64,000 nucleotides of DNA from Deltaproteobacteria bacterium ADurb.Bin207 (lineage in GTDB: Bacteria > Myxococcota_A > Polyangia > Polyangiales > Polyangiaceae). The DNA is taken from the NCBI GenBank assembly GCA_002070115.1, contig MWCO01000010.1, forward strand, positions 1-64,000, written 5' to 3'. The notes beneath the pieces were generated by a model. That model saw only the letters and a program-made list of their open reading frames with translations. It searched no databases and was not told where the DNA came from. A program made the translations under genes and the position numbers. Positions 1-64,000 of the stretch are shown one piece after another. The first letter of the stretch is position 1; every line of letters starts with the position of its first letter.

Positions 1-1
1 G

Positions 2-1867
2 CCGCCCCCACCGCCCCCACCTCTCGTCCCACCGCCCAAAGCCGTTCGCCTTACGACAGGCTTGGAAGGCTTTTGCGCTGTCCTTGACAATGGCAAAGTA
101 AGCTGTTGGGGAGGAAGTCCGGAAAAGCCCATCCCCCGTATTCTTCCGAATATCGATAACGCCGTGGATGTGACTCGACTCACCATCAATCCACACGACG
201 AACTCATCGTGATCGCTCGTACGGATGGTTCTGTCCTATCACTCGCCGAAGGTCAAGAAATACCCAATAATTTCAAATATTTAAACAATGTCCAACGAGT
301 TCATGGCAACCGGAGCATAGCCGACGGTACCCTGTTCGGCGGCGTCTTATGCGCTCTTCATCGCGATGGGACCGTGAGCTGTTTCCCCCGGGGAGCGATG
401 CAGCCAGAAGCCAAACCCCTTTCCATGCCCGGATGGACAGACGTTCTCGAGCTTTCCGTCTCGCTCAATCATGTTTGTGCGCGCATGCCCTCAGGGATTC
501 AATGTGTCCGTCACGGAGATCTGGGCACGTCGAAGGTGGTCCGCGTACCCCTGCCGGAAGGGAAAACAGCGGTTTCCATGCAGGTTGGATTCTCGGTCTT
601 ATGCGTGGCTTTCGAATCGAAAACGGTGGCTTGTCAAGATCTCGGCGCTCCCAAAGCCTCCTTCAAAGAGGTGCCGGGGGCAAATCCGTTCGGGTTGAAC
701 CAGCTCGGATGGCTCGAAGTGGATGTTCCGATCGTCTGCGCCACGAATGGCAACCACGTGACTTGCTCCCGCATGGACGAATTCGGCTCGGGTGTCTCCT
801 TGCCTGCCTTGGAAAAGGGTGATGTCTCCCTGGAAGGGTTTGGCAGCGTAGAGGAATTGGCGATTGCCCCACAAGCCGCATGCCTTCGGAACTCGGACGG
901 AGCCATTGCCTGTTGGGGACACAACGAAAAAGGAGGTTTGGGACAGGCCTCCCAACGATATCTGCCCCGTCCCCGGAAGCTCTCCGACATCCCAGCGATG
1001 AAAAACGTGCAGGTAGGCAAAGACTTCACCTGCGCCTTATCGCAAAATCGCGAGGTATGGTGCTGGGGTCCAACCCCGCAACCCGTTCCCTCCTTGTCTG
1101 GAATCGTGCGGTTAATCGCCCAATCAGCCTACGCCTGCGCGTGGAATTCGTCCGGACAAGCCCATTGCTTTTTTGGCAAGACCGAAAAGCGATTGCCCAT
1201 CCGAGTCCCGGCTTTGGACCACGCTATCGCCGTGGGATTGCCGGATATGGGAGTTCTCGGCTCCGTGGCAGCGCTGTTCGACGATGGTTCCCTTCGAATA
1301 GGCCATAACCCGAACTTCTCCTCTCTCGAAAACTTGCACCTTTCCCCCGAGCCTCGATTCAACCAAGGGAAAGACATGGCCATGAGCGAATTTGGCGATC
1401 TCGTGGTGTTGGATCGGCAGGGAGATGTCTATCTGGCTCGGGTGAACAAGGGACAAATCGTGCGCGCCCCCACCCCAGCGCCCCTCCTGCGAGGCGCCGT
1501 GCAGGTGCGACCCCGACAAGCCCTCATGGCCGATGGAACGGTACGAACCTGGTCCGACTCATCGTCTCCTCCCACATCATGGGGACAAGCAATCCGGTCG
1601 CTGGTGGGACCCTCGTATTGCGCCATAACAGCAGAAAACCAAGTGCAATGCTGGTCGTACCGGGGAACCGGCTCGCCCCTGCAGGGTGTGGTACAAGCCG
1701 AAGGCACCGGAAACGACAGCACGACTCACCTCTGTGGCGTAGACAGTCAGGGTGCCGTGTTTTGCCGGGGCAACAACCAACATGGCCAATGTGGAAATCA
1801 TCCCGGTATCGAATACACCGCCAACCCGGTATTGGTGAACCTATCCGGCTCGCCGAAAGAGCCGTAA
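2..1867 (+). CDS. RCC1-repeat protein, N-terminus cut by window edge
   Basis: Reading is open from base 2, so the true start lies left of the window; the TTG at 62 is only the first start-like codon. The visible part begins with a proline-rich stretch and continues as tandem units of the form FCAVLDNGKVSCWGG, ACLRNSDGAIACWGHNEKGG, FTCALSQNREVWCWG and HLCGVDSQGAVFCRGNNQHG. These match the regulator-of-chromosome-condensation (RCC1) beta-propeller repeat common in secreted or surface proteins of myxobacteria. Middle units are degenerate, but many keep the paired Cys pattern (C-A-x-x-x-x-G-x-V-x-C), which suggests disulfides and export. Location cannot be confirmed because the signal sequence is missing. 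Molecular function is unknown; a protein-binding propeller is the family expectation. Confidence 0.85.
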   Translation, partial: PPPPPPPLVPPPKAVRLTTGLEGFCAVLDNGKVSCWGGSPEKPIPRILPNIDNAVDVTRLTINPHDELIVIARTDGSVLSLAEGQEIPNNFKYLNNVQRVHGNRSIADGTLFGGVLCALHRDGTVSCFPRGAMQPEAKPLSMPGWTDVLELSVSLNHVCARMPSGIQCVRHGDLGTSKVVRVPLPEGKTAVSMQVGFSVLCVAFESKTVACQDLGAPKASFKEVPGANPFGLNQLGWLEVDVPIVCATNGNHVTCSRMDEFGSGVSLPALEKGDVSLEGFGSVEELAIAPQAACLRNSDGAIACWGHNEKGGLGQASQRYLPRPRKLSDIPAMKNVQVGKDFTCALSQNREVWCWGPTPQPVPSLSGIVRLIAQSAYACAWNSSGQAHCFFGKTEKRLPIRVPALDHAIAVGLPDMGVLGSVAALFDDGSLRIGHNPNFSSLENLHLSPEPRFNQGKDMAMSEFGDLVVLDRQGDVYLARVNKGQIVRAPTPAPLLRGAVQVRPRQALMADGTVRTWSDSSSPPTSWGQAIRSLVGPSYCAITAENQVQCWSYRGTGSPLQGVVQAEGTGNDSTTHLCGVDSQGAVFCRGNNQHGQCGNHPGIEYTANPVLVNLSGSPKEP

Positions 1868-2132
1868 AACCCGCGACACATTCGTGACACCACTCCCCCA
1901 TAAGAAGTAACCTATTGAATTTACACATTATCACGCTACTCTCCTCGCCATCTCGCTTGGAAAAATCCTTTTCAATTCTCTCGGGCCCCCGAATGCCTCC
2001 CCAAGCGAACCGCGGTCCGAAAACCCATCTCGATTCTATGAAACCATGGAGGTTCCTGCTCTTGCCGCCCTTCGCCCCGCTATCGTTCGTCGCTTATTGC
2101 CTGCCCCCCCCTGCGTGTCCTACACCATAGGC

Positions 2133-2723
2133 ATGGCTCGAGAATCCCGCCCTCCCGGCTTCGACATGACCTATCGTCCCCAGGGACGGGAATCCTTTGG
2201 CCCCCCGTTGCGCACCTGGATCCTTCCCACCCTCTACCTTGTGCTCGCCATCGCTTTTGTCGGTCTCGTGATGGCCGCAAGCCTGCACACGTCGGATAGT
2301 TGGCTGTTTCGCTATATCGTGGAAGGCGATTCGCATCGCATCCTCGGTGCCCGTACGTTAGCCGTATTGGTTCTGCTCGGGGGCATCGCGGCCATGCTCC
2401 GAACCAGCATGCGAGGCGTGGTCATCCATCCCGACGGTGTCGAATACCGAGACGTTTTCGGTCTGTCTTGGCCCAAAATCAAGAACTTGAGCTGGGCGGA
2501 AATCGATGAAATCGTATTCGAATCCTCGAACGTTGCCCTTCGCTCCTGGGAAGGCGAGCGCATTTGGCTGCCCGCCGTTCTGGATCGTCAGGGATTGCAG
2601 CGAGCGCTCGAACGGGTGGCCGTGGCCCGCGGCATCCCCATGCAAGGAAAATCCCTCCGACCCATCGACGAAATCGAAGCCGAACTCGACGAGATGGCAG
2701 GCGGACACGAACGCGCCGAATGA
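2133..2723 (+). CDS. Small membrane protein with PH-like cytoplasmic domain
   Basis: About 196 residues. Two hydrophobic segments (TWILPTLYLVLAIAFVGLVM and ARTLAVLVLLGGIAAML) flank a short loop. A soluble part follows (GVVIHPDGVEYRDVFG, then LSWAEIDEIVFESS) that reads like the bacterial PH-like domain of small membrane proteins of the YdbT/DUF304 type. The frame is open back to an ATG at 2046, but that extension is proline/arginine-rich and crosses an 8-C run (2104-2111), so the ATG at 2133 is preferred; neither start has a clear ribosome binding site. The gene ends 89 bases before the ATP-grasp start and may be co-transcribed with it. Function unknown. Confidence 0.6.
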   Translation: MARESRPPGFDMTYRPQGRESFGPPLRTWILPTLYLVLAIAFVGLVMAASLHTSDSWLFRYIVEGDSHRILGARTLAVLVLLGGIAAMLRTSMRGVVIHPDGVEYRDVFGLSWPKIKNLSWAEIDEIVFESSNVALRSWEGERIWLPAVLDRQGLQRALERVAVARGIPMQGKSLRPIDEIEAELDEMAGGHERAE

Positions 2724-2812
2724 TTCCCTTGCGTCCCGCCAACACGCCAAATCCAGCTTCTTTTCACTGTCTATCTTCCCCCTGCCCCCCTTGCTACCGT
2801 GGCTCTCTTCCC

Positions 2813-4099
2813 ATGGAATCCTTCATCCTTTTTCCTGCCTACGGAATCGGAGCCATCGAACTTCGATGCTGCATCGAATCCCTGCACCAACGACATCAAC
2901 TCGACCGTCTGCTCGTCGTGGCTCCCCCCACCTTGCTCGAGCCTCTTCCGCCGCTTCATGGCATTGCCGACGACCTATCTGATGCAAAGCGGGTCGTGGA
3001 GAAAACCGATGCGTGGGCACACGCTCATCAGGCTCAATTCGAAGCGGTCGTGGGCATCGATGAAGAACTTCATTTTTCGTTGTCCCGCACCCTCGCCACC
3101 CACTTCGGTTTGCCCTTTCCCAGCGCTCGAACGTGCGCGTTGGCTTCCAACAAATGGCTGTGCAAACAGGCATTCGTCGAACACGGGGTCCCCACATCGG
3201 CCTTCACTCTCCTCTCCGAAGCCGATCTCGATGCCGCGGCGACCATCGGCTATCCGAACGTTCTCAAAGTATTGTCCGGCACCCAAAGCCAATTCCTGTT
3301 TCGAAATGATTCGCCCAAGGACCTGATCCGAAATATTTCTCGTTTGAAAAAAGCAACCCTCAACACCTTTTCGGATCCGCGCTTCGAACCGCAGCCATTA
3401 TCCGATTCCGGACAGTTCCTTTACCCAAAACATCAGTTTCTCCTCGAATCTTTCGTCGGAGGAATCGAATTTAGCTGTGACTTCCTTGTCCAGGCCGATC
3501 ATATTGCTTTGCTTCGCATCACTCGAAAACTGCCCGGTCCCACGCTCGGACTTTTTGGTGGATACCTGCTCGTCCCACCCCCTTGCCTCTCGCATCACGG
3601 CATAGATGAGGAAACCTTGATCTCCGTATGCCATCGAATCGTTCGCGCTTTCGGTATCCACCACGGCGTGTGCATGGTGGATTTCAAAGTGGATCGGGGT
3701 AGCATCCACGTCCTCGAATCGTCCATTCGCCCTGGATTCAGCGCCTTCAATCACCTCATGGCAAAACTACTGGGATACACCTCGTTGGCTGTCATGATCG
3801 CCGCCGCCATGAATGAACCCATCCCGCTGGGTTACCCCTCCTCCGAAGGTGCCGTCCTGTATCTCATCGCACCCCCGGGGCATGAAAACTCTCCCATCGA
3901 CCTTTCCGGTTTGCATGAGCGCACCCACGACCTGGGAATCATCGCTACGCACGTCTACGATACCGAAGGAACCGCTTCCGACGTCGATTCGACGCCTCTC
4001 ATCCGTGGTTACGTGCTCGTCCAGCCGTCCGATTCGAGCGGCATCGACAAGCTCATGAACATCCTTCCCCAAATCGTTCGCTACGAGACAAGGCCATGA
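2813..4099 (+). CDS. ATP-grasp superfamily ligase
   Basis: About 428 residues. ATP-grasp landmarks occur in order: NKWLCKQAFVEHGVPTSAF (the DKxxxRxxLxxxGxPxP-like segment), GYPNVLKVLSGTQSQFLF (glycine-rich ATP lid), FLLESFVGGIEFSCDF (EEFxxGxEFS-like strand) and MVDFKVDRGSIHVLESSIRP (metal/ATP-binding strand). The usual E-x-N-x-R metal motif reads E-S-S-I-R, so the Asn is replaced. Enzymes of this type form amide or thioester bonds through an acyl phosphate. The frame is open upstream to 2564, but the ATG at 2813 gives a natural N-terminus (MESFILFPAYGIG). Its stop overlaps the start of the PLP decarboxylase (ATGA, 4096-4099), implying translational coupling. This pairing recalls BtrJ/BtrK of butirosin biosynthesis and siderophore ligase/decarboxylase pairs; the substrate here is unknown. 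Confidence 0.85.
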   Translation: MESFILFPAYGIGAIELRCCIESLHQRHQLDRLLVVAPPTLLEPLPPLHGIADDLSDAKRVVEKTDAWAHAHQAQFEAVVGIDEELHFSLSRTLATHFGLPFPSARTCALASNKWLCKQAFVEHGVPTSAFTLLSEADLDAAATIGYPNVLKVLSGTQSQFLFRNDSPKDLIRNISRLKKATLNTFSDPRFEPQPLSDSGQFLYPKHQFLLESFVGGIEFSCDFLVQADHIALLRITRKLPGPTLGLFGGYLLVPPPCLSHHGIDEETLISVCHRIVRAFGIHHGVCMVDFKVDRGSIHVLESSIRPGFSAFNHLMAKLLGYTSLAVMIAAAMNEPIPLGYPSSEGAVLYLIAPPGHENSPIDLSGLHERTHDLGIIATHVYDTEGTASDVDSTPLIRGYVLVQPSDSSGIDKLMNILPQIVRYETRP

Positions 4100-5538
4100 A
4101 TCCTTGGGTAGACGAACTACGGGCCTTGCTCGACGAACCGCTCAACGATGCGGCTCCGACCGCATTCGACCCACGAATTCTTTCGCTTCCCATGGAGCCA
4201 ATGCTGGAAAGCGCCCGACGTTTTGGAACTCCACAATATTTTTTGGAGGCAGACCAGCTTCGCTCGATAGCCGCCCATTTCGTGCAGACCATGCAAACGT
4301 CCGTTCCCCGCAGCCATGCATTTTATGCCTTGAAAAGCAATGACTTACCCGCTCTCGGGCAAATCGTTCATCAGCAAGGCTTGCAGGCCGATGTCGCGGG
4401 CCTTTTCGAATTGCAACTCGCTCTCGAACTCGGATTCGGCACCATTTTGTTCAGCAGCCCAGGAAAAACGCGTGAAGAACTCGAACTGGCCCTTCAACAC
4501 CCCAACCGCGTCATCCTCATCGTCGATAATCTCTCCGAGCTGAAGCGTATCATCGACCTGGCTCGAGCCATGGCCCCCCCACGGCCCCTGCGGATCGGTT
4601 TTCGCCTGTGTGCAGCACCGTCGGAGGATCCTTCCTGGTCCAAGTTCGGCATTCCGATCGAACAACTGCGCTACGCCATCGACCAAGCACAAACCTGCCC
4701 CAATCTGACTTGGTGCGGTCTCCACGTTCACTCGAGTTGGAATAAAACCCCGGAAAAATATATAAACAACATCGAAACCATCGCCGCCTGGCTCGCCGAT
4801 CAACCGTCGTCCGTGCGACAACGCATGTCCTTCCTCGATCTTGGAGGGGGATTTTACCCGGAAGGGCAAGCGGTTCTTCATAAGGCCGAAGACAAAGGAA
4901 TTCTGCTTCAAACGCTGGCTTCTCGTTTGGGCTCGTCCATGACCTCAGCGAAGCCCGCGTTCGACCCTTACGCATGTACAATCACCGCCGTCGAACCTCT
5001 CCATGTTTTTGCTCAACGGATCGGCGACAGCGTACGGCGCCGGCTAGAACCTATCATCCCGAATATCCAGATCTTTTTCGAACCAGGGCGATATATTGCT
5101 TCCCATCCGACCCATATCGTTCTTTCCGTCCTTGCCGTGAAGCCGGGTGGTGCCATCGTCGACGGGGGAAGCCAAATGCTCGGCGACGATCGATTTTTCG
5201 AGTATTGCTTCGCTCCTATCGTCAATGTGACACGCCCCTCACGGGAACGACGACGTTTCACGCTTTTTGGGCCCTTATGCGACCCCCACGACGTATGGGG
5301 ATATACCCTATGGGGACAGAGCCCCGAAGAAGGAGATGTGCTCGCTGTCGTCGGCCAAGGCGCTTATTCTTTTTCGTCCGCTTGGCGCTTCATCAAAGCG
5401 ATTCCCCCCTATGTGGTATGGGATAACGGGAAATTATGGCAAGCGAAGCGAGCGGAGACGTTTCGAAATCGCTATGCGGGATGCGAATTACCTTGCGGTG
5501 GCACCCTGGCAGGTCCAAAGGGTAGTCCCGAAGGGTAA
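4096..5538 (+). CDS. Group IV (LysA/ODC-like) PLP-dependent decarboxylase
   Basis: 480 residues, alanine-racemase-like fold type III. HAFYALKSND carries the PLP-binding lysine. ADVAGLFELQLALELGFG corresponds to the FDVAS-x-x-E strand, GLHVHSSW to the HVGS segment, LDLGGGF to the phosphate-binding glycine loop and FFEPGRYIAS to the EPGR motif. GPLCDPHDVWG supplies the active-site Cys-Asp from the partner subunit, followed by GQGAYSFSSAWRFIKAIPP. Family members decarboxylate diaminopimelate, ornithine, arginine or carrier-bound amino acids. Because the gene overlaps an ATP-grasp ligase by 4 bases and no lysine or polyamine genes are near, a specialised substrate is more likely than housekeeping LysA (inference). 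An N-terminal region of about 40 residues precedes the barrel. Confidence 0.88.
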   Translation: MNPWVDELRALLDEPLNDAAPTAFDPRILSLPMEPMLESARRFGTPQYFLEADQLRSIAAHFVQTMQTSVPRSHAFYALKSNDLPALGQIVHQQGLQADVAGLFELQLALELGFGTILFSSPGKTREELELALQHPNRVILIVDNLSELKRIIDLARAMAPPRPLRIGFRLCAAPSEDPSWSKFGIPIEQLRYAIDQAQTCPNLTWCGLHVHSSWNKTPEKYINNIETIAAWLADQPSSVRQRMSFLDLGGGFYPEGQAVLHKAEDKGILLQTLASRLGSSMTSAKPAFDPYACTITAVEPLHVFAQRIGDSVRRRLEPIIPNIQIFFEPGRYIASHPTHIVLSVLAVKPGGAIVDGGSQMLGDDRFFEYCFAPIVNVTRPSRERRRFTLFGPLCDPHDVWGYTLWGQSPEEGDVLAVVGQGAYSFSSAWRFIKAIPPYVVWDNGKLWQAKRAETFRNRYAGCELPCGGTLAGPKGSPEG

Positions 5539-5562
5539 CGCGAGGTAAGGCCGAAAAGGTGT

Positions 5563-6063
5563 TTATCGAAGCGATGCCAGCGCCGCTTCATAATTCGGCT
5601 CGTTGACGATTTCCCCGACGAGTTCCGAGTAGATGACCTTATCGTTTTCGTCGATCACCACCACCGCGCGGGCCGTCAGTCCCGCCAGGGGTCCATCGGT
5701 GATGAGCACGCCATAGTCTTTGGCAAAGGTTGGGCTGCGGAAAGCGGACAGGGGCACGACGCCTTCGATTCCTTCGGCTGTGCAAAATCGGCCTTGGGCA
5801 AAGGGCAAGTCGGCGCTGATGGCGAGCACGACGGCGTCGTTGATGGTGGCGGCTCGCGTGTTGAATTCCCGGGCCGCTTTGGCGCAGACCGGGGTGTCAT
5901 AGCTCGGGTTGATGGTAAGGACTTTTTTCTTGCCGGAAAACGAAGTCAAATCCATGTTTTCGAGCTTGCCGTTGACGAGGGTAAAGGGCGGGGCTTTGTC
6001 TCCTGGGGATGGAAACTTTCCTTCGAGAGTTGCGGGATTGCCGTGAAAGGTGACCTTGGACAT
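5563..6063 (-). CDS. tpx: Thiol peroxidase (Tpx-type atypical 2-Cys peroxiredoxin)
   Basis: 166 residues, the normal length. The peroxidatic cysteine is Cys60 in NPSYDTPVCAKAAREFN and the resolving cysteine is Cys94 in LPFAQGRFCTAEGIEGV, both in Tpx-specific context (E. coli Tpx uses Cys61 and Cys95). It reduces H2O2 and alkyl hydroperoxides with electrons from thioredoxin; in E. coli the protein is periplasmic, but no signal peptide is visible here. The start is backed by AAGGAG a few bases upstream of the ATG. It lies 106 bases downstream of the BtaA-like gene on the same strand and converges with the decarboxylase with 24 bases between stops. Confidence 0.95.
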   Translation of the reverse strand: MSKVTFHGNPATLEGKFPSPGDKAPPFTLVNGKLENMDLTSFSGKKKVLTINPSYDTPVCAKAAREFNTRAATINDAVVLAISADLPFAQGRFCTAEGIEGVVPLSAFRSPTFAKDYGVLITDGPLAGLTARAVVVIDENDKVIYSELVGEIVNEPNYEAALASLR

Positions 6064-6169
6064 GAAAAACTCCTTCAGTTCGATGAGTTGGATAACGGTA
6101 CCACGAAAGCGAGGCTGAACCTGTGGTCGGATCCGGGTGACGTCAATCCTCTCTTGGCTCGAGGATGGG

Positions 6170-7645
6170 TCAAACGCTCGTGGTCAATTCCGGCAACTCG
6201 TAGGTGGCGCCGTGTCGACGCACTTTGTGTAAGATAGCGTAATCAAAGGGATAAAACGAGCGGTGGGCGTGGGAAGCGCGGAGGTTGGCGAAAAGATCAG
6301 AATAGAAAGCGGCTGTTCGTGCTTCGTTTTCGATGAGCACATAATCGGGATGGGATAGTTGGGAGGCTTCCTCCCATCGGTCCTGGGCGTGCTTGAGTAG
6401 AAAGTGGGCGGAGGAGAGGGAGGAGCGCCCCGCCTCGGCGTAATCCGCGGTGGAGAAGCGTCGCCACGAATCTACCAGTCGATTTTTTGCTTGTGTGACG
6501 ATCCGTTCACGGCTCTGTTTTTGTCGAAGCTCGCGGGCCCATCGCGGGAAAAAATCCGAGCCTCTGACTACGAAGTCCTTGAAATCATTGTGCATATCAG
6601 ACCACCGGCGAGTACCGAAAAAGAGGCGATTCCACCCCCGATCGGACCATGAATCGTGATCGAGCAGATCTCGTCGTTGTCCAGGGGAGAGGGCGATGAA
6701 AAGCAGGACAACCACGGCGCCGAAGCAGGCTTTGTCGAGCAAGGCCTCGACGAGAGCGCGTTCTTCCGAAATTGAAAAATACTCTGTAATATTAGATAGA
6801 TACATTCTATGGAACGCGTTATTGGGCATGGTGGAAAGAGCATCGAGCATCGAAGAGGTGATGAAGCATGCGCGATGTAGATTGGGGCGAATGAGTTCGA
6901 AGTCTTTTCGCGATAGGGGGGGATAGATATGTTCTTCGGGGACGAGACCCCAGGCGTATTTGGAGCAGGCGGGATAGTTGATGATTCCGTTGGGGAAAGA
7001 GAACGGGTTGAAGGGCGAGGGGCGATGGGGGTGGTGGAGGCTGTGAGCGTAGCGAGGGAAGACCTGGGCGACGTGGGAGCGAATTTGTTCTCGGTCATGC
7101 CTGGAGCCGGCGAGACCGAGTACGACATTCATGGTTTGGGGGCCGAGAAAACGGCCGAGTTGCAGTAAGTGTCGTTGCCACTGTTCCAGGTCTTTTCGTG
7201 TGGCGGTACCTTGGCGCCAAAGTCCTTCATTGACTGCTTGGGTCATATCTTCGCGGGTCCAGAAATCACGGACCAAAGGCGGCAGACTGGGAAGGAGGCT
7301 TTCGAAGATTTTTCGTCGGCGGGGGTGGGTGCGGTAGCCGAGTAAGACGAGGTAATCGTGATAGTCTAAAGAGTGGATGGCGGTTCGTTTGAGTTCGGCC
7401 AAGGCGTTTTGTGCGGGGTTGAGGTCGAAACCGGCGACGAAAGCTGGATCGTAACGTAGGGCGGAAAGCAGGAGGTCGGCGTTAGCCGTGACACCAACGA
7501 CGACATGGCCTGGTTGGACGTCGAGAGTCTTGAGGGTAAGGTCGATATCCTCGTTGGTATCGGAGTATTCGAGGCAAGCGTCAGACAGGGATGAAGCACC
7601 GAAGATGCGTCGTGAGGCGGGAATCCAGGATGGGGGCAGGGACAT
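6170..7645 (-). CDS. BtaA-like SAM 3-amino-3-carboxypropyltransferase (DUF3419)
   Basis: About 491 residues from the ATG at 7645; the frame opens at a TTG 18 bases earlier, and neither start has a clear ribosome binding site. The N-terminal half matches the DUF3419/BtaA family: FGASSLSDACLEYSDTNED, a SAM-binding strand PGHVVVGVTANADLLLSAL, then AGFDLNPAQNALAELKRTAI and YLVLLGY. BtaA moves the 3-amino-3-carboxypropyl group of S-adenosylmethionine onto diacylglycerol in betaine-lipid synthesis; the N-methyltransferase partner BtaB is not present in this window. The C-terminal half contains NNAFHRMYLSNITEYFS and a Trp/Arg-rich region with long helices. The substrate could be diacylglycerol or another acceptor. 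An AT-rich upstream region probably holds the promoter. Confidence 0.8.
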   Translation of the reverse strand: MSLPPSWIPASRRIFGASSLSDACLEYSDTNEDIDLTLKTLDVQPGHVVVGVTANADLLLSALRYDPAFVAGFDLNPAQNALAELKRTAIHSLDYHDYLVLLGYRTHPRRRKIFESLLPSLPPLVRDFWTREDMTQAVNEGLWRQGTATRKDLEQWQRHLLQLGRFLGPQTMNVVLGLAGSRHDREQIRSHVAQVFPRYAHSLHHPHRPSPFNPFSFPNGIINYPACSKYAWGLVPEEHIYPPLSRKDFELIRPNLHRACFITSSMLDALSTMPNNAFHRMYLSNITEYFSISEERALVEALLDKACFGAVVVLLFIALSPGQRRDLLDHDSWSDRGWNRLFFGTRRWSDMHNDFKDFVVRGSDFFPRWARELRQKQSRERIVTQAKNRLVDSWRRFSTADYAEAGRSSLSSAHFLLKHAQDRWEEASQLSHPDYVLIENEARTAAFYSDLFANLRASHAHRSFYPFDYAILHKVRRHGATYELPELTTSV

Positions 7646-8092
7646 GGGCAAAGTGTGGGGCAAAGGAAGGGAAGAAACGAGCTGAAGGTCAATGAAGCGA
7701 TGAAACGAGGGAGCGTTTGCTCTTGGTTGAACACGTCCTTTCGGAAGAAAAACCTATAAATTAATTATCTTGAAATACAGCAATTCATCGAAACTGCAAT
7801 TAATATTTCATGTTTGCAAGGCAACGTTGTCCCACCAATGACTAACCTATTGATTTTTTATGGTTGCTTATGGCACGAAGAGTGCTAAGTTGACCGACAG
7901 CAGGCAAGGCGGGGTGATTCCGCCCCCCCCCTCCACCCCGTCTTGCGCATGCTGCCGCGCGAGGTTGATGCTGCCCCCCCAGCTCCCTCGCGCGTTTTTT
8001 TTGTTTTGTGCGCAGCTTTCTGCGGCGCACAAAACGAAACACGGCGGACCCAAAGGACCACCGTGTCAAGTCGTCGTAAAACGAAAAGGCAA
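7646..8092. other. Intergenic region, AT-rich then repeat/palindrome
   Basis: No gene is supported here. Bases 7740-7870 are markedly AT-rich compared with the surroundings and probably contain the promoter of the minus-strand BtaA-like gene; I could not fix unambiguous -35/-10 boxes. Further right is an 8-C run (7923-7930) and the palindrome at 8004-8034. Longer reading frames crossing this region on both strands have proline/arginine/serine-rich low-complexity translations and no family match I recognise, so they are treated as chance. Confidence 0.5.
8004..8034. repeat. Perfect 10-bp inverted repeat (hairpin)
   Basis: TTTTGTGCGC at 8004-8013 and GCGCACAAAA at 8025-8034 are exact reverse complements separated by 11 bases. 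An alternative inner stem CGCAG/CTGCG also exists. It sits about 60 bases past the stop of the minus-strand small lipoprotein, where a terminator would be expected, but neither side carries a classical uridine run in the right direction (an A-tract follows on the minus strand). Terminator, mRNA-stabilising hairpin or protein site are all possible. Confidence 0.4.
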
Positions 8093-8293
8093 TTACTCGG
8101 TCGGGGCTTCCGGGGCTTCCGGGGTTTCGCCAGCCGGGGCTTCCGGAGTTTCGCCAGCCGGGGCTTCCGGGGCTTCCGGGGTCTCGGCAGCCGGGGCTTC
8201 CGGAGCCTCAGGAACCTCAGGAGTCGCGGGGGCGCCGCCACAGGCAAGCGCAAGAGAAGAAGTCAAAATTGCAAAAATTGCCCACTTGCTCAT
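8093..8293 (-). CDS. Very small lipoprotein with Pro-Glu-Ala-Thr repeat tail
   Basis: 66 residues from the ATG at 8293, which has GGAGG (8299-8303 on the plus strand as CCTCC) 5 bases upstream. The N-terminus MSKWAIFAILTSSLALACGG is a lipoprotein signal with lipobox LALAC. The mature part is almost entirely tandem PEAPE, AGETPEAP and APEAPTE units, so it is acidic, proline-rich and probably unstructured and extended. It is likely anchored to the inner leaflet of the outer membrane and reaches into the periplasm; its role is unknown. The DNA repeats (about 8098-8210, variants of gccggggcttccgg) could change copy number by slippage. It is divergent from the ECF sigma gene across a 197-base gap. 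Confidence 0.8.
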   Translation of the reverse strand: MSKWAIFAILTSSLALACGGAPATPEVPEAPEAPAAETPEAPEAPAGETPEAPAGETPEAPEAPTE

Positions 8294-8490
8294 GTTTTCC
8301 TCCAACGTTGGAATGAGCCGTTTGGTAAGTTATCGACGGCTCTCCTACCAGACGCACAAGCTTCCCAAAATGGCTCACGGTGGATCAAGTTTTTTGTTTT
8401 TTCTTCCTCCATCGACACACCCTTGAAAAGAAAACATCCCCGTGAGCTACTTTTCCCTCCTCGAGCGTCCATAATCATTAAGGACTGTCC

Positions 8491-9168
8491 ATGGCCTCAC
8501 CTGCCCAGCACCGCCCGCACCTACGGCTTCTTCCAGCGGAACCGGAAGAAAGCCCCCGGTCGCGGGAGCAAACGCCCGTTTCCCGTTCTTTGCGTTCCTA
8601 TGCGGACCTGCAAGACGCCGAACTGGTTGCTCTGGGAATTCAGGGCAATCGGCAAGCCCTCGAGTGGCTGTATCGTCGTCATGCGGCGTTTGCCATCCAT
8701 CTGGCTATTCGGATCGAAGGATCGGCCAGAGAGGCCGACGATATCGTTCATGACTCTTTTGTCAGAGCTTTCGAAAGGTTACGGGAGATTCGAGATCCGG
8801 GTGCCTTTCGAAGCTGGCTCGGTTCGATTGTGGTACGAGAGGTGCGCACCCATATGCGCCGTGCGCGTTTGATGCGTGCCATTGGGCTTATTCGTGCCGG
8901 AGACCCCATCGATTTGGATGCGATTGCGAGTCCCGATGCCTCACCCTCCACACGTGCGCAAATTGCTCAGCTTTACGCTCTGCTTCAAACTTTGCCGGTC
9001 GACGACCGCATCGCCTGGATCCTTCGCTCGGTCGAAGGCCACGATCACGATACCATCGTGCGGATGACATCCTGTTCCTTGGCCACGGTCAAACGGCGGA
9101 TAGATCGTGCTCAAAGCTATCTTGACGAGCATTTCGTCGATTCCCAAGCGTCGGAGAATTTGGAATGA
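8491..9168 (+). CDS. ECF-type RNA polymerase sigma factor
   Basis: 225 residues. Region 2 covers ALEWLYRRHAAFAIHLAIRI, EADDIVHDSFVRAFERLREI and FRSWLGSIVVREVRTHMRR; region 4 ends in the helix-turn-helix TIVRMTSCSLATVKRRIDRA. There is a basic/proline-rich N-terminal tail of about 40 residues before region 2. It directs RNA polymerase to a specific promoter set, probably in response to an envelope signal. AAGGA lies about 7 bases before the ATG. The last codons overlap the FecR-like gene start (ATGA at 9165-9168), so sigma factor and anti-sigma factor are co-translated. No TonB receptor follows, unlike classical FecI/FecR systems. Confidence 0.9.
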   Translation: MASPAQHRPHLRLLPAEPEESPRSREQTPVSRSLRSYADLQDAELVALGIQGNRQALEWLYRRHAAFAIHLAIRIEGSAREADDIVHDSFVRAFERLREIRDPGAFRSWLGSIVVREVRTHMRRARLMRAIGLIRAGDPIDLDAIASPDASPSTRAQIAQLYALLQTLPVDDRIAWILRSVEGHDHDTIVRMTSCSLATVKRRIDRAQSYLDEHFVDSQASENLE

Positions 9169-10439
9169 AACAGCGAGGACCTTGTCCAATTTCTCGTTGC
9201 GACCTGCGTGACCATGCAACCCAAGAGCGCATCGACCGCATTTGGGAGCGTATCGAAGCGGATTTGCCCATGGTGGAGTCGGCTGCGCCTGCCCCTTCTC
9301 GTTGGATTATCGGTGGAATTGCCGCTGTAGCCGCTTCGCTTACGGCGGGGCTGCTGCTCGGCAAGCTCATTTGGGACCAACCGGCTGCCGCGATCGAGAT
9401 GTTGGATCCGCCCGCTGTCGCTTCCACACCGCGGGAGTCGTCTTATGAGGTTTTGGCCGCGGCTACTCGTGGACAGACCTACGCGTTACCGGGTGGTGGG
9501 CAAGCGGTGTTGTCTCCAGGCTCCATCCTTGAGCTGCTTCGTCAGCGCAGCGATGGTGTTGAACTACGGCTTGTTCAAGGGGACGTGACCATCGATGCGG
9601 CGGGAGTTCCCCCGGAAAGAACGTTTGCGGTGTTTGCAGGCGAGTCGCTGCTGTCCACCCAGGGGGGAGGACGGGTGCTCGTGCGTCGCGACGACCACGG
9701 TTTCGAAGTGCAGGTTTCGCAAGGGGATGCGCGGCTTCAATCACCGCAGGGCGAGCGTAAGCTTGTGCAAGGAGAACAAGTCCGAACGGCTTGGATGCAT
9801 ACGCCTCGGCCTGTAGCTCGTCATCTTTCCTCACCCCTGCATTCCGCGCGAGTCATGCCGACACCAACGCCTGTTGCCTTGCAGGAATCGGCTCCTCCGG
9901 TGTCCAACGTGCCGGATTGGTTGTCTCGCGGTCGAGCTGGTGACAGTGAGGAAGCGCTTCGATTGCTTCGAGCACAGCCAGGAGGCATCGACGGAGCGAT
10001 CATGGCGGCTTCCGACGCGGATTCTCTTTGGGAAATCCATGATATCGCCATCCGGCAGGATCCCGCCGCGGCTTGTCGTGCGTTGATTCGAGTCGCCGAG
10101 GCTTTTCCTGGGGATGCGTCCGCACAACTTGCCGCTTTCAAACTAGGCAATTATTATCGTCGCGCTGGACAGCACGAGCTTGCCAGCAAGTGGTTTGCCC
10201 TGGCGGCCCAAAGCCCCGAGGGAGTGCTTGCGGAGGATGCGCTTTGCAAGCAATTCCGTACCGCACCAAACGAAACGCAAGCACTGCGCTTTGCGCAGGA
10301 GTATTTGGTCAAGTACCCGGATGGCCGATGTAAAGAAGAAGCGGAACGACTTATCGCTGGAGAGGCATCCGACGACACCGGTGAGTCCTCTACGGAGGCG
10401 ACGGACAATACGAAACCTGCTCAAGAGCCTTCCGATTAG
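9165..10439 (+). CDS. FecR-domain transmembrane anti-sigma protein with TPR-like C-terminus
   Basis: 424 residues. A cytoplasmic N-terminus of about 45 residues is followed by a membrane span (WIIGGIAAVAASLTAGLLLG). The periplasmic FecR domain includes EVLAAATRGQTYALPGGGQA, LSPGSILELL, ELRLVQGDVTIDA, FAVFAGESLLSTQGGGRVLV and DARLQSPQGERKLVQGEQV. The last 150 residues contain helical tetratricopeptide-like repeats (AAFKLGNYYRRAGQHELASK, then FAQEYLVKYPDGRCKEEAER). The overlap with the ECF sigma gene identifies it as that factor's regulator: it should hold the sigma factor at the membrane until a periplasmic signal arrives. The TPR extension is a likely partner-binding module (inference). Confidence 0.85.
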   Translation: MKQRGPCPISRCDLRDHATQERIDRIWERIEADLPMVESAAPAPSRWIIGGIAAVAASLTAGLLLGKLIWDQPAAAIEMLDPPAVASTPRESSYEVLAAATRGQTYALPGGGQAVLSPGSILELLRQRSDGVELRLVQGDVTIDAAGVPPERTFAVFAGESLLSTQGGGRVLVRRDDHGFEVQVSQGDARLQSPQGERKLVQGEQVRTAWMHTPRPVARHLSSPLHSARVMPTPTPVALQESAPPVSNVPDWLSRGRAGDSEEALRLLRAQPGGIDGAIMAASDADSLWEIHDIAIRQDPAAACRALIRVAEAFPGDASAQLAAFKLGNYYRRAGQHELASKWFALAAQSPEGVLAEDALCKQFRTAPNETQALRFAQEYLVKYPDGRCKEEAERLIAGEASDDTGESSTEATDNTKPAQEPSD

Positions 10440-11418
10440 TTTTTGTTTCGTATCGTGGGTTTCGACCCATGCCATCGCGCAGCAGCCAACGACTACCGAA
10501 CCGAGACACTCTTCGTTTCTCGAAGTACGTCTTGCCCTGTCCGAATCCGCATCGGCCCAGCTCGCGCAGCGTCGGTTGAGACGTTATTTGTCGATTGAAT
10601 TAGAGGAAGCGGGGCATCTGGCGGCCCAAGGACAAGGACCGCTCAGTGACCATGTGGCCTATGTGTGGATAGACTTTCCGGACGCGGGCAACGTGACGAT
10701 TCAGACACGCGTTGGGCGGGGAGCTGTGGCCACGCGGACGTTTGCCTTGCGGGAAGGGTTACGGCCCGACGTAACCGCGCGGCTCGTGGCGATAGCCACC
10801 TCGGAAATGATTCGTTCGCAAGCTCGTCCCACGCGAATTCGAAAACCCAAAGAACCTAAACCCCTGTCTCCCGAGCAAGTCGAGCTAGCCACTCGCCAGC
10901 ATCCTGCTTTGTTATTTACCGGCAAAGGACAGGTCGTTTGGTTGCCGTCGGTGGCGGGAACGGTCGGTGGGTCAGGGATGGAAACGGCTTTCCGTTTGGG
11001 TTTGTGGAAGCCTTTTCTGTCGGGCTCGTGGCTCGTGGGTGATTCGAAAGGCGGACCTACGCGTTGGGTCGAGGCGGGATTGGGCGCGGACCGCTCGTTT
11101 TTTGCTTCTCCGAAGCTGCGCTGGGAGCTTGGACTGGGAGCTTATGGTGCCACGGTTCACTTCCGAGATGGTTATTTCGCGGATGGAGGACGGGACACCT
11201 GGGCTGCTCGAGTTTCGGGCCGATTCGGTGCGGAGCGTGTGTTGACCGGGTCGACATGGCTAGGCATCGCTTTCGAGCCTGCCATGTTGTTGCGTTCCGC
11301 AGCATTTCAGGCATCGGGGACCACCGGCCACATCGATGGTTTTTCCCTCGGTTTAGGTGTTTTTCTGCAAACGGAGCGCAGGTTGGGACCGGATATCATG
11401 ACGTCGGTCCATCGTTGA
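10381..11418 (+). CDS. Exported protein of the ECF/FecR operon, beta-rich C-terminus
   Basis: About 345 residues if the GTG at 10381 is used, which gives a basic N-terminus, a hydrophobic core (SLPISFCFVSWVSTHA) and an AIA-QQ signal-peptidase site. An in-frame ATG exists at 10321. Either choice overlaps the FecR gene, and no ribosome binding site settles it. The N-terminal half (EVRLALSESASAQLAQRRLR, HVAYVWIDFPDAGNVTIQTR) recalls exported proteins encoded with FecR-type regulators. The C-terminal half alternates aromatic and small residues (WVEAGLGADRSFFASPKLRW, ELGLGAYGATVHF) as in outer-membrane beta strands. It may be the sensor or target of the sigma system. Its 3' end overlaps tcdA on the other strand by 23 bases. 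Confidence 0.7.
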   Translation: MSPLRRRRTIRNLLKSLPISFCFVSWVSTHAIAQQPTTTEPRHSSFLEVRLALSESASAQLAQRRLRRYLSIELEEAGHLAAQGQGPLSDHVAYVWIDFPDAGNVTIQTRVGRGAVATRTFALREGLRPDVTARLVAIATSEMIRSQARPTRIRKPKEPKPLSPEQVELATRQHPALLFTGKGQVVWLPSVAGTVGGSGMETAFRLGLWKPFLSGSWLVGDSKGGPTRWVEAGLGADRSFFASPKLRWELGLGAYGATVHFRDGYFADGGRDTWAARVSGRFGAERVLTGSTWLGIAFEPAMLLRSAAFQASGTTGHIDGFSLGLGVFLQTERRLGPDIMTSVHR

Positions 11419-12148
11419 TCGATGGATCCAGAGCGATGGTTCGAATGACTTCGTAGGCGATGGCGAGTCCCATGGCAGCGGGCACCATGAGCATGGACGG
11501 CTGGATGATTCGCTGTCTTCCACGGAATAGGTCGCGGGACAGAATGGGGGCAGTCGCGGCAATTCGCGGCGGTTCCAACGAATACACGGCGGTGATGCCG
11601 TCAAGGGTGCCGCGTCTACGAAGCAGCTTGCGAACGCGAGCCGCCAAAGGATCGCCAACCGTCTGATCGAGCGGCGCGACCCGTATTTGCGTCGGATCCA
11701 GCCGTCCACCTGCCCCAAGTGCGGAAATCACGGGAATTCCAAGGGATTTGCAACGAGACAGCAATTCGACTTTCGGCCCCATGGCGTCAATCGCATCCAC
11801 GACGCAATGGGTAGGGGGCTCCAGCAGGTCATTGGCGGTATCTTGCGCGAAAAACGTGCAGAATGCTTCTACTTGCAGGGTTGGGTCGATATCGAGCACG
11901 CGTTGTTTCATGACCTGCGCTTTGGGTAACCCCACGGTCGAATGCAGTGCGTGAAGCTGGCGGTTGCAGTTGGATTCGTGGATGGTGTCATGATCGACGA
12001 GGCGCAGGTGTCCCAATCCGCTTCGGGCAAGGGCTTCGACACAGCTCGAACCAACACCGCCCAAGCCGAAAACGGTTACACAAGCCGCGCGAAGTCTGCT
12101 CAATGCTTCCTTACCCAAAAGCCGTTCCGTGCGATCGTGTTGCGTCAT
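11396..12148 (-). CDS. tcdA: tRNA threonylcarbamoyladenosine dehydratase (ThiF/MoeB fold)
   Basis: 250 residues from the ATG at 12148. An E1-like adenylation domain is clear: RTERLLGKEALSRLRAACV, the nucleotide loop VFGLGGVGSSCVEALARSG, then LVDHDTIHESNCNRQLHAL and VDAIDAMGPKVELLSRC. The order and length match TcdA (CsdL/YgdL), which cyclises t6A37 to ct6A in tRNAs decoding ANN codons. The start overlaps the end of tatD by 4 bases (12145-12148), so the two are translationally coupled. The long upstream extension of the frame is only the antisense of tatD and is not coding. Confidence 0.9.
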   Translation of the reverse strand: MTQHDRTERLLGKEALSRLRAACVTVFGLGGVGSSCVEALARSGLGHLRLVDHDTIHESNCNRQLHALHSTVGLPKAQVMKQRVLDIDPTLQVEAFCTFFAQDTANDLLEPPTHCVVDAIDAMGPKVELLSRCKSLGIPVISALGAGGRLDPTQIRVAPLDQTVGDPLAARVRKLLRRRGTLDGITAVYSLEPPRIAATAPILSRDLFRGRQRIIQPSMLMVPAAMGLAIAYEVIRTIALDPSINDGPTS

Positions 12149-12894
12149 GAAAAGCTGATTCCAAACAAACGAGACGCGTTCTCGTCCGTCGCGGCTTCGA
12201 TGGTTTCGGCGGGTTGCTGTCGCAGGGTAGCGAGAGCGTCGCGAACGATCACCAGGTGAGCGGGACGAACATGGGGAGGCTCCACACCGTCCATGCCGAT
12301 AGCAGGAGCGTCGGTTTCCAACAGGATTCGGTCGAGAGGAATCGAACGGGCGCAGTGACGCACGCGTTGGGCGCGGCTTCGCGTGACGGATCCACCGACG
12401 CCGATATACATTCCAAGATCTAAAAAACGTCGGGCTTGCTCGTAGGATCCTGAAAAAGCGTGCAACGCTCCTTGAACTCCGGGGTGGTTTCGAAGCACCG
12501 AATACAGCAGGTCGACGGCCTTTCTGCTGTGGAGCGTGACCGGAAGACCAAGGCGAACCGCGATCTGCAGTTGCGCTTCGAGCACCTGGATTTGGCGTTC
12601 GACGGGATGGCATGGCGGGTCTCCCCACAGGTCCAATCCGGCTTCGCCGACTGCCGTGGGGTGATGAGTCTCGATGAGTTGCAAGACGTTTTCGAGATCT
12701 TGCGTGGCGAACCAGGGATGAAGTCCAAGGGCAAAAGGCAGCGAGGGGTGTCGTTCATGCAACGCGCACGTGAGTTGATTGGACGGCTCGTGGTATCCGC
12801 ACGTGAGCATGCTCATGACCCCACCATGGCGAGCGTCTTTCAACGCTTGATCAGGTTCTTCGAGGTCCGTGAGGTGACAATGGGAGTCGAACAT
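12145..12894 (-). CDS. tatD: TatD-family metal-dependent hydrolase/DNase
   Basis: 249 residues, normal for the family. Metal and signature motifs: MFDSHCHLTD (His5, His7), AVGEAGLDLW (Glu ligand), LPVTLHSRKA, LHAFSGSYEQARRFLDLG and ILLETDAPAIG (Asp ligand). TatD proteins are TIM-barrel 3'-5' exonucleases or D-aminoacyl-tRNA-deacylase-like enzymes linked to DNA quality control. The gene is coupled to tcdA downstream. The region between it and the large lipoprotein gene (117 bases) is short, and I see no terminator in it. Confidence 0.92.
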   Translation of the reverse strand: MFDSHCHLTDLEEPDQALKDARHGGVMSMLTCGYHEPSNQLTCALHERHPSLPFALGLHPWFATQDLENVLQLIETHHPTAVGEAGLDLWGDPPCHPVERQIQVLEAQLQIAVRLGLPVTLHSRKAVDLLYSVLRNHPGVQGALHAFSGSYEQARRFLDLGMYIGVGGSVTRSRAQRVRHCARSIPLDRILLETDAPAIGMDGVEPPHVRPAHLVIVRDALATLRQQPAETIEAATDENASRLFGISFS

Positions 12895-13011
12895 GAGCTA
12901 AATACCTTTTAATTACAACATGTTATCCCATTCGCGAAAATGGCGAACGAGCGTGGATGGGCCGGGGGGCGCGCAGGACCACGAAGCATGAATGCATCTT
13001 GTCGTGGCATG

Positions 13012-15492
13012 TCAGGGGCCGACGGTCGGAGGGTCCTGTCCGGAAACGGATTGTACGAGAAATCGGGTCACGTCCTGCCGAGCGGCTTGGTTTCGGAAAG
13101 CCACGAAGTGACCGTCGTAATCATCGACTCCGTAGCGACGGGTCAGGATAGTCACCGCGGCCCCTTCTACCGAGGCATTGCCCGCATTTCCGGTAACGAG
13201 ACCCACGCCTGCCAATTCGTTGTCATCATTGGGATTAGCGACGACCGTGGAGGGGTCGTCGGCCACGCGGCCGAACCTTGCGGCGATGAGGTAGGTGAGT
13301 TGGGTTTTCCCTGGGCTAAACGTATCCCGTTGACCGAAGGGTTGAAAAACATGGCGGGCGGTTTGGGGAAGGGGCGGCGTGATGGACATTTGTTTTGCGT
13401 GGGCGAGTGGATCGGCGGGGTCGATCCAGGCTTGAAGAAGGCTGAGGGCTGGATGCAAGGAGCCTCCGGGAAGTTGGAAGCTTTCGTCCACGTCCCCGAG
13501 GACGAAGGGCAGGGCTGCGGCGATGTTGACGGGACTTGTTTTGCTGAGCAATGACTCCAACAGGCTTGCGCCATGGCCTGACAGAACGACGCCCTTGATA
13601 CCCGTGGAATATGGGATTCCGAGGGCACCCTGGGTAGCTCCTTGGGAGTGGCCCCAGAAGGAGAACCGGTTTGGATCGAAGTGCAGGGCGGAACCGGTGG
13701 GAGAAGAGGGGGCATCGATGGAGAGCATGGATACAAAACGGAGCAAGGAGAGCTGGTCGGCCGCGCCCTGCATTGCGTTGTATTTGGCTGCAAAGGGATT
13801 GGCGAAGTTGAAAAACAGATTCTCGGGGCTTTCGGTGGACTCACCACGGCGAGGACCGTGTTGTACCTGATCGATCCCGATGACCGCGATTCCCTCGTTG
13901 GCCATGGTCTCGGCGATTCCGAGGGAAACGTGGGATCGGAAGCTTCCTCCCGTGCCATGGGAGAAAACGACGAGGGGCCAGCCTTTTTCGGGCGCCTGTA
14001 TCCCTTTAGGGATAGTCAGCGACAGGCAGACTTTCTCCTGTCTCGCGATGGTGAAGGTGGAGCCGGTAATTTCGAATTGCCCGCCTTGTTCGAGATACGG
14101 AGCGGCACCGTGTTGGAAAATGGGTAAACTCACCAGGGCGTGGAGTTCATCGAACTTGGCGTTGGGTTGACCACAAGCCCGATCTTCCGAGGCTTGAGGA
14201 CAAGGAGAAGGAGCGTTGCCGCAACGAACCCACGACGATGCGGTGGGAGCTGGCGCGGCGTCCACGGAACGGGCCATGGTTTCCGCGGCGTCACGCACGG
14301 GTCCGACGGTAAACACCGCGGCGTTGAGCAGCGTGCTTTTGTCGAGCCCCTTATCCGCGAGGTAGTCGCGAAAAACCTTGTAATGGCTGTGAGGTTGAAT
14401 GAGGGCTTGCTCGACGGGAACCGAGTCTTCGAGCATGGCGGAGAAGTCCGGGGAGCGTTTGACGAAGTTGCCGTCGGGCCTTTTTATCGATGAGGAAAGG
14501 ATGACAGCATACGTGATGCCTGGTTGCAGAGGTTCGCCAAGGGGTGGTCGAAGGGCCAGCCAATTAGGGCATAGGTACTTGGTCCTCATGCCATTGGCGA
14601 GGGAAAACCAACCGAGGGTATAGCCATAATGGGGGGAGGTTGGTGTGATGTCGACCCATTGAACGGCACCTGGATTGACACCGTTATCGATCGAGTTCCA
14701 ATCCACGCTGTTGGAGAATCGAAACACGACCGTGGGATAAATGCCAAATCCGACATTTTCCTTTTCGATGGCGCGAAGGTAGGGCTCCAACGGGTCGAAA
14801 CCGAGCAGGGAAGCGCCTGGCGTTGGGTGTCCCGTCAGGTCTGGATGACCATCGCGAGTACGAATATCGTTGGGAAAAGGAATCCGATAAAAGTCACCGT
14901 TTCCGGATAGTCGGGGGACTTCGAAGTAGGCTACGGCGGGCTGGCTAAGGTCATCGCTACACGTTTCTCCGGCCCAAGAAGGCATACCGAAGGAAGGGGC
15001 TCCTGGAGGCGTTTTCGCGCAGACGTCATGAACACAGGCTAGTCCACCAAAACAGTCCGCGCTGCTCACGCAAGGTTGCCCCACGTCGTGATCGCCTTGC
15101 TCGATGCAAACCAAAGCAAAGTTTTTGAATCCGCACTTCAACCCATCCCTGCAATCCCCATCGGATGTGCAAGCCTCTCCAAGCTGGCCGCTTCCAGCGG
15201 TCGCACATCGACCGTGGGCGGTGCAATACAGCCCTTCCTGGCACTCGGCGCTAATCACACAAGGACCGTTTTCGGGTTGACTCTTCCCAGGCGCACATTG
15301 CCCATGGACGCACTCCAATCCGGTTCGGCATCGGTTTTGCTCATCGCAGGGTTGACCGACTCCGCTTTGTGAACCCTGGGGCGGGGTTATGTCACCAGAC
15401 TCGCTTTGGGTGACGGGGCTACCGGAAGAGCAGCTCGCCAACGATGACCAGCAGAGCGCGGAGATGAATACAAAGGAGGCCCGACGCAGCAT
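13012..15492 (-). CDS. Large Cys-rich lipoprotein with alpha/beta-hydrolase domain
   Basis: 826 residues. AAGGGG precedes the ATG. The N-terminus MLRRASFVFISALCWSSLAS then Cys is a lipoprotein signal. Residues about 45-180 hold Dickkopf-like disulfide units (VGQPCDEQNRCRTGLECVHG, NGPCVISAECQEGLYC, LGEACTSDGDCRDGLKCGF, VGQPCVSSADCFGGLACVHD). A beta-rich middle part follows, then a hydrolase fold: WPLVVFSHGTGGSF (oxyanion region), nucleophile elbow FSFWGHSQGATQG and a late histidine in DDYDGHFVAFRN. The architecture matches surface lipases/esterases of myxobacteria. It is probably outer-membrane anchored or released; the substrate is unknown. Confidence 0.85.
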   Translation of the reverse strand: MLRRASFVFISALCWSSLASCSSGSPVTQSESGDITPPQGSQSGVGQPCDEQNRCRTGLECVHGQCAPGKSQPENGPCVISAECQEGLYCTAHGRCATAGSGQLGEACTSDGDCRDGLKCGFKNFALVCIEQGDHDVGQPCVSSADCFGGLACVHDVCAKTPPGAPSFGMPSWAGETCSDDLSQPAVAYFEVPRLSGNGDFYRIPFPNDIRTRDGHPDLTGHPTPGASLLGFDPLEPYLRAIEKENVGFGIYPTVVFRFSNSVDWNSIDNGVNPGAVQWVDITPTSPHYGYTLGWFSLANGMRTKYLCPNWLALRPPLGEPLQPGITYAVILSSSIKRPDGNFVKRSPDFSAMLEDSVPVEQALIQPHSHYKVFRDYLADKGLDKSTLLNAAVFTVGPVRDAAETMARSVDAAPAPTASSWVRCGNAPSPCPQASEDRACGQPNAKFDELHALVSLPIFQHGAAPYLEQGGQFEITGSTFTIARQEKVCLSLTIPKGIQAPEKGWPLVVFSHGTGGSFRSHVSLGIAETMANEGIAVIGIDQVQHGPRRGESTESPENLFFNFANPFAAKYNAMQGAADQLSLLRFVSMLSIDAPSSPTGSALHFDPNRFSFWGHSQGATQGALGIPYSTGIKGVVLSGHGASLLESLLSKTSPVNIAAALPFVLGDVDESFQLPGGSLHPALSLLQAWIDPADPLAHAKQMSITPPLPQTARHVFQPFGQRDTFSPGKTQLTYLIAARFGRVADDPSTVVANPNDDNELAGVGLVTGNAGNASVEGAAVTILTRRYGVDDYDGHFVAFRNQAARQDVTRFLVQSVSGQDPPTVGP

Positions 15493-15604
15493 TACCCCTT
15501 AGGATTCAGCAAGTCATAACGCGATGCAAGCCACGGCAAGGAAAGAAGAAGAATACGGGAAGGAAAAGTCTGATGGGTTGCGCGACCGTCCTTGGGACGA
15601 GCCA

Positions 15605-16858
15605 TTATTTAGGGGGATCGGAGGAAGGCGATGGCCGATAAGGGGAAGGAAACTCCCCGCTGAATAGCAGCTTTCGAGCGTTGGTCACATACAACTTTCG
15701 GAGCACGTCGAGCGGAAGACCAATGGCATCCACCTTCCATTTGCCCTGGCTTGGCGTGGGATGATCGATTTGGGGCATGGAGGTTTCGAAGTACCGCCAA
15801 TGCCTCTCGTAAAACTCTCTGGCGTCCGCCACGGTCGGCTCGCGATCGGACACGGAGCCAAGTTGCATCCCTCCGGTGGGACCTGCGATGAAGTCCGAAC
15901 CAAACAAAATGCGGTCTTGGTGCTTGATGAACAATGCACGCACTTTTGCGGCGGGATGCCGTCCGATTTCGGGAACCCGCGCCGATGTATCGACGAAAAC
16001 ATTGGGGCAAGCATCGAGCAAGCGGTCCACGTAGTCGATGTTTTCAGGATAGTTGCCGAAATGAATGAGGAGAAAAACCGTATGGGGATGCCGTCGAAGC
16101 ACACGGTCCTGGGCAGCGATGAGTTCGGCATGGCGCGGGTAATCGCCACCGTAAAAGCTCCAGTCCGGCGCGAGTTTGAGTTCGTCGTAGCGCTCATTAT
16201 CAGGGGTGACCGGGTCGAAGAACGCCACGGGATCGCCGATATGCCACGCAACGATCAGCCCGAGTTTGCCGCAGGCGTCGAAAATCGGAGCAAGCAGAGG
16301 GGCGTCTGCGGCGATCAGTCTGCCTTGGCTATCGCGCACGGCCAGTCCCAAGGCCTTGAAAATCTTGATGCCCACGATCCCATCACGTTTTGCCTGTTCG
16401 AGGAGCGCGACTTGCTGGTCGATGAAGTCGGGCTGATTGACACCGCGCCAGTCAATGTTGGCAAATGCCCGCATTCGTCCTCGAAGGGCCTGCGACAGGG
16501 CGAGGGTAGCCTTATATTTCGGCGAGCCGACAAAGCCAGCGCTTTTGACGACAAACGGGCCGATTCCGACTTGTTCGAAAACCTCCAACGCTCGCGTGAT
16601 GCCTTGCTCGGTGGGAACGATATGGACATGGGAATCGATGATGGGTTCGTTCTCGGGCCAAACCCGCCAAGATTGTGCCGACGAACTGGCGGAAGAACTG
16701 GGAGCCGAATCCGCTTGCAGGCTTGGGGTTGGTTTTCGTTGGCAGGAAAACAAAAAAGCTAAAATCAAACAAGTACTTAGGACAATAATTCCCGCCAAGG
16801 CCGTACGTCGCCAACGCTCCACTTTCGTTGCATTTGCTCGTTGTTCTCGAACCACCAT
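15605..16858 (-). CDS. Amidohydrolase-2 family metal-dependent hydrolase, membrane-anchored
   Basis: 417 residues. One N-terminal hydrophobic segment (TALAGIIVLSTCLILAFLFS then Cys-Gln) is a possible lipoprotein signal or signal anchor, followed by a Ser-rich linker. The catalytic TIM barrel starts with PIIDSHVHIVPTE (HxH metal ligands), then GIVGIKIFKALGL, LIVAWHIGDPVAFFDP, TVFLLIHFGNYPENI, NVFVDTSARVPEIG and DRILFGSDFIAGP (Asp ligand). These are hallmarks of the amidohydrolase-2 group (decarboxylases, lactonases, hydrolases). The C-terminus carries KLYVTNARKLLF, the usual last helix. An envelope location is unusual for this mostly cytoplasmic family. Confidence 0.85.
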   Translation of the reverse strand: MVVREQRANATKVERWRRTALAGIIVLSTCLILAFLFSCQRKPTPSLQADSAPSSSASSSAQSWRVWPENEPIIDSHVHIVPTEQGITRALEVFEQVGIGPFVVKSAGFVGSPKYKATLALSQALRGRMRAFANIDWRGVNQPDFIDQQVALLEQAKRDGIVGIKIFKALGLAVRDSQGRLIAADAPLLAPIFDACGKLGLIVAWHIGDPVAFFDPVTPDNERYDELKLAPDWSFYGGDYPRHAELIAAQDRVLRRHPHTVFLLIHFGNYPENIDYVDRLLDACPNVFVDTSARVPEIGRHPAAKVRALFIKHQDRILFGSDFIAGPTGGMQLGSVSDREPTVADAREFYERHWRYFETSMPQIDHPTPSQGKWKVDAIGLPLDVLRKLYVTNARKLLFSGEFPSPYRPSPSSDPPK

Positions 16859-17537
16859 CTCGTGCCCTTCATCTTGCCTTGCGCTTCACCGTCATGAAAG
16901 CATTGGCCCGACGATGCAAGCGTTGCGTCGAACGCGCAAAACCATCGTAGCACGCGCTCCGACCGCCTCGCCTGCCCTTTGGCCCACCTCGATGGCATCC
17001 GAAAACCTCAACCTCCACACCAGGCGTTGAGGAACGTCGTAACGGCTTTGATGGAGCAATCGCTGGGAAAGCCGGGGAATGCGAGAGAGCGACGAACGAT
17101 AGCCGCCGGATGGGTGTGAATAACGAGATTCGGTGTATGGCTCGGGGGCGTCCTCATAACGCCGGAGGAAGCGCTGGGCATGCGTGCCAGGCATCTTCAA
17201 TATCACGAAAATTCAAGGCATAACGATGGTGTCATGGTCTTTGGCGCAAAGGCGGGCGGTGGGATACGCAGCGAGGGGTGTTGTGTTATCAAGTTGGGCG
17301 TTGGATTGGCAGCGGGAATCCCGGGGCTCCTTGGACGGTTAAAACGCTTGTGTCGATAGGATGGGGCGAGGGGGACTGGGGAGATGGAGGCGATACGCAT
17401 GCTTGATCCGCGGAAGGAGTCAGGTAAGCTCGGGGCCGTTATCTTCCGGCAGCTTCTTCAACCGGCTTTGGCATGCGATTTTCCGTGTCCTTGGCGCATC
17501 GAATTCCGGTCGTGTGCAAGCAAGGAGTCATCTCATC
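16859..17537. other. Long intergenic region upstream of sucA
   Basis: 679 bases between the divergent amidohydrolase and sucA. The longest frames here (for example minus 16892-17206, 104 codons) have arginine/serine-rich translations with no recognisable domain and no good ribosome binding site, so no gene is called. The promoters of both flanking genes should lie here. The last part (17522-17527, AAGGAG) is the ribosome binding site of sucA. I did not find a convincing sigma-70 promoter by eye. Confidence 0.45.
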
Positions 17538-20300
17538 GTGGCTGAACGCAAATCGTTGACGGGTGTCGCGCTTGGCGCACTGTCCAACGCATCGTACGCG
17601 GATGAACTGTACGAGCAATATCGTCGAGATCCATCCAGTGTCGGACCTGAATGGCAGACGTTTTTTCAAGGGTTCGACTTGGCGTCTTGTCCTCGGACAT
17701 GCGTTGCGGCGACGCAGGCGCGGGGGCAATCGAAGGTGGCGAGCCTCATCTATGCCTATCGCAACCAAGGGCATCTCATCGCCAAGCTCGATCCATTGGG
17801 CAACAACCCGACATCGCATCCTGCGCTAGCTCTCGAGACGTACGGGCTATCGGAAGAGGATTTGCCCAAAGTATTCGATACGGGCCATCTTGGTGGCCCG
17901 CAACGAGCGACTCTTCTCGATATTCTAGCGATTCTCAAAGAAACCTACTGCGAGTCCATCGGGGTCGAGTACCTGCATATTCAAGATGTGAAAGTGCGCC
18001 GTTGGCTTCAAGCGCAGATGGAGCCGCGTCGGAATCAACCGCAGCTTTCGAATACGGCAAAGCGGCAGATTCTGCAGAATCTCGTGGATGCCGAGCTATT
18101 CGAGACCTTCATTCAATCCCGTTATCCTGGTCAGAAGCGATTCTCCCTCGAGGGAGCGGAGTCGTTGATTCCCGCGGTGCATGCGATCGTCGAACTCGCG
18201 CCGGATCTTGGGGTGGAGGACTTCGTGATGGGGATGGCTCATCGAGGCCGCCTCAATGTCCTGGCGAACATCTTGGACAAGTCGTATGCGCAAATCTTCT
18301 CGGAATTCGAGGATAATTTCCTGCCCGAGAGCGTGGCGGGAGACGGTGACGTCAAGTATCATCGGGGATTCAGCTCGGTTCACGTCAACCATGCGGGCAA
18401 GCCTTTGAACATCAGTTTGACGTCGAACCCGAGCCATCTCGAAGCCGTCAACCCGGTGGTTCTGGGTCGAGCCCGAGCCAAGCAGCGAAGGCTTGGAGAT
18501 ACGGTGATACGAAGCCGGGTGCTTCCCTTGTTGATTCACGGCGATGCGGCGTTTGCGGGTCAGGGTTTGGTGGCGGAAACCCTCAATCTATCCGGGTTGC
18601 CTGGGTATACGACGGGGGGCACGATCCATCTGGTCGTCAACAATCAGATTGGCTTCACCACCGGTCCCGCGGAAGCACGTTCGACCATGTATTCCACGGA
18701 CGTCGCCAAGATGATCGAGGTTCCCATCTTTCACGTGAATGGGGATGACCCCGATGCGGTCGTGTATGTGGCTGAGTTGGCATTACGATTCCGCCAGGAA
18801 TTTCACCGCGACGTGGTCATCGACATGGTGTGTTATCGTCGACATGGTCACAACGAGGGTGACGAACCGGCGTTCACGCAACCGGTATTGTATCGAAAAA
18901 TCAAAGATCGACCGTCGATTCGAAGGTTGTATCAGCGAAGGCTCATTGACGACGGCGTGTTGGAGGCGGTCGAGGGCGAGCAGATAGCGGACAAGCTCAA
19001 GGCACAATTGCAGACGGCGTTCGAAGAAGTGAAGCGAACGGGAGGGGTTCCCGAGCAGCTTGCTTTTCAGGATGCGTGGGAGGGATTGGACAATCCTTAT
19101 TCCCATACGCCGGTGGAAACTGGGGCAGCGCACACGGTATTGGTGGATGTGGCTCGCGCGCTATCGGCGATTCCCGATGGGTTTTCGCTCAATCCCAAAG
19201 TGGCGAAAAAGCTTCCGGAAACGCGCAAGGCGGTGGAGGAGCATGGGTTGGTGGATTGGGCCGGTGCTGAATTGCTAGCGTTTGGGTCGTTGCTCCACGA
19301 AGGCGTGCCGGTTCGTTTGAGCGGGCAAGACAGTGCACGGGGAACGTTTTCGCACCGGCACTCCGTTTGGCAGGACATGGATTCGCAGGAATCCTACATT
19401 CCTCTTCGCCACATTCATGAAACACAAGCGCGATTTTGTGTGTACAACAGCATGTTGTCCGAAGCTGCCGTGCTTGGATTCGATTATGGGTATTCTCTCG
19501 ACGAACCCCATATGTTGGTGCTTTGGGAAGCGCAATTTGGGGACTTCGCCAATGGCGCACAGGTCATCATCGACCAATTCATCGTGAGTTCCTTATCGAA
19601 GTGGAAACGAGCCTCGGGGCTCGTGATGCTTCTTCCGCACGGCTACGAAGGACAGGGGCCGGAGCATTCCAACGCGTACTTGGAGCGTTATCTCGCCGCG
19701 TGCGCGGAAGACAATATCCAAGTCTGCAACTTCACCACGCCCGCCCAATACTTCCACGCCTTGCGTCGACAGGTTCGTCGGAACTTCCGACGACCGCTCA
19801 TCGTGATGTCGCCCAAGAGCCTATTGCGAAATCCGCAGGCCGTATCTCCCGTGGACGACCTCGTAACAGGGCGCTTTCATGAGTTGCTCGACGATCCTGC
19901 TCCGCCGAAAGCGCCTCGCAGGCTCGTGCTATGCAGTGGCAAAGTCTTCTATGACCTGGCCAATCGTCGGAAACGCGATGGAATCGACGATGTAGCGATT
20001 GTCCGGGTGGAGCAGTTCTATCCGTATTCGGATGATTTGTGGAATCAGATCGAGAGCAAGTACGATGGGGTCCAAGAGGTGCTGTGGGTACAGGAAGAGC
20101 CCCAAAATCGCGGCGGGTGGACATTTGCGGCATTGCATTTCCAACGCTTTTTCCCTCGGCATTCATTGCGTTACGTGGGTAGGGAGGCGTCGGCAAGCCC
20201 TGCCGTTGGCTCCCTTCGTCGACATCAGATCGAGCAAGAGCAACTCATCCGCGATGCCCTGGGGCTTGCGGATTCTCATAAGCCGGTGCGCGGAGCGTAG
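17538..20300 (+). CDS. sucA: 2-oxoglutarate dehydrogenase E1 component
   Basis: About 920 residues from the GTG at 17538, preceded by AAGGAG at 17522-17527; E. coli SucA is 933 residues. N-terminal E1o motif [34 protein letters not shown], then [38 protein letters not shown], thiamine-diphosphate region [20 protein letters not shown] and [20 protein letters not shown], and [19 protein letters not shown]. It decarboxylates 2-oxoglutarate and succinylates the lipoyl group of E2 in the TCA cycle (cytoplasm). It is the first gene of a clean sucA-sucB-lpd operon. The frame is open to 17361, but that extension is unlike the family. Confidence 0.97.
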
Positions 20301-20317
20301 GGATACCAGGAGTCCTA

Positions 20318-21607
20318 ATGACGATGATCATCCAGGTTGAAGTACCCCAAGTTGGAGAATCGATCACCGAAGGCGTGTTGGTCGAATGGTTGAAACGAGA
20401 CGGTGATCGGGTGGTCACCGACGATCCGCTTTTCACGTTGGAAACGGATAAGGTCACGATGACCATCAACGCCGAGCACGCGGGGACGCTCAAAATTCTG
20501 GTGCCCGCCGGTCAGACGGTCAAGATCGGACAAGTCGTTGCCGAAGTGGACACGCAACCCACGGAAGCGTCACCACAAGCGGTTCCACAAACTCCCGGAC
20601 CGGCATTCCATCCCATCGCGGGTGCGCCCCAGGCGCGAAATAAGCTCGCACAGACGGACCTGGCCGAACTCGCACCATCCGTACGTCGTCTCGTACAAGA
20701 ACATGAACTAGACCCTAAGGCCATCGAAGCCACGGGTCGAGACGGCCGTATCACCAAGGGCGATGTGCTGGCGCATGTCGCGCGTGAGCCTGTGCCCATG
20801 CAGCAACCTCCCCAACCCACACCGCCTGAAGTCGTAACAACGCCCGTGCAAGATGCTCCGCCCCCGGTCAAACGTCTGGCGGTGTTGCGAACGACAGAAG
20901 ACATACAATCGCGTCAGACGCGAACACCGATGTCTCCGTTGCGTCAACGGATTGCCGAGCGGCTCGTGCAAGCCAAGAACGATACCGCGTTGCTGACGAC
21001 GTTCAACGAAGCCGATATGAGTCACGTCATCGCGCTTCGCGCGCGATACAAGGAAGCGTTCGAAAAAAAGCACGGCGTGGCTCTCGGATTCATGTCCTTT
21101 TTCGTCAAAGCCGTGGTGGACGCCCTGCAAACCGTCCCGGAATTGAATGCGCAGATTCAGGGCGACGAAATCGTGCAAAATCATTTTTACGACATCGGGG
21201 TGGCGGTAGGCACGGAACGAGGTTTGGTGGTGCCGGTCGTGCGTGATTGTGATCAGCTATCTTTCGCGGGGGTGGAAAAGCAGATTGCGGCACTGGCCAA
21301 AAAAGTAAGAGACAAGACCATCACGTTGCCCGAATTGTCGGGCGGCGTGTTCACCATCTCCAACGGTGGAATTTATGGGAGTTTGTTGTCGACTCCGATT
21401 CTCAATCCTCCCCAAAGCGGAATCCTTGGCATGCATGCGATCAAGAAACGGCCGATCGCCATAGGCGACGAAGTCGTGGTGCGTCCGATGATGTACCTGG
21501 CTCTTTCCTATGACCATCGTTTGGTGGATGGACGCGAAGCGGTAACGTTCCTCAAGCGTATCGTGGACTGCATCGAGAATCCCGAGCGCCTTTTGCTGGA
21601 GATCTAA
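20318..21607 (+). CDS. sucB: Dihydrolipoyllysine-residue succinyltransferase (E2o)
   Basis: 429 residues. Single lipoyl domain with the modified lysine in [16 protein letters not shown]; Pro/Ala-rich linker; E1/E3-binding domain ([20 protein letters not shown] then [15 protein letters not shown]) and a second linker. The acyltransferase core begins at [20 protein letters not shown] and ends with the catalytic [32 protein letters not shown] and [14 protein letters not shown] are typical of the succinyltransferase branch. It starts 17 bases after sucA and ends 4 bases before lpd, so the three genes form one operon. Confidence 0.97.
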
Positions 21608-21611
21608 CAGA

Positions 21612-23006
21612 ATGGATACTTTCGATCTGGTAGTTCTTGGAGCTGGTCCAGGCGGATATGTCTGTGCCATTCGTGCGTCGCAACTCGGGTTGAAAACAGC
21701 GATTGTGGAGAAGGAGCCTTCGCTAGGAGGCACCTGTTTGAACGTCGGCTGCATTCCTTCCAAAGCACTGCTCGAATCGTCGGAACTGCTGCATGTCGCA
21801 CGTTCCGAACTCGCGGCCCATGGAATCTCCACAGGTCCAGTCGCTTTCGATCTATCGAAAATGATGGAACGAAAACGCGGCATCGTCAGCCAACTCACCG
21901 ATGGCATCGGTATGTTGATGAAGAAGAACAAGGTCGAGGTGGTTCGAGGGCGCGGGGTGCTGCAAGGAAGCGGAAACGTCAGCGTGCATACCTCCGAAGG
22001 TGTGCGAAAGCTCGAATCCAAGGCGATCTGTCTTGCCATGGGCAGCGTGCCCGTCGAATTGCCATTTCTGAAATTCGATGGAACCCACGTGGTGTCGAGC
22101 ACCGAGGCGTTATCGTTCGAGGCCATTCCCAAGCATTTGGTTGTTGTAGGAGCAGGGGCGGTGGGTTTGGAACTGGGAAGTGTTTGGTCCCGGCTCGGGG
22201 CCAAGGTAACCGTGATCGAAATGCTTCCGACGATCACACCTTTTGCGGATGAACAAGCCGCAAAAACCTTGAAGAAATCGCTCGAAGCCCAGGGGCTCGA
22301 CATACGCCTCGAAACCAAGGTCAAAGGAGCGGTTATCGACGGCGGGCAGGTCCATGTGTCGTTCGAAACCAAAGAGGGAAATGCCGAGACGATCGTCTGC
22401 GATCGCGTATTGGTTTCCGTGGGACGAAAACCTTGTGTGGATACGGCGGGATTGGCGGAGGCGGGCGTTCGTCTCGAGCAGGGCAAGGTATGGATTGATG
22501 AGCGATTTCAAACGACTTTGCCCCATGTGTATGCCATTGGGGATTTGGTTCGCGGACCCATGCTGGCCCATAAAGCGTCGGAAGAAGGAGTTGCCGTGGC
22601 AGAGATCGTGGCAGGCAAACCAGCCACGATTCAGTACGACCTGATTCCGAACGTGGTGTATACGCATCCGGAACTTGCCCAGGTGGGATTGACGGAGCAG
22701 CAAGCCAAGCAACAAGGCATTGCCTACAAGGTCGGGAAGTATTTTTACCGGGCGAATGGACGGGCAAAAAGTCTTGGAGCGGAGGATGGGTTTGTCAAAA
22801 TCCTTGCCGACCGCACCACCGATCGCGTGATTGGCGCGCATATCGTGGGAGCGCGAGCTTCGGAACTCATTGGCGAGTTGGTGCTCGGCATGGAGTTTCG
22901 CACGGCGGCGGAAGACATCGCGAGAACCGTCCATGCGCATCCATCCCTGGCTGAGATGATCAAAGAAGCTGCTCTTGCGGCTGACCGGTTGGCCATTCAC
23001 GCCTGA
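21612..23006 (+). CDS. lpd: Dihydrolipoyl dehydrogenase (E3)
   Basis: 464 residues. FAD-binding VVLGAGPGGYVCAIRASQLG, redox-active disulfide GGTCLNVGCIPSKALLES, NAD-binding VVVGAGAVGLELGSVWSRLG, second FAD motif YAIGDLVRGPMLAHKASEEG, and the C-terminal active-site His-Glu segment ARTVHAHPSLAEMIKEAAL. It reoxidises the dihydrolipoyl groups of E2 with NAD+. Placed directly behind sucB it serves the 2-oxoglutarate complex and could also serve other lipoyl complexes, since no second E3 is seen in the window. Confidence 0.97.
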   Translation: MDTFDLVVLGAGPGGYVCAIRASQLGLKTAIVEKEPSLGGTCLNVGCIPSKALLESSELLHVARSELAAHGISTGPVAFDLSKMMERKRGIVSQLTDGIGMLMKKNKVEVVRGRGVLQGSGNVSVHTSEGVRKLESKAICLAMGSVPVELPFLKFDGTHVVSSTEALSFEAIPKHLVVVGAGAVGLELGSVWSRLGAKVTVIEMLPTITPFADEQAAKTLKKSLEAQGLDIRLETKVKGAVIDGGQVHVSFETKEGNAETIVCDRVLVSVGRKPCVDTAGLAEAGVRLEQGKVWIDERFQTTLPHVYAIGDLVRGPMLAHKASEEGVAVAEIVAGKPATIQYDLIPNVVYTHPELAQVGLTEQQAKQQGIAYKVGKYFYRANGRAKSLGAEDGFVKILADRTTDRVIGAHIVGARASELIGELVLGMEFRTAAEDIARTVHAHPSLAEMIKEAALAADRLAIHA

Positions 23007-23536
23007 TCCCGTATCTGCCCGTTTTCCCCAATCGACCCCGCGGCATCTAAAAAATTCTTTCAATTTCAATGCGATAGAGAATTTGTACCCCTGCGCTGGG
23101 TATGTACTTCGCTCGTCAAAGGGTCGCTATTTCGATCGTGGGCGCGTCTTTGGCTGCATGACTTCGGCGATGTTTTCTATCAAGCGCGTGGCACTTCGAA
23201 AGAAGGTAGCATCCAATTGTTTTCGATGGCTTCGGGCGGTTTTGAGCTGAAGGTTCAACAGCAAGGTGTACGGCTGAAGGTCGATCTGGGATTCGGCGCG
23301 AAAACGCTGGGAGCGATCCAATGTGGCGGCCATTCGTTCAAGCTCGAAAAAATCCGATGAGTCTACAGATGGCAAGGAACGAAGGGGAGAAAACCCTGTT
23401 CTAGGCGGGCTGAGCGGTATCCGCGGGGCGTCGATACGAAAACGGTTGAGGTTCACGATGGGTCGCTTTCTTGTCGGAACGTTGGCGATGCGTACCCAAC
23501 CGATGAGCCACCGGAAATGTTCCCGAGACGGCGGAG
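23007..23536. other. 530-base region between lpd and HD-domain gene
   Basis: Apart from the doubtful minus-strand frame at 23127-23456, and the competing plus-strand frame that continues the lpd frame after its stop, I see no supported gene. Bases 23048-23085 are AT-rich (AAAAAATTCTTTCAATTTC), which could be part of a transcription end for the suc operon, but no stable hairpin with a uridine run is evident. Confidence 0.4.
23127..23456 (-). CDS. Hypothetical 109-residue protein (uncertain)
   Basis: GTG start at 23456, no strong ribosome binding site. The C-terminal two thirds look protein-like and helical (SSDFFELERMAATLDRSQRF, LQPYTLLLNLQLKTARSHRK, LIENIAEVMQP), while the first 30 residues are Pro/Arg-rich. 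The plus strand has a competing frame over much of the same DNA, in frame with and directly after the lpd stop and ending near 23360, whose translation also looks protein-like (FELKVQQQGVRLKVDLGFGA, CGGHSFKLEKIR) but has no proper start codon. If the minus frame is real, it follows the HD-domain gene by 80 bases on the same strand. Confidence 0.35.
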   Translation of the reverse strand: MNLNRFRIDAPRIPLSPPRTGFSPLRSLPSVDSSDFFELERMAATLDRSQRFRAESQIDLQPYTLLLNLQLKTARSHRKQLDATFFRSATRLIENIAEVMQPKTRPRSK

Positions 23537-24694
23537 CTATTGTGCGGACATGCCATCCCTTCCGATTCCTCGCACCGTATATTCGGGGTCGTTGATGTAA
23601 GAGGCGAACACCACGATGAATGTGAGGACCATCAGAGCGAGTCGTTCATGGTCTTCGAACAATTCCGTGAGCAATTCTCTGCGTTTGCCTTCGATTTGAG
23701 CCGCGAAAACGCTGAGCAACATCCCATCGAGCCGTCCTCCCCGGCTTTCGAGGTGGACTCCTTCGATACCGCCCTGGGTGCAGTATTGCATGACTTCGAG
23801 CAGGATTTCTCGTTGGTTCGGAACACTGGTGATGCAGGTATTGAAAATTTCCAGGGCAAGCCATTGCGCCTCGCGGATGCCGGCGACAGCAAGCCCGATG
23901 AACAGGCGGCGTGTGGTGGAGTCCAACGTATCGAGCTTTTCTTTTCGGATGAGCGTAAGGAAAATGAGGTCTTTGAAAAGCTGGGATAGCAACATCACGC
24001 CTTCGCGCGCATCAGGCATGAAATGGAATCGACCCATGGTCACGCCGCCGAAGTTGGGCAAAAACAGCATGTCGAATACGGCTCGATAGAAGTTGAACTT
24101 GGTAATCCCAGGGTGTTGCAAGTGGATATCGAAGGTGTTGTCCAGGCGATCCATCAGTTTGACATGAAGCAGATCAGGCATTTCATAAGCGTGATCGAGA
24201 ATCCTTCCCAGATACGCCTCATAGGTCTCACTATGATTGGATAGCACGTCGATACGCCGCGTGAGCTGTTCGGCCGAAGAGCAATCGAGGCGGTCGAGGA
24301 GACGACCGAAGTGAAGTTGCATCTCGTTCCAACGTTCGGAACCGAGGCGCGTCTCGGTGAGGTCTTCTTGTTTATCGTGGAGCAATCCGCCGAGAAGATG
24401 CATGAGCGTGGGTTCATGAACGGCTCGGGCAATCATCGCCGTGGTTCGCATCGGATGCAGGATTCCGGGTGTGCCGAGTCGTCGACGATCTTCCGCGTAA
24501 CCGGTTTGCAGGACATCGAAAGCATCGAGGAGGATTTCTTGGTCTTTGGTGTGGACCTCCGTGGGACCCAACAACAACGAGAGCAATACAGGTTTTCGCA
24601 GCGCGTGAGCGCTGAGTTGGTAATTGATTTTGGCCGAAAGGGTCACGAACTGCTCGATGGTAAACAGTTCTCTCGATGCGCGTTGATCGCTCAT
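23537..24694 (-). CDS. HD-domain protein resembling the RelA/SpoT hydrolase domain
   Basis: 385 residues from the ATG at 24694; the longer frame upstream is Arg/Ser-rich and not protein-like. The N-terminal third has GTPGILHPMRTTAMIARAVH and LLGGLLHDKQEDLTETRLG, spaced like the first His and the HD pair of RelA/SpoT-type (p)ppGpp hydrolases, then LLHVKLMDRLDNTFDIHLQ, equivalent to the KLADRLHNMRT segment. No synthetase, TGS or ACT domain follows. The C-terminal 200 residues are helical, with a hydrophobic stretch (RLALMVLTFIVVFASY) near the end that may bind the membrane. A phosphohydrolase on (p)ppGpp or another nucleotide is the best guess. Confidence 0.75.
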   Translation of the reverse strand: MSDQRASRELFTIEQFVTLSAKINYQLSAHALRKPVLLSLLLGPTEVHTKDQEILLDAFDVLQTGYAEDRRRLGTPGILHPMRTTAMIARAVHEPTLMHLLGGLLHDKQEDLTETRLGSERWNEMQLHFGRLLDRLDCSSAEQLTRRIDVLSNHSETYEAYLGRILDHAYEMPDLLHVKLMDRLDNTFDIHLQHPGITKFNFYRAVFDMLFLPNFGGVTMGRFHFMPDAREGVMLLSQLFKDLIFLTLIRKEKLDTLDSTTRRLFIGLAVAGIREAQWLALEIFNTCITSVPNQREILLEVMQYCTQGGIEGVHLESRGGRLDGMLLSVFAAQIEGKRRELLTELFEDHERLALMVLTFIVVFASYINDPEYTVRGIGRDGMSAQ

Positions 24695-24930
24695 TGTGGA
24701 ACAATACGCATGGTGGACGGTAGACGGCAACGGTTGCGAATGGTGACATCGGCGAGTCTGCGGCATGAGCCTCACGAGTATCGAACATGCCGAGGGTCTT
24801 GGCGTTGGGAACCACGACCGCAAAGGAACCATTGGCCGTGAGTTGGCGCCCGAGACGGCAAGCCTGGTTCGCAAGCGAGCCGCGGCCCTGATTCGCTCGG
24901 AGGGTCGGGACATCGAGGACCTGTCTTGAC

Positions 24931-25911
24931 GTGAACCAACAACCTGCTACACGAGCGGCCTCACCACCGGGTGAGCGTGCTTTCGATGAGCAAAGTGTGC
25001 CCCGGTATTATCCCGTCCACTCGTTGGGTTGGACGGAGAAAGAAACGGTTGCCGTGCGATCGATCCGATGGAGAAATCTTTTCGGAATACTCGTGGGTGC
25101 CGCAATCATGGGTTTCGGCATCAACGCTTTCAACCTCGCCAATGATCTGGCGGAGGGGGGCGTGACGGGTATTGCGATTCTTCTCAAACTCGTCCTCGAT
25201 TGGGATCCGGGGATAACGACCTTGGTGGCGAACATCCCGCTATTCATTCTTGGAGCCAAGATTCTTGGACGAGGTTCCATGCTCTACACCGTGATTGGTA
25301 CGGTCGCGGTATCCTTTTTTCTTTGGCTGTTCGGGTCCTACCGATTTGCCGTCGACGACGCCCTATTGGCCTCGCTATTTGCTGGTGTAGGCGTTGGCGT
25401 GGGGCTCGGGATCATTTTTCGATATGGGGGAACGACGGGTGGCGTGGACATCCTTGCTCGCATCGCTCACAAGTATTGGGGCTGGAAGATGGGAAAGACG
25501 ATGTTATTTGCGGATCTTGCCGTGCTCGGGATCTCGCTCATTCATCTTTCGTTGCAGCAGGTGATGTATACGGCGGTTGCGGTGTTCGTGGGTTCGAGGA
25601 TCATCGATTTCGTGCAGGATGCGGCCTACGCCGCACGTGCGTTGCTCGTCGTATCGGATCGGGGCCTCGAGATTTCGAAAGACATCATGGAGCAGATGGG
25701 GCGGGGAGCCACCATTCTTCGCGGCGTTGGTGCTTTCACCCACCAGGACAAACCCGTGCTTTTCGTGGTGGTCGGACGCTCCGAGGTCATGCGTCTGAAG
25801 ACCCTCATTTTGGAGCGCGATCCATCGGCTTTCATCAGTGTCTCAGAAGCCAGTGAGGTGATGGGCGAAGGGTTTACTCTCGATGCCAACCGGCAACCCA
25901 TGACGATCTGA
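24931..25911 (+). CDS. YitT-family membrane protein (DUF161/DUF2179)
   Basis: 326 residues with a GTG start. A cytoplasmic N-terminus of about 48 residues is followed by five or six hydrophobic spans containing the YitT signature: IMGFGINAFNLANDLAEGGV, TGIAILLKLVLDWDPG, IPLFILGAKILGRGSM and FRYGGTTGGVDILARI. The C-terminal cytoplasmic DUF2179 domain (LLVVSDRGLEISKDIMEQMG, GVGAFTHQDKPVLFVVVGRS) has a ferredoxin-like pattern. YitT proteins are widespread; their substrate is unknown. The gene is divergent from the HD-domain gene (236-base gap). Confidence 0.9.
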   Translation: MNQQPATRAASPPGERAFDEQSVPRYYPVHSLGWTEKETVAVRSIRWRNLFGILVGAAIMGFGINAFNLANDLAEGGVTGIAILLKLVLDWDPGITTLVANIPLFILGAKILGRGSMLYTVIGTVAVSFFLWLFGSYRFAVDDALLASLFAGVGVGVGLGIIFRYGGTTGGVDILARIAHKYWGWKMGKTMLFADLAVLGISLIHLSLQQVMYTAVAVFVGSRIIDFVQDAAYAARALLVVSDRGLEISKDIMEQMGRGATILRGVGAFTHQDKPVLFVVVGRSEVMRLKTLILERDPSAFISVSEASEVMGEGFTLDANRQPMTI

Positions 25912-26025
25912 TCGCACGTATTTGTGTTTTATATTACCGCCCTTTCCGATTTCGCCTCGACCGGTGATGGTATTGTCGGTAACGTAGCGCTTGGACACCG
26001 AAGCGTGAAAGGAAGGGACGAACAC

Positions 26026-27555
26026 ATGCCGAGCACGTTCGATGAGCGGGACGAAGACTGGCGTGCGGGCTCTATCGTGTATCAGGTGTTGGTGGACCGT
26101 TTCTTTCCCCCAAGCCCCTCGCGACTCGAAGAAAAGCGGTCGCTATACGCGCCCCCACGAACACTGCTGGAATGGAACACCACGCCGCAAGAGGGTCATT
26201 TCGTCGAAGACATGGGCGTTTGGTCCCATGAACTCGCATTTTACGGTGGCGACTTCGAATCCTTGCTCGAACGTCTCGACCATATTTGTGAGTTTGCCTC
26301 CATCCTGTATCTCAACCCGATAGTCCATTCACCGACGTATCACAAATACGGTGCCGACGATTATCATGCCATCAATGAGGAGTATGGTGACTGGACGCAG
26401 TTGCAGGAGTTTATTCAAAAAGCGCATGAACGTAGTCTCAGGATGGTCTTCGACTTCGTTCCCAATCATTGCGGACTGCGATCTGCCTGGTTTCAGGAAG
26501 CCAAGGCGTCGAAAACAAGCCCATTTCGTGAGTTCTTTTTCTTCGATGAGCAGGACCGCGCCCGCGGCTGGGCGGATGTGAGCGCACTACCGGAACTCAA
26601 TCTGGACAGCGAAAAGGTACGCAGCGCCCTATTTCACGGTGAAGATGCCGTCCTCCGCCGATACCTGCGCGCTGGATTCGATGGGGCTCGCGTCGACGTG
26701 GCCTTTGACGTTGGCTTTCACAATCTTCGTCGTATCTCGCAGGTCGTGCGGGAAGAACGGGGAAAACAAGGGCTGGTCATTGGCGAGATCAACGCGCATC
26801 CGGCTCGATATCTTTCCGTTGTCGATGGGGTACTTCAGTATTACGTATTGGGATTGTTGCTCGAATGGACGCGCGGGGGAATTGGCAATGCGCGATTGGG
26901 GCGATTGCTACAACGCATGGTGGACGAGGTCGGGATCGATGCCTTGCTGCGGTGCTGGCTGATGTTGGAAAACCACGACACGCCTCGACTGATGGATCGG
27001 ATACCCGACCGGACACAGCGGCATGCCCTTGCGTTGCTCACCTTCTCATTACCCGGATGTGTCTGTCTCTACTACGGTGTAGAGCTTGGGATGACCGGCG
27101 AGAAAGACCCGTACAACCGCGCGGCCATGCGATGGGATTTATGCACCGACACGAATGAAGAACTCCAGTTTTATCGAAAACTGGTAGCGCTTCGAAAAGA
27201 GAAACGGGCTCTACGCGTTGGGGACTTCGTACGTTTGGACACCGAACACGTGCTCGCTTTCCTGCGACGAACCCGAAGGTGGCGAGAAACGCTGGTGATC
27301 CTTGCCAATGGCAGCAACACCCCGGTGCAAGAAGTGGTGTGTCTCGAAGACCCGATGCTCATGCAATATCTGGAACTCCTTCCCCTCTTTTCCATTCATG
27401 AACGATCGATGGAGCCCATCGTCATTGGCCCCGCGGGCACCATTTCCATCACCCTCGCGCCTCATGACGTCGTGATATTGGGCCTCAAACTTCCCCCCCG
27501 GTTTTCGGGGATGAGCCCCTCCGGCGCGTATGAAGTGGCGCGAAGAGCGCGATAA
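26026..27555 (+). CDS. Alpha-amylase family (GH13) glycosidase
   Basis: 509 residues from the ATG at 26026, preceded by AAAGGAAGGGA. N-terminal GSIVYQVLVDRFFPP and LNPIVHSPTYHKYGADDYHA are GH13 openings. Conserved region I is VFDFVPNHCG, the catalytic nucleophile is Asp in GFDGARVDVAFDV, the acid/base is Glu in VIGEINAH, and the third carboxylate is in MLENHDTPRLMD; a beta-sandwich C-terminal domain follows. No signal peptide, so it acts in the cytoplasm on maltodextrin, trehalose-type or glycogen-derived substrates. Exact specificity cannot be read from these motifs. It ends 5 bases from the oppositely oriented lipoprotein gene. Confidence 0.92.
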   Translation: MPSTFDERDEDWRAGSIVYQVLVDRFFPPSPSRLEEKRSLYAPPRTLLEWNTTPQEGHFVEDMGVWSHELAFYGGDFESLLERLDHICEFASILYLNPIVHSPTYHKYGADDYHAINEEYGDWTQLQEFIQKAHERSLRMVFDFVPNHCGLRSAWFQEAKASKTSPFREFFFFDEQDRARGWADVSALPELNLDSEKVRSALFHGEDAVLRRYLRAGFDGARVDVAFDVGFHNLRRISQVVREERGKQGLVIGEINAHPARYLSVVDGVLQYYVLGLLLEWTRGGIGNARLGRLLQRMVDEVGIDALLRCWLMLENHDTPRLMDRIPDRTQRHALALLTFSLPGCVCLYYGVELGMTGEKDPYNRAAMRWDLCTDTNEELQFYRKLVALRKEKRALRVGDFVRLDTEHVLAFLRRTRRWRETLVILANGSNTPVQEVVCLEDPMLMQYLELLPLFSIHERSMEPIVIGPAGTISITLAPHDVVILGLKLPPRFSGMSPSGAYEVARRAR

Positions 27556-27560
27556 ACACC

Positions 27561-28175
27561 TCATTCCCAGCGGTAGGGGCATCCTTCCGAAGGACATAAG
27601 GGAGCACAAATCCCGTTTTCGCAATGACCACCAGGGCATTGGCTCTCCTTCTCACACGGTTTCGCGCAATGGGTTCCGCCAAACAGCACAAGCCCCTTCT
27701 TACAAGGACTCTGACACGGACTGGATGGAGAGCATCGAAATCCGCCATAATCACCCGAAACCGTGCAAAACTCGGGGTCTTGACACGGTAACGGGGCAGG
27801 CCATCGGTCGCATATTCCTTCCGGGGAACAGCGGTCGCCACCGCAATCGGAAGCCGTTTTGCAAATTTTCGCGCAAAAACTACCTTCCTTCTCAGGCCCC
27901 ATGCCCGCGGGACAAGGGTTGAAACAAGCTTCCGTTTCCGAGCAGCGCATGCCCGGTTGCCCATTCGGCATGCGACAGGGAGCAGGTGATTCACACTCTC
28001 GGACGGGCCACGTCGGGGAGGTTGACGGCGTGGCGCGCGGCTCAGGCGCGCGTGCCGAAGGGAGCGTTGCCACTGATTTCTCGCCATTCTCTTGGGGTGG
28101 ACAACAGCTTAGCATACTGCCGACGATCCCCACGAGTCCCCAACTGCCGCAAAGCACCTGACGAATAAACATCAT
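27561..28175 (-). CDS. Cys-rich secreted lipoprotein
   Basis: 204 residues. The signal peptide LCGSWGLVGIVGSMLSC ends in a lipobox followed by a second Cys. After a Ser/Thr/Pro linker come several disulfide-type units: ECESPAPCRMPNGQPGMRC, ACFNPCPAGM, SFCAKICKTASDCGGDRCSP, PCQSPCKKGLVLFGG and HCAKPCEKESQCPGGHCENG. About one residue in nine is cysteine. The pattern is that of the Dickkopf/EGF-like modules seen in other myxobacterial lipoproteins, including the one at 13012-15492. Probably surface-exposed; function unknown. Two adjacent ATGs (28175, 28172) are possible starts. Confidence 0.8.
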   Translation of the reverse strand: MMFIRQVLCGSWGLVGIVGSMLSCCPPQENGEKSVATLPSARAPEPRATPSTSPTWPVRECESPAPCRMPNGQPGMRCSETEACFNPCPAGMGPEKEGSFCAKICKTASDCGGDRCSPEGICDRWPAPLPCQDPEFCTVSGDYGGFRCSPSSPCQSPCKKGLVLFGGTHCAKPCEKESQCPGGHCENGICAPLCPSEGCPYRWE

Positions 28176-28393
28176 GATAAGATAGACTGAAATGAAACGG
28201 CAGGCACGTTGAAACGGAAGAGAGCATCAATACGCGTGGTTTTCTGCCCTCCCGAGCTGCAGAACAACGAAATACCGAGGTGGACGCCAATCGAGCCATC
28301 CGCTCGCCGGTCATCCGCAACGCCTTTCCCCACTCTCAACACTCCTCTTTTCCCTTTCTCTTTGACCGAGCCCTTGTCATCCTTGCCGAAATC

Positions 28394-30223
28394 ATGGCAT
28401 CGACCTCATCGTTCCTTCCCAGTTGGCCGGCGGACCTTGCGGCAAAAGGTTGGGATCAGCTTGATATCCTTATCATTTCCGGTGATGCCTACGTCGATCA
28501 CCCCGCCTTTGGACCCGCCCTCGTCGCCCGTTGGTTGGAGCACCATGGGTATCGCGTGGGAATGATCGCACAACCTAGATGGGATTCGATCGAGGATATT
28601 TCACGGTTGGGACGTCCGCGGCTATTCGTAGGCGTCAGTGCAGGGAATCTCGATTCCATGCTCAACAAGCTCACTGCCCAGAAAAAAGTACGTTCGACCG
28701 ACGATTACAGTCCGGGCGGTCAACCCGGACTTCGCCCTAACCGAGCCACGGTCGTTTATTCCAATCTTTGTCGTCAGGCTTTTCCTGGATTACCTATTAT
28801 TTTAGGGGGAATTGAAGCTTCTCTTCGCCGTCTGGCCCATTATGATTATTGGTCGGATTCCGTTCGGCGTTCCGTGCTTTTCGATGCGAAAGCCCATCTT
28901 TTGGTGTTTGGGATGGCGGAACGGGCCATCGTGCAAATCGCTCATCGTCTGAATCGAGGCGAAACGGTGGATCAGTTGACGGAAATCCCTGGTACGGCCC
29001 ATCCCCTCGGGAGTCCCAGGCAGTGGAAACATCTCGCGGAAGCTTCGAGTCAACGGCCGGGGGATGGAAAACCTTTGTTATTACCTTCCTTTGAAGAAGT
29101 AAGGGCGGATAAAAAAGCCTTCGCACGGATGGCAAGGCTGGCGCATGCGGAGTCCTCTCCTTATCATGCTCGCTGTCTGTTGCAGCCCCATGGCGACGAA
29201 GCGGTATGGCTCAATCCGCCCGCCTTGCCTCTAAAAACCGAGGAACTGGACCGTCTTTACCGTCTTCCGTTTTGTCGCGCACAACATCCTAGTTATGAAA
29301 AACCGGTACCGGCACTGGCGACGGTTCGTCATTCCTTGGCAGTCGTACGTGGTTGTTTCGGCGGTTGTGCATTTTGCTCGATTGCGGAGCATGAAGGGCG
29401 GATCGTGCAGAGTCGTAGTCCGGATAGCATCCTCGAAGAGGTGCGCTTGCTGGTGAAAGGCAAGGGATTCGACGGAACCCTGACGGACGTGGGGGGGCCG
29501 ACGGCCAATATGTACGGATTACGTTGTAAAAACGAGGCGTTACAACGTGTATGCCGTCGTTCTTCCTGCCTTCACCCGCGTGTTTGCCGTCATTTGGGGA
29601 CCGACGCGGGGCCCTATTTGCATGTATTGCGAGCCCTTCGCAAGGTGCCCGGAGTTCGTCACGTGCTGGTCCAATCGGGGATTCGCCTCGATTTGGCGGA
29701 ACGTTCTCCCGCTTTCGTTCAGGAGTTGGCGCAATTCCATACGGGAGGACAGCTTTCCGTAGCGCCGGAACACTGTCAATCCCATGTTCTTCAAGCGATG
29801 CGAAAACCATCGATCGAGTGCTACGAACGATTCGCCCGCATCTTCGACAATGCAAGCCAACGGGCAGGAAAAAAGCAGTATCTCATTCCCTATTGGGTCG
29901 TCGGGCATCCGGGAGATACGCTCGCGGATGTCGTCGAACTCGCCCTTTACCTTCAGCGCCATGGGCTTCGTCCTCGACAAGTGCAGGAGTTCATTCCCAC
30001 CCCCATGTCCGTGGCTACAGCCATGTATTACACGGGAATTGACCCTTCCACGGGCAAGCCCGTAGCGGTGGAGCGGGATTTGCGTCGCAAGCGCGCCATG
30101 AAATCGCTGTTGCTGTATTGGGATTCAAAGCATTGGCCGATGGCCAGGGAGGCTCTGGTGCTGGCAGGACGCTCCGAACTTATTGGGGTCCTTGTGCCGA
30201 AAGGGCCTCGAAAGCGACGATGA
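28394..30223 (+). CDS. ygiQ: YgiQ-family radical SAM protein
   Basis: About 609 residues from the ATG at 28394. N-terminal B12-binding-like part: LDILIISGDAYVDHPAFGPA, ARWLEHHGYRVGMIAQPRW, RLFVGVSAGNLDSMLNKLTA. The radical SAM cluster motif is VRGCFGGCAFCSIAEHEGR (CxxxCxxC), followed by LTDVGGPTANMYGL and SVAPEHCQSHVLQAMRKP. This is the UPF0313/YgiQ family, found across bacteria, with no settled reaction. The longer frame (from 28280) lacks similarity and is ignored. A 218-base divergent region separates it from the Cys-rich lipoprotein, and it converges with the DUF362 gene 19 bases away. Confidence 0.92.
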   Translation: MASTSSFLPSWPADLAAKGWDQLDILIISGDAYVDHPAFGPALVARWLEHHGYRVGMIAQPRWDSIEDISRLGRPRLFVGVSAGNLDSMLNKLTAQKKVRSTDDYSPGGQPGLRPNRATVVYSNLCRQAFPGLPIILGGIEASLRRLAHYDYWSDSVRRSVLFDAKAHLLVFGMAERAIVQIAHRLNRGETVDQLTEIPGTAHPLGSPRQWKHLAEASSQRPGDGKPLLLPSFEEVRADKKAFARMARLAHAESSPYHARCLLQPHGDEAVWLNPPALPLKTEELDRLYRLPFCRAQHPSYEKPVPALATVRHSLAVVRGCFGGCAFCSIAEHEGRIVQSRSPDSILEEVRLLVKGKGFDGTLTDVGGPTANMYGLRCKNEALQRVCRRSSCLHPRVCRHLGTDAGPYLHVLRALRKVPGVRHVLVQSGIRLDLAERSPAFVQELAQFHTGGQLSVAPEHCQSHVLQAMRKPSIECYERFARIFDNASQRAGKKQYLIPYWVVGHPGDTLADVVELALYLQRHGLRPRQVQEFIPTPMSVATAMYYTGIDPSTGKPVAVERDLRRKRAMKSLLLYWDSKHWPMAREALVLAGRSELIGVLVPKGPRKRR

Positions 30224-30242
30224 CGGGTGCGTTATCGGCGGC

Positions 30243-32963
30243 TTATTGGCCCATCCACGTGAGCAACTTGGAAAGAGCCCGGTTGGCGCGGGTGCGGTGC
30301 CCCTCGGGCGTCAAAAAAATCGCTTGCTGAATGGGAACAAGGGCGGCGCGAACCGCATGAAGCACCTTCGAGCGCGAAAGCAGCGGAAATTGATTCGAAT
30401 CCATATAAGCCGTGGAAAGATAAAATAGATTCCCGAAGGTGTGGTTGGCATCCAACCCGAAGTTGGTGGCCAACGCCAGGGTCATGGGAACGTTGAGCCA
30501 GGGATGATAGAGGGTCGCGTCGCCCACCAGATCGATGGCTGGTTTGCCAAAGGCTTTGAGAGCGAGCTTCATATAGGGGCTTATTTTGGGATCCATCCCC
30601 ATCTTCGAGGCTCCCACCCAATCGACGGCTACGAGATCGGAGCCCGCGAGGAGGGTATGCGTGGGGTTGGGCTCGGCGTCGGCAAAAATGCCAAAAGGAC
30701 CATCGGCGCTTAGCCACGCATCGATCAGCCCAAAATGGACAGGATAGGCACGCAGGAATTCAATCGTGGGCGCATAGATACCCCGCCCACAATGATATTC
30801 TTTGAACTTATCCGCGAGGCACAAAGCGCCGTATATGTTTTTGATGGTGAGCGTATAATAGGCATAGCAATGCGTCTTGTTCTTGGCGAAGGAGATGCGA
30901 AAATCAGCGTTGCGCCAGGTATCCGCAACCGGATGATACCCCAGGGCTGGCCCAAAGTGCTGAAATTGCTGCGTATCGGTCGTCAAGTCCACCACCTCGT
31001 ACCCTCGGCTTCCATCAATGGCGTATCCTAAATAGCTCGCGACTTCCCTTACGCTTCGATGGGCGAAGTATTGCCCATAGGTGCTCTGGGCTTCGACCAC
31101 TGAAATCCGCGAATAACCAGCGGCGCGAAGCTGCCGTACGAGTTCCTCCACCAAGGCCGGATCCGTATAGGTCGACCGATCATGTTTGTTGTACGCAAAC
31201 ATGAAATTCGGTTTGATGACCACGGAGAACTTGCTTTTCTCCTTGCCCCCAGCCACCCGTACCTTCTCAATTTCCGTCCAAAATCCACTATCTTGCAAAG
31301 CACGGGTCAAGGCTGCGACAGGATCGGAGTCCCGAATGGAAGCTACCGTCACTCGATCCGTGCGGTCCACGGGCTCCCGACGGAGCGTATCCATGGCTTC
31401 TTCCAACGCAAGGCAGGAGTCTCCGGAAGGGTCCTGTACGCGAATGAGTCGTCGCTGAAACACCGCGGTAGGGAATTGGTCGTTGCGAATATCGAGCAGG
31501 GGTTCCCCCACGCGCTGGAAAAGACGCGATGCATTCGTTTCGCTGAGATCGGTGATGGTGATTCCATCGGGGCGAATATCGAGATCTTTGGAAGCAAAAC
31601 GACTGATGAGCGCGCCCACGAAAGCATCCAAACGGTCTTTGCCCCAGTATTCACGTTCATTACGCAGCGTGCTCGTATGGAATTGTACGCGAGCCGTTCG
31701 ACCAGGACGCAACGCGCAAATATAACCGTACAATAACGTGGGTTCTCGTACGTTACGGACGGTAGAATCCTCGGCTTCTCCGAAGGCGGTGGCGGTATCG
31801 ACTTGCCAACGGCGTGTCGCACCTACCGTTATTTCCATGGTTCCCGTTACCGAAGAGACCGTGTGCGGCACGATTTCGAAGCCAAATTGTGCTTCGGACG
31901 GCAGCATGCGGCGAAGCGTCTCCCGGATGCGATAACTCAACCGATCGAGGGCCTCGGAATGAATGCGGAAGGGGAAAGGAGCGAGTGGATGGGGTTTGGC
32001 GTGAAATTGCAATTGGATGTTCGCCTGACCTGCCACGAGACCTGTGGCCGCTTGCAGTTCGGAAAAAGAAACCACCGGATGCGTGGTCAGGTCATAAATC
32101 GGGCCATCGTAGGTCAAGATTCCGCCCCTCACATCCACGGTCTGCTTCAGCCTTCTGGCGCTCACGGCAAAAAACTGAGGCGCGTGATCCGGGTCTCCGA
32201 TCATCAAGAGAACGTCACAGAACGTTTCCCCGTCTCCCCAAGGAAAATCCGGTGTGTGGATGCCCGAGACGAGAAAGAATGGCTCACGCCCGGTTCCATC
32301 GAACACTTCCCCTTGCAACACGACATTTTGGTAAGAAGCGTCGTAGACGGGGTTGATATCGGCAAGGTAGATGTCGCGTACTTGCCCGAAAGCAAAGGAT
32401 AAAAACGCGATTTTCGCCGCCAGGGCCTGACCGAAATGGGGATTGCCGGTGACGTGAAGAGAACGCAAAAAACCGGGCATCGTCGATAGCGGAAAATAGA
32501 CCTGCCCAGCACCGAACACCGCCCCCTGATCATCGTCGCCCTCGTAGATCATGGTGAAAAGGGTCGTCATATCCTCAAGGACATCGAACCCGGGATCGTC
32601 GCTAAGGTGCTTGACTCCACGAAGGAAATAGCGTTTGCCCGATGAATCGGAGAACCGTGCCTCGTACACCATTTGTCGAGCGCCCGTTCTGGGATTCACG
32701 ACGAACACGTTGAACACACCGTCTTGCATGACCATGGCCTGGCCGACGGACGACAGATCGATGGTTCCTTCGAGTTGTGCTGCATGATCGGGTTGTTCGA
32801 GGAACGCTCGAAGCTGTTGGACCACGAGCCGTGCGTGCATCGTAAGGCGCGTGCCTTGAGCTTCCCCATGCACGCGTCCTTGCACGGGATCGGATTGCCC
32901 GATTCCGATCCACCCTGTCAACGACTCATCCAGCGTCATCCCGATGTGATCGTAAGAACTCAA
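30243..32963 (-). CDS. Fusion: GMC-oxidoreductase-associated beta domain plus DUF362
   Basis: 906 residues. The start is TTG at 32963, supported by AAGGAGG (CCTCCTT at 32969-32975) 5 bases upstream. Residues 1-230 (GTIDLSSVGQAMVMQDGVFN, ARQMVYEARFSDSSGKRYFL, KHLSDDPGFDVLEDMTTLF) resemble the accessory domain found between GMC/cholesterol-oxidase and esterase modules of actinobacteria and myxobacteria. A middle region of about 350 residues is not recognised. The last 300 residues are DUF362: FSVVIKPNFMFAYNKHD, GYSRISVVEAQSTYG, SFAKNKTHCYAYYTLTIKN then IYGALCLADKFKEYH, and SDLVAVDWVGASKMGMDP. No signal peptide or oxidoreductase domain is present. A lipid or sterol link is inference from the N-terminal domain. 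Confidence 0.75.
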   Translation of the reverse strand: MSSYDHIGMTLDESLTGWIGIGQSDPVQGRVHGEAQGTRLTMHARLVVQQLRAFLEQPDHAAQLEGTIDLSSVGQAMVMQDGVFNVFVVNPRTGARQMVYEARFSDSSGKRYFLRGVKHLSDDPGFDVLEDMTTLFTMIYEGDDDQGAVFGAGQVYFPLSTMPGFLRSLHVTGNPHFGQALAAKIAFLSFAFGQVRDIYLADINPVYDASYQNVVLQGEVFDGTGREPFFLVSGIHTPDFPWGDGETFCDVLLMIGDPDHAPQFFAVSARRLKQTVDVRGGILTYDGPIYDLTTHPVVSFSELQAATGLVAGQANIQLQFHAKPHPLAPFPFRIHSEALDRLSYRIRETLRRMLPSEAQFGFEIVPHTVSSVTGTMEITVGATRRWQVDTATAFGEAEDSTVRNVREPTLLYGYICALRPGRTARVQFHTSTLRNEREYWGKDRLDAFVGALISRFASKDLDIRPDGITITDLSETNASRLFQRVGEPLLDIRNDQFPTAVFQRRLIRVQDPSGDSCLALEEAMDTLRREPVDRTDRVTVASIRDSDPVAALTRALQDSGFWTEIEKVRVAGGKEKSKFSVVIKPNFMFAYNKHDRSTYTDPALVEELVRQLRAAGYSRISVVEAQSTYGQYFAHRSVREVASYLGYAIDGSRGYEVVDLTTDTQQFQHFGPALGYHPVADTWRNADFRISFAKNKTHCYAYYTLTIKNIYGALCLADKFKEYHCGRGIYAPTIEFLRAYPVHFGLIDAWLSADGPFGIFADAEPNPTHTLLAGSDLVAVDWVGASKMGMDPKISPYMKLALKAFGKPAIDLVGDATLYHPWLNVPMTLALATNFGLDANHTFGNLFYLSTAYMDSNQFPLLSRSKVLHAVRAALVPIQQAIFLTPEGHRTRANRALSKLLTWMGQ

Positions 32964-33101
32964 CGCCGCCTCCTTGCTCCCGTTGGCGTAACCCGCGCGG
33001 GCGTAGTGTCCACGGACGAACGAGTGTGGTCAACGGCGAAGACGATATGGCGGGTCAACAAGCGTGGACGATAATCAATCGCCCTGCATCGACGACGGGA
33101 A

Positions 33102-34841
33102 TCAATCCCAGCGGGAGGTGATGGTGAGGGAAAACGATCGGATGATGCCGGTAGATCCGGTTTTCGTGTCGACCGCGCGGACGGTCCAAACGCCATTGGC
33201 GGATTCGTCGCCCGGGAATCCTTCCACGGGCAGAGAGTCGAAGAAGATCTCGTTCACACCTTGTTTTTTGTCGAATACAACGACCTCGGTTCCTTCGGGA
33301 TTGATGACGGAGACAACGAGATCGCTCGGGCGCTCATGGGTAATATGCAGGTCGAGGGCGACATCGGTGCTGACGGTCGTCAAACCATACGCAACAATCG
33401 TTGCATCCGCGCCGTTGGGGTTGGCATCGGGAATGGGAAGGTTGGGACGACTGACGAAACGTCCTCGCATCCATGCGGGATTGCACATGAAACCGCCAGC
33501 GCAAACGAAGCCTGTTCCCTCGGGGCATGGTTCTTGGTCGGAACACTCTGTCCCATTGACGGGATGCTCGTCTTTGCTTGTATCGATGCATCGCCCTTTT
33601 TCCAATTCTTCGGCAACGCCCGTGCATGACAACTCGCCCGCGCAGTGTTCATCCTGCTTGCAAGGTCGCATTTCGGAACCCCAGAACACCTTGCATTCCA
33701 AGATATCGGAGTCATTGATGGTCGCCACGGGCTGCACGGTTCCAAAGTCGAAGATCAGACCGAAGGAATTGTCCCCTGCCCCCAATTCTACGCTCGTGTA
33801 GGGCTTGCGATGGCTCGCATCCCACAATTGGGTTTGGTAAACGATACCGCCATCGGCCGCGGCGAAAGCTTCATCGATCGATGAGACTTCCGAATGAGCG
33901 GAGCTTTTGACGGCGGCGATGACTTGTTGTTGTTCCAAGGGCGACAAGACATCGGATTGGGAAAGAACACGCTGTTCGAGAACGACAACCGCACCGGGAC
34001 GATTCCAGATATCTGGATAGGTGGTTCCAAAGACGCATGTGGTATCGAGCGTTTTGTCGATGAGTTCGCGACCGCAGGCCGGAAGATAAGAGGAAGAGAA
34101 TTCCTCGAAGCTGGCGCATACATCGGAGGGTGCCGAGCTTTGCGCACATAGTTTTTCCCATGCGGACGCCACTTGTTCGGGAGTCGTGCAAGCCTCGATG
34201 AGGTCTTGGCGCGTCATGGTGCTGACATCTTCTGTCGAACTGTTTTCTTTCGCCTCCACGCAAGCGAGGATCGCATTGGCAATATCGGCGTGACAGTCGG
34301 TAACGACAGGTTCGGGTTTGGCTTCGGGCGAGCAGTCCCCAGACAGGCATGTGGCTTGGAGCCGGAAGTTTCCACGGCCTCGGCCATCATACGTCCCCAC
34401 CACGACGAGATACTCGCCGGCGACATGAAACGAGTGCTCCGTGATACGCGACAGCCTTCCCCACCCCGTATCGTCGTCGAAGCCCAGCGCTGTGGTCCCA
34501 TAACCACCCGACGATGTCTTTGGACCGTACACATAAAGCGTCGTGTCGAGGTTGCGGCTAGACCCTTTTTGTGTGACCTCCAAGGTCACGCTAGCCCCCG
34601 CACGGACGTGAAGGTGCCAGCCATAGAACTGAAGGTCTTCGTCGAACGCGGCGGATACTGCGTTTTCAGGTCCGAAGCCGAGTTCTCCCTTGTCGATGAT
34701 ACGTTCAGCGACATCCATTTTTCCATCGGCCGGAGGAGCAACAGGCTCGCCTTTGTCTGAAGATTCTGTCGTATCCACCGTGGAGCTGCAGGCGGCGATC
34801 AAAGAAATCAAAGACACGAAAAGAAACGAACGCTTGAGCAT
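33102..34841 (-). CDS. Lipoprotein with PPC-like and C-terminal P-domain, no protease
   Basis: 579 residues from the ATG at 34841, which has AAGGAG upstream. MLKRSFLFVSLISLIAACSS is a clear lipoprotein signal. Residues about 50-145 form a pre-peptidase C-terminal-like beta domain (FYGWHLHVRAGASVTLEVTQ, HSFHVAGEYLVVVGTYDGRG). The centre is helical with scattered Cys, followed by a disulfide-rich unit (CKQDEHCAGELSCTGV, ECSDQEPCPEGTGFVC). The last 110 residues are a proprotein-convertase P-domain (STDVALDLHITHERPSDLVV, GVWTVRAVDTKTGSTGII). P-domains normally follow a subtilisin-type protease; no catalytic domain is present. It probably acts as a surface or adhesion protein. It lies upstream of the DUF362 gene on the same strand (138-base gap). 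Confidence 0.82.
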   Translation of the reverse strand: MLKRSFLFVSLISLIAACSSTVDTTESSDKGEPVAPPADGKMDVAERIIDKGELGFGPENAVSAAFDEDLQFYGWHLHVRAGASVTLEVTQKGSSRNLDTTLYVYGPKTSSGGYGTTALGFDDDTGWGRLSRITEHSFHVAGEYLVVVGTYDGRGRGNFRLQATCLSGDCSPEAKPEPVVTDCHADIANAILACVEAKENSSTEDVSTMTRQDLIEACTTPEQVASAWEKLCAQSSAPSDVCASFEEFSSSYLPACGRELIDKTLDTTCVFGTTYPDIWNRPGAVVVLEQRVLSQSDVLSPLEQQQVIAAVKSSAHSEVSSIDEAFAAADGGIVYQTQLWDASHRKPYTSVELGAGDNSFGLIFDFGTVQPVATINDSDILECKVFWGSEMRPCKQDEHCAGELSCTGVAEELEKGRCIDTSKDEHPVNGTECSDQEPCPEGTGFVCAGGFMCNPAWMRGRFVSRPNLPIPDANPNGADATIVAYGLTTVSTDVALDLHITHERPSDLVVSVINPEGTEVVVFDKKQGVNEIFFDSLPVEGFPGDESANGVWTVRAVDTKTGSTGIIRSFSLTITSRWD

Positions 34842-35034
34842 GTCAAAACTACTCCTTGCTATCCAGACCGTCCGGCTAGCATGCGAAACGCTCATGAGCA
34901 ACCGCCGTTCGACCACTTTTCGATGGGAAGTTAAACGAGACAGAATATCGACCCGATCACGGAAGAACACCGTCCCGGCAAGCGTATACATGCTAGGATT
35001 CATGAGCTTTTCATTCTAGGTGGACATGGGATCC

Positions 35035-35583
35035 ATGATGAACACGACCTACCTTACTTCACGATCACGTCGAACTGCCGGATGGGCCTGTCGAATCGCT
35101 GGCGGGCTGCTGGCTTTCACCCTTGTCCTCACCGCGGTGTCATGTGCCAAAAAACCCACCTTGCAGTTGCACCATGCGCAAATTTCCCACGTGAGTCCGA
35201 TGGGGGTCGTGGCGAACGTGGTGGTCAAGGTTAACAACAGCAACAGTTTCGACATTCAAGTTCGGAACATGTACGCCCAAACGACGTTGGCAGGGCACTT
35301 TCAACTTCCCCCGATCAACATTCAACCGAATATCTGGCTTCCCGCCAAGGAAACCACCTACGTTACGACACCGGTTACGATTCCATGGACAATGATTCCG
35401 GGGGTAATGATGACCACGTTGGGAAACGAATACATCAGTTACCAGGTTCAAGGATACGCTGATGTCACCGCCACGCGGTCACTTGGGGTGAAGGTCAACA
35501 ATGAGCCGTTGAACGAACAAGGGCTGATTCCCAGAGAAATGATGCTTCAAGCTGCTCGACCCACGCTTCCCAATCTTCGCTAA
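35035..35583 (+). CDS. LEA14-like (WHy domain) lipoprotein
   Basis: About 182 residues. A basic start, a hydrophobic segment (IAGGLLAFTLVLTAVSC) and Cys form a lipobox. The mature part KKPTLQLHHAQISHVSPMGV, VVVKVNNSNSFDIQVRNMYA and TPVTIPWTMIPGV matches the LEA type-2/WHy fold seen in bacterial desiccation-linked lipoproteins. Several in-frame starts exist (GTG 35020, ATG 35026, 35035, 35038); AGGTGG at 35018-35023 best serves 35035. It is divergent from the P-domain lipoprotein and is followed 122 bases later by the Cys-rich membrane protein. Probably anchored in the envelope; molecular role unknown. Confidence 0.8.
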   Translation: MMNTTYLTSRSRRTAGWACRIAGGLLAFTLVLTAVSCAKKPTLQLHHAQISHVSPMGVVANVVVKVNNSNSFDIQVRNMYAQTTLAGHFQLPPINIQPNIWLPAKETTYVTTPVTIPWTMIPGVMMTTLGNEYISYQVQGYADVTATRSLGVKVNNEPLNEQGLIPREMMLQAARPTLPNLR

Positions 35584-35705
35584 CAGCATCTTCCGCAATC
35601 TTTTTTTCCGAAGCCCGACGCCACATCGAGTGCAATCGTCTATGGTCCCTTCCTACAAGATGTGTTGATCATTACCACCAAAGGCCCCTGGGAGAATGAC
35701 CGCTC

Positions 35706-36116
35706 ATGCCGAACCCGAAGTCGTCGACCAAAGACATCATCATCAACGTCCTCATCTTGGCCGTCGCGGGTGGAGTGCTTGCTTGGCGCTACAACGACTG
35801 CAAACAAAAAGAAAAGCAGGCTGAGCAAGCGGCCCAGCAAGCCCGCGCCCACGAAGAAAAAGAACGAACGCAACGCACGAACGCATGCCTGAAACTCGTG
35901 CCCGAGACACAGCAAAATGACTGCACACAATGCACATGCACCAAGTGCGTCGATGTGGTCGAAGCATGCGAGGCGGACAAGCAATGTAGAACCATGTCCG
36001 TCGACACGTTACTCAAAGATGGCGGTCCCCCGTCCGACGATCCATCGCGCATCCGGTACGAAAACCGCGCCAAGTGCATGCTGACCGAATGCCACGACGC
36101 ATGCGCCAAAAAATGA
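35706..36116 (+). CDS. Single-pass membrane protein, coiled coil plus Cys-rich tail
   Basis: 136 residues. An N-terminal membrane anchor (IIINVLILAVAGGVLAW) is followed by a charged coiled coil (KQKEKQAEQAAQQARAHEEK) and a tail with nine cysteines (NACLKLVPE, NDCTQCTCTKCVDVVEACEA, KQCRTM, KCMLTECHDACAKK). The Cys spacing suggests disulfides, so the tail is probably periplasmic. Not a family I recognise. The stop overlaps the start of the next gene by 4 bases (ATGA at 36113-36116), so the two are co-translated and may act together. Confidence 0.7.
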   Translation: MPNPKSSTKDIIINVLILAVAGGVLAWRYNDCKQKEKQAEQAAQQARAHEEKERTQRTNACLKLVPETQQNDCTQCTCTKCVDVVEACEADKQCRTMSVDTLLKDGGPPSDDPSRIRYENRAKCMLTECHDACAKK

Positions 36117-37126
36117 ATTTTTCCGATAGGTTACAGGAGGCCGTCGGAGGTTACCCACCGCTATTCGACCGCGACATATCCGTCGACAACGTGGATCCAC
36201 GGCGTTCGTGTTTGCAGCCTGTCTACCAGCGCTTTCGCGATGCATCCCATCGTCTCGCCCTACCTCCCGATCGCGGAGAATGGCTGGACTTCGAGAGCGG
36301 CAGAAAACCCATGCTTCGTCTTGTTCTCGACTCCGCCGAGTACCGTCGATTGCTGCAGCATAGCCGTGACTTCGGATGGGTAACTGCTTTGGTGGACCGT
36401 TCGAGCAGCCACGAGAAAAGTTCGGTGGATCCATCGAGGAAGACCATTCTGCTGGGAAGAGAGATCCAAACTGTCAAGGAGGCGGCGCGACTCGATAGCG
36501 AACTGCTTGATGGCAGAGTGACCATCGACGAATGGCAAACGCTTGGGCGCCGGTTCGGAGAGCTGCTGGGCTACCCGTCGTGCTGTGTCGAGCACTTCAT
36601 TTCGCTTCCACCGAACGCGTCCAACGAGCAGGTGATTCGCAGCATCGCTGTTCGATCGAAACGGTTCGAACCATGGCTCAATAACCTCACCATGTCGGCC
36701 TATCACGCGATCTGTTGGTTCCCTTGTCGTTATGACTGCGACGCATCGCTGCGCATTGCTCGACATGTCGACGGATTGCTACGAACCTCCTGTAGTTCAA
36801 ACCATTACCATCGCGTCCAGCATTTCCTGTCCATGCCCAGATTGGTGTTCGATGAACGTCGGCAATTGCTCTTCGGAGGAGCGGTCCAGCACCATGGGCG
36901 CGTGCATTACCATTCGGTATATTCGCTGTTTTCGTTCGACTTCCAACCGTCTTTCGTGTGGACGGATTGGCTATTTTTCATCGATGTGGTGATGCATTTT
37001 CAGCAAGCCGATTGGTTCGAGCATCATGATCCACTGATGGTGATTGGCAAAAAAGATGCTACGACGGTTGAGTTTCGCTGCCACCGGTCTCCGACCTGGA
37101 TGCCCTTTGGATGGCAAGATGGGTAG
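36113..37126 (+). CDS. DUF483-like protein with GYPSCC motif
   Basis: 337 residues. The central motif GELLGYPSCCVEHFISLP is followed about 50 residues later by AICWFPCRYDCDASLRIARH. The combination LGYPxCCxxxF plus PCxxxCxxS/A is characteristic of DUF483-type proteins and suggests a Cys-ligated metal or redox site. The C-terminal half is rich in His and aromatic residues (HHGRVHYHSVYSLFSFDFQP, VWTDWLFFIDVVMHFQQADW). No signal peptide or membrane span; cytoplasmic. Translationally coupled to the Cys-rich membrane protein upstream. The reaction is unknown, and the family assignment rests on the Cys motifs alone. Confidence 0.65.
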   Translation: MNFSDRLQEAVGGYPPLFDRDISVDNVDPRRSCLQPVYQRFRDASHRLALPPDRGEWLDFESGRKPMLRLVLDSAEYRRLLQHSRDFGWVTALVDRSSSHEKSSVDPSRKTILLGREIQTVKEAARLDSELLDGRVTIDEWQTLGRRFGELLGYPSCCVEHFISLPPNASNEQVIRSIAVRSKRFEPWLNNLTMSAYHAICWFPCRYDCDASLRIARHVDGLLRTSCSSNHYHRVQHFLSMPRLVFDERRQLLFGGAVQHHGRVHYHSVYSLFSFDFQPSFVWTDWLFFIDVVMHFQQADWFEHHDPLMVIGKKDATTVEFRCHRSPTWMPFGWQDG

Positions 37127-37254
37127 ACCCACGCTTCGAGATATCCGAACCTTGCGTCGATCCTGCCGCTGAGGCTATGGGTATTGAGCCTTTGTGATGG
37201 CCCATATCCTCACGGATATGCTTACGGACCCGGCTGGAGGGAAGCGTATTTCTC

Positions 37255-39489
37255 GTGAAGACAATGCGACAGGTCCGACTTCTTGCAGGACGATACCGTG
37301 TGTTGGGACGTCTATCGGCCAACCCACGGCGTGCGGTTTGGCTTGCCGAAGAGGCTGCATCCAGTCGCCCTATGCTCGTGGCTCAAATCAACCAAGCCAA
37401 AGCGCAGTGGATGAGTCCACTCGTTGGTGTTACCCACCCACATCTAGCCCCGATCATCCGAATCGTTGCCCCTGTGGTTCGCGCGGAACTCCCTCTTGCC
37501 GAAGACGAAACCGCACCGGAGGCCGTGGCCATCGCGGAACTGATTGCCGGACGCACCTTGACCCAGGCCATTGCCCATGGCCCTCTGCCCGTTCATCAAA
37601 GTGTTCGTTGTACCGCCTATGTGGCGGCTGCTGTCGATGCATTACATCGACGCGGCGCGGCGCACGGGTCGATTTCGGACAGGAGTATGGTTATCGAAAG
37701 AGCGGACGAAGGACGAAGTCCCGTTCTTACACAACTCAGCGAACCTCCTTTCGCTGCCTTTGCGTCACCCGAGCGATTGCGTGGTGAAGGGCCGAGTCAA
37801 CAAGACGACGTGTGGGCGCTTCATGTCATGCTTTATCTCGCGTTGGTGGGCAGTCTGCCATTTCAAGGCGCGGATGCTGGGTCTTTGTTACAAGCCATGA
37901 CCCACGGGCCTGTGCCCTCGTTGGCAAACGCTGGTGTCGACGACGAGCATCTTCAGCGCGTATTGAATCGCGGGCTGCATACGTCGCCGCAGCATCGAGC
38001 GACCAGCGTCTTCGATTTCGTGGCAGAGCTATTCGATTGGCTTAGCAAACAGGCTCCCCCACGAAGCCCGTCTTCCTCGCGGCTCGGTGCTGCGCAAGCG
38101 TTGAACTTGGTCCCTTCTGGCCCCCAACGAATGTCTCCATCGCAGAACGACGAGGCCTCGGCTCGCCGTCCTTATCCTCAACCACGAACGGCAACGTTGC
38201 TCTATGGCGCGCAAGCCGTGCAGCCGTCGCTCGAACCGGCAAAGGTCGAAGCTTCAGTACCCGACCTGGAATTCCCCCTGGCTCCAGACGTTGGCTCTTC
38301 GGTCGAGCATCATCCTGTCGCGGCGGCAGACGATCTGGAAAATTCCCTCGATACCATCCCACCGTCGCCGTCCGTTTCTTCCCCGCACTGCGAAAGTCCG
38401 AAAGAGCCACAAGGTTTCTCCTCTATTCCCGAACTGGAAGCCGCGCTCGTCAGGCCCTCTCGCCCTTCGTCGGCGCGTTCCGCTTCCTCTGCACCTGCTG
38501 AAGACACGAGCAGTCGGGCGGTAGAAAGGGGTCAAGAACCTCGCGCAATCCCACGAGCAAAAAGCTCGGAGTCAGAAGTTGAACCCAAACCAGCTCCTAG
38601 TCCCCTACCAGGGACGCACGCCGAACCGATCTCATCAAATATTGATGAAAATCATATAGTTACAACGACAGAGACCAATGACGATCCTGAATTGAAATCC
38701 CGTGAGCCGGTGCCGGTCGTTTCGCCTTCGGATGAAACTTCTGCGCGGAAAAAACCAAGACGGCACCTGGCGTTTGGCATGGGAGCTGCGGGTGTACTCG
38801 GGCTGCTAGGTCTCACGGTTGTGGCCTTCCTCTATGCTCCCAAGGTTTTGTCGAAACACTTCCCCAATTCCCAAGAGCCCCGCCCATCGCCTGCCCCCTC
38901 GGCCATGGTTTCGAATGCCGACCCTTGGGTGGTTCCCACAGGATCCGTATCGTCAGCTTCGATCGAAGAGGTCGAACCATCCGAACCTGTCGCGAGACAG
39001 CCTGGAGACATCACACGTTGTATTACGGATTTTTTCCCGGAGGGTTCTTTCGACGGTTTGCAGGATTTGGGTTTCGTATGCGATCAACCGGACCCTCGAA
39101 AAGGCGCACTAACGATGCGGTCCAGGGTGGTGATTGGAGCCCGAGGGTTCGTGACCCCGGCCATGCATGAGTGGTCTCGTCTCGAGTGGCATGAAATTGC
39201 GGTTTGGGCGATATTTCGTCACGTCTGCTGCGCGGAGCCTTCACCGCTTCAACTTCCACCTCCCGTACGAGATTGTCCCTCTTTGGCCGAGGCGGCTGAT
39301 GGGCTTGGTCGAGCCTATGGTGCGGGTGAGTCGCTTGCCGAGTCCATCGTTCAGTTTCAACGGGCCGCGGAATGCGCGCATGTGGGAAAGGCTTCCGGAT
39401 ACCGATATGCAGCAGGCCCCATCTCCGGGGGTCAGGTGACGTTCGCGGGCTTTCTTGAACGCAACCACAAGCGTCACGGCGTACGTTGA
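37255..39489 (+). CDS. Membrane pseudokinase with extracytoplasmic Cys domain
   Basis: 744 residues, GTG start with GGAGGGA upstream. The first 270 residues align with bacterial Ser/Thr kinases: LAGRYRVLGRLSANPRRAVW, DALHRRGAAHGSISDRSMVI, FASPERLRGEGPSQQDDVWA, LYLALVGSLPFQGADA and HRATSVFDFVAELFDW. The catalytic residues are gone: no glycine-rich loop, no VAIK lysine (VAQI), HRD reads HGS, and no DFG. APE and the structural DVW remain. A low-complexity Ser/Pro linker leads to one membrane span (LAFGMGAAGVLGLLGLTVVA) near residue 510. A domain of about 180 residues follows with paired Cys (DITRCITDFFP, GFVCDQPDP, FRHVCCAEPSPL). Probably a scaffold or signal-binding receptor. It overlaps the histidine kinase 3' end by 16 bases. 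Confidence 0.8.
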   Translation: MKTMRQVRLLAGRYRVLGRLSANPRRAVWLAEEAASSRPMLVAQINQAKAQWMSPLVGVTHPHLAPIIRIVAPVVRAELPLAEDETAPEAVAIAELIAGRTLTQAIAHGPLPVHQSVRCTAYVAAAVDALHRRGAAHGSISDRSMVIERADEGRSPVLTQLSEPPFAAFASPERLRGEGPSQQDDVWALHVMLYLALVGSLPFQGADAGSLLQAMTHGPVPSLANAGVDDEHLQRVLNRGLHTSPQHRATSVFDFVAELFDWLSKQAPPRSPSSSRLGAAQALNLVPSGPQRMSPSQNDEASARRPYPQPRTATLLYGAQAVQPSLEPAKVEASVPDLEFPLAPDVGSSVEHHPVAAADDLENSLDTIPPSPSVSSPHCESPKEPQGFSSIPELEAALVRPSRPSSARSASSAPAEDTSSRAVERGQEPRAIPRAKSSESEVEPKPAPSPLPGTHAEPISSNIDENHIVTTTETNDDPELKSREPVPVVSPSDETSARKKPRRHLAFGMGAAGVLGLLGLTVVAFLYAPKVLSKHFPNSQEPRPSPAPSAMVSNADPWVVPTGSVSSASIEEVEPSEPVARQPGDITRCITDFFPEGSFDGLQDLGFVCDQPDPRKGALTMRSRVVIGARGFVTPAMHEWSRLEWHEIAVWAIFRHVCCAEPSPLQLPPPVRDCPSLAEAADGLGRAYGAGESLAESIVQFQRAAECAHVGKASGYRYAAGPISGGQVTFAGFLERNHKRHGVR

Positions 39490-41897
39490 ACTTCCGCCTC
39501 GGTGATGATCGAATCCATGAAGTCGCGATGGGAATCCAGGATGGGCAACCGCATCGTAACCGTGGTTCCTTCCCCCACGGCGCTTTGGATTTCGAGCCTT
39601 CCGCCCATGAGTTCACACAGTTGTCTGGTCAGTGCGAGACCAAGACCAATGCCTCCCGTCTTGCGGGTGGTCGAGGAGTCTACTTGTTGAAATGCTTCGA
39701 AGGATGCCACGACTTGTTCCTTCGTCATCCCCACGCCATCATCCTCGATCTGGAAGACAATCCACGGTTTGCCGTCGATCGGTTCTTGCGTAGTCGTTAC
39801 TTTGACGTGTCCTTGCTGGGTGAACTTCGCGGCGTTGCCAAGAAGGTTCAGAAGGGACTGACGCACGCGTGTGGGGTCTCCGATGATGCTACCGATGGGC
39901 GATGGGATATGAATGGTGAGAGCGTTATGGTGTTGTCGCAGCAGGGGTTCGAGGATTCCCGCGACCTCATGAACAATCGACTCGGGTTCGTATTTTTCCG
40001 CGGAGATCTCCATATTGCCAGCTTCGATGCGTGAATAATCGAGCACGCTTTGAATGATTTCGAGCAGTCGCTGGCTTGCGATTTTGATCCGCAACAGGTC
40101 ATGCCCGAATCCTTCGAGTTGTTGGTCGCGCGCTTCTTCCTCCAACATATCGGCGTATCCGATAATCGCATTGAGAGGTGTGCGAAGCTCGTGGCTCATC
40201 GTGGCAAGGAAGGCGGACTTGGCGCGGCTAGCGGCTTCCGCGGCATCTCTTGCGGATCGGAGTTTTTGGGTCGTTTTTTCGACTCTTGCCAATTCTTCGC
40301 GCAAGGCTTGATAAAGCCGCGCATTGTCCAAAGCCACGGAAGCCAGCCCCGCGAACTGGTCGAGCACCTTCAGTTCATCCTCACCCAATCTTCGTGGATC
40401 CCCCTCCTCGTAGACGACACCTATCATTCCCATGGTGGACTCTGCTGTCCGTAAAGGGATACCCGCGACAGCGCGAAATTCATGGGTATCGAATACCTCC
40501 AAACGATCATGCCAAGCTCGATAATTCTCTATCAAAACGGGCGCATCATCTTGCCAGACTCTGCCAGCGACCCCTTCTCCGCGACGGACCCGATGTCCCA
40601 CATGGGCGGCCATGGGACCGGTCGCAACCACGAGCGACATGCATTCCGGATCATCCGAAGTCGTCAGGTAAATATATCCGCTCGAAGCACCTACCAAGCT
40701 GGTGGCCCGCGCCACCAATCCTTCGAGCACATCCTTGATCTCGTGTCTGCGAATGAGGTGCAATGTCGTTTCATGCAGCGCGCCAAGGTGTTCGTTATGC
40801 TTCCGCAAGGATTCTTCCGCCGCGGTTCTTTCCTGCACTTCCCGTTCGAGCCTGCGCTTGGGTCGAAGATCGTGCGCCACGATCACGGAACCGAGGAGCT
40901 GATTCGAAGCACTGCGCACGGGCGCCGTCCATATCCGCATGGGGACAGGCTCGCCATGAACGACGAGGTCCAGGTCACTTACCTTGCCTTCCGATTCACC
41001 CGCGAGCACCGGTTGCAACAAATCACGCATCGCCTCCGGTTCACGGGCCAGCACCATCGCATGCCGTCCGCGAAGCCGTTCGAGTGAAATACCAAATAAA
41101 TCCGTGACTTGCGCATTGACTTGCGTGATCTCTCCCCTTCGATCCGTCAAGAGGATGAGGTCTTTGATCTTCGAAATAATCTCCCCCACCGCGACTTCCA
41201 ACGAAGGCGCCATCAACCGGTATCGAACCATCGAGTATTGAATGGCGAAGAGCCAGATGAGGATGAGCATCGGGGCAATCGCAGGCACGACATGAATGCC
41301 GAACGTGGGAAGGGCCATGTTGGTGACGCTCCCCAGCAGCGTGGTAGCCGTTCCGGAAACGACAATGATGCGGAATTGGCTCCGTTGCTCCGGCGAAGCA
41401 GAACGCCGTCCGTGCCAGGCTACGATCCCGAGCCCCACCACCATATAAGCCAGGTAGTAAAGCGAATACGCTACATGCCATGGGGTGCCGGACACCTGCA
41501 CTTCGACCGTCCCCATCGGACCGGTGAGAAAGGAATCGACAAGCAAGGTGCCGGTCCATAGACGAACCAGAAAGGCGACGGCGGGCACGTACAACAGCGC
41601 CACGAGCCATGGTCGACTCGTCACACGGTGGGTTTCCGAAATCGTCAGGAAAAAATGCAGCGCAAAAGCGGCGAACGAAGTCCAGCCAATGCCCGACAGG
41701 CGATACCAGAACCATCGAACGGCGTCATCGTGCTCCGGATAGATGAAGGTATAACAAAACGCCCAAATTCCAAGGCTCGCACAAAGCCCCGCGAAAGTCC
41801 GGTTAGTCTTCGAACGCGCGTCGGTTCGTAACGCAAAAAAACCAAGGTACACACATATCGCAAAGGACAGAAAAGAAAGGAGCGAGAATCCGTTCAT
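39474..41897 (-). CDS. Sensor histidine kinase (7TM-PAS-GAF-HisKA-HATPase)
   Basis: About 807 residues from the ATG at 41897. The N-terminal 230 residues hold seven or eight membrane spans of the histidine-kinase 7TM type. Then come PAS (LILLTDRRGEITQVNAQVTD, LFGISLERLRGRHAMVL), a coiled segment, GAF (LVGASSGYIYLTTSDDPECM, VAGIPLRTAESTMGMIGVVY), and HisKA with the phospho-accepting His in LATMSHELRTPLNAIIGYAD. HATPase boxes are LLNLLGNAAKFTQQG (N), IEDDGVGMTKEQV (G1) and GGIGLGLALTRQLCELMGG (G2). No receiver domain is attached and no response regulator gene is adjacent, so it is an orphan kinase. Divergent from asnS (126-base gap). Confidence 0.92.
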   Translation of the reverse strand: MNGFSLLSFLSFAICVYLGFFALRTDARSKTNRTFAGLCASLGIWAFCYTFIYPEHDDAVRWFWYRLSGIGWTSFAAFALHFFLTISETHRVTSRPWLVALLYVPAVAFLVRLWTGTLLVDSFLTGPMGTVEVQVSGTPWHVAYSLYYLAYMVVGLGIVAWHGRRSASPEQRSQFRIIVVSGTATTLLGSVTNMALPTFGIHVVPAIAPMLILIWLFAIQYSMVRYRLMAPSLEVAVGEIISKIKDLILLTDRRGEITQVNAQVTDLFGISLERLRGRHAMVLAREPEAMRDLLQPVLAGESEGKVSDLDLVVHGEPVPMRIWTAPVRSASNQLLGSVIVAHDLRPKRRLEREVQERTAAEESLRKHNEHLGALHETTLHLIRRHEIKDVLEGLVARATSLVGASSGYIYLTTSDDPECMSLVVATGPMAAHVGHRVRRGEGVAGRVWQDDAPVLIENYRAWHDRLEVFDTHEFRAVAGIPLRTAESTMGMIGVVYEEGDPRRLGEDELKVLDQFAGLASVALDNARLYQALREELARVEKTTQKLRSARDAAEAASRAKSAFLATMSHELRTPLNAIIGYADMLEEEARDQQLEGFGHDLLRIKIASQRLLEIIQSVLDYSRIEAGNMEISAEKYEPESIVHEVAGILEPLLRQHHNALTIHIPSPIGSIIGDPTRVRQSLLNLLGNAAKFTQQGHVKVTTTQEPIDGKPWIVFQIEDDGVGMTKEQVVASFEAFQQVDSSTTRKTGGIGLGLALTRQLCELMGGRLEIQSAVGEGTTVTMRLPILDSHRDFMDSIITEAEVQRTP

Positions 41898-42023
41898 GCA
41901 GCTTCGCGATGCTACCAAGGCAGCGGTGGAATTGCTTCAGAGTAGGGCGTGGGGGCTCGTTCGTCCAGATGATGGAGACATGCCTCTTGACATCGACCCC
42001 CAATCCTCGGCACGCATCCTGCC

Positions 42024-43424
42024 ATGAAGGCCATAAGCATCAGTGATATTCTGGCGCAACGCATCCCCACAGACGGGTCGGTGACCGTTCGAGGATGGAT
42101 TCGGACGCGTCGTGACTCCAAAGCGGGGTTGTCATTTCTTTCCGTTCACGATGGCTCGTGTTTCGAGGCGTTGCAGGTGGTGGCTTCCAGTAGCCTATCG
42201 AACTACGCGACGGAGATTCAGCGATTATCCGCGGGGTGCTCTGTGATCGTACACGGAACGATCGTGGCATCCCCAGGCAGTGGACAGGCCGTGGAGCTTC
42301 GCGCGAACGAGGTAAAAGTGGCGGGGTGGGTCGAGGATCCGGAAACCTATCCCATGCAGCCAAAACGCCATTCTCTCGAGTATTTGCGAGAAGTGGCGCA
42401 TTTGCGTCCACGCACCAACGTCATTGGCGCCGTCACTCGCGTGCGTCATTGCCTGGCGGCAGCCGTTCATCGTTTCTTTCACGAACAAGGATTCTATTGG
42501 ATCCATACACCGATCATCACCACCAGCGACGCCGAAGGGGCTGGGCAGATGTTTCGTGTGTCCACCCTCGACTTTGCCAACTTGCCCCGGACGGATAGTG
42601 GAGAAGTGGATTTTCAAGAGGATTTTTTTGGACGCCAGGCCTTTCTCACCGTATCAGGACAGCTCAATGTAGAGAGTTACTGCCTTGCCTTGAGCAAAGT
42701 CTATACGTTTGGCCCAACGTTCCGCGCCGAGGATTCGAATACGAGCCGTCACCTGGCCGAGTTCTGGATGATCGAACCCGAGATCGCTTTCGCCAATCTG
42801 CAAGACGATGCTGATCTAGCCGAATCCTTTCTCAAATATCTGTTCCGTGCCGTGTTGCAAGAGCGTCCGGACGACATGAAGTTTTTTGCCGAACGAATCG
42901 ATGCGTCGTGCATCGATCGGCTGGAAAAATTCGTCGATGCAGCTTTCGAACGCATGGACTACACCGACGCGATCACACAGCTTCAAAAGTCCCATCGAAA
43001 ATTCGACTTTCCCGTTTCGTGGGGAGTGGATCTGCAATCGGAACACGAGCGGTATCTCAGCGAAGAACTCGTCGGACGCCCCGTGGTCGTGATGAACTAC
43101 CCCAAAGCTATCAAAGCATTTTATATGCGCCTCAATGACGACGATCGAACCGTTGCTGCCATGGATGTGCTGGCGCCCGGCATCGGCGAGATTATCGGAG
43201 GCTCACAACGAGAGGAACGTCTCGATGTTCTCGACGCCCGGCTCGACGAACTCGGTTTGGACAAACAAGCCTACGGTTGGTATCGGGACTTGCGTCGCTA
43301 CGGAAGTGTGCCGCACGCCGGTTTTGGTTTGGGATTCGAGCGCACGATCCAATATGTCACGGGAATGGCAAATATTCGCGACGTCATACCGTTTCCCCGA
43401 TACCCCGGCCACGCGGAGTATTGA
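42024..43424 (+). CDS. asnS: Asparagine--tRNA ligase
   Basis: 466 residues, normal for bacterial AsnRS. N-terminal OB-fold: [20 protein letters not shown]. The class II catalytic core opens at [20 protein letters not shown]. Motif 2 is [20 protein letters not shown] with MIEPE, and motif 3 is [20 protein letters not shown] followed by [19 protein letters not shown] and [13 protein letters not shown] distinguish AsnRS from AspRS. Charges tRNA-Asn with asparagine in the cytoplasm. Confidence 0.97.
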
Positions 43425-43590
43425 CCGCCCCAAAGGCAGCGATCGGCGTGGTGCGAAGGCTGGCGTTCGAGCCAAGCATTATGCGTCAGGGATGGTTCGC
43501 GGAGGCGATGGCTCCCTTGCAATAACTGCTTTCATCTCTACGTGTGTCGTGGCACGCCGAAACAGGCAGTGATATATTTTTTTTCCTACA

Positions 43591-45648
43591 ATGAATCACT
43601 CCTGGGCTCTGCGCGTATTGCTGGGTGCCTGCTTGATGTTGACGTTAGCAACCTGCCTCTTGCCTGGTTGCTGCAAATTCCTTGGCCTACGAAAGACCGA
43701 GCTTCTGTCCAAGGAACTCATGCCCGACGACCTGCACACGCAGGAAGTGGCGTATCACAACTCGATTCGTTTGCGGCTTCCTTTCGGTAGCCTCAAAAAG
43801 AAATCTCGCGTCACCATCTCTTCCGTATCCAACGCGCCTCGCCCCGACAACGCGACATCGGACCCCACCGTGTACGACTTCTCGGTGGAGGGGCACACGC
43901 AATTCGAAGAGCCCGTTGAAATTGTGCTCCCCTTCACACCTGCTTCCACGACAAAAGTCGGCTTGGGTGTCGATGCCCTCACCTACGACGAATCAGCCCG
44001 TGAATGGAAGCCCATGCCTTTTGCCGCCCACAAAGAGGGCAACTCCGTGTCCATCTACACGACTCATTTGAGTGCCTTTGCCATGTCCGCACGTGCTGGG
44101 GTTGCGTTGTCACCTACCATGAAGATTGGGTCCACCCCTTTCCCGGGGAGCAACGAGATCATGGATGCTGGGACTGTTGAGCAGATCATCCGCGGCGACT
44201 CCGCCAAGGCTGCGCAGCAGGGATGGGCAAAAAGCATGGAATTCTTTGGTATCTCATCAAACACGGGGACGTTCATCGAACAGGCGGTGTTGGAGATCCC
44301 GGGACTCAAATCCCTCAACGGAGTCGCGACCAAGCTCGGTGTGGCTTTCGGATTCCTCCAACTCGCCATTGATCTTGCCAGCGGCAACACCCAAGCCGCC
44401 AGCATCAATGCCGCGAAAAACCTTGGTTATTCCAGCGTTGCGCTCTGGGGATCCCAGGCGCTCCAAATCGGAAGCGTCGCGGTGTTCATCTTCGATTATA
44501 CCCTCACCAAGGTGGGTGAGACGGCTTGGGAGGGACGAACGGATCTGTACCAAAGGGCCTATGCGCTCTATTACAAAGAGCACCCTCGCAAGGGTTCGGA
44601 CTGGTCGAAGATCGTTCTGGGAGTCATCGACAGCGCCAAGTCGGCCGACGACGTTCACAAGGGAATCGATAGCGCGTTGCAATCTTATGTGACGGCCTTT
44701 TGGGAAAACGAATTGGTCGTTGCCGAGTATCTCGAACGCGTCAAGAAGAACGCGCAAACAGGAGGCGGAGGACTCAACGAAAAGATGAAAGCCGAAATCT
44801 CCGCGGCCTACCGCGCCGAGATCATGCATCTACTTCAAGAAACTGTTTTCCCGCGAATCCCGATCATCATCGCCAACCGCTACCGCCAGAATGTCTCCCA
44901 GCTTCTCGGAGAGTTGCGGGCTGGCCTCGATGCCTCGACAACGATCGAGGTGATCGTAAAAAGCAAGGATCGCGAGCGATCCGTGAAGAACATCGATGTG
45001 CAGATCCTCGTCAACCAGGAGCCGAACCGGTGGCACGGCGTGACGGATAAGGACGGCCGCTGGTCGATGCCATGCACCACCCTCGGCTACCTTTCCTACG
45101 GTGCGCCCAAGAAGGTGAAAGTGACAGTGCCGGCCGAAAACGGTAAGGATGCCCAGTCGGTCGAGGCAGACCTCGCCTACACGCCAGGCAAGACAACAGT
45201 CGTCGTGGAGTTGGATGGGTCGGGAGTTTTCGTCGGCACGATCGAAGATGCGCAAGTCGTGCCCGGTGGGGACTATCCAGTAAAAATCTCAGGTCCCGTG
45301 ACAATTACGGTGGCGTCCGATGGCAAAGCAACCATGGACTTCTCTTTGACGGCCAAAGAATCCGTTGGCAAAGGCACGGGAGTCACCGATATCAGCTCCT
45401 CGGGAAAACTCACCGGCTCGCTCGTCGGCGACGACTTCAAGGCTTCCGGAACGGTAACCAGCACGTATGTATCAAAATTCAAGCTTCCCCGAGGCGTAAA
45501 CCTGCCCCCGGGCACGGGCTCGGGAACGCATTCCGCAGCCATTACCGCCACGGGAAAGCGAGTCGGCAACACCATTCGGGGCACCCTGCAAGGCGCGCAA
45601 GGGAAAGCCGTCCGTTTCCAAGCTACCCAGAGCAACCAAAGCCCCTGA
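43591..45648 (+). CDS. Large lipoprotein: ZU5-like, hydrophobic helical, Ig-like and beta domains
   Basis: 685 residues. The signal peptide (VLLGACLMLTLATCLLPGCC) ends in a lipobox with a second Cys. Residues 45-165 (HNSIRLRLPFGSLKKKSRVT, FSVEGHTQFEEPVEIVLPF, HLSAFAMSA) resemble ZU5-type extracellular domains. Residues 190-340 are helical with hydrophobic stretches (LGVAFGFLQLAIDLASG, SSVALWGSQALQIGSVAVFI), unusual inside a secreted protein. An amphipathic helical part follows, then a regulatory-like beta domain (NIDVQILVNQEPNRWHGVTD) and a C-terminal beta domain (GVFVGTIEDAQVVPGGDYPV). Function unknown; the buried hydrophobic helices could insert into a membrane (inference). It is preceded by a short T-rich stretch and stands alone. 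Confidence 0.75.
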   Translation: MNHSWALRVLLGACLMLTLATCLLPGCCKFLGLRKTELLSKELMPDDLHTQEVAYHNSIRLRLPFGSLKKKSRVTISSVSNAPRPDNATSDPTVYDFSVEGHTQFEEPVEIVLPFTPASTTKVGLGVDALTYDESAREWKPMPFAAHKEGNSVSIYTTHLSAFAMSARAGVALSPTMKIGSTPFPGSNEIMDAGTVEQIIRGDSAKAAQQGWAKSMEFFGISSNTGTFIEQAVLEIPGLKSLNGVATKLGVAFGFLQLAIDLASGNTQAASINAAKNLGYSSVALWGSQALQIGSVAVFIFDYTLTKVGETAWEGRTDLYQRAYALYYKEHPRKGSDWSKIVLGVIDSAKSADDVHKGIDSALQSYVTAFWENELVVAEYLERVKKNAQTGGGGLNEKMKAEISAAYRAEIMHLLQETVFPRIPIIIANRYRQNVSQLLGELRAGLDASTTIEVIVKSKDRERSVKNIDVQILVNQEPNRWHGVTDKDGRWSMPCTTLGYLSYGAPKKVKVTVPAENGKDAQSVEADLAYTPGKTTVVVELDGSGVFVGTIEDAQVVPGGDYPVKISGPVTITVASDGKATMDFSLTAKESVGKGTGVTDISSSGKLTGSLVGDDFKASGTVTSTYVSKFKLPRGVNLPPGTGSGTHSAAITATGKRVGNTIRGTLQGAQGKAVRFQATQSNQSP

Positions 45649-45804
45649 GTTCCACGCGGCAAGGATCATTGGCAAACGCATTCGCTCGTCTTTGTCAACC
45701 CACCGATCGCAAGACGCCACCCGCACCACTGCGATCTGCACCGGCTTCCCATCAAGCAAAAAAGGCGCAGCGAGTGCGAGTTCAATGGGCTCGATGAATC
45801 CTCA

Positions 45805-47733
45805 TCACAGAAATGGATTGAGATGAACGTTGGCGTGCATGTTGCGCATGGCGAACGCCACACGACGGCCGAATTGGATGACGATGGCGACAAAGGCTAG
45901 AAACGTTGCGCCAGAGATTGCCCACCGCACCGCTCCTTCGGGGTTCCACAAGGTCCATAAGGCGGTGAACACGAAAGCCACGAAAGCTCCTGGCACGAGC
46001 CATTTCCAGCACAAATTCATGAGTTGATCGATACGAATACGCGGCAAGGTCCAGCGTATCCAGATGACGACGAAAACGAGGAACCAGGCCTTGCTCAAGA
46101 AGATGAACGCACCGAGGGCTTGCCACCAAAACGAATTGCCTTGGGTCATGGCATCCACGAAAGGCACTTGCCATCCCCCGAGAAATAGCGCGGAAGCGAT
46201 ACCGCTCATGACGAAGACGTTGGCCCACTCCCCGAAGAAAAAGAATACGTATCGCATGCCGGAGTATTCGGTCGAGTACCCCGCCACCAATTCGCTCTCT
46301 GCCTCGGGAAGGTCGAAAGGCGCGCGGTTTCCCTCCGCCAGGGCGGTGATGAAGTACAGGAAAAACAACAAGAACATCACGGGGTTACGGAACATATACC
46401 AATCCCAGGGAAGCCCCCCCTGCGCGCGGATGATGTCTTGCATGCGCAGACTCCCCGTCATCATCACCACACAAACGATTGCGATAGCACCGGGGATTTC
46501 ATAGCTGATGGTTTGCGCAGCGGAGCGAATTCCCCCCAGCAGCGACCACTTGTTATTCGATGCCCACCCACCGGTCATCAACCCAATCGTTACCAACGAC
46601 GTCACTGCCACGACAAAAAGAATACCGATATCCAGATCGGCGGCGATCAAGTAGTGTCCAAACGGCATCACCACGAACGTTGCGCTCACACCGACGAACA
46701 CGAGGTACGGCGCCAAACGAAACATGGGGCCATCAGCCTCCGCGGGCACGATATCTTCTTTGAGCAGCGACTTCACACCATCGGCTAGCCATTGCAAAAA
46801 TCCTTGAGGTCCTGAGCGGTTGGGGCCGATGCGTGATTGCATTCGCCCGGCCACGCGACGCTCCACCCACGTGATGATTCCTGCGGTGGGCGACATGAAA
46901 ACACCGACCGTCATCACCGCCACGAGGAGCAAAATCGCGGCTCCAACCAGGTCCGTGGGCACACCTTTCGCGATCTTCGATACTTCGATCTTTCGAAATT
47001 CGAGCTGTCCCCCCCGCTCGATGCCCACGTCTGCAAATCGGGAGGTCCCCGATGGAATGACATCTCCTTTGTCCGCCACGCTGATACCATCGAACGATTT
47101 GATAACGTCGCCAGCGAGCAGCCCAGCCTGTTTCGCCGCCAGGTTCTCCGGTGCCTCGCTCACGGCTTTGATTTTGAGGCCACCCGACGTGGGGGAGTCT
47201 TCGATCTCGATACCGAGCGCCGCGAGAACTTGCTCGCCCTTGCGTTGCCTGGACTCGATCACGGCTCGACGCATGGTGGGCGGTCGCACGTCGATGACCG
47301 CTCCGTGAACGGCCCCGGAAACACTTTTTTTCATGCCATCGGAAGCCACGCTAGGAAAGACCACGCGCACATCCCCGCGGAAGGTCGTGTGAATGGCATC
47401 TGCCCCTGCACCGGCGATTCGATCATGCAAGCCTTGCGTAAGCTGAAAATCGATGCGACTCGACGAGGAGCTGACGGCATCGACACGAATCGACACCGAT
47501 TTTTCCACGGGCCTTCCCGGTCGATATAAATCCCCTTCGAAATAGATTTCCGCAGGCTTTCCTTCCGGAAAATCCACTCCGATGATCTCGATCCGATCAC
47601 CCAGGTCCAGCTCACGTGGCGTGATGTCGAGAACGGTCAACAAGTCGAGATCATGACCGCGGGAGCATCCCCACACGGCGAGTGTGGTGAGAAACAACAG
47701 CGTGATCCACGCCGCAAATGATTTCGGTCGCAT
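45805..47733 (-). CDS. nuoH: NuoH-like NADH-quinone oxidoreductase subunit H with lipoprotein/IPT/PDZ-like N-terminus
   Basis: 642 residues, roughly twice the usual NuoH length (about 325). The C-terminal 370 residues are NuoH: VERRVAGRMQSRIGPNRSGP, QWLADGVKSLLKEDIVPAEA, ASNNKWSLLGGIRSAAQTIS, ALAEGNRAPFDLPEAESELV and AGYSTEYSGMRYVFFFFGEW, all strongly conserved in complex I quinone-site regions. The N-terminal 270 residues begin with a hydrophobic segment and Cys (TLLFLTTLAVWGC), then an IPT-like strand set (LDLGDRIEIIGVDFPEGKPA), then a PDZ-like segment (NLAAKQAGLLAGDVIKSFDG). No other nuo gene is in the window. It is probably the membrane subunit of respiratory complex I encoded away from the main operon. 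Confidence 0.9.
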   Translation of the reverse strand: MRPKSFAAWITLLFLTTLAVWGCSRGHDLDLLTVLDITPRELDLGDRIEIIGVDFPEGKPAEIYFEGDLYRPGRPVEKSVSIRVDAVSSSSSRIDFQLTQGLHDRIAGAGADAIHTTFRGDVRVVFPSVASDGMKKSVSGAVHGAVIDVRPPTMRRAVIESRQRKGEQVLAALGIEIEDSPTSGGLKIKAVSEAPENLAAKQAGLLAGDVIKSFDGISVADKGDVIPSGTSRFADVGIERGGQLEFRKIEVSKIAKGVPTDLVGAAILLLVAVMTVGVFMSPTAGIITWVERRVAGRMQSRIGPNRSGPQGFLQWLADGVKSLLKEDIVPAEADGPMFRLAPYLVFVGVSATFVVMPFGHYLIAADLDIGILFVVAVTSLVTIGLMTGGWASNNKWSLLGGIRSAAQTISYEIPGAIAIVCVVMMTGSLRMQDIIRAQGGLPWDWYMFRNPVMFLLFFLYFITALAEGNRAPFDLPEAESELVAGYSTEYSGMRYVFFFFGEWANVFVMSGIASALFLGGWQVPFVDAMTQGNSFWWQALGAFIFLSKAWFLVFVVIWIRWTLPRIRIDQLMNLCWKWLVPGAFVAFVFTALWTLWNPEGAVRWAISGATFLAFVAIVIQFGRRVAFAMRNMHANVHLNPFL

Positions 47734-47802
47734 GGCGGTTTCCGCTTATACCCCTGATTGATGGTTCCGGTCGAGATTGCGGGAGGTTTTTGTCACGGCA
47801 GC

Positions 47803-48618
47803 TTACGGTTCAAGGCGAATCGGAACGAAATATCGCGCCTTTCGTCGCTCATCCACGCCAGTCATGACGTCCACATCAAATATCTGCCGCAAATTATCCA
47901 CCGTCATCACCTCATCCACCGGACCTTGCTCGAATACCTTTCCTTCCCGCAACATGACAACCCGGTCTGCCACCTGCGCCACCTCGTTCAGGTCATGCAT
48001 GATGGAAAGGCACGCGAGACCACGTTCATCGACTTCGTGACGAACAAGTGACAAAAGCTCGATTCGGTGGCGAATATCCAAATGAGCCCCTGCCTCGTCC
48101 AGCACAAGAACGTCGGATTGTTGCGCCAACGCGCGTGCCACGGCCACACGCTTCTGCTCACCGCCTGACAATCCCGACACTCGCCGCTCGGCCATCGCGG
48201 TAAGATGCGTCTTTCCCAATACCTCCTCCACGATTTTTCGGTCCGTTGCCGAGCCCAACAGCATGGTGCCTTGATGAGGGGCACGCCCCATCGCCACGAC
48301 CTCTCGCACGGTAAATCCAAACGCCACCCGAACATGCTGGGGAACCACGGCAATCCGTCGCGCTATCTGCCGTCTATCCAACCGGTCGATACGCTGTCCG
48401 AAGAGCCGAACCTCTCCCCTGCTCGTCCCCATCAATCCCGTAAGTACGCGAACTAATGTCGTTTTTCCTGCGCCGTTCGGGCCGATGACCGCGACCCATT
48501 CTCCCGAATCGAGAGAAACCGACAGATCTTCGATCGCGTTGGCCGCGGAGCTTGGATAGGCACAGCACACCCGACGAGCTTCGAGGGCTGGCAACTGTTG
48601 ATGCGTCATGTTACACAT
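47803..48618 (-). CDS. ABC transporter ATP-binding protein, iron-complex/B12 type
   Basis: 271 residues. Walker A VIGPNGAGKTTLVRVLTG, Q-loop VVPQHVRVAFGFTVREVVAM, signature RVSGLSGGEQKRVAVARALA, Walker B VLVLDEAGAHLDIRHRIEL and H-loop LSIMHDLNEVAQVADRVVML. The sequence is of the FecE/BtuD/HmuV class that energises uptake of siderophores, heme or cobalamin. The Walker B region reads LDEAGAHLD where most relatives have LDEPTAHLD. No permease or binding protein is encoded beside it, so the partners must lie elsewhere. A GAGGG ribosome binding site supports the first ATG; a second ATG lies three codons later. Confidence 0.9.
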   Translation of the reverse strand: MCNMTHQQLPALEARRVCCAYPSSAANAIEDLSVSLDSGEWVAVIGPNGAGKTTLVRVLTGLMGTSRGEVRLFGQRIDRLDRRQIARRIAVVPQHVRVAFGFTVREVVAMGRAPHQGTMLLGSATDRKIVEEVLGKTHLTAMAERRVSGLSGGEQKRVAVARALAQQSDVLVLDEAGAHLDIRHRIELLSLVRHEVDERGLACLSIMHDLNEVAQVADRVVMLREGKVFEQGPVDEVMTVDNLRQIFDVDVMTGVDERRKARYFVPIRLEP

Positions 48619-48694
48619 CTAGCCCTCTTGACGCTTTGCGAAAATTGCGGAAACGATGCATTCACACGGAATCATAGCTTAGGAAGGAGCTAAC

Positions 48695-49378
48695 GTGGAC
48701 AACACGGGCGACAAGCAGGAACCGCGCCGCGTCATCAAGCGCTACTCCAACCGTAAGCTGTACGACACCCGAGACAGTCGGTATGTCACTTTGCTGCAAA
48801 TCGCGGAGATGGTGCGGCACGGCGAAGACGTTCAGATCATCGACAACACCACCAAAGAAGACAAGACCGAGGTGACCCTGGCTCTTGCGATTTCGGAAGA
48901 ACTCAAGGCCAAACCTCGTTCTGTTCCGTTGGGGACCCTTCGTAACCTCATTCAAGAGCGTGGAGAAAAAATTCTCACCTCGCTACGCGACGGCCCCATT
49001 GGCCGCTTGATTCCCGAAGGCGAATCGGAGGCAGCAGAGAAAAAAGAACACGAGGTGTCTGAGGAAAAGCTGAAAGAGCGTGAAAAAGAAAGGCAGGAGC
49101 GCACTGGGCTCGCCGAATTGATGGCCAGTTCTCGACACACCCTCGACCAATGGCAACATGCCATCGACGAGCGAATTCGCGCAGTTTTGCCTAGTTTCTC
49201 GCTGTTTTTGGATATCCAGGCGGAAATGCGTCGTTTGACACAACGCGTCCAATTCCTCGAAGAGCGCTTCGGGCAGAAGCAGCGGGCCAGTGAGGGGGGC
49301 AAGGAACCTGCGGAGTCCACCATGGAATCCGGAAAAATCGCACCTCCGCCTGGACAAGATGCCACCCCGAAGGAATAA
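48695..49378 (+). CDS. phaR: PhaR-type polyhydroxyalkanoate regulator
   Basis: 227 residues, GTG start with AGGAAGGAG upstream. The N-terminal DNA-binding domain is nearly canonical: RVIKRYSNRKLYDTRDSRYV, TLLQIAEMVRHGEDVQIIDN, TTKEDKTEVTLALAI. A charged coiled coil follows (HEVSEEKLKEREKERQERTG), then a helical repeat (LAELMASSRHTLDQWQHAI) and a Pro-rich tail. PhaR represses phasin and PHB-synthesis genes and is released by binding polymer granules. No phaC, phaB or phasin gene is present nearby, so its targets are elsewhere; in Myxococcota this domain may have a wider role. It is followed 48 bases later by an ECF sigma gene. Confidence 0.88.
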   Translation: MDNTGDKQEPRRVIKRYSNRKLYDTRDSRYVTLLQIAEMVRHGEDVQIIDNTTKEDKTEVTLALAISEELKAKPRSVPLGTLRNLIQERGEKILTSLRDGPIGRLIPEGESEAAEKKEHEVSEEKLKEREKERQERTGLAELMASSRHTLDQWQHAIDERIRAVLPSFSLFLDIQAEMRRLTQRVQFLEERFGQKQRASEGGKEPAESTMESGKIAPPPGQDATPKE

Positions 49379-49426
49379 CTCACGGGACCTATCGGTTGGG
49401 GCGATGGAACACCCAACGGAATCCCA

Positions 49427-50089
49427 ATGTCATTCTTTCCTTTCCTAAACCGAAGCCGCGTCAGGCAAGATACTTTCGAGGACGACGTTCTTTCCCATGT
49501 CGACTCGCTTTTCGCCACGGCGCTGCGAATGACCAGGAGCCAGGCGGACGCCGAGGACTTGGTGCAAGACACTTTGGTCAAAGCAGTCCGAGGGCGCGCG
49601 TTATTTGAAGATGGCACGAACCTCAAGGCGTGGCTTTTCAAAATCCTCACCAATACTTTCATCAATCGGTATCGACGCGGCAGTTTGGAGCGTGAGATCA
49701 TTAGTGGTGCAGATGCGCGCCCTCTGTCCGACGGTTGGATGAGCGCGGCTTCGATGCGTCAGATGTGCGACGCCGAATCTCAGGCTTTTCGGCCCATCAT
49801 CGAGAAAGAAGTCAACAAAGCCTTGGAACAATTGCCCGACGAATTCCGAATCCCCGTGCTACTTTCGGACGTCGAAGACTTTTCCTATCGGGAAATCTCA
49901 GAAATTATGGGTTGTCCGATTGGTACGGTGATGTCACGCCTGTATCGAGGCCGTCGGCTGCTTCAAATCGCGTTACATGACCACGCTTTGGCAATGGGAC
50001 TCGTGAAAGGAGAGGCGGTCCGGGAGGATGAATCCAACATGGTGAATCTCGAGTCTTATCGAACTCGCAAACAGGGGGTGGGCGGATGA
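49427..50089 (+). CDS. ECF-type RNA polymerase sigma factor
   Basis: 220 residues. Region 2: VDSLFATALRMTRSQADAED, LVQDTLVKAVRGRALF, LKAWLFKILTNTFINRYRRG. Region 4: NKALEQLPDEFRIPVLLSDV, EDFSYREISEIMGCPIGTVM and SRLYRGRRLLQIAL. It belongs near the SigR/RpoE-like groups paired with zinc anti-sigma factors, and indeed overlaps such a gene by 4 bases (ATGA at 50086-50089). This suggests control of an oxidative, thiol or envelope stress regulon (family knowledge). The coding sequence continues about 25 residues past region 4 in a charged tail. Confidence 0.92.
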   Translation: MSFFPFLNRSRVRQDTFEDDVLSHVDSLFATALRMTRSQADAEDLVQDTLVKAVRGRALFEDGTNLKAWLFKILTNTFINRYRRGSLEREIISGADARPLSDGWMSAASMRQMCDAESQAFRPIIEKEVNKALEQLPDEFRIPVLLSDVEDFSYREISEIMGCPIGTVMSRLYRGRRLLQIALHDHALAMGLVKGEAVREDESNMVNLESYRTRKQGVGG

Positions 50090-50949
50090 CGCACGTGACG
50101 TGTCGTGATCTGGCGCGCAGCCTGAGTGCGTTCGTGGACGGCGAACTCGATCCGACGTTGGCGCTGGAGTTGCAACTTCATATCGATGGATGTGAAGCCT
50201 GCGAAGCCCGTGTGAAGTTTGCGCGAGCAAGCCGCACGAGCGTGCGAAATGCCGTCAAGTCGACCAAGGCTTCGGACTCTTTTCGGTTACGCGTCGCCAC
50301 GACAGTTGCGCAGGCCGCCGAAGCCGAAAAGCACGGCGATATCATGGTGAGCAGCGGTCTGCTTTCGTGGAAAATCGCGGGTCCTCTCGCCGCGGCGGCT
50401 GCATTCGTGTTGGTTTGGGCCTCCGCTTCCAAACTCCAAGAACGAAACCTCGACAAAACAACATCATCCTCTCCGTCGACCAGCCAAGCATCCATGATCC
50501 CCGTGGACACGTTGGTGGACACGTTGGTGGACCAGCACGCCAATCCCTTACCGCCGGAGACCAGCAGTCCTTCCGAAATCGCGCAATTCGACCGTTTCAT
50601 CGGCGTTCCTATCCGCACGGTTCCGGAACGTGGTTTTCAAGGTCAAGGACACTTGCTCGGCGCGCGAATGGTCCCGCTGCAAGAACAACGCGCCGCCATG
50701 TTTCAATATGTCATGGGTAATGGCCGACGCATCAGTATGTACATCTACAATCCCCAAAAAATCCGCCTCAGCAATAGCCCCATTCTTCGTGAAATTCCCG
50801 TCCGTAACAACGCAGGCCCCGTGTATGTCGGTTGTGTTCGCGGATACTCCGTAGCGGTTACGGACCGACGCGGTGTGGGTTATGCGATGGCGAGCGACTT
50901 GGACGAAAGTGAGAGTTCCAGGCTTTTGTTGGCTGTTGGCGACCATTGA
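50086..50949 (+). CDS. Zinc-finger anti-sigma factor with periplasmic domain
   Basis: 287 residues. The ZAS motif is present: CRDLARSLSAFVDGELD, then His32, Cys36 and Cys39 in QLHIDGCEACEARV. One membrane span (WKIAGPLAAAAAFVLVWASA) lies near residues 95-112. The periplasmic part starts with a Ser/Thr linker containing a short tandem repeat (VDTLVDTLVD), then a compact domain (DRFIGVPIRTVPERGFQGQG, AAMFQYVMGNGRRISMYIYN, VGCVRGYSVAVTDRRGVGYA) resembling anti-sigma periplasmic domains of the ChrR/RsiW-like kind. It sequesters the upstream sigma factor and releases it under stress (inference from overlap and motif). Confidence 0.85.
   Translation: MTHVTCRDLARSLSAFVDGELDPTLALELQLHIDGCEACEARVKFARASRTSVRNAVKSTKASDSFRLRVATTVAQAAEAEKHGDIMVSSGLLSWKIAGPLAAAAAFVLVWASASKLQERNLDKTTSSSPSTSQASMIPVDTLVDTLVDQHANPLPPETSSPSEIAQFDRFIGVPIRTVPERGFQGQGHLLGARMVPLQEQRAAMFQYVMGNGRRISMYIYNPQKIRLSNSPILREIPVRNNAGPVYVGCVRGYSVAVTDRRGVGYAMASDLDESESSRLLLAVGDH
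50503..50532 (+). repeat. In-frame 12-bp tandem repeat
   Basis: Two and a half copies of GTGGACACGTTG (50503-50514, 50515-50526, partial 50527-50532) inside the anti-sigma gene encode VDTLVDTLVD in the periplasmic linker. The unit keeps the reading frame, so slippage would change linker length without breaking the protein. Confidence 0.8.
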
Positions 50950-51058
50950 TTCACCTGCCTGACAAGCGTTCGAGCTTGATCATTCTGTAGTTGACGGAAG
51001 GTGCGTGGCATGACACGCAGGAGTCGGCTGGCTGTCTTGCGCCAATGATCTTCGCCCG

Positions 51059-52471
51059 ATGACGTTTCTTTTCCCTATCCTCCTAGCCATCGCTGCGGTG
51101 CTGCTCTTTGGTGTATTGGGAGATGTCGTATTTCAACGCACGGGTATTTCGTCCACCCTATGGTTGATCGTTTGTGGCCTTTTGCTCGGCCCGGTGCTGG
51201 GTCTATTTCCACGTGAGCAAGCGTGGGAGCTTGGTCCAGTTCTCGCCGCCACGGCTCTTTGTGTCTTGCTCGATGAGATACGCGATTGTCTCTCGTGGTC
51301 TACGCTCCGACGCGACCTCGCTCTTGCTGGTCCACGGGCAGCGATTTCTTTCGGCGTTTCGGCATTATCGGTCACGCTCGTGGCGGGCTTGGCCCACGAA
51401 GCCGGACTTGCCCCGGAAGCCTTTGGATGGAAGCACGCGCTGCTGCTTGGAGCCGTCTTGGCCGCCCCTTGCGCGTGGATCATCACGCCCATCCTTCAGC
51501 CAATCGCACCGTCAGCAGCGAGAATCATCCACCAAGAATCCGTGCTCGGAGCAAGTGCGGCCATTCTGTGGTGTTCCATTCTTATTGCTCTGTTCGACCC
51601 CCGAGCCGAGACAGCGCTGGAGGCGTCCATCCAACTTGCTCGTTCATTGCTCTTGGGTGTTGGCATTGGGGCACTCGCGACCGCCCTTTGGGTTGGTTTT
51701 CTTTTTCTTCTTCGTTCACCGGCCCATCATCGCCTCTCGACCCTTGCGATGAGCCTGATCGTTTTCGCTACGGCGACCCAAATCGGTTCCAGTGGCGCGA
51801 TCGCTGTGCTCGTTTTTACGCTCACCCTTGCCAACGTGAAAGCCGTGTTTCCGCGTCTTCCTTGGGCAAGGATGCTCGAAGTTCCCGAAAATCCGCCTGG
51901 GCGTCAGCCCCTCATTTCGTTTTTTGTTGCGTCCATGTTCTTCGTATTCACGGGACTGGTTCTCGGACCTCCTTGGGATCTCATGGTACTCAGCCTGTTG
52001 CTTTGCGTTATCCTGTTTCCGCCTCGTATTTTGGCTGTCCTTGTTGGGGGGCATTTCGCGCGTGATTCGGCCTCTGGCCCCTCCGACCGCGCGTTTGCAT
52101 CCGTGGCCATTGCCCGCGGTATCCTTGCCGGCGCTCTTTCTTTGCTTCCGTTCTTGGTATCCATGGAACATTCCGAATACGTCTCGATACCCGCGTTCAC
52201 CGTGATGGCAGGCAGCATCACGATCTTCACTGCCGCCTTTGCAATCCTGTCGATTCGCGAAAACAAACGCGTCATCAACTCCATCGCGCAACCTCACGTC
52301 CAAATCCTGCACGACAAACAATCACAGCAGGCATTCCGCAGCGCGTCGGAAGAACCCATTCCCCCTACCACACGCTCACCCAGTCGCGATCAAGGGCCTC
52401 GGACAAGCATCGACAAACCGACCAGGCCCCTTCCTCCTCCCGTACCTCCTCCTCGACGCCACGAAAAGTAG
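51059..52471 (+). CDS. Degenerate cation:proton antiporter-like membrane protein
   Basis: 470 residues with 11-13 hydrophobic spans of the PF00999 (NhaP/Kef-like) pattern: GISSTLWLIVCGLLLGPVLG, LAATALCVLLDEIRDCLSW, KHALLLGAVLAAPCAWIITP and IARGILAGALSLLPFLV near the end. The ion-binding acidic residues are not where expected: the segment that is usually GAxLAxTDPVAV reads GAVLAAPCAWII, and the following ESxxND/TD motif reads QESVLGASAAIL. The C-terminal 70 residues are a Pro/Arg-rich cytoplasmic tail (RPLPPPVPPPRRHEK). It may transport by other residues or act as a sensor. It stands alone, 109 bases after the anti-sigma gene. Confidence 0.75.
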   Translation: MTFLFPILLAIAAVLLFGVLGDVVFQRTGISSTLWLIVCGLLLGPVLGLFPREQAWELGPVLAATALCVLLDEIRDCLSWSTLRRDLALAGPRAAISFGVSALSVTLVAGLAHEAGLAPEAFGWKHALLLGAVLAAPCAWIITPILQPIAPSAARIIHQESVLGASAAILWCSILIALFDPRAETALEASIQLARSLLLGVGIGALATALWVGFLFLLRSPAHHRLSTLAMSLIVFATATQIGSSGAIAVLVFTLTLANVKAVFPRLPWARMLEVPENPPGRQPLISFFVASMFFVFTGLVLGPPWDLMVLSLLLCVILFPPRILAVLVGGHFARDSASGPSDRAFASVAIARGILAGALSLLPFLVSMEHSEYVSIPAFTVMAGSITIFTAAFAILSIRENKRVINSIAQPHVQILHDKQSQQAFRSASEEPIPPTTRSPSRDQGPRTSIDKPTRPLPPPVPPPRRHEK

Positions 52472-52609
52472 AAGCGTGTCACCCCCTTGACCGTTCCCAT
52501 TGGGTGATTACTCATGGCGAACGTCAGACACTCCGTGATTGAGACGAATCACGAACAGTCTATCCAACCATCGCGGGCCCTGGGGGACCCGCAGCGACGG
52601 AGGAATGCG

Positions 52610-53032
52610 ATGCCTTATCGATATTGGGGCGATCCCATCACCATGCTCAACGAACTTCGCAAACGCCAATTGCAGAGTATGCGAGAGGCCGAGGGACACG
52701 AATTTGCGGGCGTGTATCCAGCGGTAAACATTTACGACGATGGCGATGCGTTCATGGTTCGAGCCGAACTTCCGGGAATCGACAAAGCCAAGCTCGACAT
52801 TACGACCAAAGGAAATCGTCTATCGATCCGTGGAGAGCGAAGCTGCTCGCAACTCGCTGCCGATGTAGCTTTTCACCGACGAGAGCGTGATATGGGAACA
52901 TTTCATCGGGTCGTCAGTCTCCCAGAACACGTCGATGCAAGCAAAACGACCGCTACCTACAAGAACGGCATCCTCGAGATCGTCTGTCCGCGAACCGAGG
53001 CAGCCAAAGCCCATCGCGTAGAGATCGCCTGA
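52610..53032 (+). CDS. Small heat-shock protein (Hsp20/alpha-crystallin)
   Basis: About 140 residues from the ATG at 52610, which has GGAGG at 52599-52603; the frame opens at 52514, but the extension lacks a ribosome binding site. The alpha-crystallin domain is clear: YPAVNIYDDGDAFMVRAELP, GIDKAKLDITTKGNRLSIRG, FHRRERDMGTFHRVVSLPEH and ATYKNGILEIVCPR. The C-terminal IxI-type tail is weak. ATP-independent holdase chaperone in the cytoplasm. A second Hsp20 gene starts 17 bases downstream, so they form a two-gene operon. Confidence 0.92.
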   Translation: MPYRYWGDPITMLNELRKRQLQSMREAEGHEFAGVYPAVNIYDDGDAFMVRAELPGIDKAKLDITTKGNRLSIRGERSCSQLAADVAFHRRERDMGTFHRVVSLPEHVDASKTTATYKNGILEIVCPRTEAAKAHRVEIA

Positions 53033-53049
53033 GAGCGAGGAGGTGCCTT

Positions 53050-53454
53050 ATGACTGACAAACAAGAACTTCAGCTTCGTGAAAAAAAGGAACTCAAGCAA
53101 GAGGGAGAAGCGACGCGGGAGGGGCCTCATTTCCGACCCGAAGTCGATATTTTCGAACGGGAGGATGCCTTGGTCATGGTTGCGGATGTGCCAGGTTCAT
53201 CCAACGAGCAGATCGAACTCGACTTGCAGGACAATTCCTTGAATCTCACCGCCACGGTCAGCGGTGTCGATGCCAAATGGAAGCCTGTGTACCTCGAATA
53301 CGAGATAGGCCATTACATCCGCCAATTTCGCATTGGACAAATCGTCGATATGGCCAAAATATCGGCTCAAGTCAAAGATGGGGTGCTCGTGGTCACGCTG
53401 CCCAAAATCGAAAAAGCCATGCCTCGCAAGATCGAAGTCAAGTCCGAGCAATGA
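53050..53454 (+). CDS. Second small heat-shock protein (Hsp20 family)
   Basis: 134 residues, preceded by GAGGAGG. A charged N-terminus (ELQLREKKELKQEGEATREG) leads to a short alpha-crystallin domain: FRPEVDIFEREDALVMVADV, PGSSNEQIELDLQDNSLNLT, YEIGHYIRQFRIGQIVDMAK and AQVKDGVLVVTLPKIEKAMP. It differs clearly from its neighbour, so the pair may form hetero-oligomers with distinct clients, as in other bacterial tandem Hsp20 operons (inference). It ends 153 bases before the convergent sfsA gene. Confidence 0.92.
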   Translation: MTDKQELQLREKKELKQEGEATREGPHFRPEVDIFEREDALVMVADVPGSSNEQIELDLQDNSLNLTATVSGVDAKWKPVYLEYEIGHYIRQFRIGQIVDMAKISAQVKDGVLVVTLPKIEKAMPRKIEVKSEQ

Positions 53455-53469
53455 CCTGCACCATAGCGG

Positions 53470-53514
53470 CTCATCGATCGGCAGGCATGGATCGACGGCT
53501 TGCTGGTCGATGAG
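53470..53514. repeat. Inverted repeat between convergent hsp20 and sfsA
   Basis: CTCATCGA (53470-53477) and TCGATGAG (53507-53514) are exact reverse complements around a GC-rich loop, followed by TTT. The position between two convergent genes suits a bidirectional terminator, but the 29-base loop is long and the T run short, so this is only a candidate. Confidence 0.25.
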
Positions 53515-53607
53515 TTTCCGCGATGCCTTCCCGTCAAAACGTGACCGACTCCCTCCACCGGGCTGTCACCTCTCGACCGGGCGTATCCAACGCCCGATGT
53601 TGATGAG

Positions 53608-54351
53608 TCATAACCTTGTTTTGCTTGGTGATGCGGTGGCGGCGGCCCCTTCGAGATCGACGGGAATCTCTCGAAGCGGCACCATTTGCGTGCGTGTGAC
53701 GCGGCTAGTTACCGCACGAACCAGCACGCCTTCGTGAGCGGCTTGGGCGAGCCGACGGGCGTAAGCGGGATCGATCGACAGCGCCGGACGGAAAAGTTTG
53801 ACGTCATCGCGGGTTGCCACAAAAAGCATCAGGGCATTTCCTCCTTTTTTCACGACACGGCACAGTTCATCCAGGTGTTTTCGGCCACGTTCGGTGACCG
53901 CATCGGGAAATAGCGCGACCTGGTCTTCCGCTAGCGAAACGCTTTTGATCTCGACGGTCCAAACGTCGCCGTGCCGTGTTTGCAAGACCCAATCGGCTCG
54001 ACTGGACGTCCCATACGCAACCTCGGCGCGAGCCGAAGCGATTTGGGGTACTGCTGATACGAGTCCCGCCATGATGGCTTCTAGCCCAATGGTATTGGCG
54101 CGGGCCGGGTGGGTTCCCACCCAGCGTTTTCCAACGCGAACCGCTTCAAGGGTATAGGCCAAACGGCGTTTGGGATTATGGGAGGGAAGCAATAAGCAGC
54201 GGGAGCCTGGACGATTGACCCCCAGCATGCTGCCCGTGTTTGGGCAATGGACCACGGTGATTTCGTGGGTGTCTTTCAATCGAACATCGAGCAAAAACCG
54301 CTGATAACGACGCAACCAGGTACCTTCGATGAGGGGTTGGGGATACCGCAT
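53608..54351 (-). CDS. sfsA: SfsA-family protein (DNA-binding/nuclease-like)
   Basis: 247 residues from the ATG at 54351; E. coli SfsA is 234. Family motifs: LIEGTWLRRYQRFLLDVRL, VHCPNTGSMLGVNRPGSRC, LLPSHNPKRRLAYTLEAVRV, YGTSSRADWVLQ, WTVEIKSVSLAEDQVALFPD and AVTERGRKHLDELCRVVKKG. The EIKSVSL segment and the Asp upstream form a PD-(D/E)xK-like nuclease site. First described as a sugar-fermentation stimulator; recent annotation is DNA/RNA nuclease. The longer frame upstream of 54351 is Arg/Ser-rich and rejected. It is divergent from rpmI. Confidence 0.92.
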   Translation of the reverse strand: MRYPQPLIEGTWLRRYQRFLLDVRLKDTHEITVVHCPNTGSMLGVNRPGSRCLLLPSHNPKRRLAYTLEAVRVGKRWVGTHPARANTIGLEAIMAGLVSAVPQIASARAEVAYGTSSRADWVLQTRHGDVWTVEIKSVSLAEDQVALFPDAVTERGRKHLDELCRVVKKGGNALMLFVATRDDVKLFRPALSIDPAYARRLAQAAHEGVLVRAVTSRVTRTQMVPLREIPVDLEGAAATASPSKTRL

Positions 54352-54504
54352 GGGATTCGGAAGATGATAAACGGGACCCACGCGTTCATGGCGAAAAGCT
54401 CGGGGTTCGGATGGCCGGGGATACGCTCGCGAAAATAGCCTCGAGTGTCTGCGGGTGCTTGTGAGCGCGTGTTTCGGTAAGGGTCGAGCCCGAGCGTGTT
54501 CATC

Positions 54505-54533
54505 TTGACAACCTATTTTTTGTCGACCATAAC
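54505..54533 (+). promoter_or_regulatory. Candidate sigma-70 promoter for rpmI-rplT
   Basis: TTGACA at 54505-54510 (perfect -35), 17-base spacer, CATAAC at 54528-54533 (4 of 6 to TATAAT). Transcription would start near 54540 and leave a leader of about 120 bases before rpmI, long enough for the autoregulatory L20-binding structure known from other bacteria, though I cannot fold it here. Confidence 0.5.
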
Positions 54534-54657
54534 CTGCGCTCCGCTTTTCTGATGGTTCGAACAGCTTTCGCCTCCTGCGTGAAGGTGGCCTCGAGAAAGC
54601 GGATTTGGTCCGCGGGACCCCTGCTCGTTCCGCATTGCTTCTGAAAGAGCCCTGTCG

Positions 54658-54867
54658 ATGGCACCCAAAATTAAAATGAGGACCAATCGGTCCGCGTCCA
54701 AGCGCTTCCGCTTGACGGGTACCGGTAAGATTCGTCGCAGCAAAAGTGGTGGTAACCACGGTTTGAGCAACAAGAACCGCAAACGGCTGCGCCGCCTGCG
54801 TGACAACGACACTGTCGCTTCATGCATGGAAAAGCGGATCAAAAAACTGCTCATTCCTTACGGCTGA
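54658..54867 (+). CDS. rpmI: 50S ribosomal protein L35
   Basis: 69 residues, highly basic, in the L35 pattern: MAPKIKMRTNRSASKRFRLT, GTGKIRRSKSGGNHGLSNKN and DTVASCMEKRIKKLLIPYG. Component of the large ribosomal subunit. It is followed 26 bases later by rplT, the usual order; infC, which normally precedes rpmI, is absent, and the upstream gene sfsA points the other way. Confidence 0.96.
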   Translation: MAPKIKMRTNRSASKRFRLTGTGKIRRSKSGGNHGLSNKNRKRLRRLRDNDTVASCMEKRIKKLLIPYG

Positions 54868-54893
54868 GCCCGAATCTGACCAGGAGTTGACCG

Positions 54894-55241
54894 ATGACCC
54901 GAGCAAAACGTGGATTCAAGGCGCGCCGTCGCCGCAACCGTATTCTCAACCAAGCCGAAGGTTTTTTCGGCTCGCGTCACAAGCTTTTCCGACAAGCCAA
55001 TGAGGTTGTCCATAAGTCGTGGGTCTATGCCTACATTGGACGCCGCCTGCGCCGTCGTGACATGCGACGTCTTTGGATTGCCCGCATCAATGCGGGAGCG
55101 CGCCTGAACGGCACGACGTATTCCAAACTCATTGCAGGGCTGAAGAAGGCGCAGGTCGAACTCGATCGGAAAATTCTCGCGGATCTCGCGGTTGCGGATC
55201 CCAAGGGATTTTCTGCGGTCGTAAAACTCGCGTGTCCGTGA
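54894..55241 (+). CDS. rplT: 50S ribosomal protein L20
   Basis: 115 residues with AGGAG upstream. Classic L20: [60 protein letters not shown] and [20 protein letters not shown]. Essential for early 50S assembly; in several bacteria it also represses translation of its own operon by binding the mRNA leader. Downstream is an unrelated alpha/beta hydrolase gene 48 bases away on the same strand; pheS is not adjacent. Confidence 0.97.
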
Positions 55242-55289
55242 GTTCGACGCTGCCTTGACCCCTTCGTCTCCTTCTTTCCCTCCAGCACC

Positions 55290-56069
55290 ATGCTCACCGA
55301 ACCCGTCACCATCCTTTTTGTTCATGCGTTTCCGCTTGACGCTCGAATGTGGCGTCCTCAACTCGAAGCCTTTCGAACGTATCGGGTTCTGGCGCCGGAT
55401 CTTCGGGGTTTTGGGCGAAACCAACGGACACCGTTGTTCGAATCGGTCGAACAGCACGCCAAAGACCTGATTGCGGTTCTGGATCAACATGGCGTCGTTC
55501 ATGCGCTCGTCGTGGGTCTGTCGATGGGGGGATATATCGCTTTGGCGATGGCAAGATTGTTCCCCCATCGCGTAGCGGGGCTGGTTTTGGCGAACACGCG
55601 CGCCGAGCCTGACAGCTCGGAAGAACAAGCACAACGCGTTGAAATGATCGCGCAAGTCCATCACGTTGGGACCTCACTGCTACCGAATGTGATGCTTCCC
55701 AAGCTCGTGGCACCAGCATGTGGAGATACGACGCGGAATTTCTTGCGCATGATGATGCTCGAACAACCTTCCGCCGGGGTTGTCGCCGCGTTGCGGTCTT
55801 TGCGCAATCGTCCGGATGCACGGGGAGGTCTATTCCAGATTCATTGCCCCATCGCGTTGGTGGGAGGTCAACTCGATATTCTGACTCCGCCGTCGATGCA
55901 GCAAAGCATTGCCGACGAAGTCCCGGGTGCCCGCTTGACGATTCTTCCGAACGCTGGACACCTCACCAACCTCGAAGCGTCCGTTGCGTTCAATCAGGTC
56001 GTCATGGATACCTACGAACGCGTGCGACAAACCGCTTACATGGAACGTCGCAAGGCACCGCTTCGATAA
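55290..56069 (+). CDS. Alpha/beta-fold hydrolase
   Basis: 259 residues. ILFVHAFPLDARMWRPQLEA (oxyanion-hole region), VLAPDLRGFGRNQRTP, nucleophile elbow LVVGLSMGGYIALAMARLFP (Ser in GxSxG), acid in LVGGQLDILTPPSMQQ and histidine in TILPNAGHLTNLEASVAFN. The overall pattern is that of the PcaD/BioH-like group of small esterases and lactonases. Cytoplasmic, no signal peptide. It may be read through from rplT (48-base gap) but has no obvious functional link. Substrate unknown. It ends 4 bases from the convergent FeoB-associated gene. Confidence 0.88.
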   Translation: MLTEPVTILFVHAFPLDARMWRPQLEAFRTYRVLAPDLRGFGRNQRTPLFESVEQHAKDLIAVLDQHGVVHALVVGLSMGGYIALAMARLFPHRVAGLVLANTRAEPDSSEEQAQRVEMIAQVHHVGTSLLPNVMLPKLVAPACGDTTRNFLRMMMLEQPSAGVVAALRSLRNRPDARGGLFQIHCPIALVGGQLDILTPPSMQQSIADEVPGARLTILPNAGHLTNLEASVAFNQVVMDTYERVRQTAYMERRKAPLR

Positions 56070-56073
56070 TCCT

Positions 56074-56265
56074 TCACGGTTTTTTTGTGTTTTTGAGGCG
56101 TAGTTGAACGAGTTTGCTCGGCTCGGAGCAGCTTTGATTTCGTTCCGAGCAACCGTCGCAAGCGCCACCGCATCCTGGGCGTTTGAAGCTTCGAACGGTT
56201 CGCCAGGCCAGGTAGCCGACGGCGAGAAGCACGATCAAAGCGACGATGAGGCTTTGCCAGTCCAT
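56074..56265 (-). CDS. FeoB-associated Cys-rich membrane protein
   Basis: 63 residues. One membrane span (WQSLIVALIVLLAVGYLAW) is followed by a short basic stretch and a Cys cluster GCGGACDGCSERNQSC. This matches the small FeoB-associated family (PF12669-like) encoded after feoB in many bacteria, thought to help ferrous iron transport in place of FeoC. The stop of feoB is 3 bases upstream of its start, so it is the third gene of the feo operon. Confidence 0.88.
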   Translation of the reverse strand: MDWQSLIVALIVLLAVGYLAWRTVRSFKRPGCGGACDGCSERNQSCSEPSKLVQLRLKNTKKP

Positions 56266-56268
56266 GGT

Positions 56269-58497
56269 TCAACTCGACAGCAGTCTTGCGGTTTGAAAAA
56301 CGGCAACGGCGAGAATCCACGCCACAACAAGTGTGAAGCCTGCCATGAATGCGGGCCACTTGAATGATCCCAGCTCCTTTCGTGTCACCGCCAGGGTAGC
56401 GATGCACGGCACGTACACCATGACGAAGACCATGAGAGACAGGGCGACGGCGGGGGACATGGCTTTGTCGGCGCGCAAGCGGTCTTTCAGGGGTGAGGCA
56501 TCGGAGTCATTGCCTTCGGCATCGGGGTCGGCTTCGCCGATGCCGTACACGATGCCCATCGTCGAAATGATCACTTCTTTCGCCGCGATACCGGAAAACA
56601 GGGCCACTGATATTTTCCAGTCGAAGCCTGCAGGACGAACGAGCGGCTCGACCATCTTTCCCAGGCGACCGGCGATGCTGAATTCTGCTTCGCGCATGCG
56701 GCATTCGGCTCGAAGCGAGTCAATTCGTTCGTCACGTTCGCGTTCGATCTGTTGGCGACGCTGGTCGGGAAGATCGGGGGTGGCAAGTTGTTCGGCGGAG
56801 GTTAGCTCGATGGTTTGCACCTGTTGTTCGAAGCTAGTTTTGACATGGTCAGCTTTGGGAAACGTCAATAGCGCCCAGATGATGATCGATGCGGCGAGGA
56901 TGAAGGTTCCAGCTTTTTTCACGTACGAAAAGGAGCGTCGCCACATATGGGAAGCGACACCTCCCAGGGTTGGAATTCGGTAGGGAGGTAATTCCATGAC
57001 GAAGGGGGAGTCTTCCCCTCGAAACAGGGTTTTTCTGAAAAGGAACCCGGTAATGAAAGCGATGGCCCATCCGAACAGCCAGAGAGCCCAAAACACGATG
57101 GCCGCGTGACGAGAGAAAAAGGCGGCGCACAGCATGGCGACGACGGGAGTTTTGGCGCCGCACATCATGAGCGGTGAGATCAGCACGGTGAGGATCCGGT
57201 CTTTGGGATTGACCAAGGTTCGCGCGCTCATGACACCGGGCACGGCGCAACCGGTGGAAACCATCAATGGGATGAAGCTTCGGCCATGGAGCCCGAACAG
57301 ATGGAGAAATTTGTCCATCACGAAGGCAGCGCGAGCCATGTATCCGACGTCTTCGAGGAAAGAGAGGCCAAGAAACAGCAGCACGACGATCGGAAAGAAA
57401 ACGAGCACGCCACCGACTCCCGCAATGACGCCATTGACCAAAAAATCGCGCAGGATTCCTTCTGGAAGCAGCGTTCCGACGGTGGATCCGAGCCAGCCGA
57501 CGGACGATTCCACCACATTGGCCAGGGGGTTGCCGGCCAAGAAGGTCAACGCATAGATCGCGAGCATCACGAAGAAAAAGATCGGCACACCGAGGTATCG
57601 ATTGAGCACGATGGAGTCGATGAGTTCGGTGGAATCTTTGGCGCCATCGGGCTTTGGGTCCGTGCGAACGGCCTCGCGCAAGGCGCCGCGAATATAGGCG
57701 TATCGCTGCTCGCCCACCACGACTTCGGCATCTTGTCCGAAGTGTTTTCGCACCCATTCGACGGCCGTTTTTGCGGCATCGAGCACCGTATCGGCATGAG
57801 CGTGTTCCGCGCGTACTTTCGCGACAGCATCCACATCTTCTTCGAGGAGTTTGATAGCGGTCCAATGAAGGTTGTATCGATTGGCGAAAACGTCATCGGA
57901 ACGGAGAACGAGCATCAATTCTTCGTGTTTTTCCTCGAGTTCGGGCCCGTAGTTGAGGTGTCGCTCGCTGGTATCCACACGCCCATCGAGCACATCGAAA
58001 ACGGCTTGAAGCAATTCTATTTTACCCACCCCCCGGCTGCCGATGGTACGAATCAGGGGGATCCCTAAAAGCTTCGAAAGTAGCGGAATATCAATATGAA
58101 TTCCTTTACTCTCCGCCTCATCGGCCATATTGAGAGCGCCGACGACGGGGACCCCGAGTTCCTGGAACTGCAGGAGCAAGTACAGGTTGCGTTCGAGGTT
58201 GGTGGAATCGATCACATCCACCACGACATCGGGTTTTTCTTGAAGCACGAAGTCCCGGGTGACGATTTCCTCGATCGAATAGGCGGTTAGGCTATAGGTG
58301 CCGGGAAGGTCGACGACTTCGATGCGTCGACCTTCAGCGCTTGCGATACCGGAAGTTTTTTCGACCGTTACGCCCGGATAGTTGCCAACGTGTTGGGTTT
58401 GCCCGGTAAGTGCGTTGAACAAGCTGGTTTTCCCCGCGTTGGGATTGCCAGCGAGAGCAACCACGGGCAATTCGCCACGAGGTGGGGCGCTACGCAT
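56269..58497 (-). CDS. feoB: Ferrous iron transport protein B
   Basis: 742 residues from the ATG at 58497. N-terminal G domain: G1 VVALAGNPNAGKTSLFNALT, G2 YPGVTVEKTSG, G3 VVDLPGTYSLTAYSIEE, G4 GALNMADEAESKGIHIDIP. Then the GDI helical region and the Gate/core membrane part: GVGGVLVFFPIVVLLFLGLS, FLEDVGYMARAAFVMDKFLH, STGCAVPGVMSARTLVNPKD, and a second Gate half with SIIIWALLTFPKA, FDWKISVALFSGIAAKEVII and YVPCIATLAVTRKELGSFKW. Imports Fe2+ across the inner membrane. The start overlaps the end of feoA by 8 bases. The G4 motif reads NMAD where NMMD is usual. Confidence 0.96.
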   Translation of the reverse strand: MRSAPPRGELPVVALAGNPNAGKTSLFNALTGQTQHVGNYPGVTVEKTSGIASAEGRRIEVVDLPGTYSLTAYSIEEIVTRDFVLQEKPDVVVDVIDSTNLERNLYLLLQFQELGVPVVGALNMADEAESKGIHIDIPLLSKLLGIPLIRTIGSRGVGKIELLQAVFDVLDGRVDTSERHLNYGPELEEKHEELMLVLRSDDVFANRYNLHWTAIKLLEEDVDAVAKVRAEHAHADTVLDAAKTAVEWVRKHFGQDAEVVVGEQRYAYIRGALREAVRTDPKPDGAKDSTELIDSIVLNRYLGVPIFFFVMLAIYALTFLAGNPLANVVESSVGWLGSTVGTLLPEGILRDFLVNGVIAGVGGVLVFFPIVVLLFLGLSFLEDVGYMARAAFVMDKFLHLFGLHGRSFIPLMVSTGCAVPGVMSARTLVNPKDRILTVLISPLMMCGAKTPVVAMLCAAFFSRHAAIVFWALWLFGWAIAFITGFLFRKTLFRGEDSPFVMELPPYRIPTLGGVASHMWRRSFSYVKKAGTFILAASIIIWALLTFPKADHVKTSFEQQVQTIELTSAEQLATPDLPDQRRQQIERERDERIDSLRAECRMREAEFSIAGRLGKMVEPLVRPAGFDWKISVALFSGIAAKEVIISTMGIVYGIGEADPDAEGNDSDASPLKDRLRADKAMSPAVALSLMVFVMVYVPCIATLAVTRKELGSFKWPAFMAGFTLVVAWILAVAVFQTARLLSS

Positions 58498-58720
58498 GGG
58501 AAGGGATGACGGAAACGAGTTGTGCTTCTGTGAGGCGAAGGGCGAGTCGCGAGCGACCGATTCGCAGTTCGATGGGTCCGCCGAGGGGGGCGCGACGCAG
58601 CACGGTGCCTTCGGCGCCGGCGATGAATCCCATATCGACGAGGCGTCTTCGAAGTTCGCCCTGGGAATGGAGGGTATCGATGACGAAGGGCAGGCCGTCT
58701 TGCATCTGGTCAAGAGTCAT
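58490..58720 (-). CDS. feoA: Ferrous iron transport protein A
   Basis: 76 residues. SH3-like FeoA fold: LRRRLVDMGFIAGAEGTVLR, RAPLGGPIELRIGRSRLALR and LTEAQLVSVIP. The LxxMGF-x-x-G and LRxxEA-like elements are family hallmarks. It is a cytoplasmic partner required for FeoB function. First gene of feoA-feoB-FeoB-associated protein; overlaps feoB by 8 bases. Expression is probably controlled by iron, but I could not identify a Fur box with confidence. Confidence 0.94.
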   Translation of the reverse strand: MTLDQMQDGLPFVIDTLHSQGELRRRLVDMGFIAGAEGTVLRRAPLGGPIELRIGRSRLALRLTEAQLVSVIPSHA

Positions 58721-58767
58721 GAGGGCACGATTCGCGGGTTTGACGGGATGGTGAAGGTCTTTTCGTG

Positions 58768-58796
58768 GATGTAATTCCGATTGTGAGTAACGTCAA
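58768..58796 (-). promoter_or_regulatory. Candidate promoter of the feo operon
   Basis: On the minus strand TTGACG (complement of 58791-58796), 17-base spacer, TACATC (complement of 58768-58773; 3 of 6 to the -10 consensus). It would place the transcript start about 40 bases before feoA. The -10 box is weak, so this is tentative. Confidence 0.35.
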
Positions 58797-58910
58797 TAGT
58801 TAGTAGACGTCTCTAACAAGATATTCTCGATCGATACCGATTTTTTGGCGATTGTCAGGTCAAGGAGTAGGGGAAGGGAGAGCGATAGCGTGGGGAGAAA
58901 GGAGTCCACC

Positions 58911-59726
58911 ATGTCCCCATTACCCATGAAAATCCTACTCACAGGCATTCCTGGACCCGTTTCCGAAGCGGTTTTGTTGGAACTAAGGAAAGAACCGGGG
59001 CTTTTCGAGGTGCATGGGGTTGGTTCCCTTTCGGAGCCGTGGACGTATGCCGATCGGGTTGCGGGGCGTGCTTTGCCGCCAGATCGTTATCATATTGCGG
59101 ACCTGTGCAATTTCCATGATTTTCTAAAAATAGTTGAAGGCATGGATATTGTTATTCACTTGGACGATGGTGTTACCGACGCGCAGGAGAGCAGCCGGGC
59201 CGCCGTGTACAACGTTTTCGAAGCGAGTCGGCAAGCGGCGATACGCCGTGTGATCTATGGTTCCTCGGCCATGGTTTGTCTGGGTTATCTGCAGGAGGAA
59301 CCGTACCGATCCATCCGAGACCATCGTTGGGGCGACCTGCCGATGGCGCTACCGATGGTCACCAAAACGTCGGTGCCAAGACCAATCGATCGGGTGGCGA
59401 GTGGCAAACTCTGGGGCGAAGCCCTTGGGCGAATATTTGCGGATGTGCATGGTTTATCGGTGATCTGCATTCGGTGGGGCTGGCTCGAGGACCCTTTGAA
59501 CCATCCTCGAGCGGAACTATCTTCCTTGTGGTGCAGCCGTCGTGATGCCGCTCAACTGGTAAAACGATGCGTACTAGCTCCCAACGATGTGAAATTCGAT
59601 GTGTTTTTTGGAGTATCGGCAAACCATCGACGGTGGGTGGACATTGATGATGCCCGAAGCCGTGTGGGCTATAGGCCCATCGACAGTGTGGAGGAGCACG
59701 GCACGATGAGGATCCCGGCGGCTTGA
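58911..59726 (+). CDS. NAD(P)-binding epimerase/dehydratase-like protein lacking catalytic Tyr
   Basis: 271 residues from the ATG at 58911, with GAAAGGAG upstream; the longer frame lacks support. Rossmann start MKILLTGIPGPVSEAVLLEL (the glycine motif is GIPGPVS rather than GxxGxxG), GMDIVIHLDDGVTDAQE, AAVYNVFEASRQAAIRRVIY and GSSAMVCLG. Where extended short-chain dehydrogenases have YxxxK it reads VASGKLWGEALGRIFADVHG: Lys and Glu are kept, Tyr is Val. C-terminal ICIRWGWLEDP and FDVFFGVSANHRRWVDIDDA are typical of the UDP-sugar epimerase-like group. It may bind NAD and a ligand without redox chemistry. Confidence 0.8.
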   Translation: MSPLPMKILLTGIPGPVSEAVLLELRKEPGLFEVHGVGSLSEPWTYADRVAGRALPPDRYHIADLCNFHDFLKIVEGMDIVIHLDDGVTDAQESSRAAVYNVFEASRQAAIRRVIYGSSAMVCLGYLQEEPYRSIRDHRWGDLPMALPMVTKTSVPRPIDRVASGKLWGEALGRIFADVHGLSVICIRWGWLEDPLNHPRAELSSLWCSRRDAAQLVKRCVLAPNDVKFDVFFGVSANHRRWVDIDDARSRVGYRPIDSVEEHGTMRIPAA

Positions 59727-59747
59727 ACGACCCATCGTTGGGCTTCG

Positions 59748-59768
59748 CGAAATACCTTTGGTGTTTCG
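59748..59768. repeat. Hairpin after the epimerase-like gene
   Basis: CGAAATACC (59748-59756) and GGTGTTTCG (59760-59768) pair over 9 bp with one wobble around a TTT loop, 22 bases after the stop. No uridine run follows, so an intrinsic terminator is possible but not clear. Confidence 0.3.
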
Positions 59769-59874
59769 GGTAACTTCGTTCGGAGATCTTGACGTAGTGC
59801 AGGGTTGGTCGCTAAGTCAGAACCCTCATGGTTTGTCTTCCGTGGATCGGAAGGTATGACGAGCAATCGGCACC

Positions 59875-61563
59875 GTGGTAATTGATCGCGAAAAGATACT
59901 TCAAGACGCCCAAAAGCTTGTGAGCAAGGGGCGATTGGATCGCGCTGTCATCGAGTATCAGAAGCTCATCAAGGCGAACCCGAGTGATGACCGGGTCATG
60001 CTCAAGGTTGCGGACTTACAAACTCGCATGCGCGCGTACGAAGCCGCGGTAACCACATACGAGCAGGTTGCCTCCTATTACGCCGCCCAAGGTTTTTCGG
60101 CCAAAGCGACAGCAATCTACAAACAGATTCGCTCGCTCATCCAGCAACATCTACCCGAAACCAAGGGGCATTATGGGCCGGTTGTCGACAAACTCGTGCA
60201 ATTGTATCTCGAAGCCGGTCTCAAAGGCGATGCGCTCAGCACCTACCAGGAATACGCTGCCCATCTACAACAAGCTGGTCGAGATGCCGAGTTGCCCGCC
60301 ATCTATCGAAAGATCGTCGAACTCAAGGAAGATGATCTCGATAGTCGTCGCAAGCTCATTGAACTGCTCCAAGCCCAGGGCATGACCCAAGAGGCCGATG
60401 ATCATCTCATCGCCTATGGCGAGAGGCTCGTGTTTATCGGTCGTGTCAATGAAGGTTTGGTCGCACTCGATGACGTCGCGAGGCGTCGCAATACCGATGC
60501 CAACCTGGCTCGTCGCGTGGCGGATCTATATCTCGATCGCAATGGTCCTGGCGACGCCATGCTGGCATTGACGCGAATGCAAGCGTGTTTTTTGTCTACC
60601 AAACGAGACATCGAAACGCTTCGGGTGCTTGCCAGGGCATTTACCATTATCGGCCAGCGTCCCAAGGCGTTCGAAGTCCGTAAACTCATGGTGAAGATCG
60701 CCTATGATAACGGCGATTTGGAGATTGCCCAGGCGTTGGTCGATGAGCTACGCAAGGACAATCCGAAGGACCAGGAGTTGCGGACGCTCGAGGCGATGGT
60801 ATATCCCGATCGGGCTCAGCCAGTGCCCATGCCTTCGGTGGACGCTCCCCAAGAGGAAGCCGTCCCTGCCAGTGTGTCTTTGTCCGAAGATTCCTTTGAA
60901 TTCATCGAAGAATCCATCAGCGAATTGGAAGGGGAGATGGTCGCGGCGGCCAGCACGTATCCTCCTGCCCATGGCCCTTTCATCAATAGCCATCCAAACC
61001 TTCCTCCCGTCCCACCGCCAGCACCGATTCCACGTCCTATGAGTGCGATGTCGCCCATGCAACCACCGCCGCCCCCGGTTCTGCCGCGTCCGGCTGTGGC
61101 TCCGCCGGCCCCGCGACCTGTGCAACACACGGCACCGACGGCGCAAGTTTGGACAATCCCATCTTCGATCCCTCCAGATCCGAACGACATGGAATTGGCT
61201 GAAGCCTACGATGATTTCTCACCCAACGACGATTTGGGGGAACTCGAAGAAACCACCCTGTCTCGCACTGCCAAACCATCGCCTGGCTCGCTACCTCCTC
61301 CCGACTTTTTTGCGGACGACGACGCTGCCGATGCGTTCGATGACGCAAGTTTCAACGAGCCTTCTGATGCACCTCAGCCCGATTTCATCGTCGACGAGGG
61401 GCTGGAAGAAGCCTTTGAAGAGGCGGATTTTTTTATGGGTCAAGGGCTGTATGATGATGCCTTGACATTGCTGCAGGACTTGCTTCCCCGCTACCCGGAT
61501 CATCCCTTGCTCATCGAGCGGATTCACTTCGTTTCCGCGGCAAAATATGATCAGGACAAGTAG
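59875..61563 (+). CDS. TPR-repeat protein with proline-rich linker
   Basis: 562 residues, GTG start without a strong ribosome binding site. The first 330 residues are tetratricopeptide repeats (QKLVSKGRLDRAVIEYQKLI, AAVTTYEQVASYYAAQGFSA, GLKGDALSTYQEYAAHLQQA, RVNEGLVALDDVARRRN). A long acidic and Pro-rich linker (PPVPPPAPIPRPMSAMSPM, PPPPPVLPRPAVAPPAPRP) separates one more TPR-like pair at the C-terminus (ADFFMGQGLYDDALTLLQDL). No signal peptide; cytoplasmic scaffold. Similar TPR scaffolds occur in myxobacteria, but the function here is not known. It is followed 107 bases later by the 8-Cys mini-protein on the same strand. Confidence 0.85.
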   Translation: MVIDREKILQDAQKLVSKGRLDRAVIEYQKLIKANPSDDRVMLKVADLQTRMRAYEAAVTTYEQVASYYAAQGFSAKATAIYKQIRSLIQQHLPETKGHYGPVVDKLVQLYLEAGLKGDALSTYQEYAAHLQQAGRDAELPAIYRKIVELKEDDLDSRRKLIELLQAQGMTQEADDHLIAYGERLVFIGRVNEGLVALDDVARRRNTDANLARRVADLYLDRNGPGDAMLALTRMQACFLSTKRDIETLRVLARAFTIIGQRPKAFEVRKLMVKIAYDNGDLEIAQALVDELRKDNPKDQELRTLEAMVYPDRAQPVPMPSVDAPQEEAVPASVSLSEDSFEFIEESISELEGEMVAAASTYPPAHGPFINSHPNLPPVPPPAPIPRPMSAMSPMQPPPPPVLPRPAVAPPAPRPVQHTAPTAQVWTIPSSIPPDPNDMELAEAYDDFSPNDDLGELEETTLSRTAKPSPGSLPPPDFFADDDAADAFDDASFNEPSDAPQPDFIVDEGLEEAFEEADFFMGQGLYDDALTLLQDLLPRYPDHPLLIERIHFVSAAKYDQDK

Positions 61564-61670
61564 ACACCCAGGGGAATACATCGAGTTTCGTCGAGCGTTA
61601 CCGGGGGTGTAGGGAACGTCCGGCCTCGGACGTTGTCTGACTGAGCCGTCTGTTTAACCCCTGGAGCAAC

Positions 61671-61856
61671 ATGATGACAATGTGGTCGGGTTGGTTGGAG
61701 AGAATTGCAACCTACGTTCTGGAACCCAGCCGTGACATTTGCACCATCTGCGGTGAAATCGTCTCCACGGCTCGCCACTGTGAAAACTGCGGTGTCGTTG
61801 TTTGCACGACATGCTCGAACGAGGGAGTCTGTCCGTATTGTGGGGAACCGCTGTAG
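61671..61856 (+). CDS. 61-residue double zinc-finger mini-protein
   Basis: ATG at 61671 (or 61674) with GGAG at 61663-61666. A short amphipathic start (WSGWLERIATYVLEP) is followed by eight cysteines in four pairs: CTIC (24, 27), CENC (37, 40), CTTC (45, 48) and CPYC (54, 57), with His36 before the second pair. The spacing fits two zinc sites in a RING/FYVE-like or zinc-ribbon arrangement. It may be a protein- or nucleic-acid-binding module that works with the upstream TPR scaffold. It ends 14 bases from the convergent lipoprotein gene. Confidence 0.75.
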   Translation: MMTMWSGWLERIATYVLEPSRDICTICGEIVSTARHCENCGVVVCTTCSNEGVCPYCGEPL

Positions 61857-61870
61857 TTTTTCAAACCTCT

Positions 61871-63865
61871 TCAAGGAACGGCAATCGCTTCGAGTTGCGT
61901 TCCAGCCGCATATCCGTAGCTAACCCGTTCATCGAACCCCACAACGATCAACCCTACGTTTTCATTGCTTTGCACGCGATGAACCCCATCGTTTTGCGTT
62001 CCTTGAAAAACGCCTTGTTCGGGTGGGAGCAACGGGTCGATGAAAGGAAAGCTCAAAGGGCATCGATGCACTCGCGCTTCGGCAACTCCAGCGACCGTAG
62101 GGGCATCCCCACCATTGGCCCATGCGGTTTCGCATTCAAGTTCATCGAGGGGACGACCATCGATCATGACGTTCGCAGAGGCAGGAGCCGTCACGATGAG
62201 AAAGTCGAAAGCATACTTGTCCGGTGTCAAAAAAACGTAATCTTTTCGGTACTGTTGCGTGGGCGGGATGAGGACCAAGCTTGGGTCCCCCCCGGGATAG
62301 GGTCGACGCACTCCCGCGGCATCTTGGCTTGCTTGAATGGAGGCGAGTGTGATCGGGCGGTCCGCGGCGAGGGCAAAGTCGTGATAAGAGACAAGATCGA
62401 CGTAAGCTCCCCGAGACGGAAGCACCCATTGATCGTCTGGTTCGGGCAGGTTGGTAACGATGGTCGTTGGCCCCTCGGCAGACAGGGCGAGAACGCGGTA
62501 GTATTCTGGTTCGGGAACCACGGAGATCAACGCGCCGGCTGCTGCGACGGCTTTGCTTCGGTTGGGGCTATGCGGCGCAATGAACGTCGTACCCGCGGTT
62601 CGCAGCGGATCGAGTTGTTCTTCGAGGTGGTCGGCACAGCAAGAACGATCCGCGAGGCGTTTGAAATGCGGAGCATCGGCAGCTTCTGCCCCGGAGAAAA
62701 CGACGATCGGTTGATCCGATTCGATCAGCGAACCTGTGAAATCCGACAAGAAATCACCGGTTTCCAGATTGAGGACGTCGAAGGGTTGCAGCACGACCTC
62801 CAGGGTATCGGCTGGTGCAAGGGGGCCTATATTTTCTCCAGCCACCACATGCGTTGCGGAGGTGAAACGAACGTGGGTATCGGGGCGCGTTCCGATCATG
62901 GTGACGAACGCTTGGAGTTGAATTGGCGACACTGGATTGAAATTGGTATCCGGATCGTCGGTGATGGCAATGGTCTGAGGCCAACCGAGCACGACGTATC
63001 CCAATTCCATCAAGCCGCTGCCGGGCAGTGCTTCCACGGGCTTGAGCAAGGAGGCATCGTTGGAAAACACATTGACGTTATCGAGTGGATTGAATTGATA
63101 CGCGACCACCGGCACATGGCTTTGCACGCGATAGGCTTGTCGGGTCAGGGCCGTGCCGGGTCCGGTATCAAAAGAGCCGTGGGCACTGCCGTCCACTTCT
63201 CGTGGTCCGAGCAAAAACACGTGCAATCCGTAGGGCGGTATAGAGGCTTCCCCCACCGTTCGTGGTTGGGAAGGCGCTCCTACGGGCGCATCGTCGAGTT
63301 CCACAACGACACTGGCAAACAGGTCGGATTGAGGATTGGAAACAACGACAGCAAACTGTTGTGCCGCGGCGTTGGAGTCTGGACTGACGTTGGCATTGTC
63401 GAGATCGGCAGCCCAGTATTCACAGCCCACATTGCTTTTTACGACAGAAGCTTGGGAACAAAGATGCGTACACAGTCCATTTCGGCATGCGTATCCGTCC
63501 GTGGTGTCGCAAAAACCCGCGGGGTCGAAGCCTGACCCATCCTGACGACAAACCAGAACGGTCTGTTCATCGCAGTCTCTGGCTGAAGGCAAGCACGCCA
63601 CGCACGAAAGCAACGACGGGGCGCACACCAGTCCACGAGAGGCGCAATCGTCAATGATGTTCCAGCGCGTGCGTCCATCGATCCGGTCACATCGCTGCAG
63701 CCCTGCCTGGCATCGCATGGTGCCGGGTTCGCAGCTTGGTTGCGCGAGGGGAGGCGTGTCATCCCAGCGGTCAGCGCGATCGAAGTGACACTGAAGGTTC
63801 GCAACACACAGCAAGATACCCATTGCCAAGGGAAAAGATTTCGACCCTGTGGCTGGAGCCATCAT
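61871..63865 (-). CDS. IgGFc-binding-type Cys-rich lipoprotein
   Basis: 664 residues. The signal peptide (FPLAMGILLCVANLQC) ends in a lipobox. Residues 35-150 hold Cys units (CEPGTMRCQAGLQRC, LLSCVACLPSARDCDEQTVL, YACRNGLCTHLC). The rest matches the IgGFc-binding N-terminal domain found in myxobacterial lipoproteins: GCEYWAADLDNANVSPDSNA, FAVVVSNPQSDLFASVVVEL, IPPYGLHVFLLGPREVDGSA, PVVAYQFNPLDNVNVFSNDA, SLIESDQPIVVFSGAEAADA and HSPNRSKAVAAAGALISVVP. Likely displayed on the cell surface; the binding partner in a soil or free-living bacterium is unknown and need not be IgG. Confidence 0.88.
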   Translation of the reverse strand: MMAPATGSKSFPLAMGILLCVANLQCHFDRADRWDDTPPLAQPSCEPGTMRCQAGLQRCDRIDGRTRWNIIDDCASRGLVCAPSLLSCVACLPSARDCDEQTVLVCRQDGSGFDPAGFCDTTDGYACRNGLCTHLCSQASVVKSNVGCEYWAADLDNANVSPDSNAAAQQFAVVVSNPQSDLFASVVVELDDAPVGAPSQPRTVGEASIPPYGLHVFLLGPREVDGSAHGSFDTGPGTALTRQAYRVQSHVPVVAYQFNPLDNVNVFSNDASLLKPVEALPGSGLMELGYVVLGWPQTIAITDDPDTNFNPVSPIQLQAFVTMIGTRPDTHVRFTSATHVVAGENIGPLAPADTLEVVLQPFDVLNLETGDFLSDFTGSLIESDQPIVVFSGAEAADAPHFKRLADRSCCADHLEEQLDPLRTAGTTFIAPHSPNRSKAVAAAGALISVVPEPEYYRVLALSAEGPTTIVTNLPEPDDQWVLPSRGAYVDLVSYHDFALAADRPITLASIQASQDAAGVRRPYPGGDPSLVLIPPTQQYRKDYVFLTPDKYAFDFLIVTAPASANVMIDGRPLDELECETAWANGGDAPTVAGVAEARVHRCPLSFPFIDPLLPPEQGVFQGTQNDGVHRVQSNENVGLIVVGFDERVSYGYAAGTQLEAIAVP

Positions 63866-63931
63866 TCTACACGCCCATGCCCCTCATCGCCCTTGCCTCC
63901 GAACAACGGGAAATGGCCGAGCGAACACGCG

Positions 63932-64000
63932 CTAATTGGTGCTACCGTCGCTCGTGACTCGATTGGCAAGAGACTTCAAGCCTTCGGAATCCACGATGAC
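63932..64000 (-). CDS. C-terminal fragment of a minus-strand gene cut by the right edge
   Basis: The last 69 bases read on the minus strand as an open frame VIVDSEGLKSLANRVTSDGS-TN ending in TAG at 63932-63934. The composition looks like a real C-terminus, and the spacing to the next minus-strand gene start (63865) is normal. Too short to identify. Confidence 0.35.
   Translation of the reverse strand, partial: VIVDSEGLKSLANRVTSDGSTN

What the first reader, a model, noticed from the sequence alone, without database searches (positions are those of the whole stretch)
45805..47733. Complex I subunit NuoH fused to a lipoprotein-like IPT/PDZ N-terminus
The C-terminal 370 residues are unmistakable NuoH, yet the gene is twice the normal length. 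The extra 270 residues start with a signal-like segment ending in Cys, then an IPT-like beta segment and a PDZ-like segment with the AGLLAGDVIKSFDG ligand-loop pattern. A PDZ module on the proton-pumping arm would be a regulatory or assembly element not present in standard complex I. The gene is also detached from any nuo operon. It may be a lineage trait of some Myxococcota rather than unique.
Basis: partly seen in the sequence, partly recalled or inferred. Interest (0 to 1): 0.7.

Follow-up and report, generated by a model that had tools for sequence, protein, structure and literature searches.

The report
Respiratory subunit fused to periplasmic lipoprotein
A core membrane subunit of respiratory complex I (NuoH) is fused in Sorangium-type myxobacteria to a lipoprotein module with a PDZ domain on the outer face of the inner membrane; two partner subunits carry similar add-ons, and relatives that lost this complex I keep these subunits with wrecked catalytic cores, so part of an energy machine seems to have been reused for something else.

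Summary
Observation confirmed: 45805-47733(-) encodes 642 aa, a lipoprotein signal (Cys23), an IPT-like sandwich, a PDZ domain, then intact NuoH. The fusion is real and old: it is in complete Sorangium and Minicystis genomes, with the lipobox Cys conserved. NuoH's N-terminus lies outside, so the module sits on the periplasmic face (inferred).

It is most likely the H subunit of a second, 11-subunit complex I. The genome holds nuoABCD on one contig and nuoIJKLMN on another; in relatives' operons H lies between them. The only other NuoH belongs to complex I number 1. Intact fusions match the type-B NuoD clade (8 of 9 genomes; the ninth has type-B NuoL; 0 of 48 degenerate genomes).

Across the order, orthologues of the fusion keep the lipoprotein-PDZ module while the NuoH core has lost its signature residues; in seven genomes degenerate decorated NuoL*/NuoM* persist, five with H*, L* and M* on one contig. 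dN/dS is 0.04-0.34.

Inference: the add-ons form a periplasmic assembly worth keeping without respiration. What it binds is unknown.

The parts
45805..47733 (-). fused lipoprotein-IPT-PDZ-NuoH gene, 642 aa plus stop
47665..47733 (-). lipoprotein signal peptide, residues 1-22, and lipobox Cys23 (..AVWGC)
   Evidence: Cys conserved in 20/20 orthologues; helix 3-22 in the model
47287..47637 (-). IPT/TIG-like beta-sandwich, residues about 33-149
   Evidence: AlphaFold N-terminal model mean pLDDT 86.8; Z 7.3 to the p65 IPT domain; no Pfam hit
46984..47217 (-). PDZ domain, residues about 173-250
45937..46950 (-). intact NuoH core, residues about 262-599, with ERR, RIGPNR, KEDI, GWASNNK, PEAESELVAG, TEYSG motifs
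   Evidence: Z 28 to chloroplast NdhA
45808..45933 (-). C-terminal extension, residues 601-642, one further helix ending ..HLNPFL; shared with unfused relatives of the same NuoH lineage
47803..48618 (-). ABC transporter ATPase, 70 bp upstream on the same strand; neighbour also in some relatives
48695..50949 (+). conserved flanking block (227-aa protein of cluster 1, sigma-factor-like and anti-sigma-like proteins) that shows intact and degenerate fusions to be the same locus
   Evidence: clusters 1, 2, 3 shared by 7-8 loci

Best explanation
The gene encodes the H subunit of a second, 11-subunit (no type-B NuoEFG found) complex I in Polyangiaceae. Its N-terminus is exported as a lipoprotein and carries an IPT-like and a PDZ domain; it then enters the membrane as NuoH TM1, so the module is held on the periplasmic face at the heel of the membrane arm. 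Together with a PEGA-like domain in the periplasmic TM6-7 loop of NuoL and an Ig-like domain on the exported N-terminus of NuoM, it likely forms a periplasmic scaffold or docking platform on this complex I, with the PDZ groove binding the C-terminus or a loop of an envelope partner. Shown: fusion, intact NuoH core, domain order, conservation, co-occurrence with type-B complex I, decorations on L and M, and retention of decorated subunits with degenerate cores in lineages without type-B NuoD. Inferred: periplasmic location, lipidation, physical assembly, scaffold or docking role, PDZ ligand.
For: Only two nuoH genes in the genome; type-B nuoABCD on C65 and nuoIJKLMN on C14 match, subunit by subunit, the nuoABCD-H-IJKL operon of L184 better than complex I no. 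1 does. The type-B NuoD clade (100/99) holds only genomes with an intact fusion and has a similar branching order; 8 of 9 intact versus 0 of 48 degenerate genomes (Fisher p 5e-9, not corrected for relatedness); the ninth has type-B NuoL. All fused NuoH cores lie apart from unfused NuoH by a 100/100 branch. Lipobox conserved; PDZ. NuoL loop 186-333 aa versus 57-72 in most controls and NuoM N-terminal extension in every intact genome where it could be read; PEGA over its cut-off in G016. Decoration identity is alike in intact and degenerate members while core identity collapses: H 39-45% vs 35-40% against 71-76% vs 27-44%; L insert 33% vs 31-35% against 59-67% vs 30-34%. dN/dS 0.04-0.34 in degenerate members.
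Against: No biochemistry; PDZ ligand unknown. IPT and PEGA/Ig assignments are weak by sequence in the window's own genome. H*L*M* was seen in only seven genomes and some strongly degenerate ones (e.g. G112) seem to lack NuoL*, so H* can persist alone. Type-B subunits other than D and L were not searched genome-wide in the degenerate genomes. The N-terminal module evolves faster than the NuoH core in intact members, as a loosely constrained appendage would.
Confidence: 0.62

Rival explanations
1. The PDZ module is a regulatory or quality-control sensor for complex I itself: it binds exposed C-termini of periplasmic or membrane proteins (as in HtrA/DegS) and tunes assembly or activity of the proton-pumping arm.
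For: The PDZ is closest in fold to DegS/DegP PDZ domains and to DegP by profile; it is tethered next to TM1 of NuoH.
Against: The module is retained and selected in dozens of genomes whose NuoH core has lost its signature residues and which lack type-B NuoD, so regulation of complex I cannot be its only role. No protease domain.
Confidence: 0.22
2. The module only serves export, insertion or assembly: the lipoprotein signal and folded domain help NuoH, now encoded away from its operon, reach its place, and the module may be clipped afterwards.
For: H is the only membrane subunit split off alone; the signal peptide fits insertion with the N-terminus outside.
Against: Unfused NuoH inserts without such a module; NuoM, still in its operon, is decorated too; the module persists where the NuoH core is degenerate.
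Confidence: 0.12
3. Constructive neutral drift: the fused domains are tolerated appendages without a selected function.
For: Lower identity of the module than of the NuoH core between intact relatives.
Against: dN/dS 0.04-0.5 for the module, invariant Cys and motif residues, and order-wide retention after loss of type-B NuoD.
Confidence: 0.06
4. Artefact: misassembly, contamination or wrong start codon joining two genes.
For: The window genome is a draft with 4.4% estimated contamination.
Against: Same fusion in complete genomes of Sorangium cellulosum and Minicystis rosea and in some 20 loci; no conserved internal start.
Confidence: 0.01

Closest known systems
Bacterial complex I subunit NuoH / Nqo8 / ND1 / NdhA
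   Same: All signature motifs and fold; best solved relatives are chloroplast and cyanobacterial NdhA.
   Different: About 260-residue exported lipoprotein-IPT-PDZ module ahead of TM1; gene outside any nuo operon.
11-subunit complex I-like enzyme lacking NuoEFG (e.g. Desulfitobacterium, PMC11238625; cyanobacterial NDH-1)
   Same: Gene set A-D, H-N; operon order in the unfused relatives nuoABCDHIJKLMN.
   Different: Operon split around H; decorated H, L and M; electron donor unknown.
PDZ domains of HtrA/DegP/DegS and site-2 proteases
   Same: Fold and carboxylate-loop pattern.
   Different: No protease; joined to a respiratory subunit.
Mrp antiporter and Ehr-type complex I relatives (Mrp: PMC7419157; Ehr from general knowledge)
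   Same: Reuse of complex I-type membrane subunits without a NADH module.
   Different: The H*L*M* set has lost pump residues (NuoM E140, K236 by alignment) and is built around periplasmic domains; no NuoB/D-like protein was found with it in the stretches read.

Membership tests
NuoH (complex I subunit H) | Pfam NADHdh over the cut-off across the whole domain | tested here: met
   382.9 bits, 4-298 of 298
NuoH (complex I subunit H) | Conserved Q-site / E-channel motifs | tested here: met
   65 of 74 canonical invariant columns and all six motifs
NuoH (complex I subunit H) | Partner subunits of the same lineage in the genome | tested here: met
   type-B A,B,C,D on C65 and I,J,K,L,M,N on C14
NuoH (complex I subunit H) | Assembly into a quinone-reducing, proton-pumping complex | not testable with these tools
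   needs biochemistry
11-subunit complex I (no NuoEFG) | Absence of dedicated NuoE, F, G | tested here: inconclusive
   none next to the type-B genes; E and F on C14 lie with the complex I no. 1 J-N genes; four further NuoG-like matches elsewhere are not placed
PDZ domain | PDZ fold and family profile | tested here: met
   all 21 orthologues match Pfam PDZ families; Z 10.0 to the DegS PDZ
IPT/TIG domain | IPT profile or clear fold match | tested here: inconclusive
   no Pfam hit; Z 7.3 to p65 IPT, below the level where Z is decisive
Bacterial lipoprotein | Signal peptide with lipobox Cys conserved | tested here: met
   Cys in 20/20 orthologues, mostly preceded by Gly or Ala
Bacterial lipoprotein | Lipidation of the Cys | not testable with these tools
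   needs labelling or mass spectrometry

The most novel reading that the evidence does not exclude
In Polyangiales, three membrane subunits of an 11-subunit complex I (H, L, M) acquired extracytoplasmic domains and formed an envelope assembly; after loss of the redox arm, more than once independently, the decorated trio persisted as a redox-inert, non-pumping membrane machine (H*-L*-M*) organised around its periplasmic lipoprotein-PDZ/PEGA/Ig modules: a new kind of complex derived from complex I.
Probability: 0.42. Interest if true: 0.88.

Novelty: new variant of a known kind. Interest (0 to 1): 0.76.

Why it matters
Complex I core subunits are among the most conserved membrane proteins, and bacterial versions are not known, to my knowledge and in the papers searched, to carry periplasmic modules fused to the proton-pumping arm. 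Here three do, and the add-ons outlive the catalytic core. That gives a natural experiment on how parts of an energy machine are decorated, uncoupled and reused, testable in culturable Sorangium and Minicystis.

Tried and rejected
Internal start near residue 262: rejected, no conserved start, module conserved as protein. Chance ORF, assembly or contamination artefact: rejected by complete genomes. Recent swap of a foreign NuoH domain into the lipoprotein: rejected, all fused NuoH cores, intact and degenerate, fall on one side of a 100/100 branch. A single origin of intact from degenerate forms: disfavoured, a degenerate genus (G014, with G353, G381 and G383 alike) nests inside the intact clade at 100/98. 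Degenerate members as pseudogenes: rejected, dN/dS 0.04-0.34 and open frames. Apparent N-terminal extensions of NuoH in L167, L186, L197, L201: ORF-calling artefacts over the upstream nuoD. Fusion outside Myxococcota: the apparent 82-640 or 192-640 matches are tblastn run-ins to upstream nuoD; the real proteins are about 395-aa NuoH. One exception, L184, has an IPT-like domain without PDZ on NuoH inside a nuoABCDHIJKL operon; its NuoH does not group with the fusions, so it may be an independent or older IPT fusion. Plasmid search: nothing useful. Promoter and terminator scan: no more than chance. Literature searches for NuoH with PDZ, PEGA with NADH-quinone oxidoreductase, and Sorangium nuo: nothing relevant.

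Full report
OBSERVATION. The minus-strand ORF 45805-47733 encodes 642 aa. Residues 273-591 match NADHdh (E 1e-114) and the NuoH equivalog models. Residues 1-22 form a signal helix followed by Cys23; the Cys is conserved in 20 of 20 orthologues, including very divergent ones. Residues about 173-250 are a PDZ domain: all 21 close orthologues match, a profile finds DegP PDZ chains at E 1e-12, and the predicted fold aligns with the DegS PDZ at Z 10.0, 2.3 A over 79 residues. Residues 33-149 are predicted with good confidence (N-terminal model mean pLDDT 86.8) as a beta-sandwich that aligns with the IPT/TIG domain of NF-kB p65 (Z 7.3, 97 residues); there is no Pfam hit, so 'IPT-like' is the most that can be said. 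The full-length model is less certain (mean pLDDT 76.7) but the NuoH part aligns with solved NdhA at Z 28.

TOPOLOGY (inference). Established NuoH/ND1 structures place the TM1-TM2 loop, part of the quinone site, on the cytoplasmic side; in this protein that loop is the Arg-rich ERRVAGRMQSRIGPNR segment. The N-terminus is therefore outside, consistent with an export signal. The module would be held between a lipid anchor and TM1 on the periplasmic face.

DISTRIBUTION. In 30 relatives the fusion is widespread. The genome collection gives named holders of intact full-length fusions: Sorangium cellulosum So ce26, So0157-2, So ceGT47 and So0008-312, Minicystis rosea DSM 24000, and MAGs labelled Byssovorax and Polyangiaceae; 20 fused loci in all. 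With a profile of the N-terminal module over 379 Myxococcota genomes, full-length matches occur in the window's own order and weakly in a few families of the class; elsewhere only the generic PDZ part matches. Outside, the closest NuoH proteins are ordinary, mostly about 370-430 aa, and in the operons read they follow nuoD in nuoABCDHIJKLMN order.

INTACT AND DEGENERATE MEMBERS. The fusion family is sharply two-sided. Intact members score 521-569 bits with a NuoH profile and keep the checked motifs (one, L007, differs in one); all others score 279 or less and keep at most one. Of 74 canonical invariant NuoH columns, intact members keep 63-67 and degenerate ones 9-36. Yet the lipobox, IPT-like and PDZ parts are conserved in both, and shared flanking genes show that many of both kinds lie at the same locus. 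Degenerate members are under purifying selection in both halves (dN/dS 0.04-0.33). A tree of the N-terminal module nests the degenerate G014 lineage inside the intact clade at 100/98 (long branches elsewhere make deeper order unsure), so degeneration probably happened more than once. All fused NuoH cores, intact or degenerate, are separated from unfused NuoH by a 100/100 branch, which speaks against a later swap-in of a foreign NuoH.

WHICH COMPLEX I. The genome has two sets of nuo genes. Complex I no. 1: A, B, C, D, G, H, I on C8 and, by position and sequence, E, F, J, K, L, M, N on C14 0.6-9.4 kb. Set B: A, B, C, D on C65 and I, J, K, L, M, N on C14 75.9-84.2 kb. Set B matches, subunit by subunit, the nuoABCD-H-IJKL operon of L184 (50-68% identity for A, B, C, D, I, J, K; 45% for L) better than set A does. 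In such operons H lies between D and I; in the window genome the set is broken around H, and H is the window gene. Genomes with an intact fusion carry a distinct type-B NuoD, which is one clade (100/99) with a branching order similar to the fusion's. Counting the genomes whose fusion was read: 8 of 9 intact and 0 of 48 degenerate have it (Fisher p 5e-9; relatedness not corrected; one partial NuoD in G362 is unclassified and a long-branched NuoD in G175 falls outside the clade). The one exception, G329, has a type-B NuoL at 61% identity, so its NuoD is probably in an assembly gap. Some degenerate genomes have a third type of NuoD; three of these, G013, G024 and G025, also have an ordinary 325-334 aa NuoH.

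DECORATIONS ON L AND M. In the nine intact genomes the type-B NuoL loop between TM6 and TM7 (periplasmic by the usual topology; inference) is 186-333 aa, against 57-72 in unfused relatives (117 in L184); in G016 it matches PEGA over the Pfam cut-off. Type-B NuoM has an exported N-terminal extension with an Ig-like domain (weak hits to HYDIN/CARDB-like families) in the eight genomes where its start could be read; in most controls the core begins within ten residues of the start (the apparent exceptions L184 and L180 look like ORF-start artefacts). J, K, N and the hydrophilic subunits look undecorated by length.

WHAT REMAINS WHEN THE COMPLEX IS LOST. In G010, G013, G125 and G299 the degenerate H* is followed directly by NuoL* and NuoM*; in G006 they lie about 13 kb away; in G353 and G014 L* and M* are fused elsewhere in the genome. 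NuoM* falls in the NuoM clade. L* and M* keep their loop insert and Ig-like domain but have lost key residues: NuoM Glu140 (which I equate with the conserved Glu144 of E. coli NuoM, whose substitution impairs function, PMC3046159) is Q, A or L, and Lys236 is V, A, R or T. Identity of the add-ons to the window genome is alike for intact and degenerate partners while the cores fall: H module 39-45% versus 35-40%, H core 71-76% versus 27-44%; L insert 33% versus 31-35%, L core 59-67% versus 30-34%. L* and M* show dN/dS 0.23-0.34. No other type-B subunit was seen in the stretches read, but apart from NuoD and NuoL these were not searched genome-wide. Strongly degenerate lineages may have lost L* and M* too (G112 shows only the complex I no. 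1 type of NuoL).

HOW IT LIKELY WORKS. In the window organism the protein is most likely the working H subunit of an 11-subunit complex I of unknown electron donor (ferredoxin is proposed for the Desulfitobacterium enzyme, PMC11238625). The periplasmic domains on H, L and M probably form one surface along the membrane arm. Their persistence without catalysis argues for a structural or docking role in the envelope, with the PDZ as a ligand-binding element. That last step is inference.

COMPARISON AND NOVELTY. It is a NuoH by every sequence test applied and a new variant of complex I by its modules. I found no paper describing it (the library lacks most subscription journals). Database annotation of these genes as plain NuoH is likely but was not checked. 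If H*, L* and M* do form a complex, that would be categorically new.

Noticed in passing
L004:8604-10457 (-), G000:C8: The NuoH of complex I no. 1 (617 aa) carries a roughly 155-aa hydrophobic insertion in the TM1-TM2 quinone-site loop, right after RIGPNRA; frames of similar size occur in many relatives, but not in L020 or L030.
   Followed up: partly
L240, L057, L247, L251, L242, L243, L245: Degenerate, decorated NuoL*-NuoM* genes with or near the degenerate H*; L* and M* are fused into one frame of about 1310 aa in G353 and G014.
   Followed up: yes
L184:5332-7317 (+): A deltaproteobacterial MAG has a signal peptide plus IPT-like domain, without PDZ, fused to NuoH inside a nuoABCDHIJKL operon; in 379 Myxococcota genomes its N-terminal part matches only the fusion family's IPT-like part.
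   Followed up: partly
G000:C8, C14, C65, C10: Both complex I gene sets of this genome are scattered over several contigs instead of lying in single operons.
   Followed up: partly
43591-45648 (+): Neighbouring 685-aa lipoprotein-like protein without any Pfam match.
   Followed up: no
G013, G024, G025, G125, G137, G370, G081, G290: A third, separate NuoD lineage in some relatives; in G013, G024 and G025 an ordinary 325-334 aa NuoH is present as well.
   Followed up: partly
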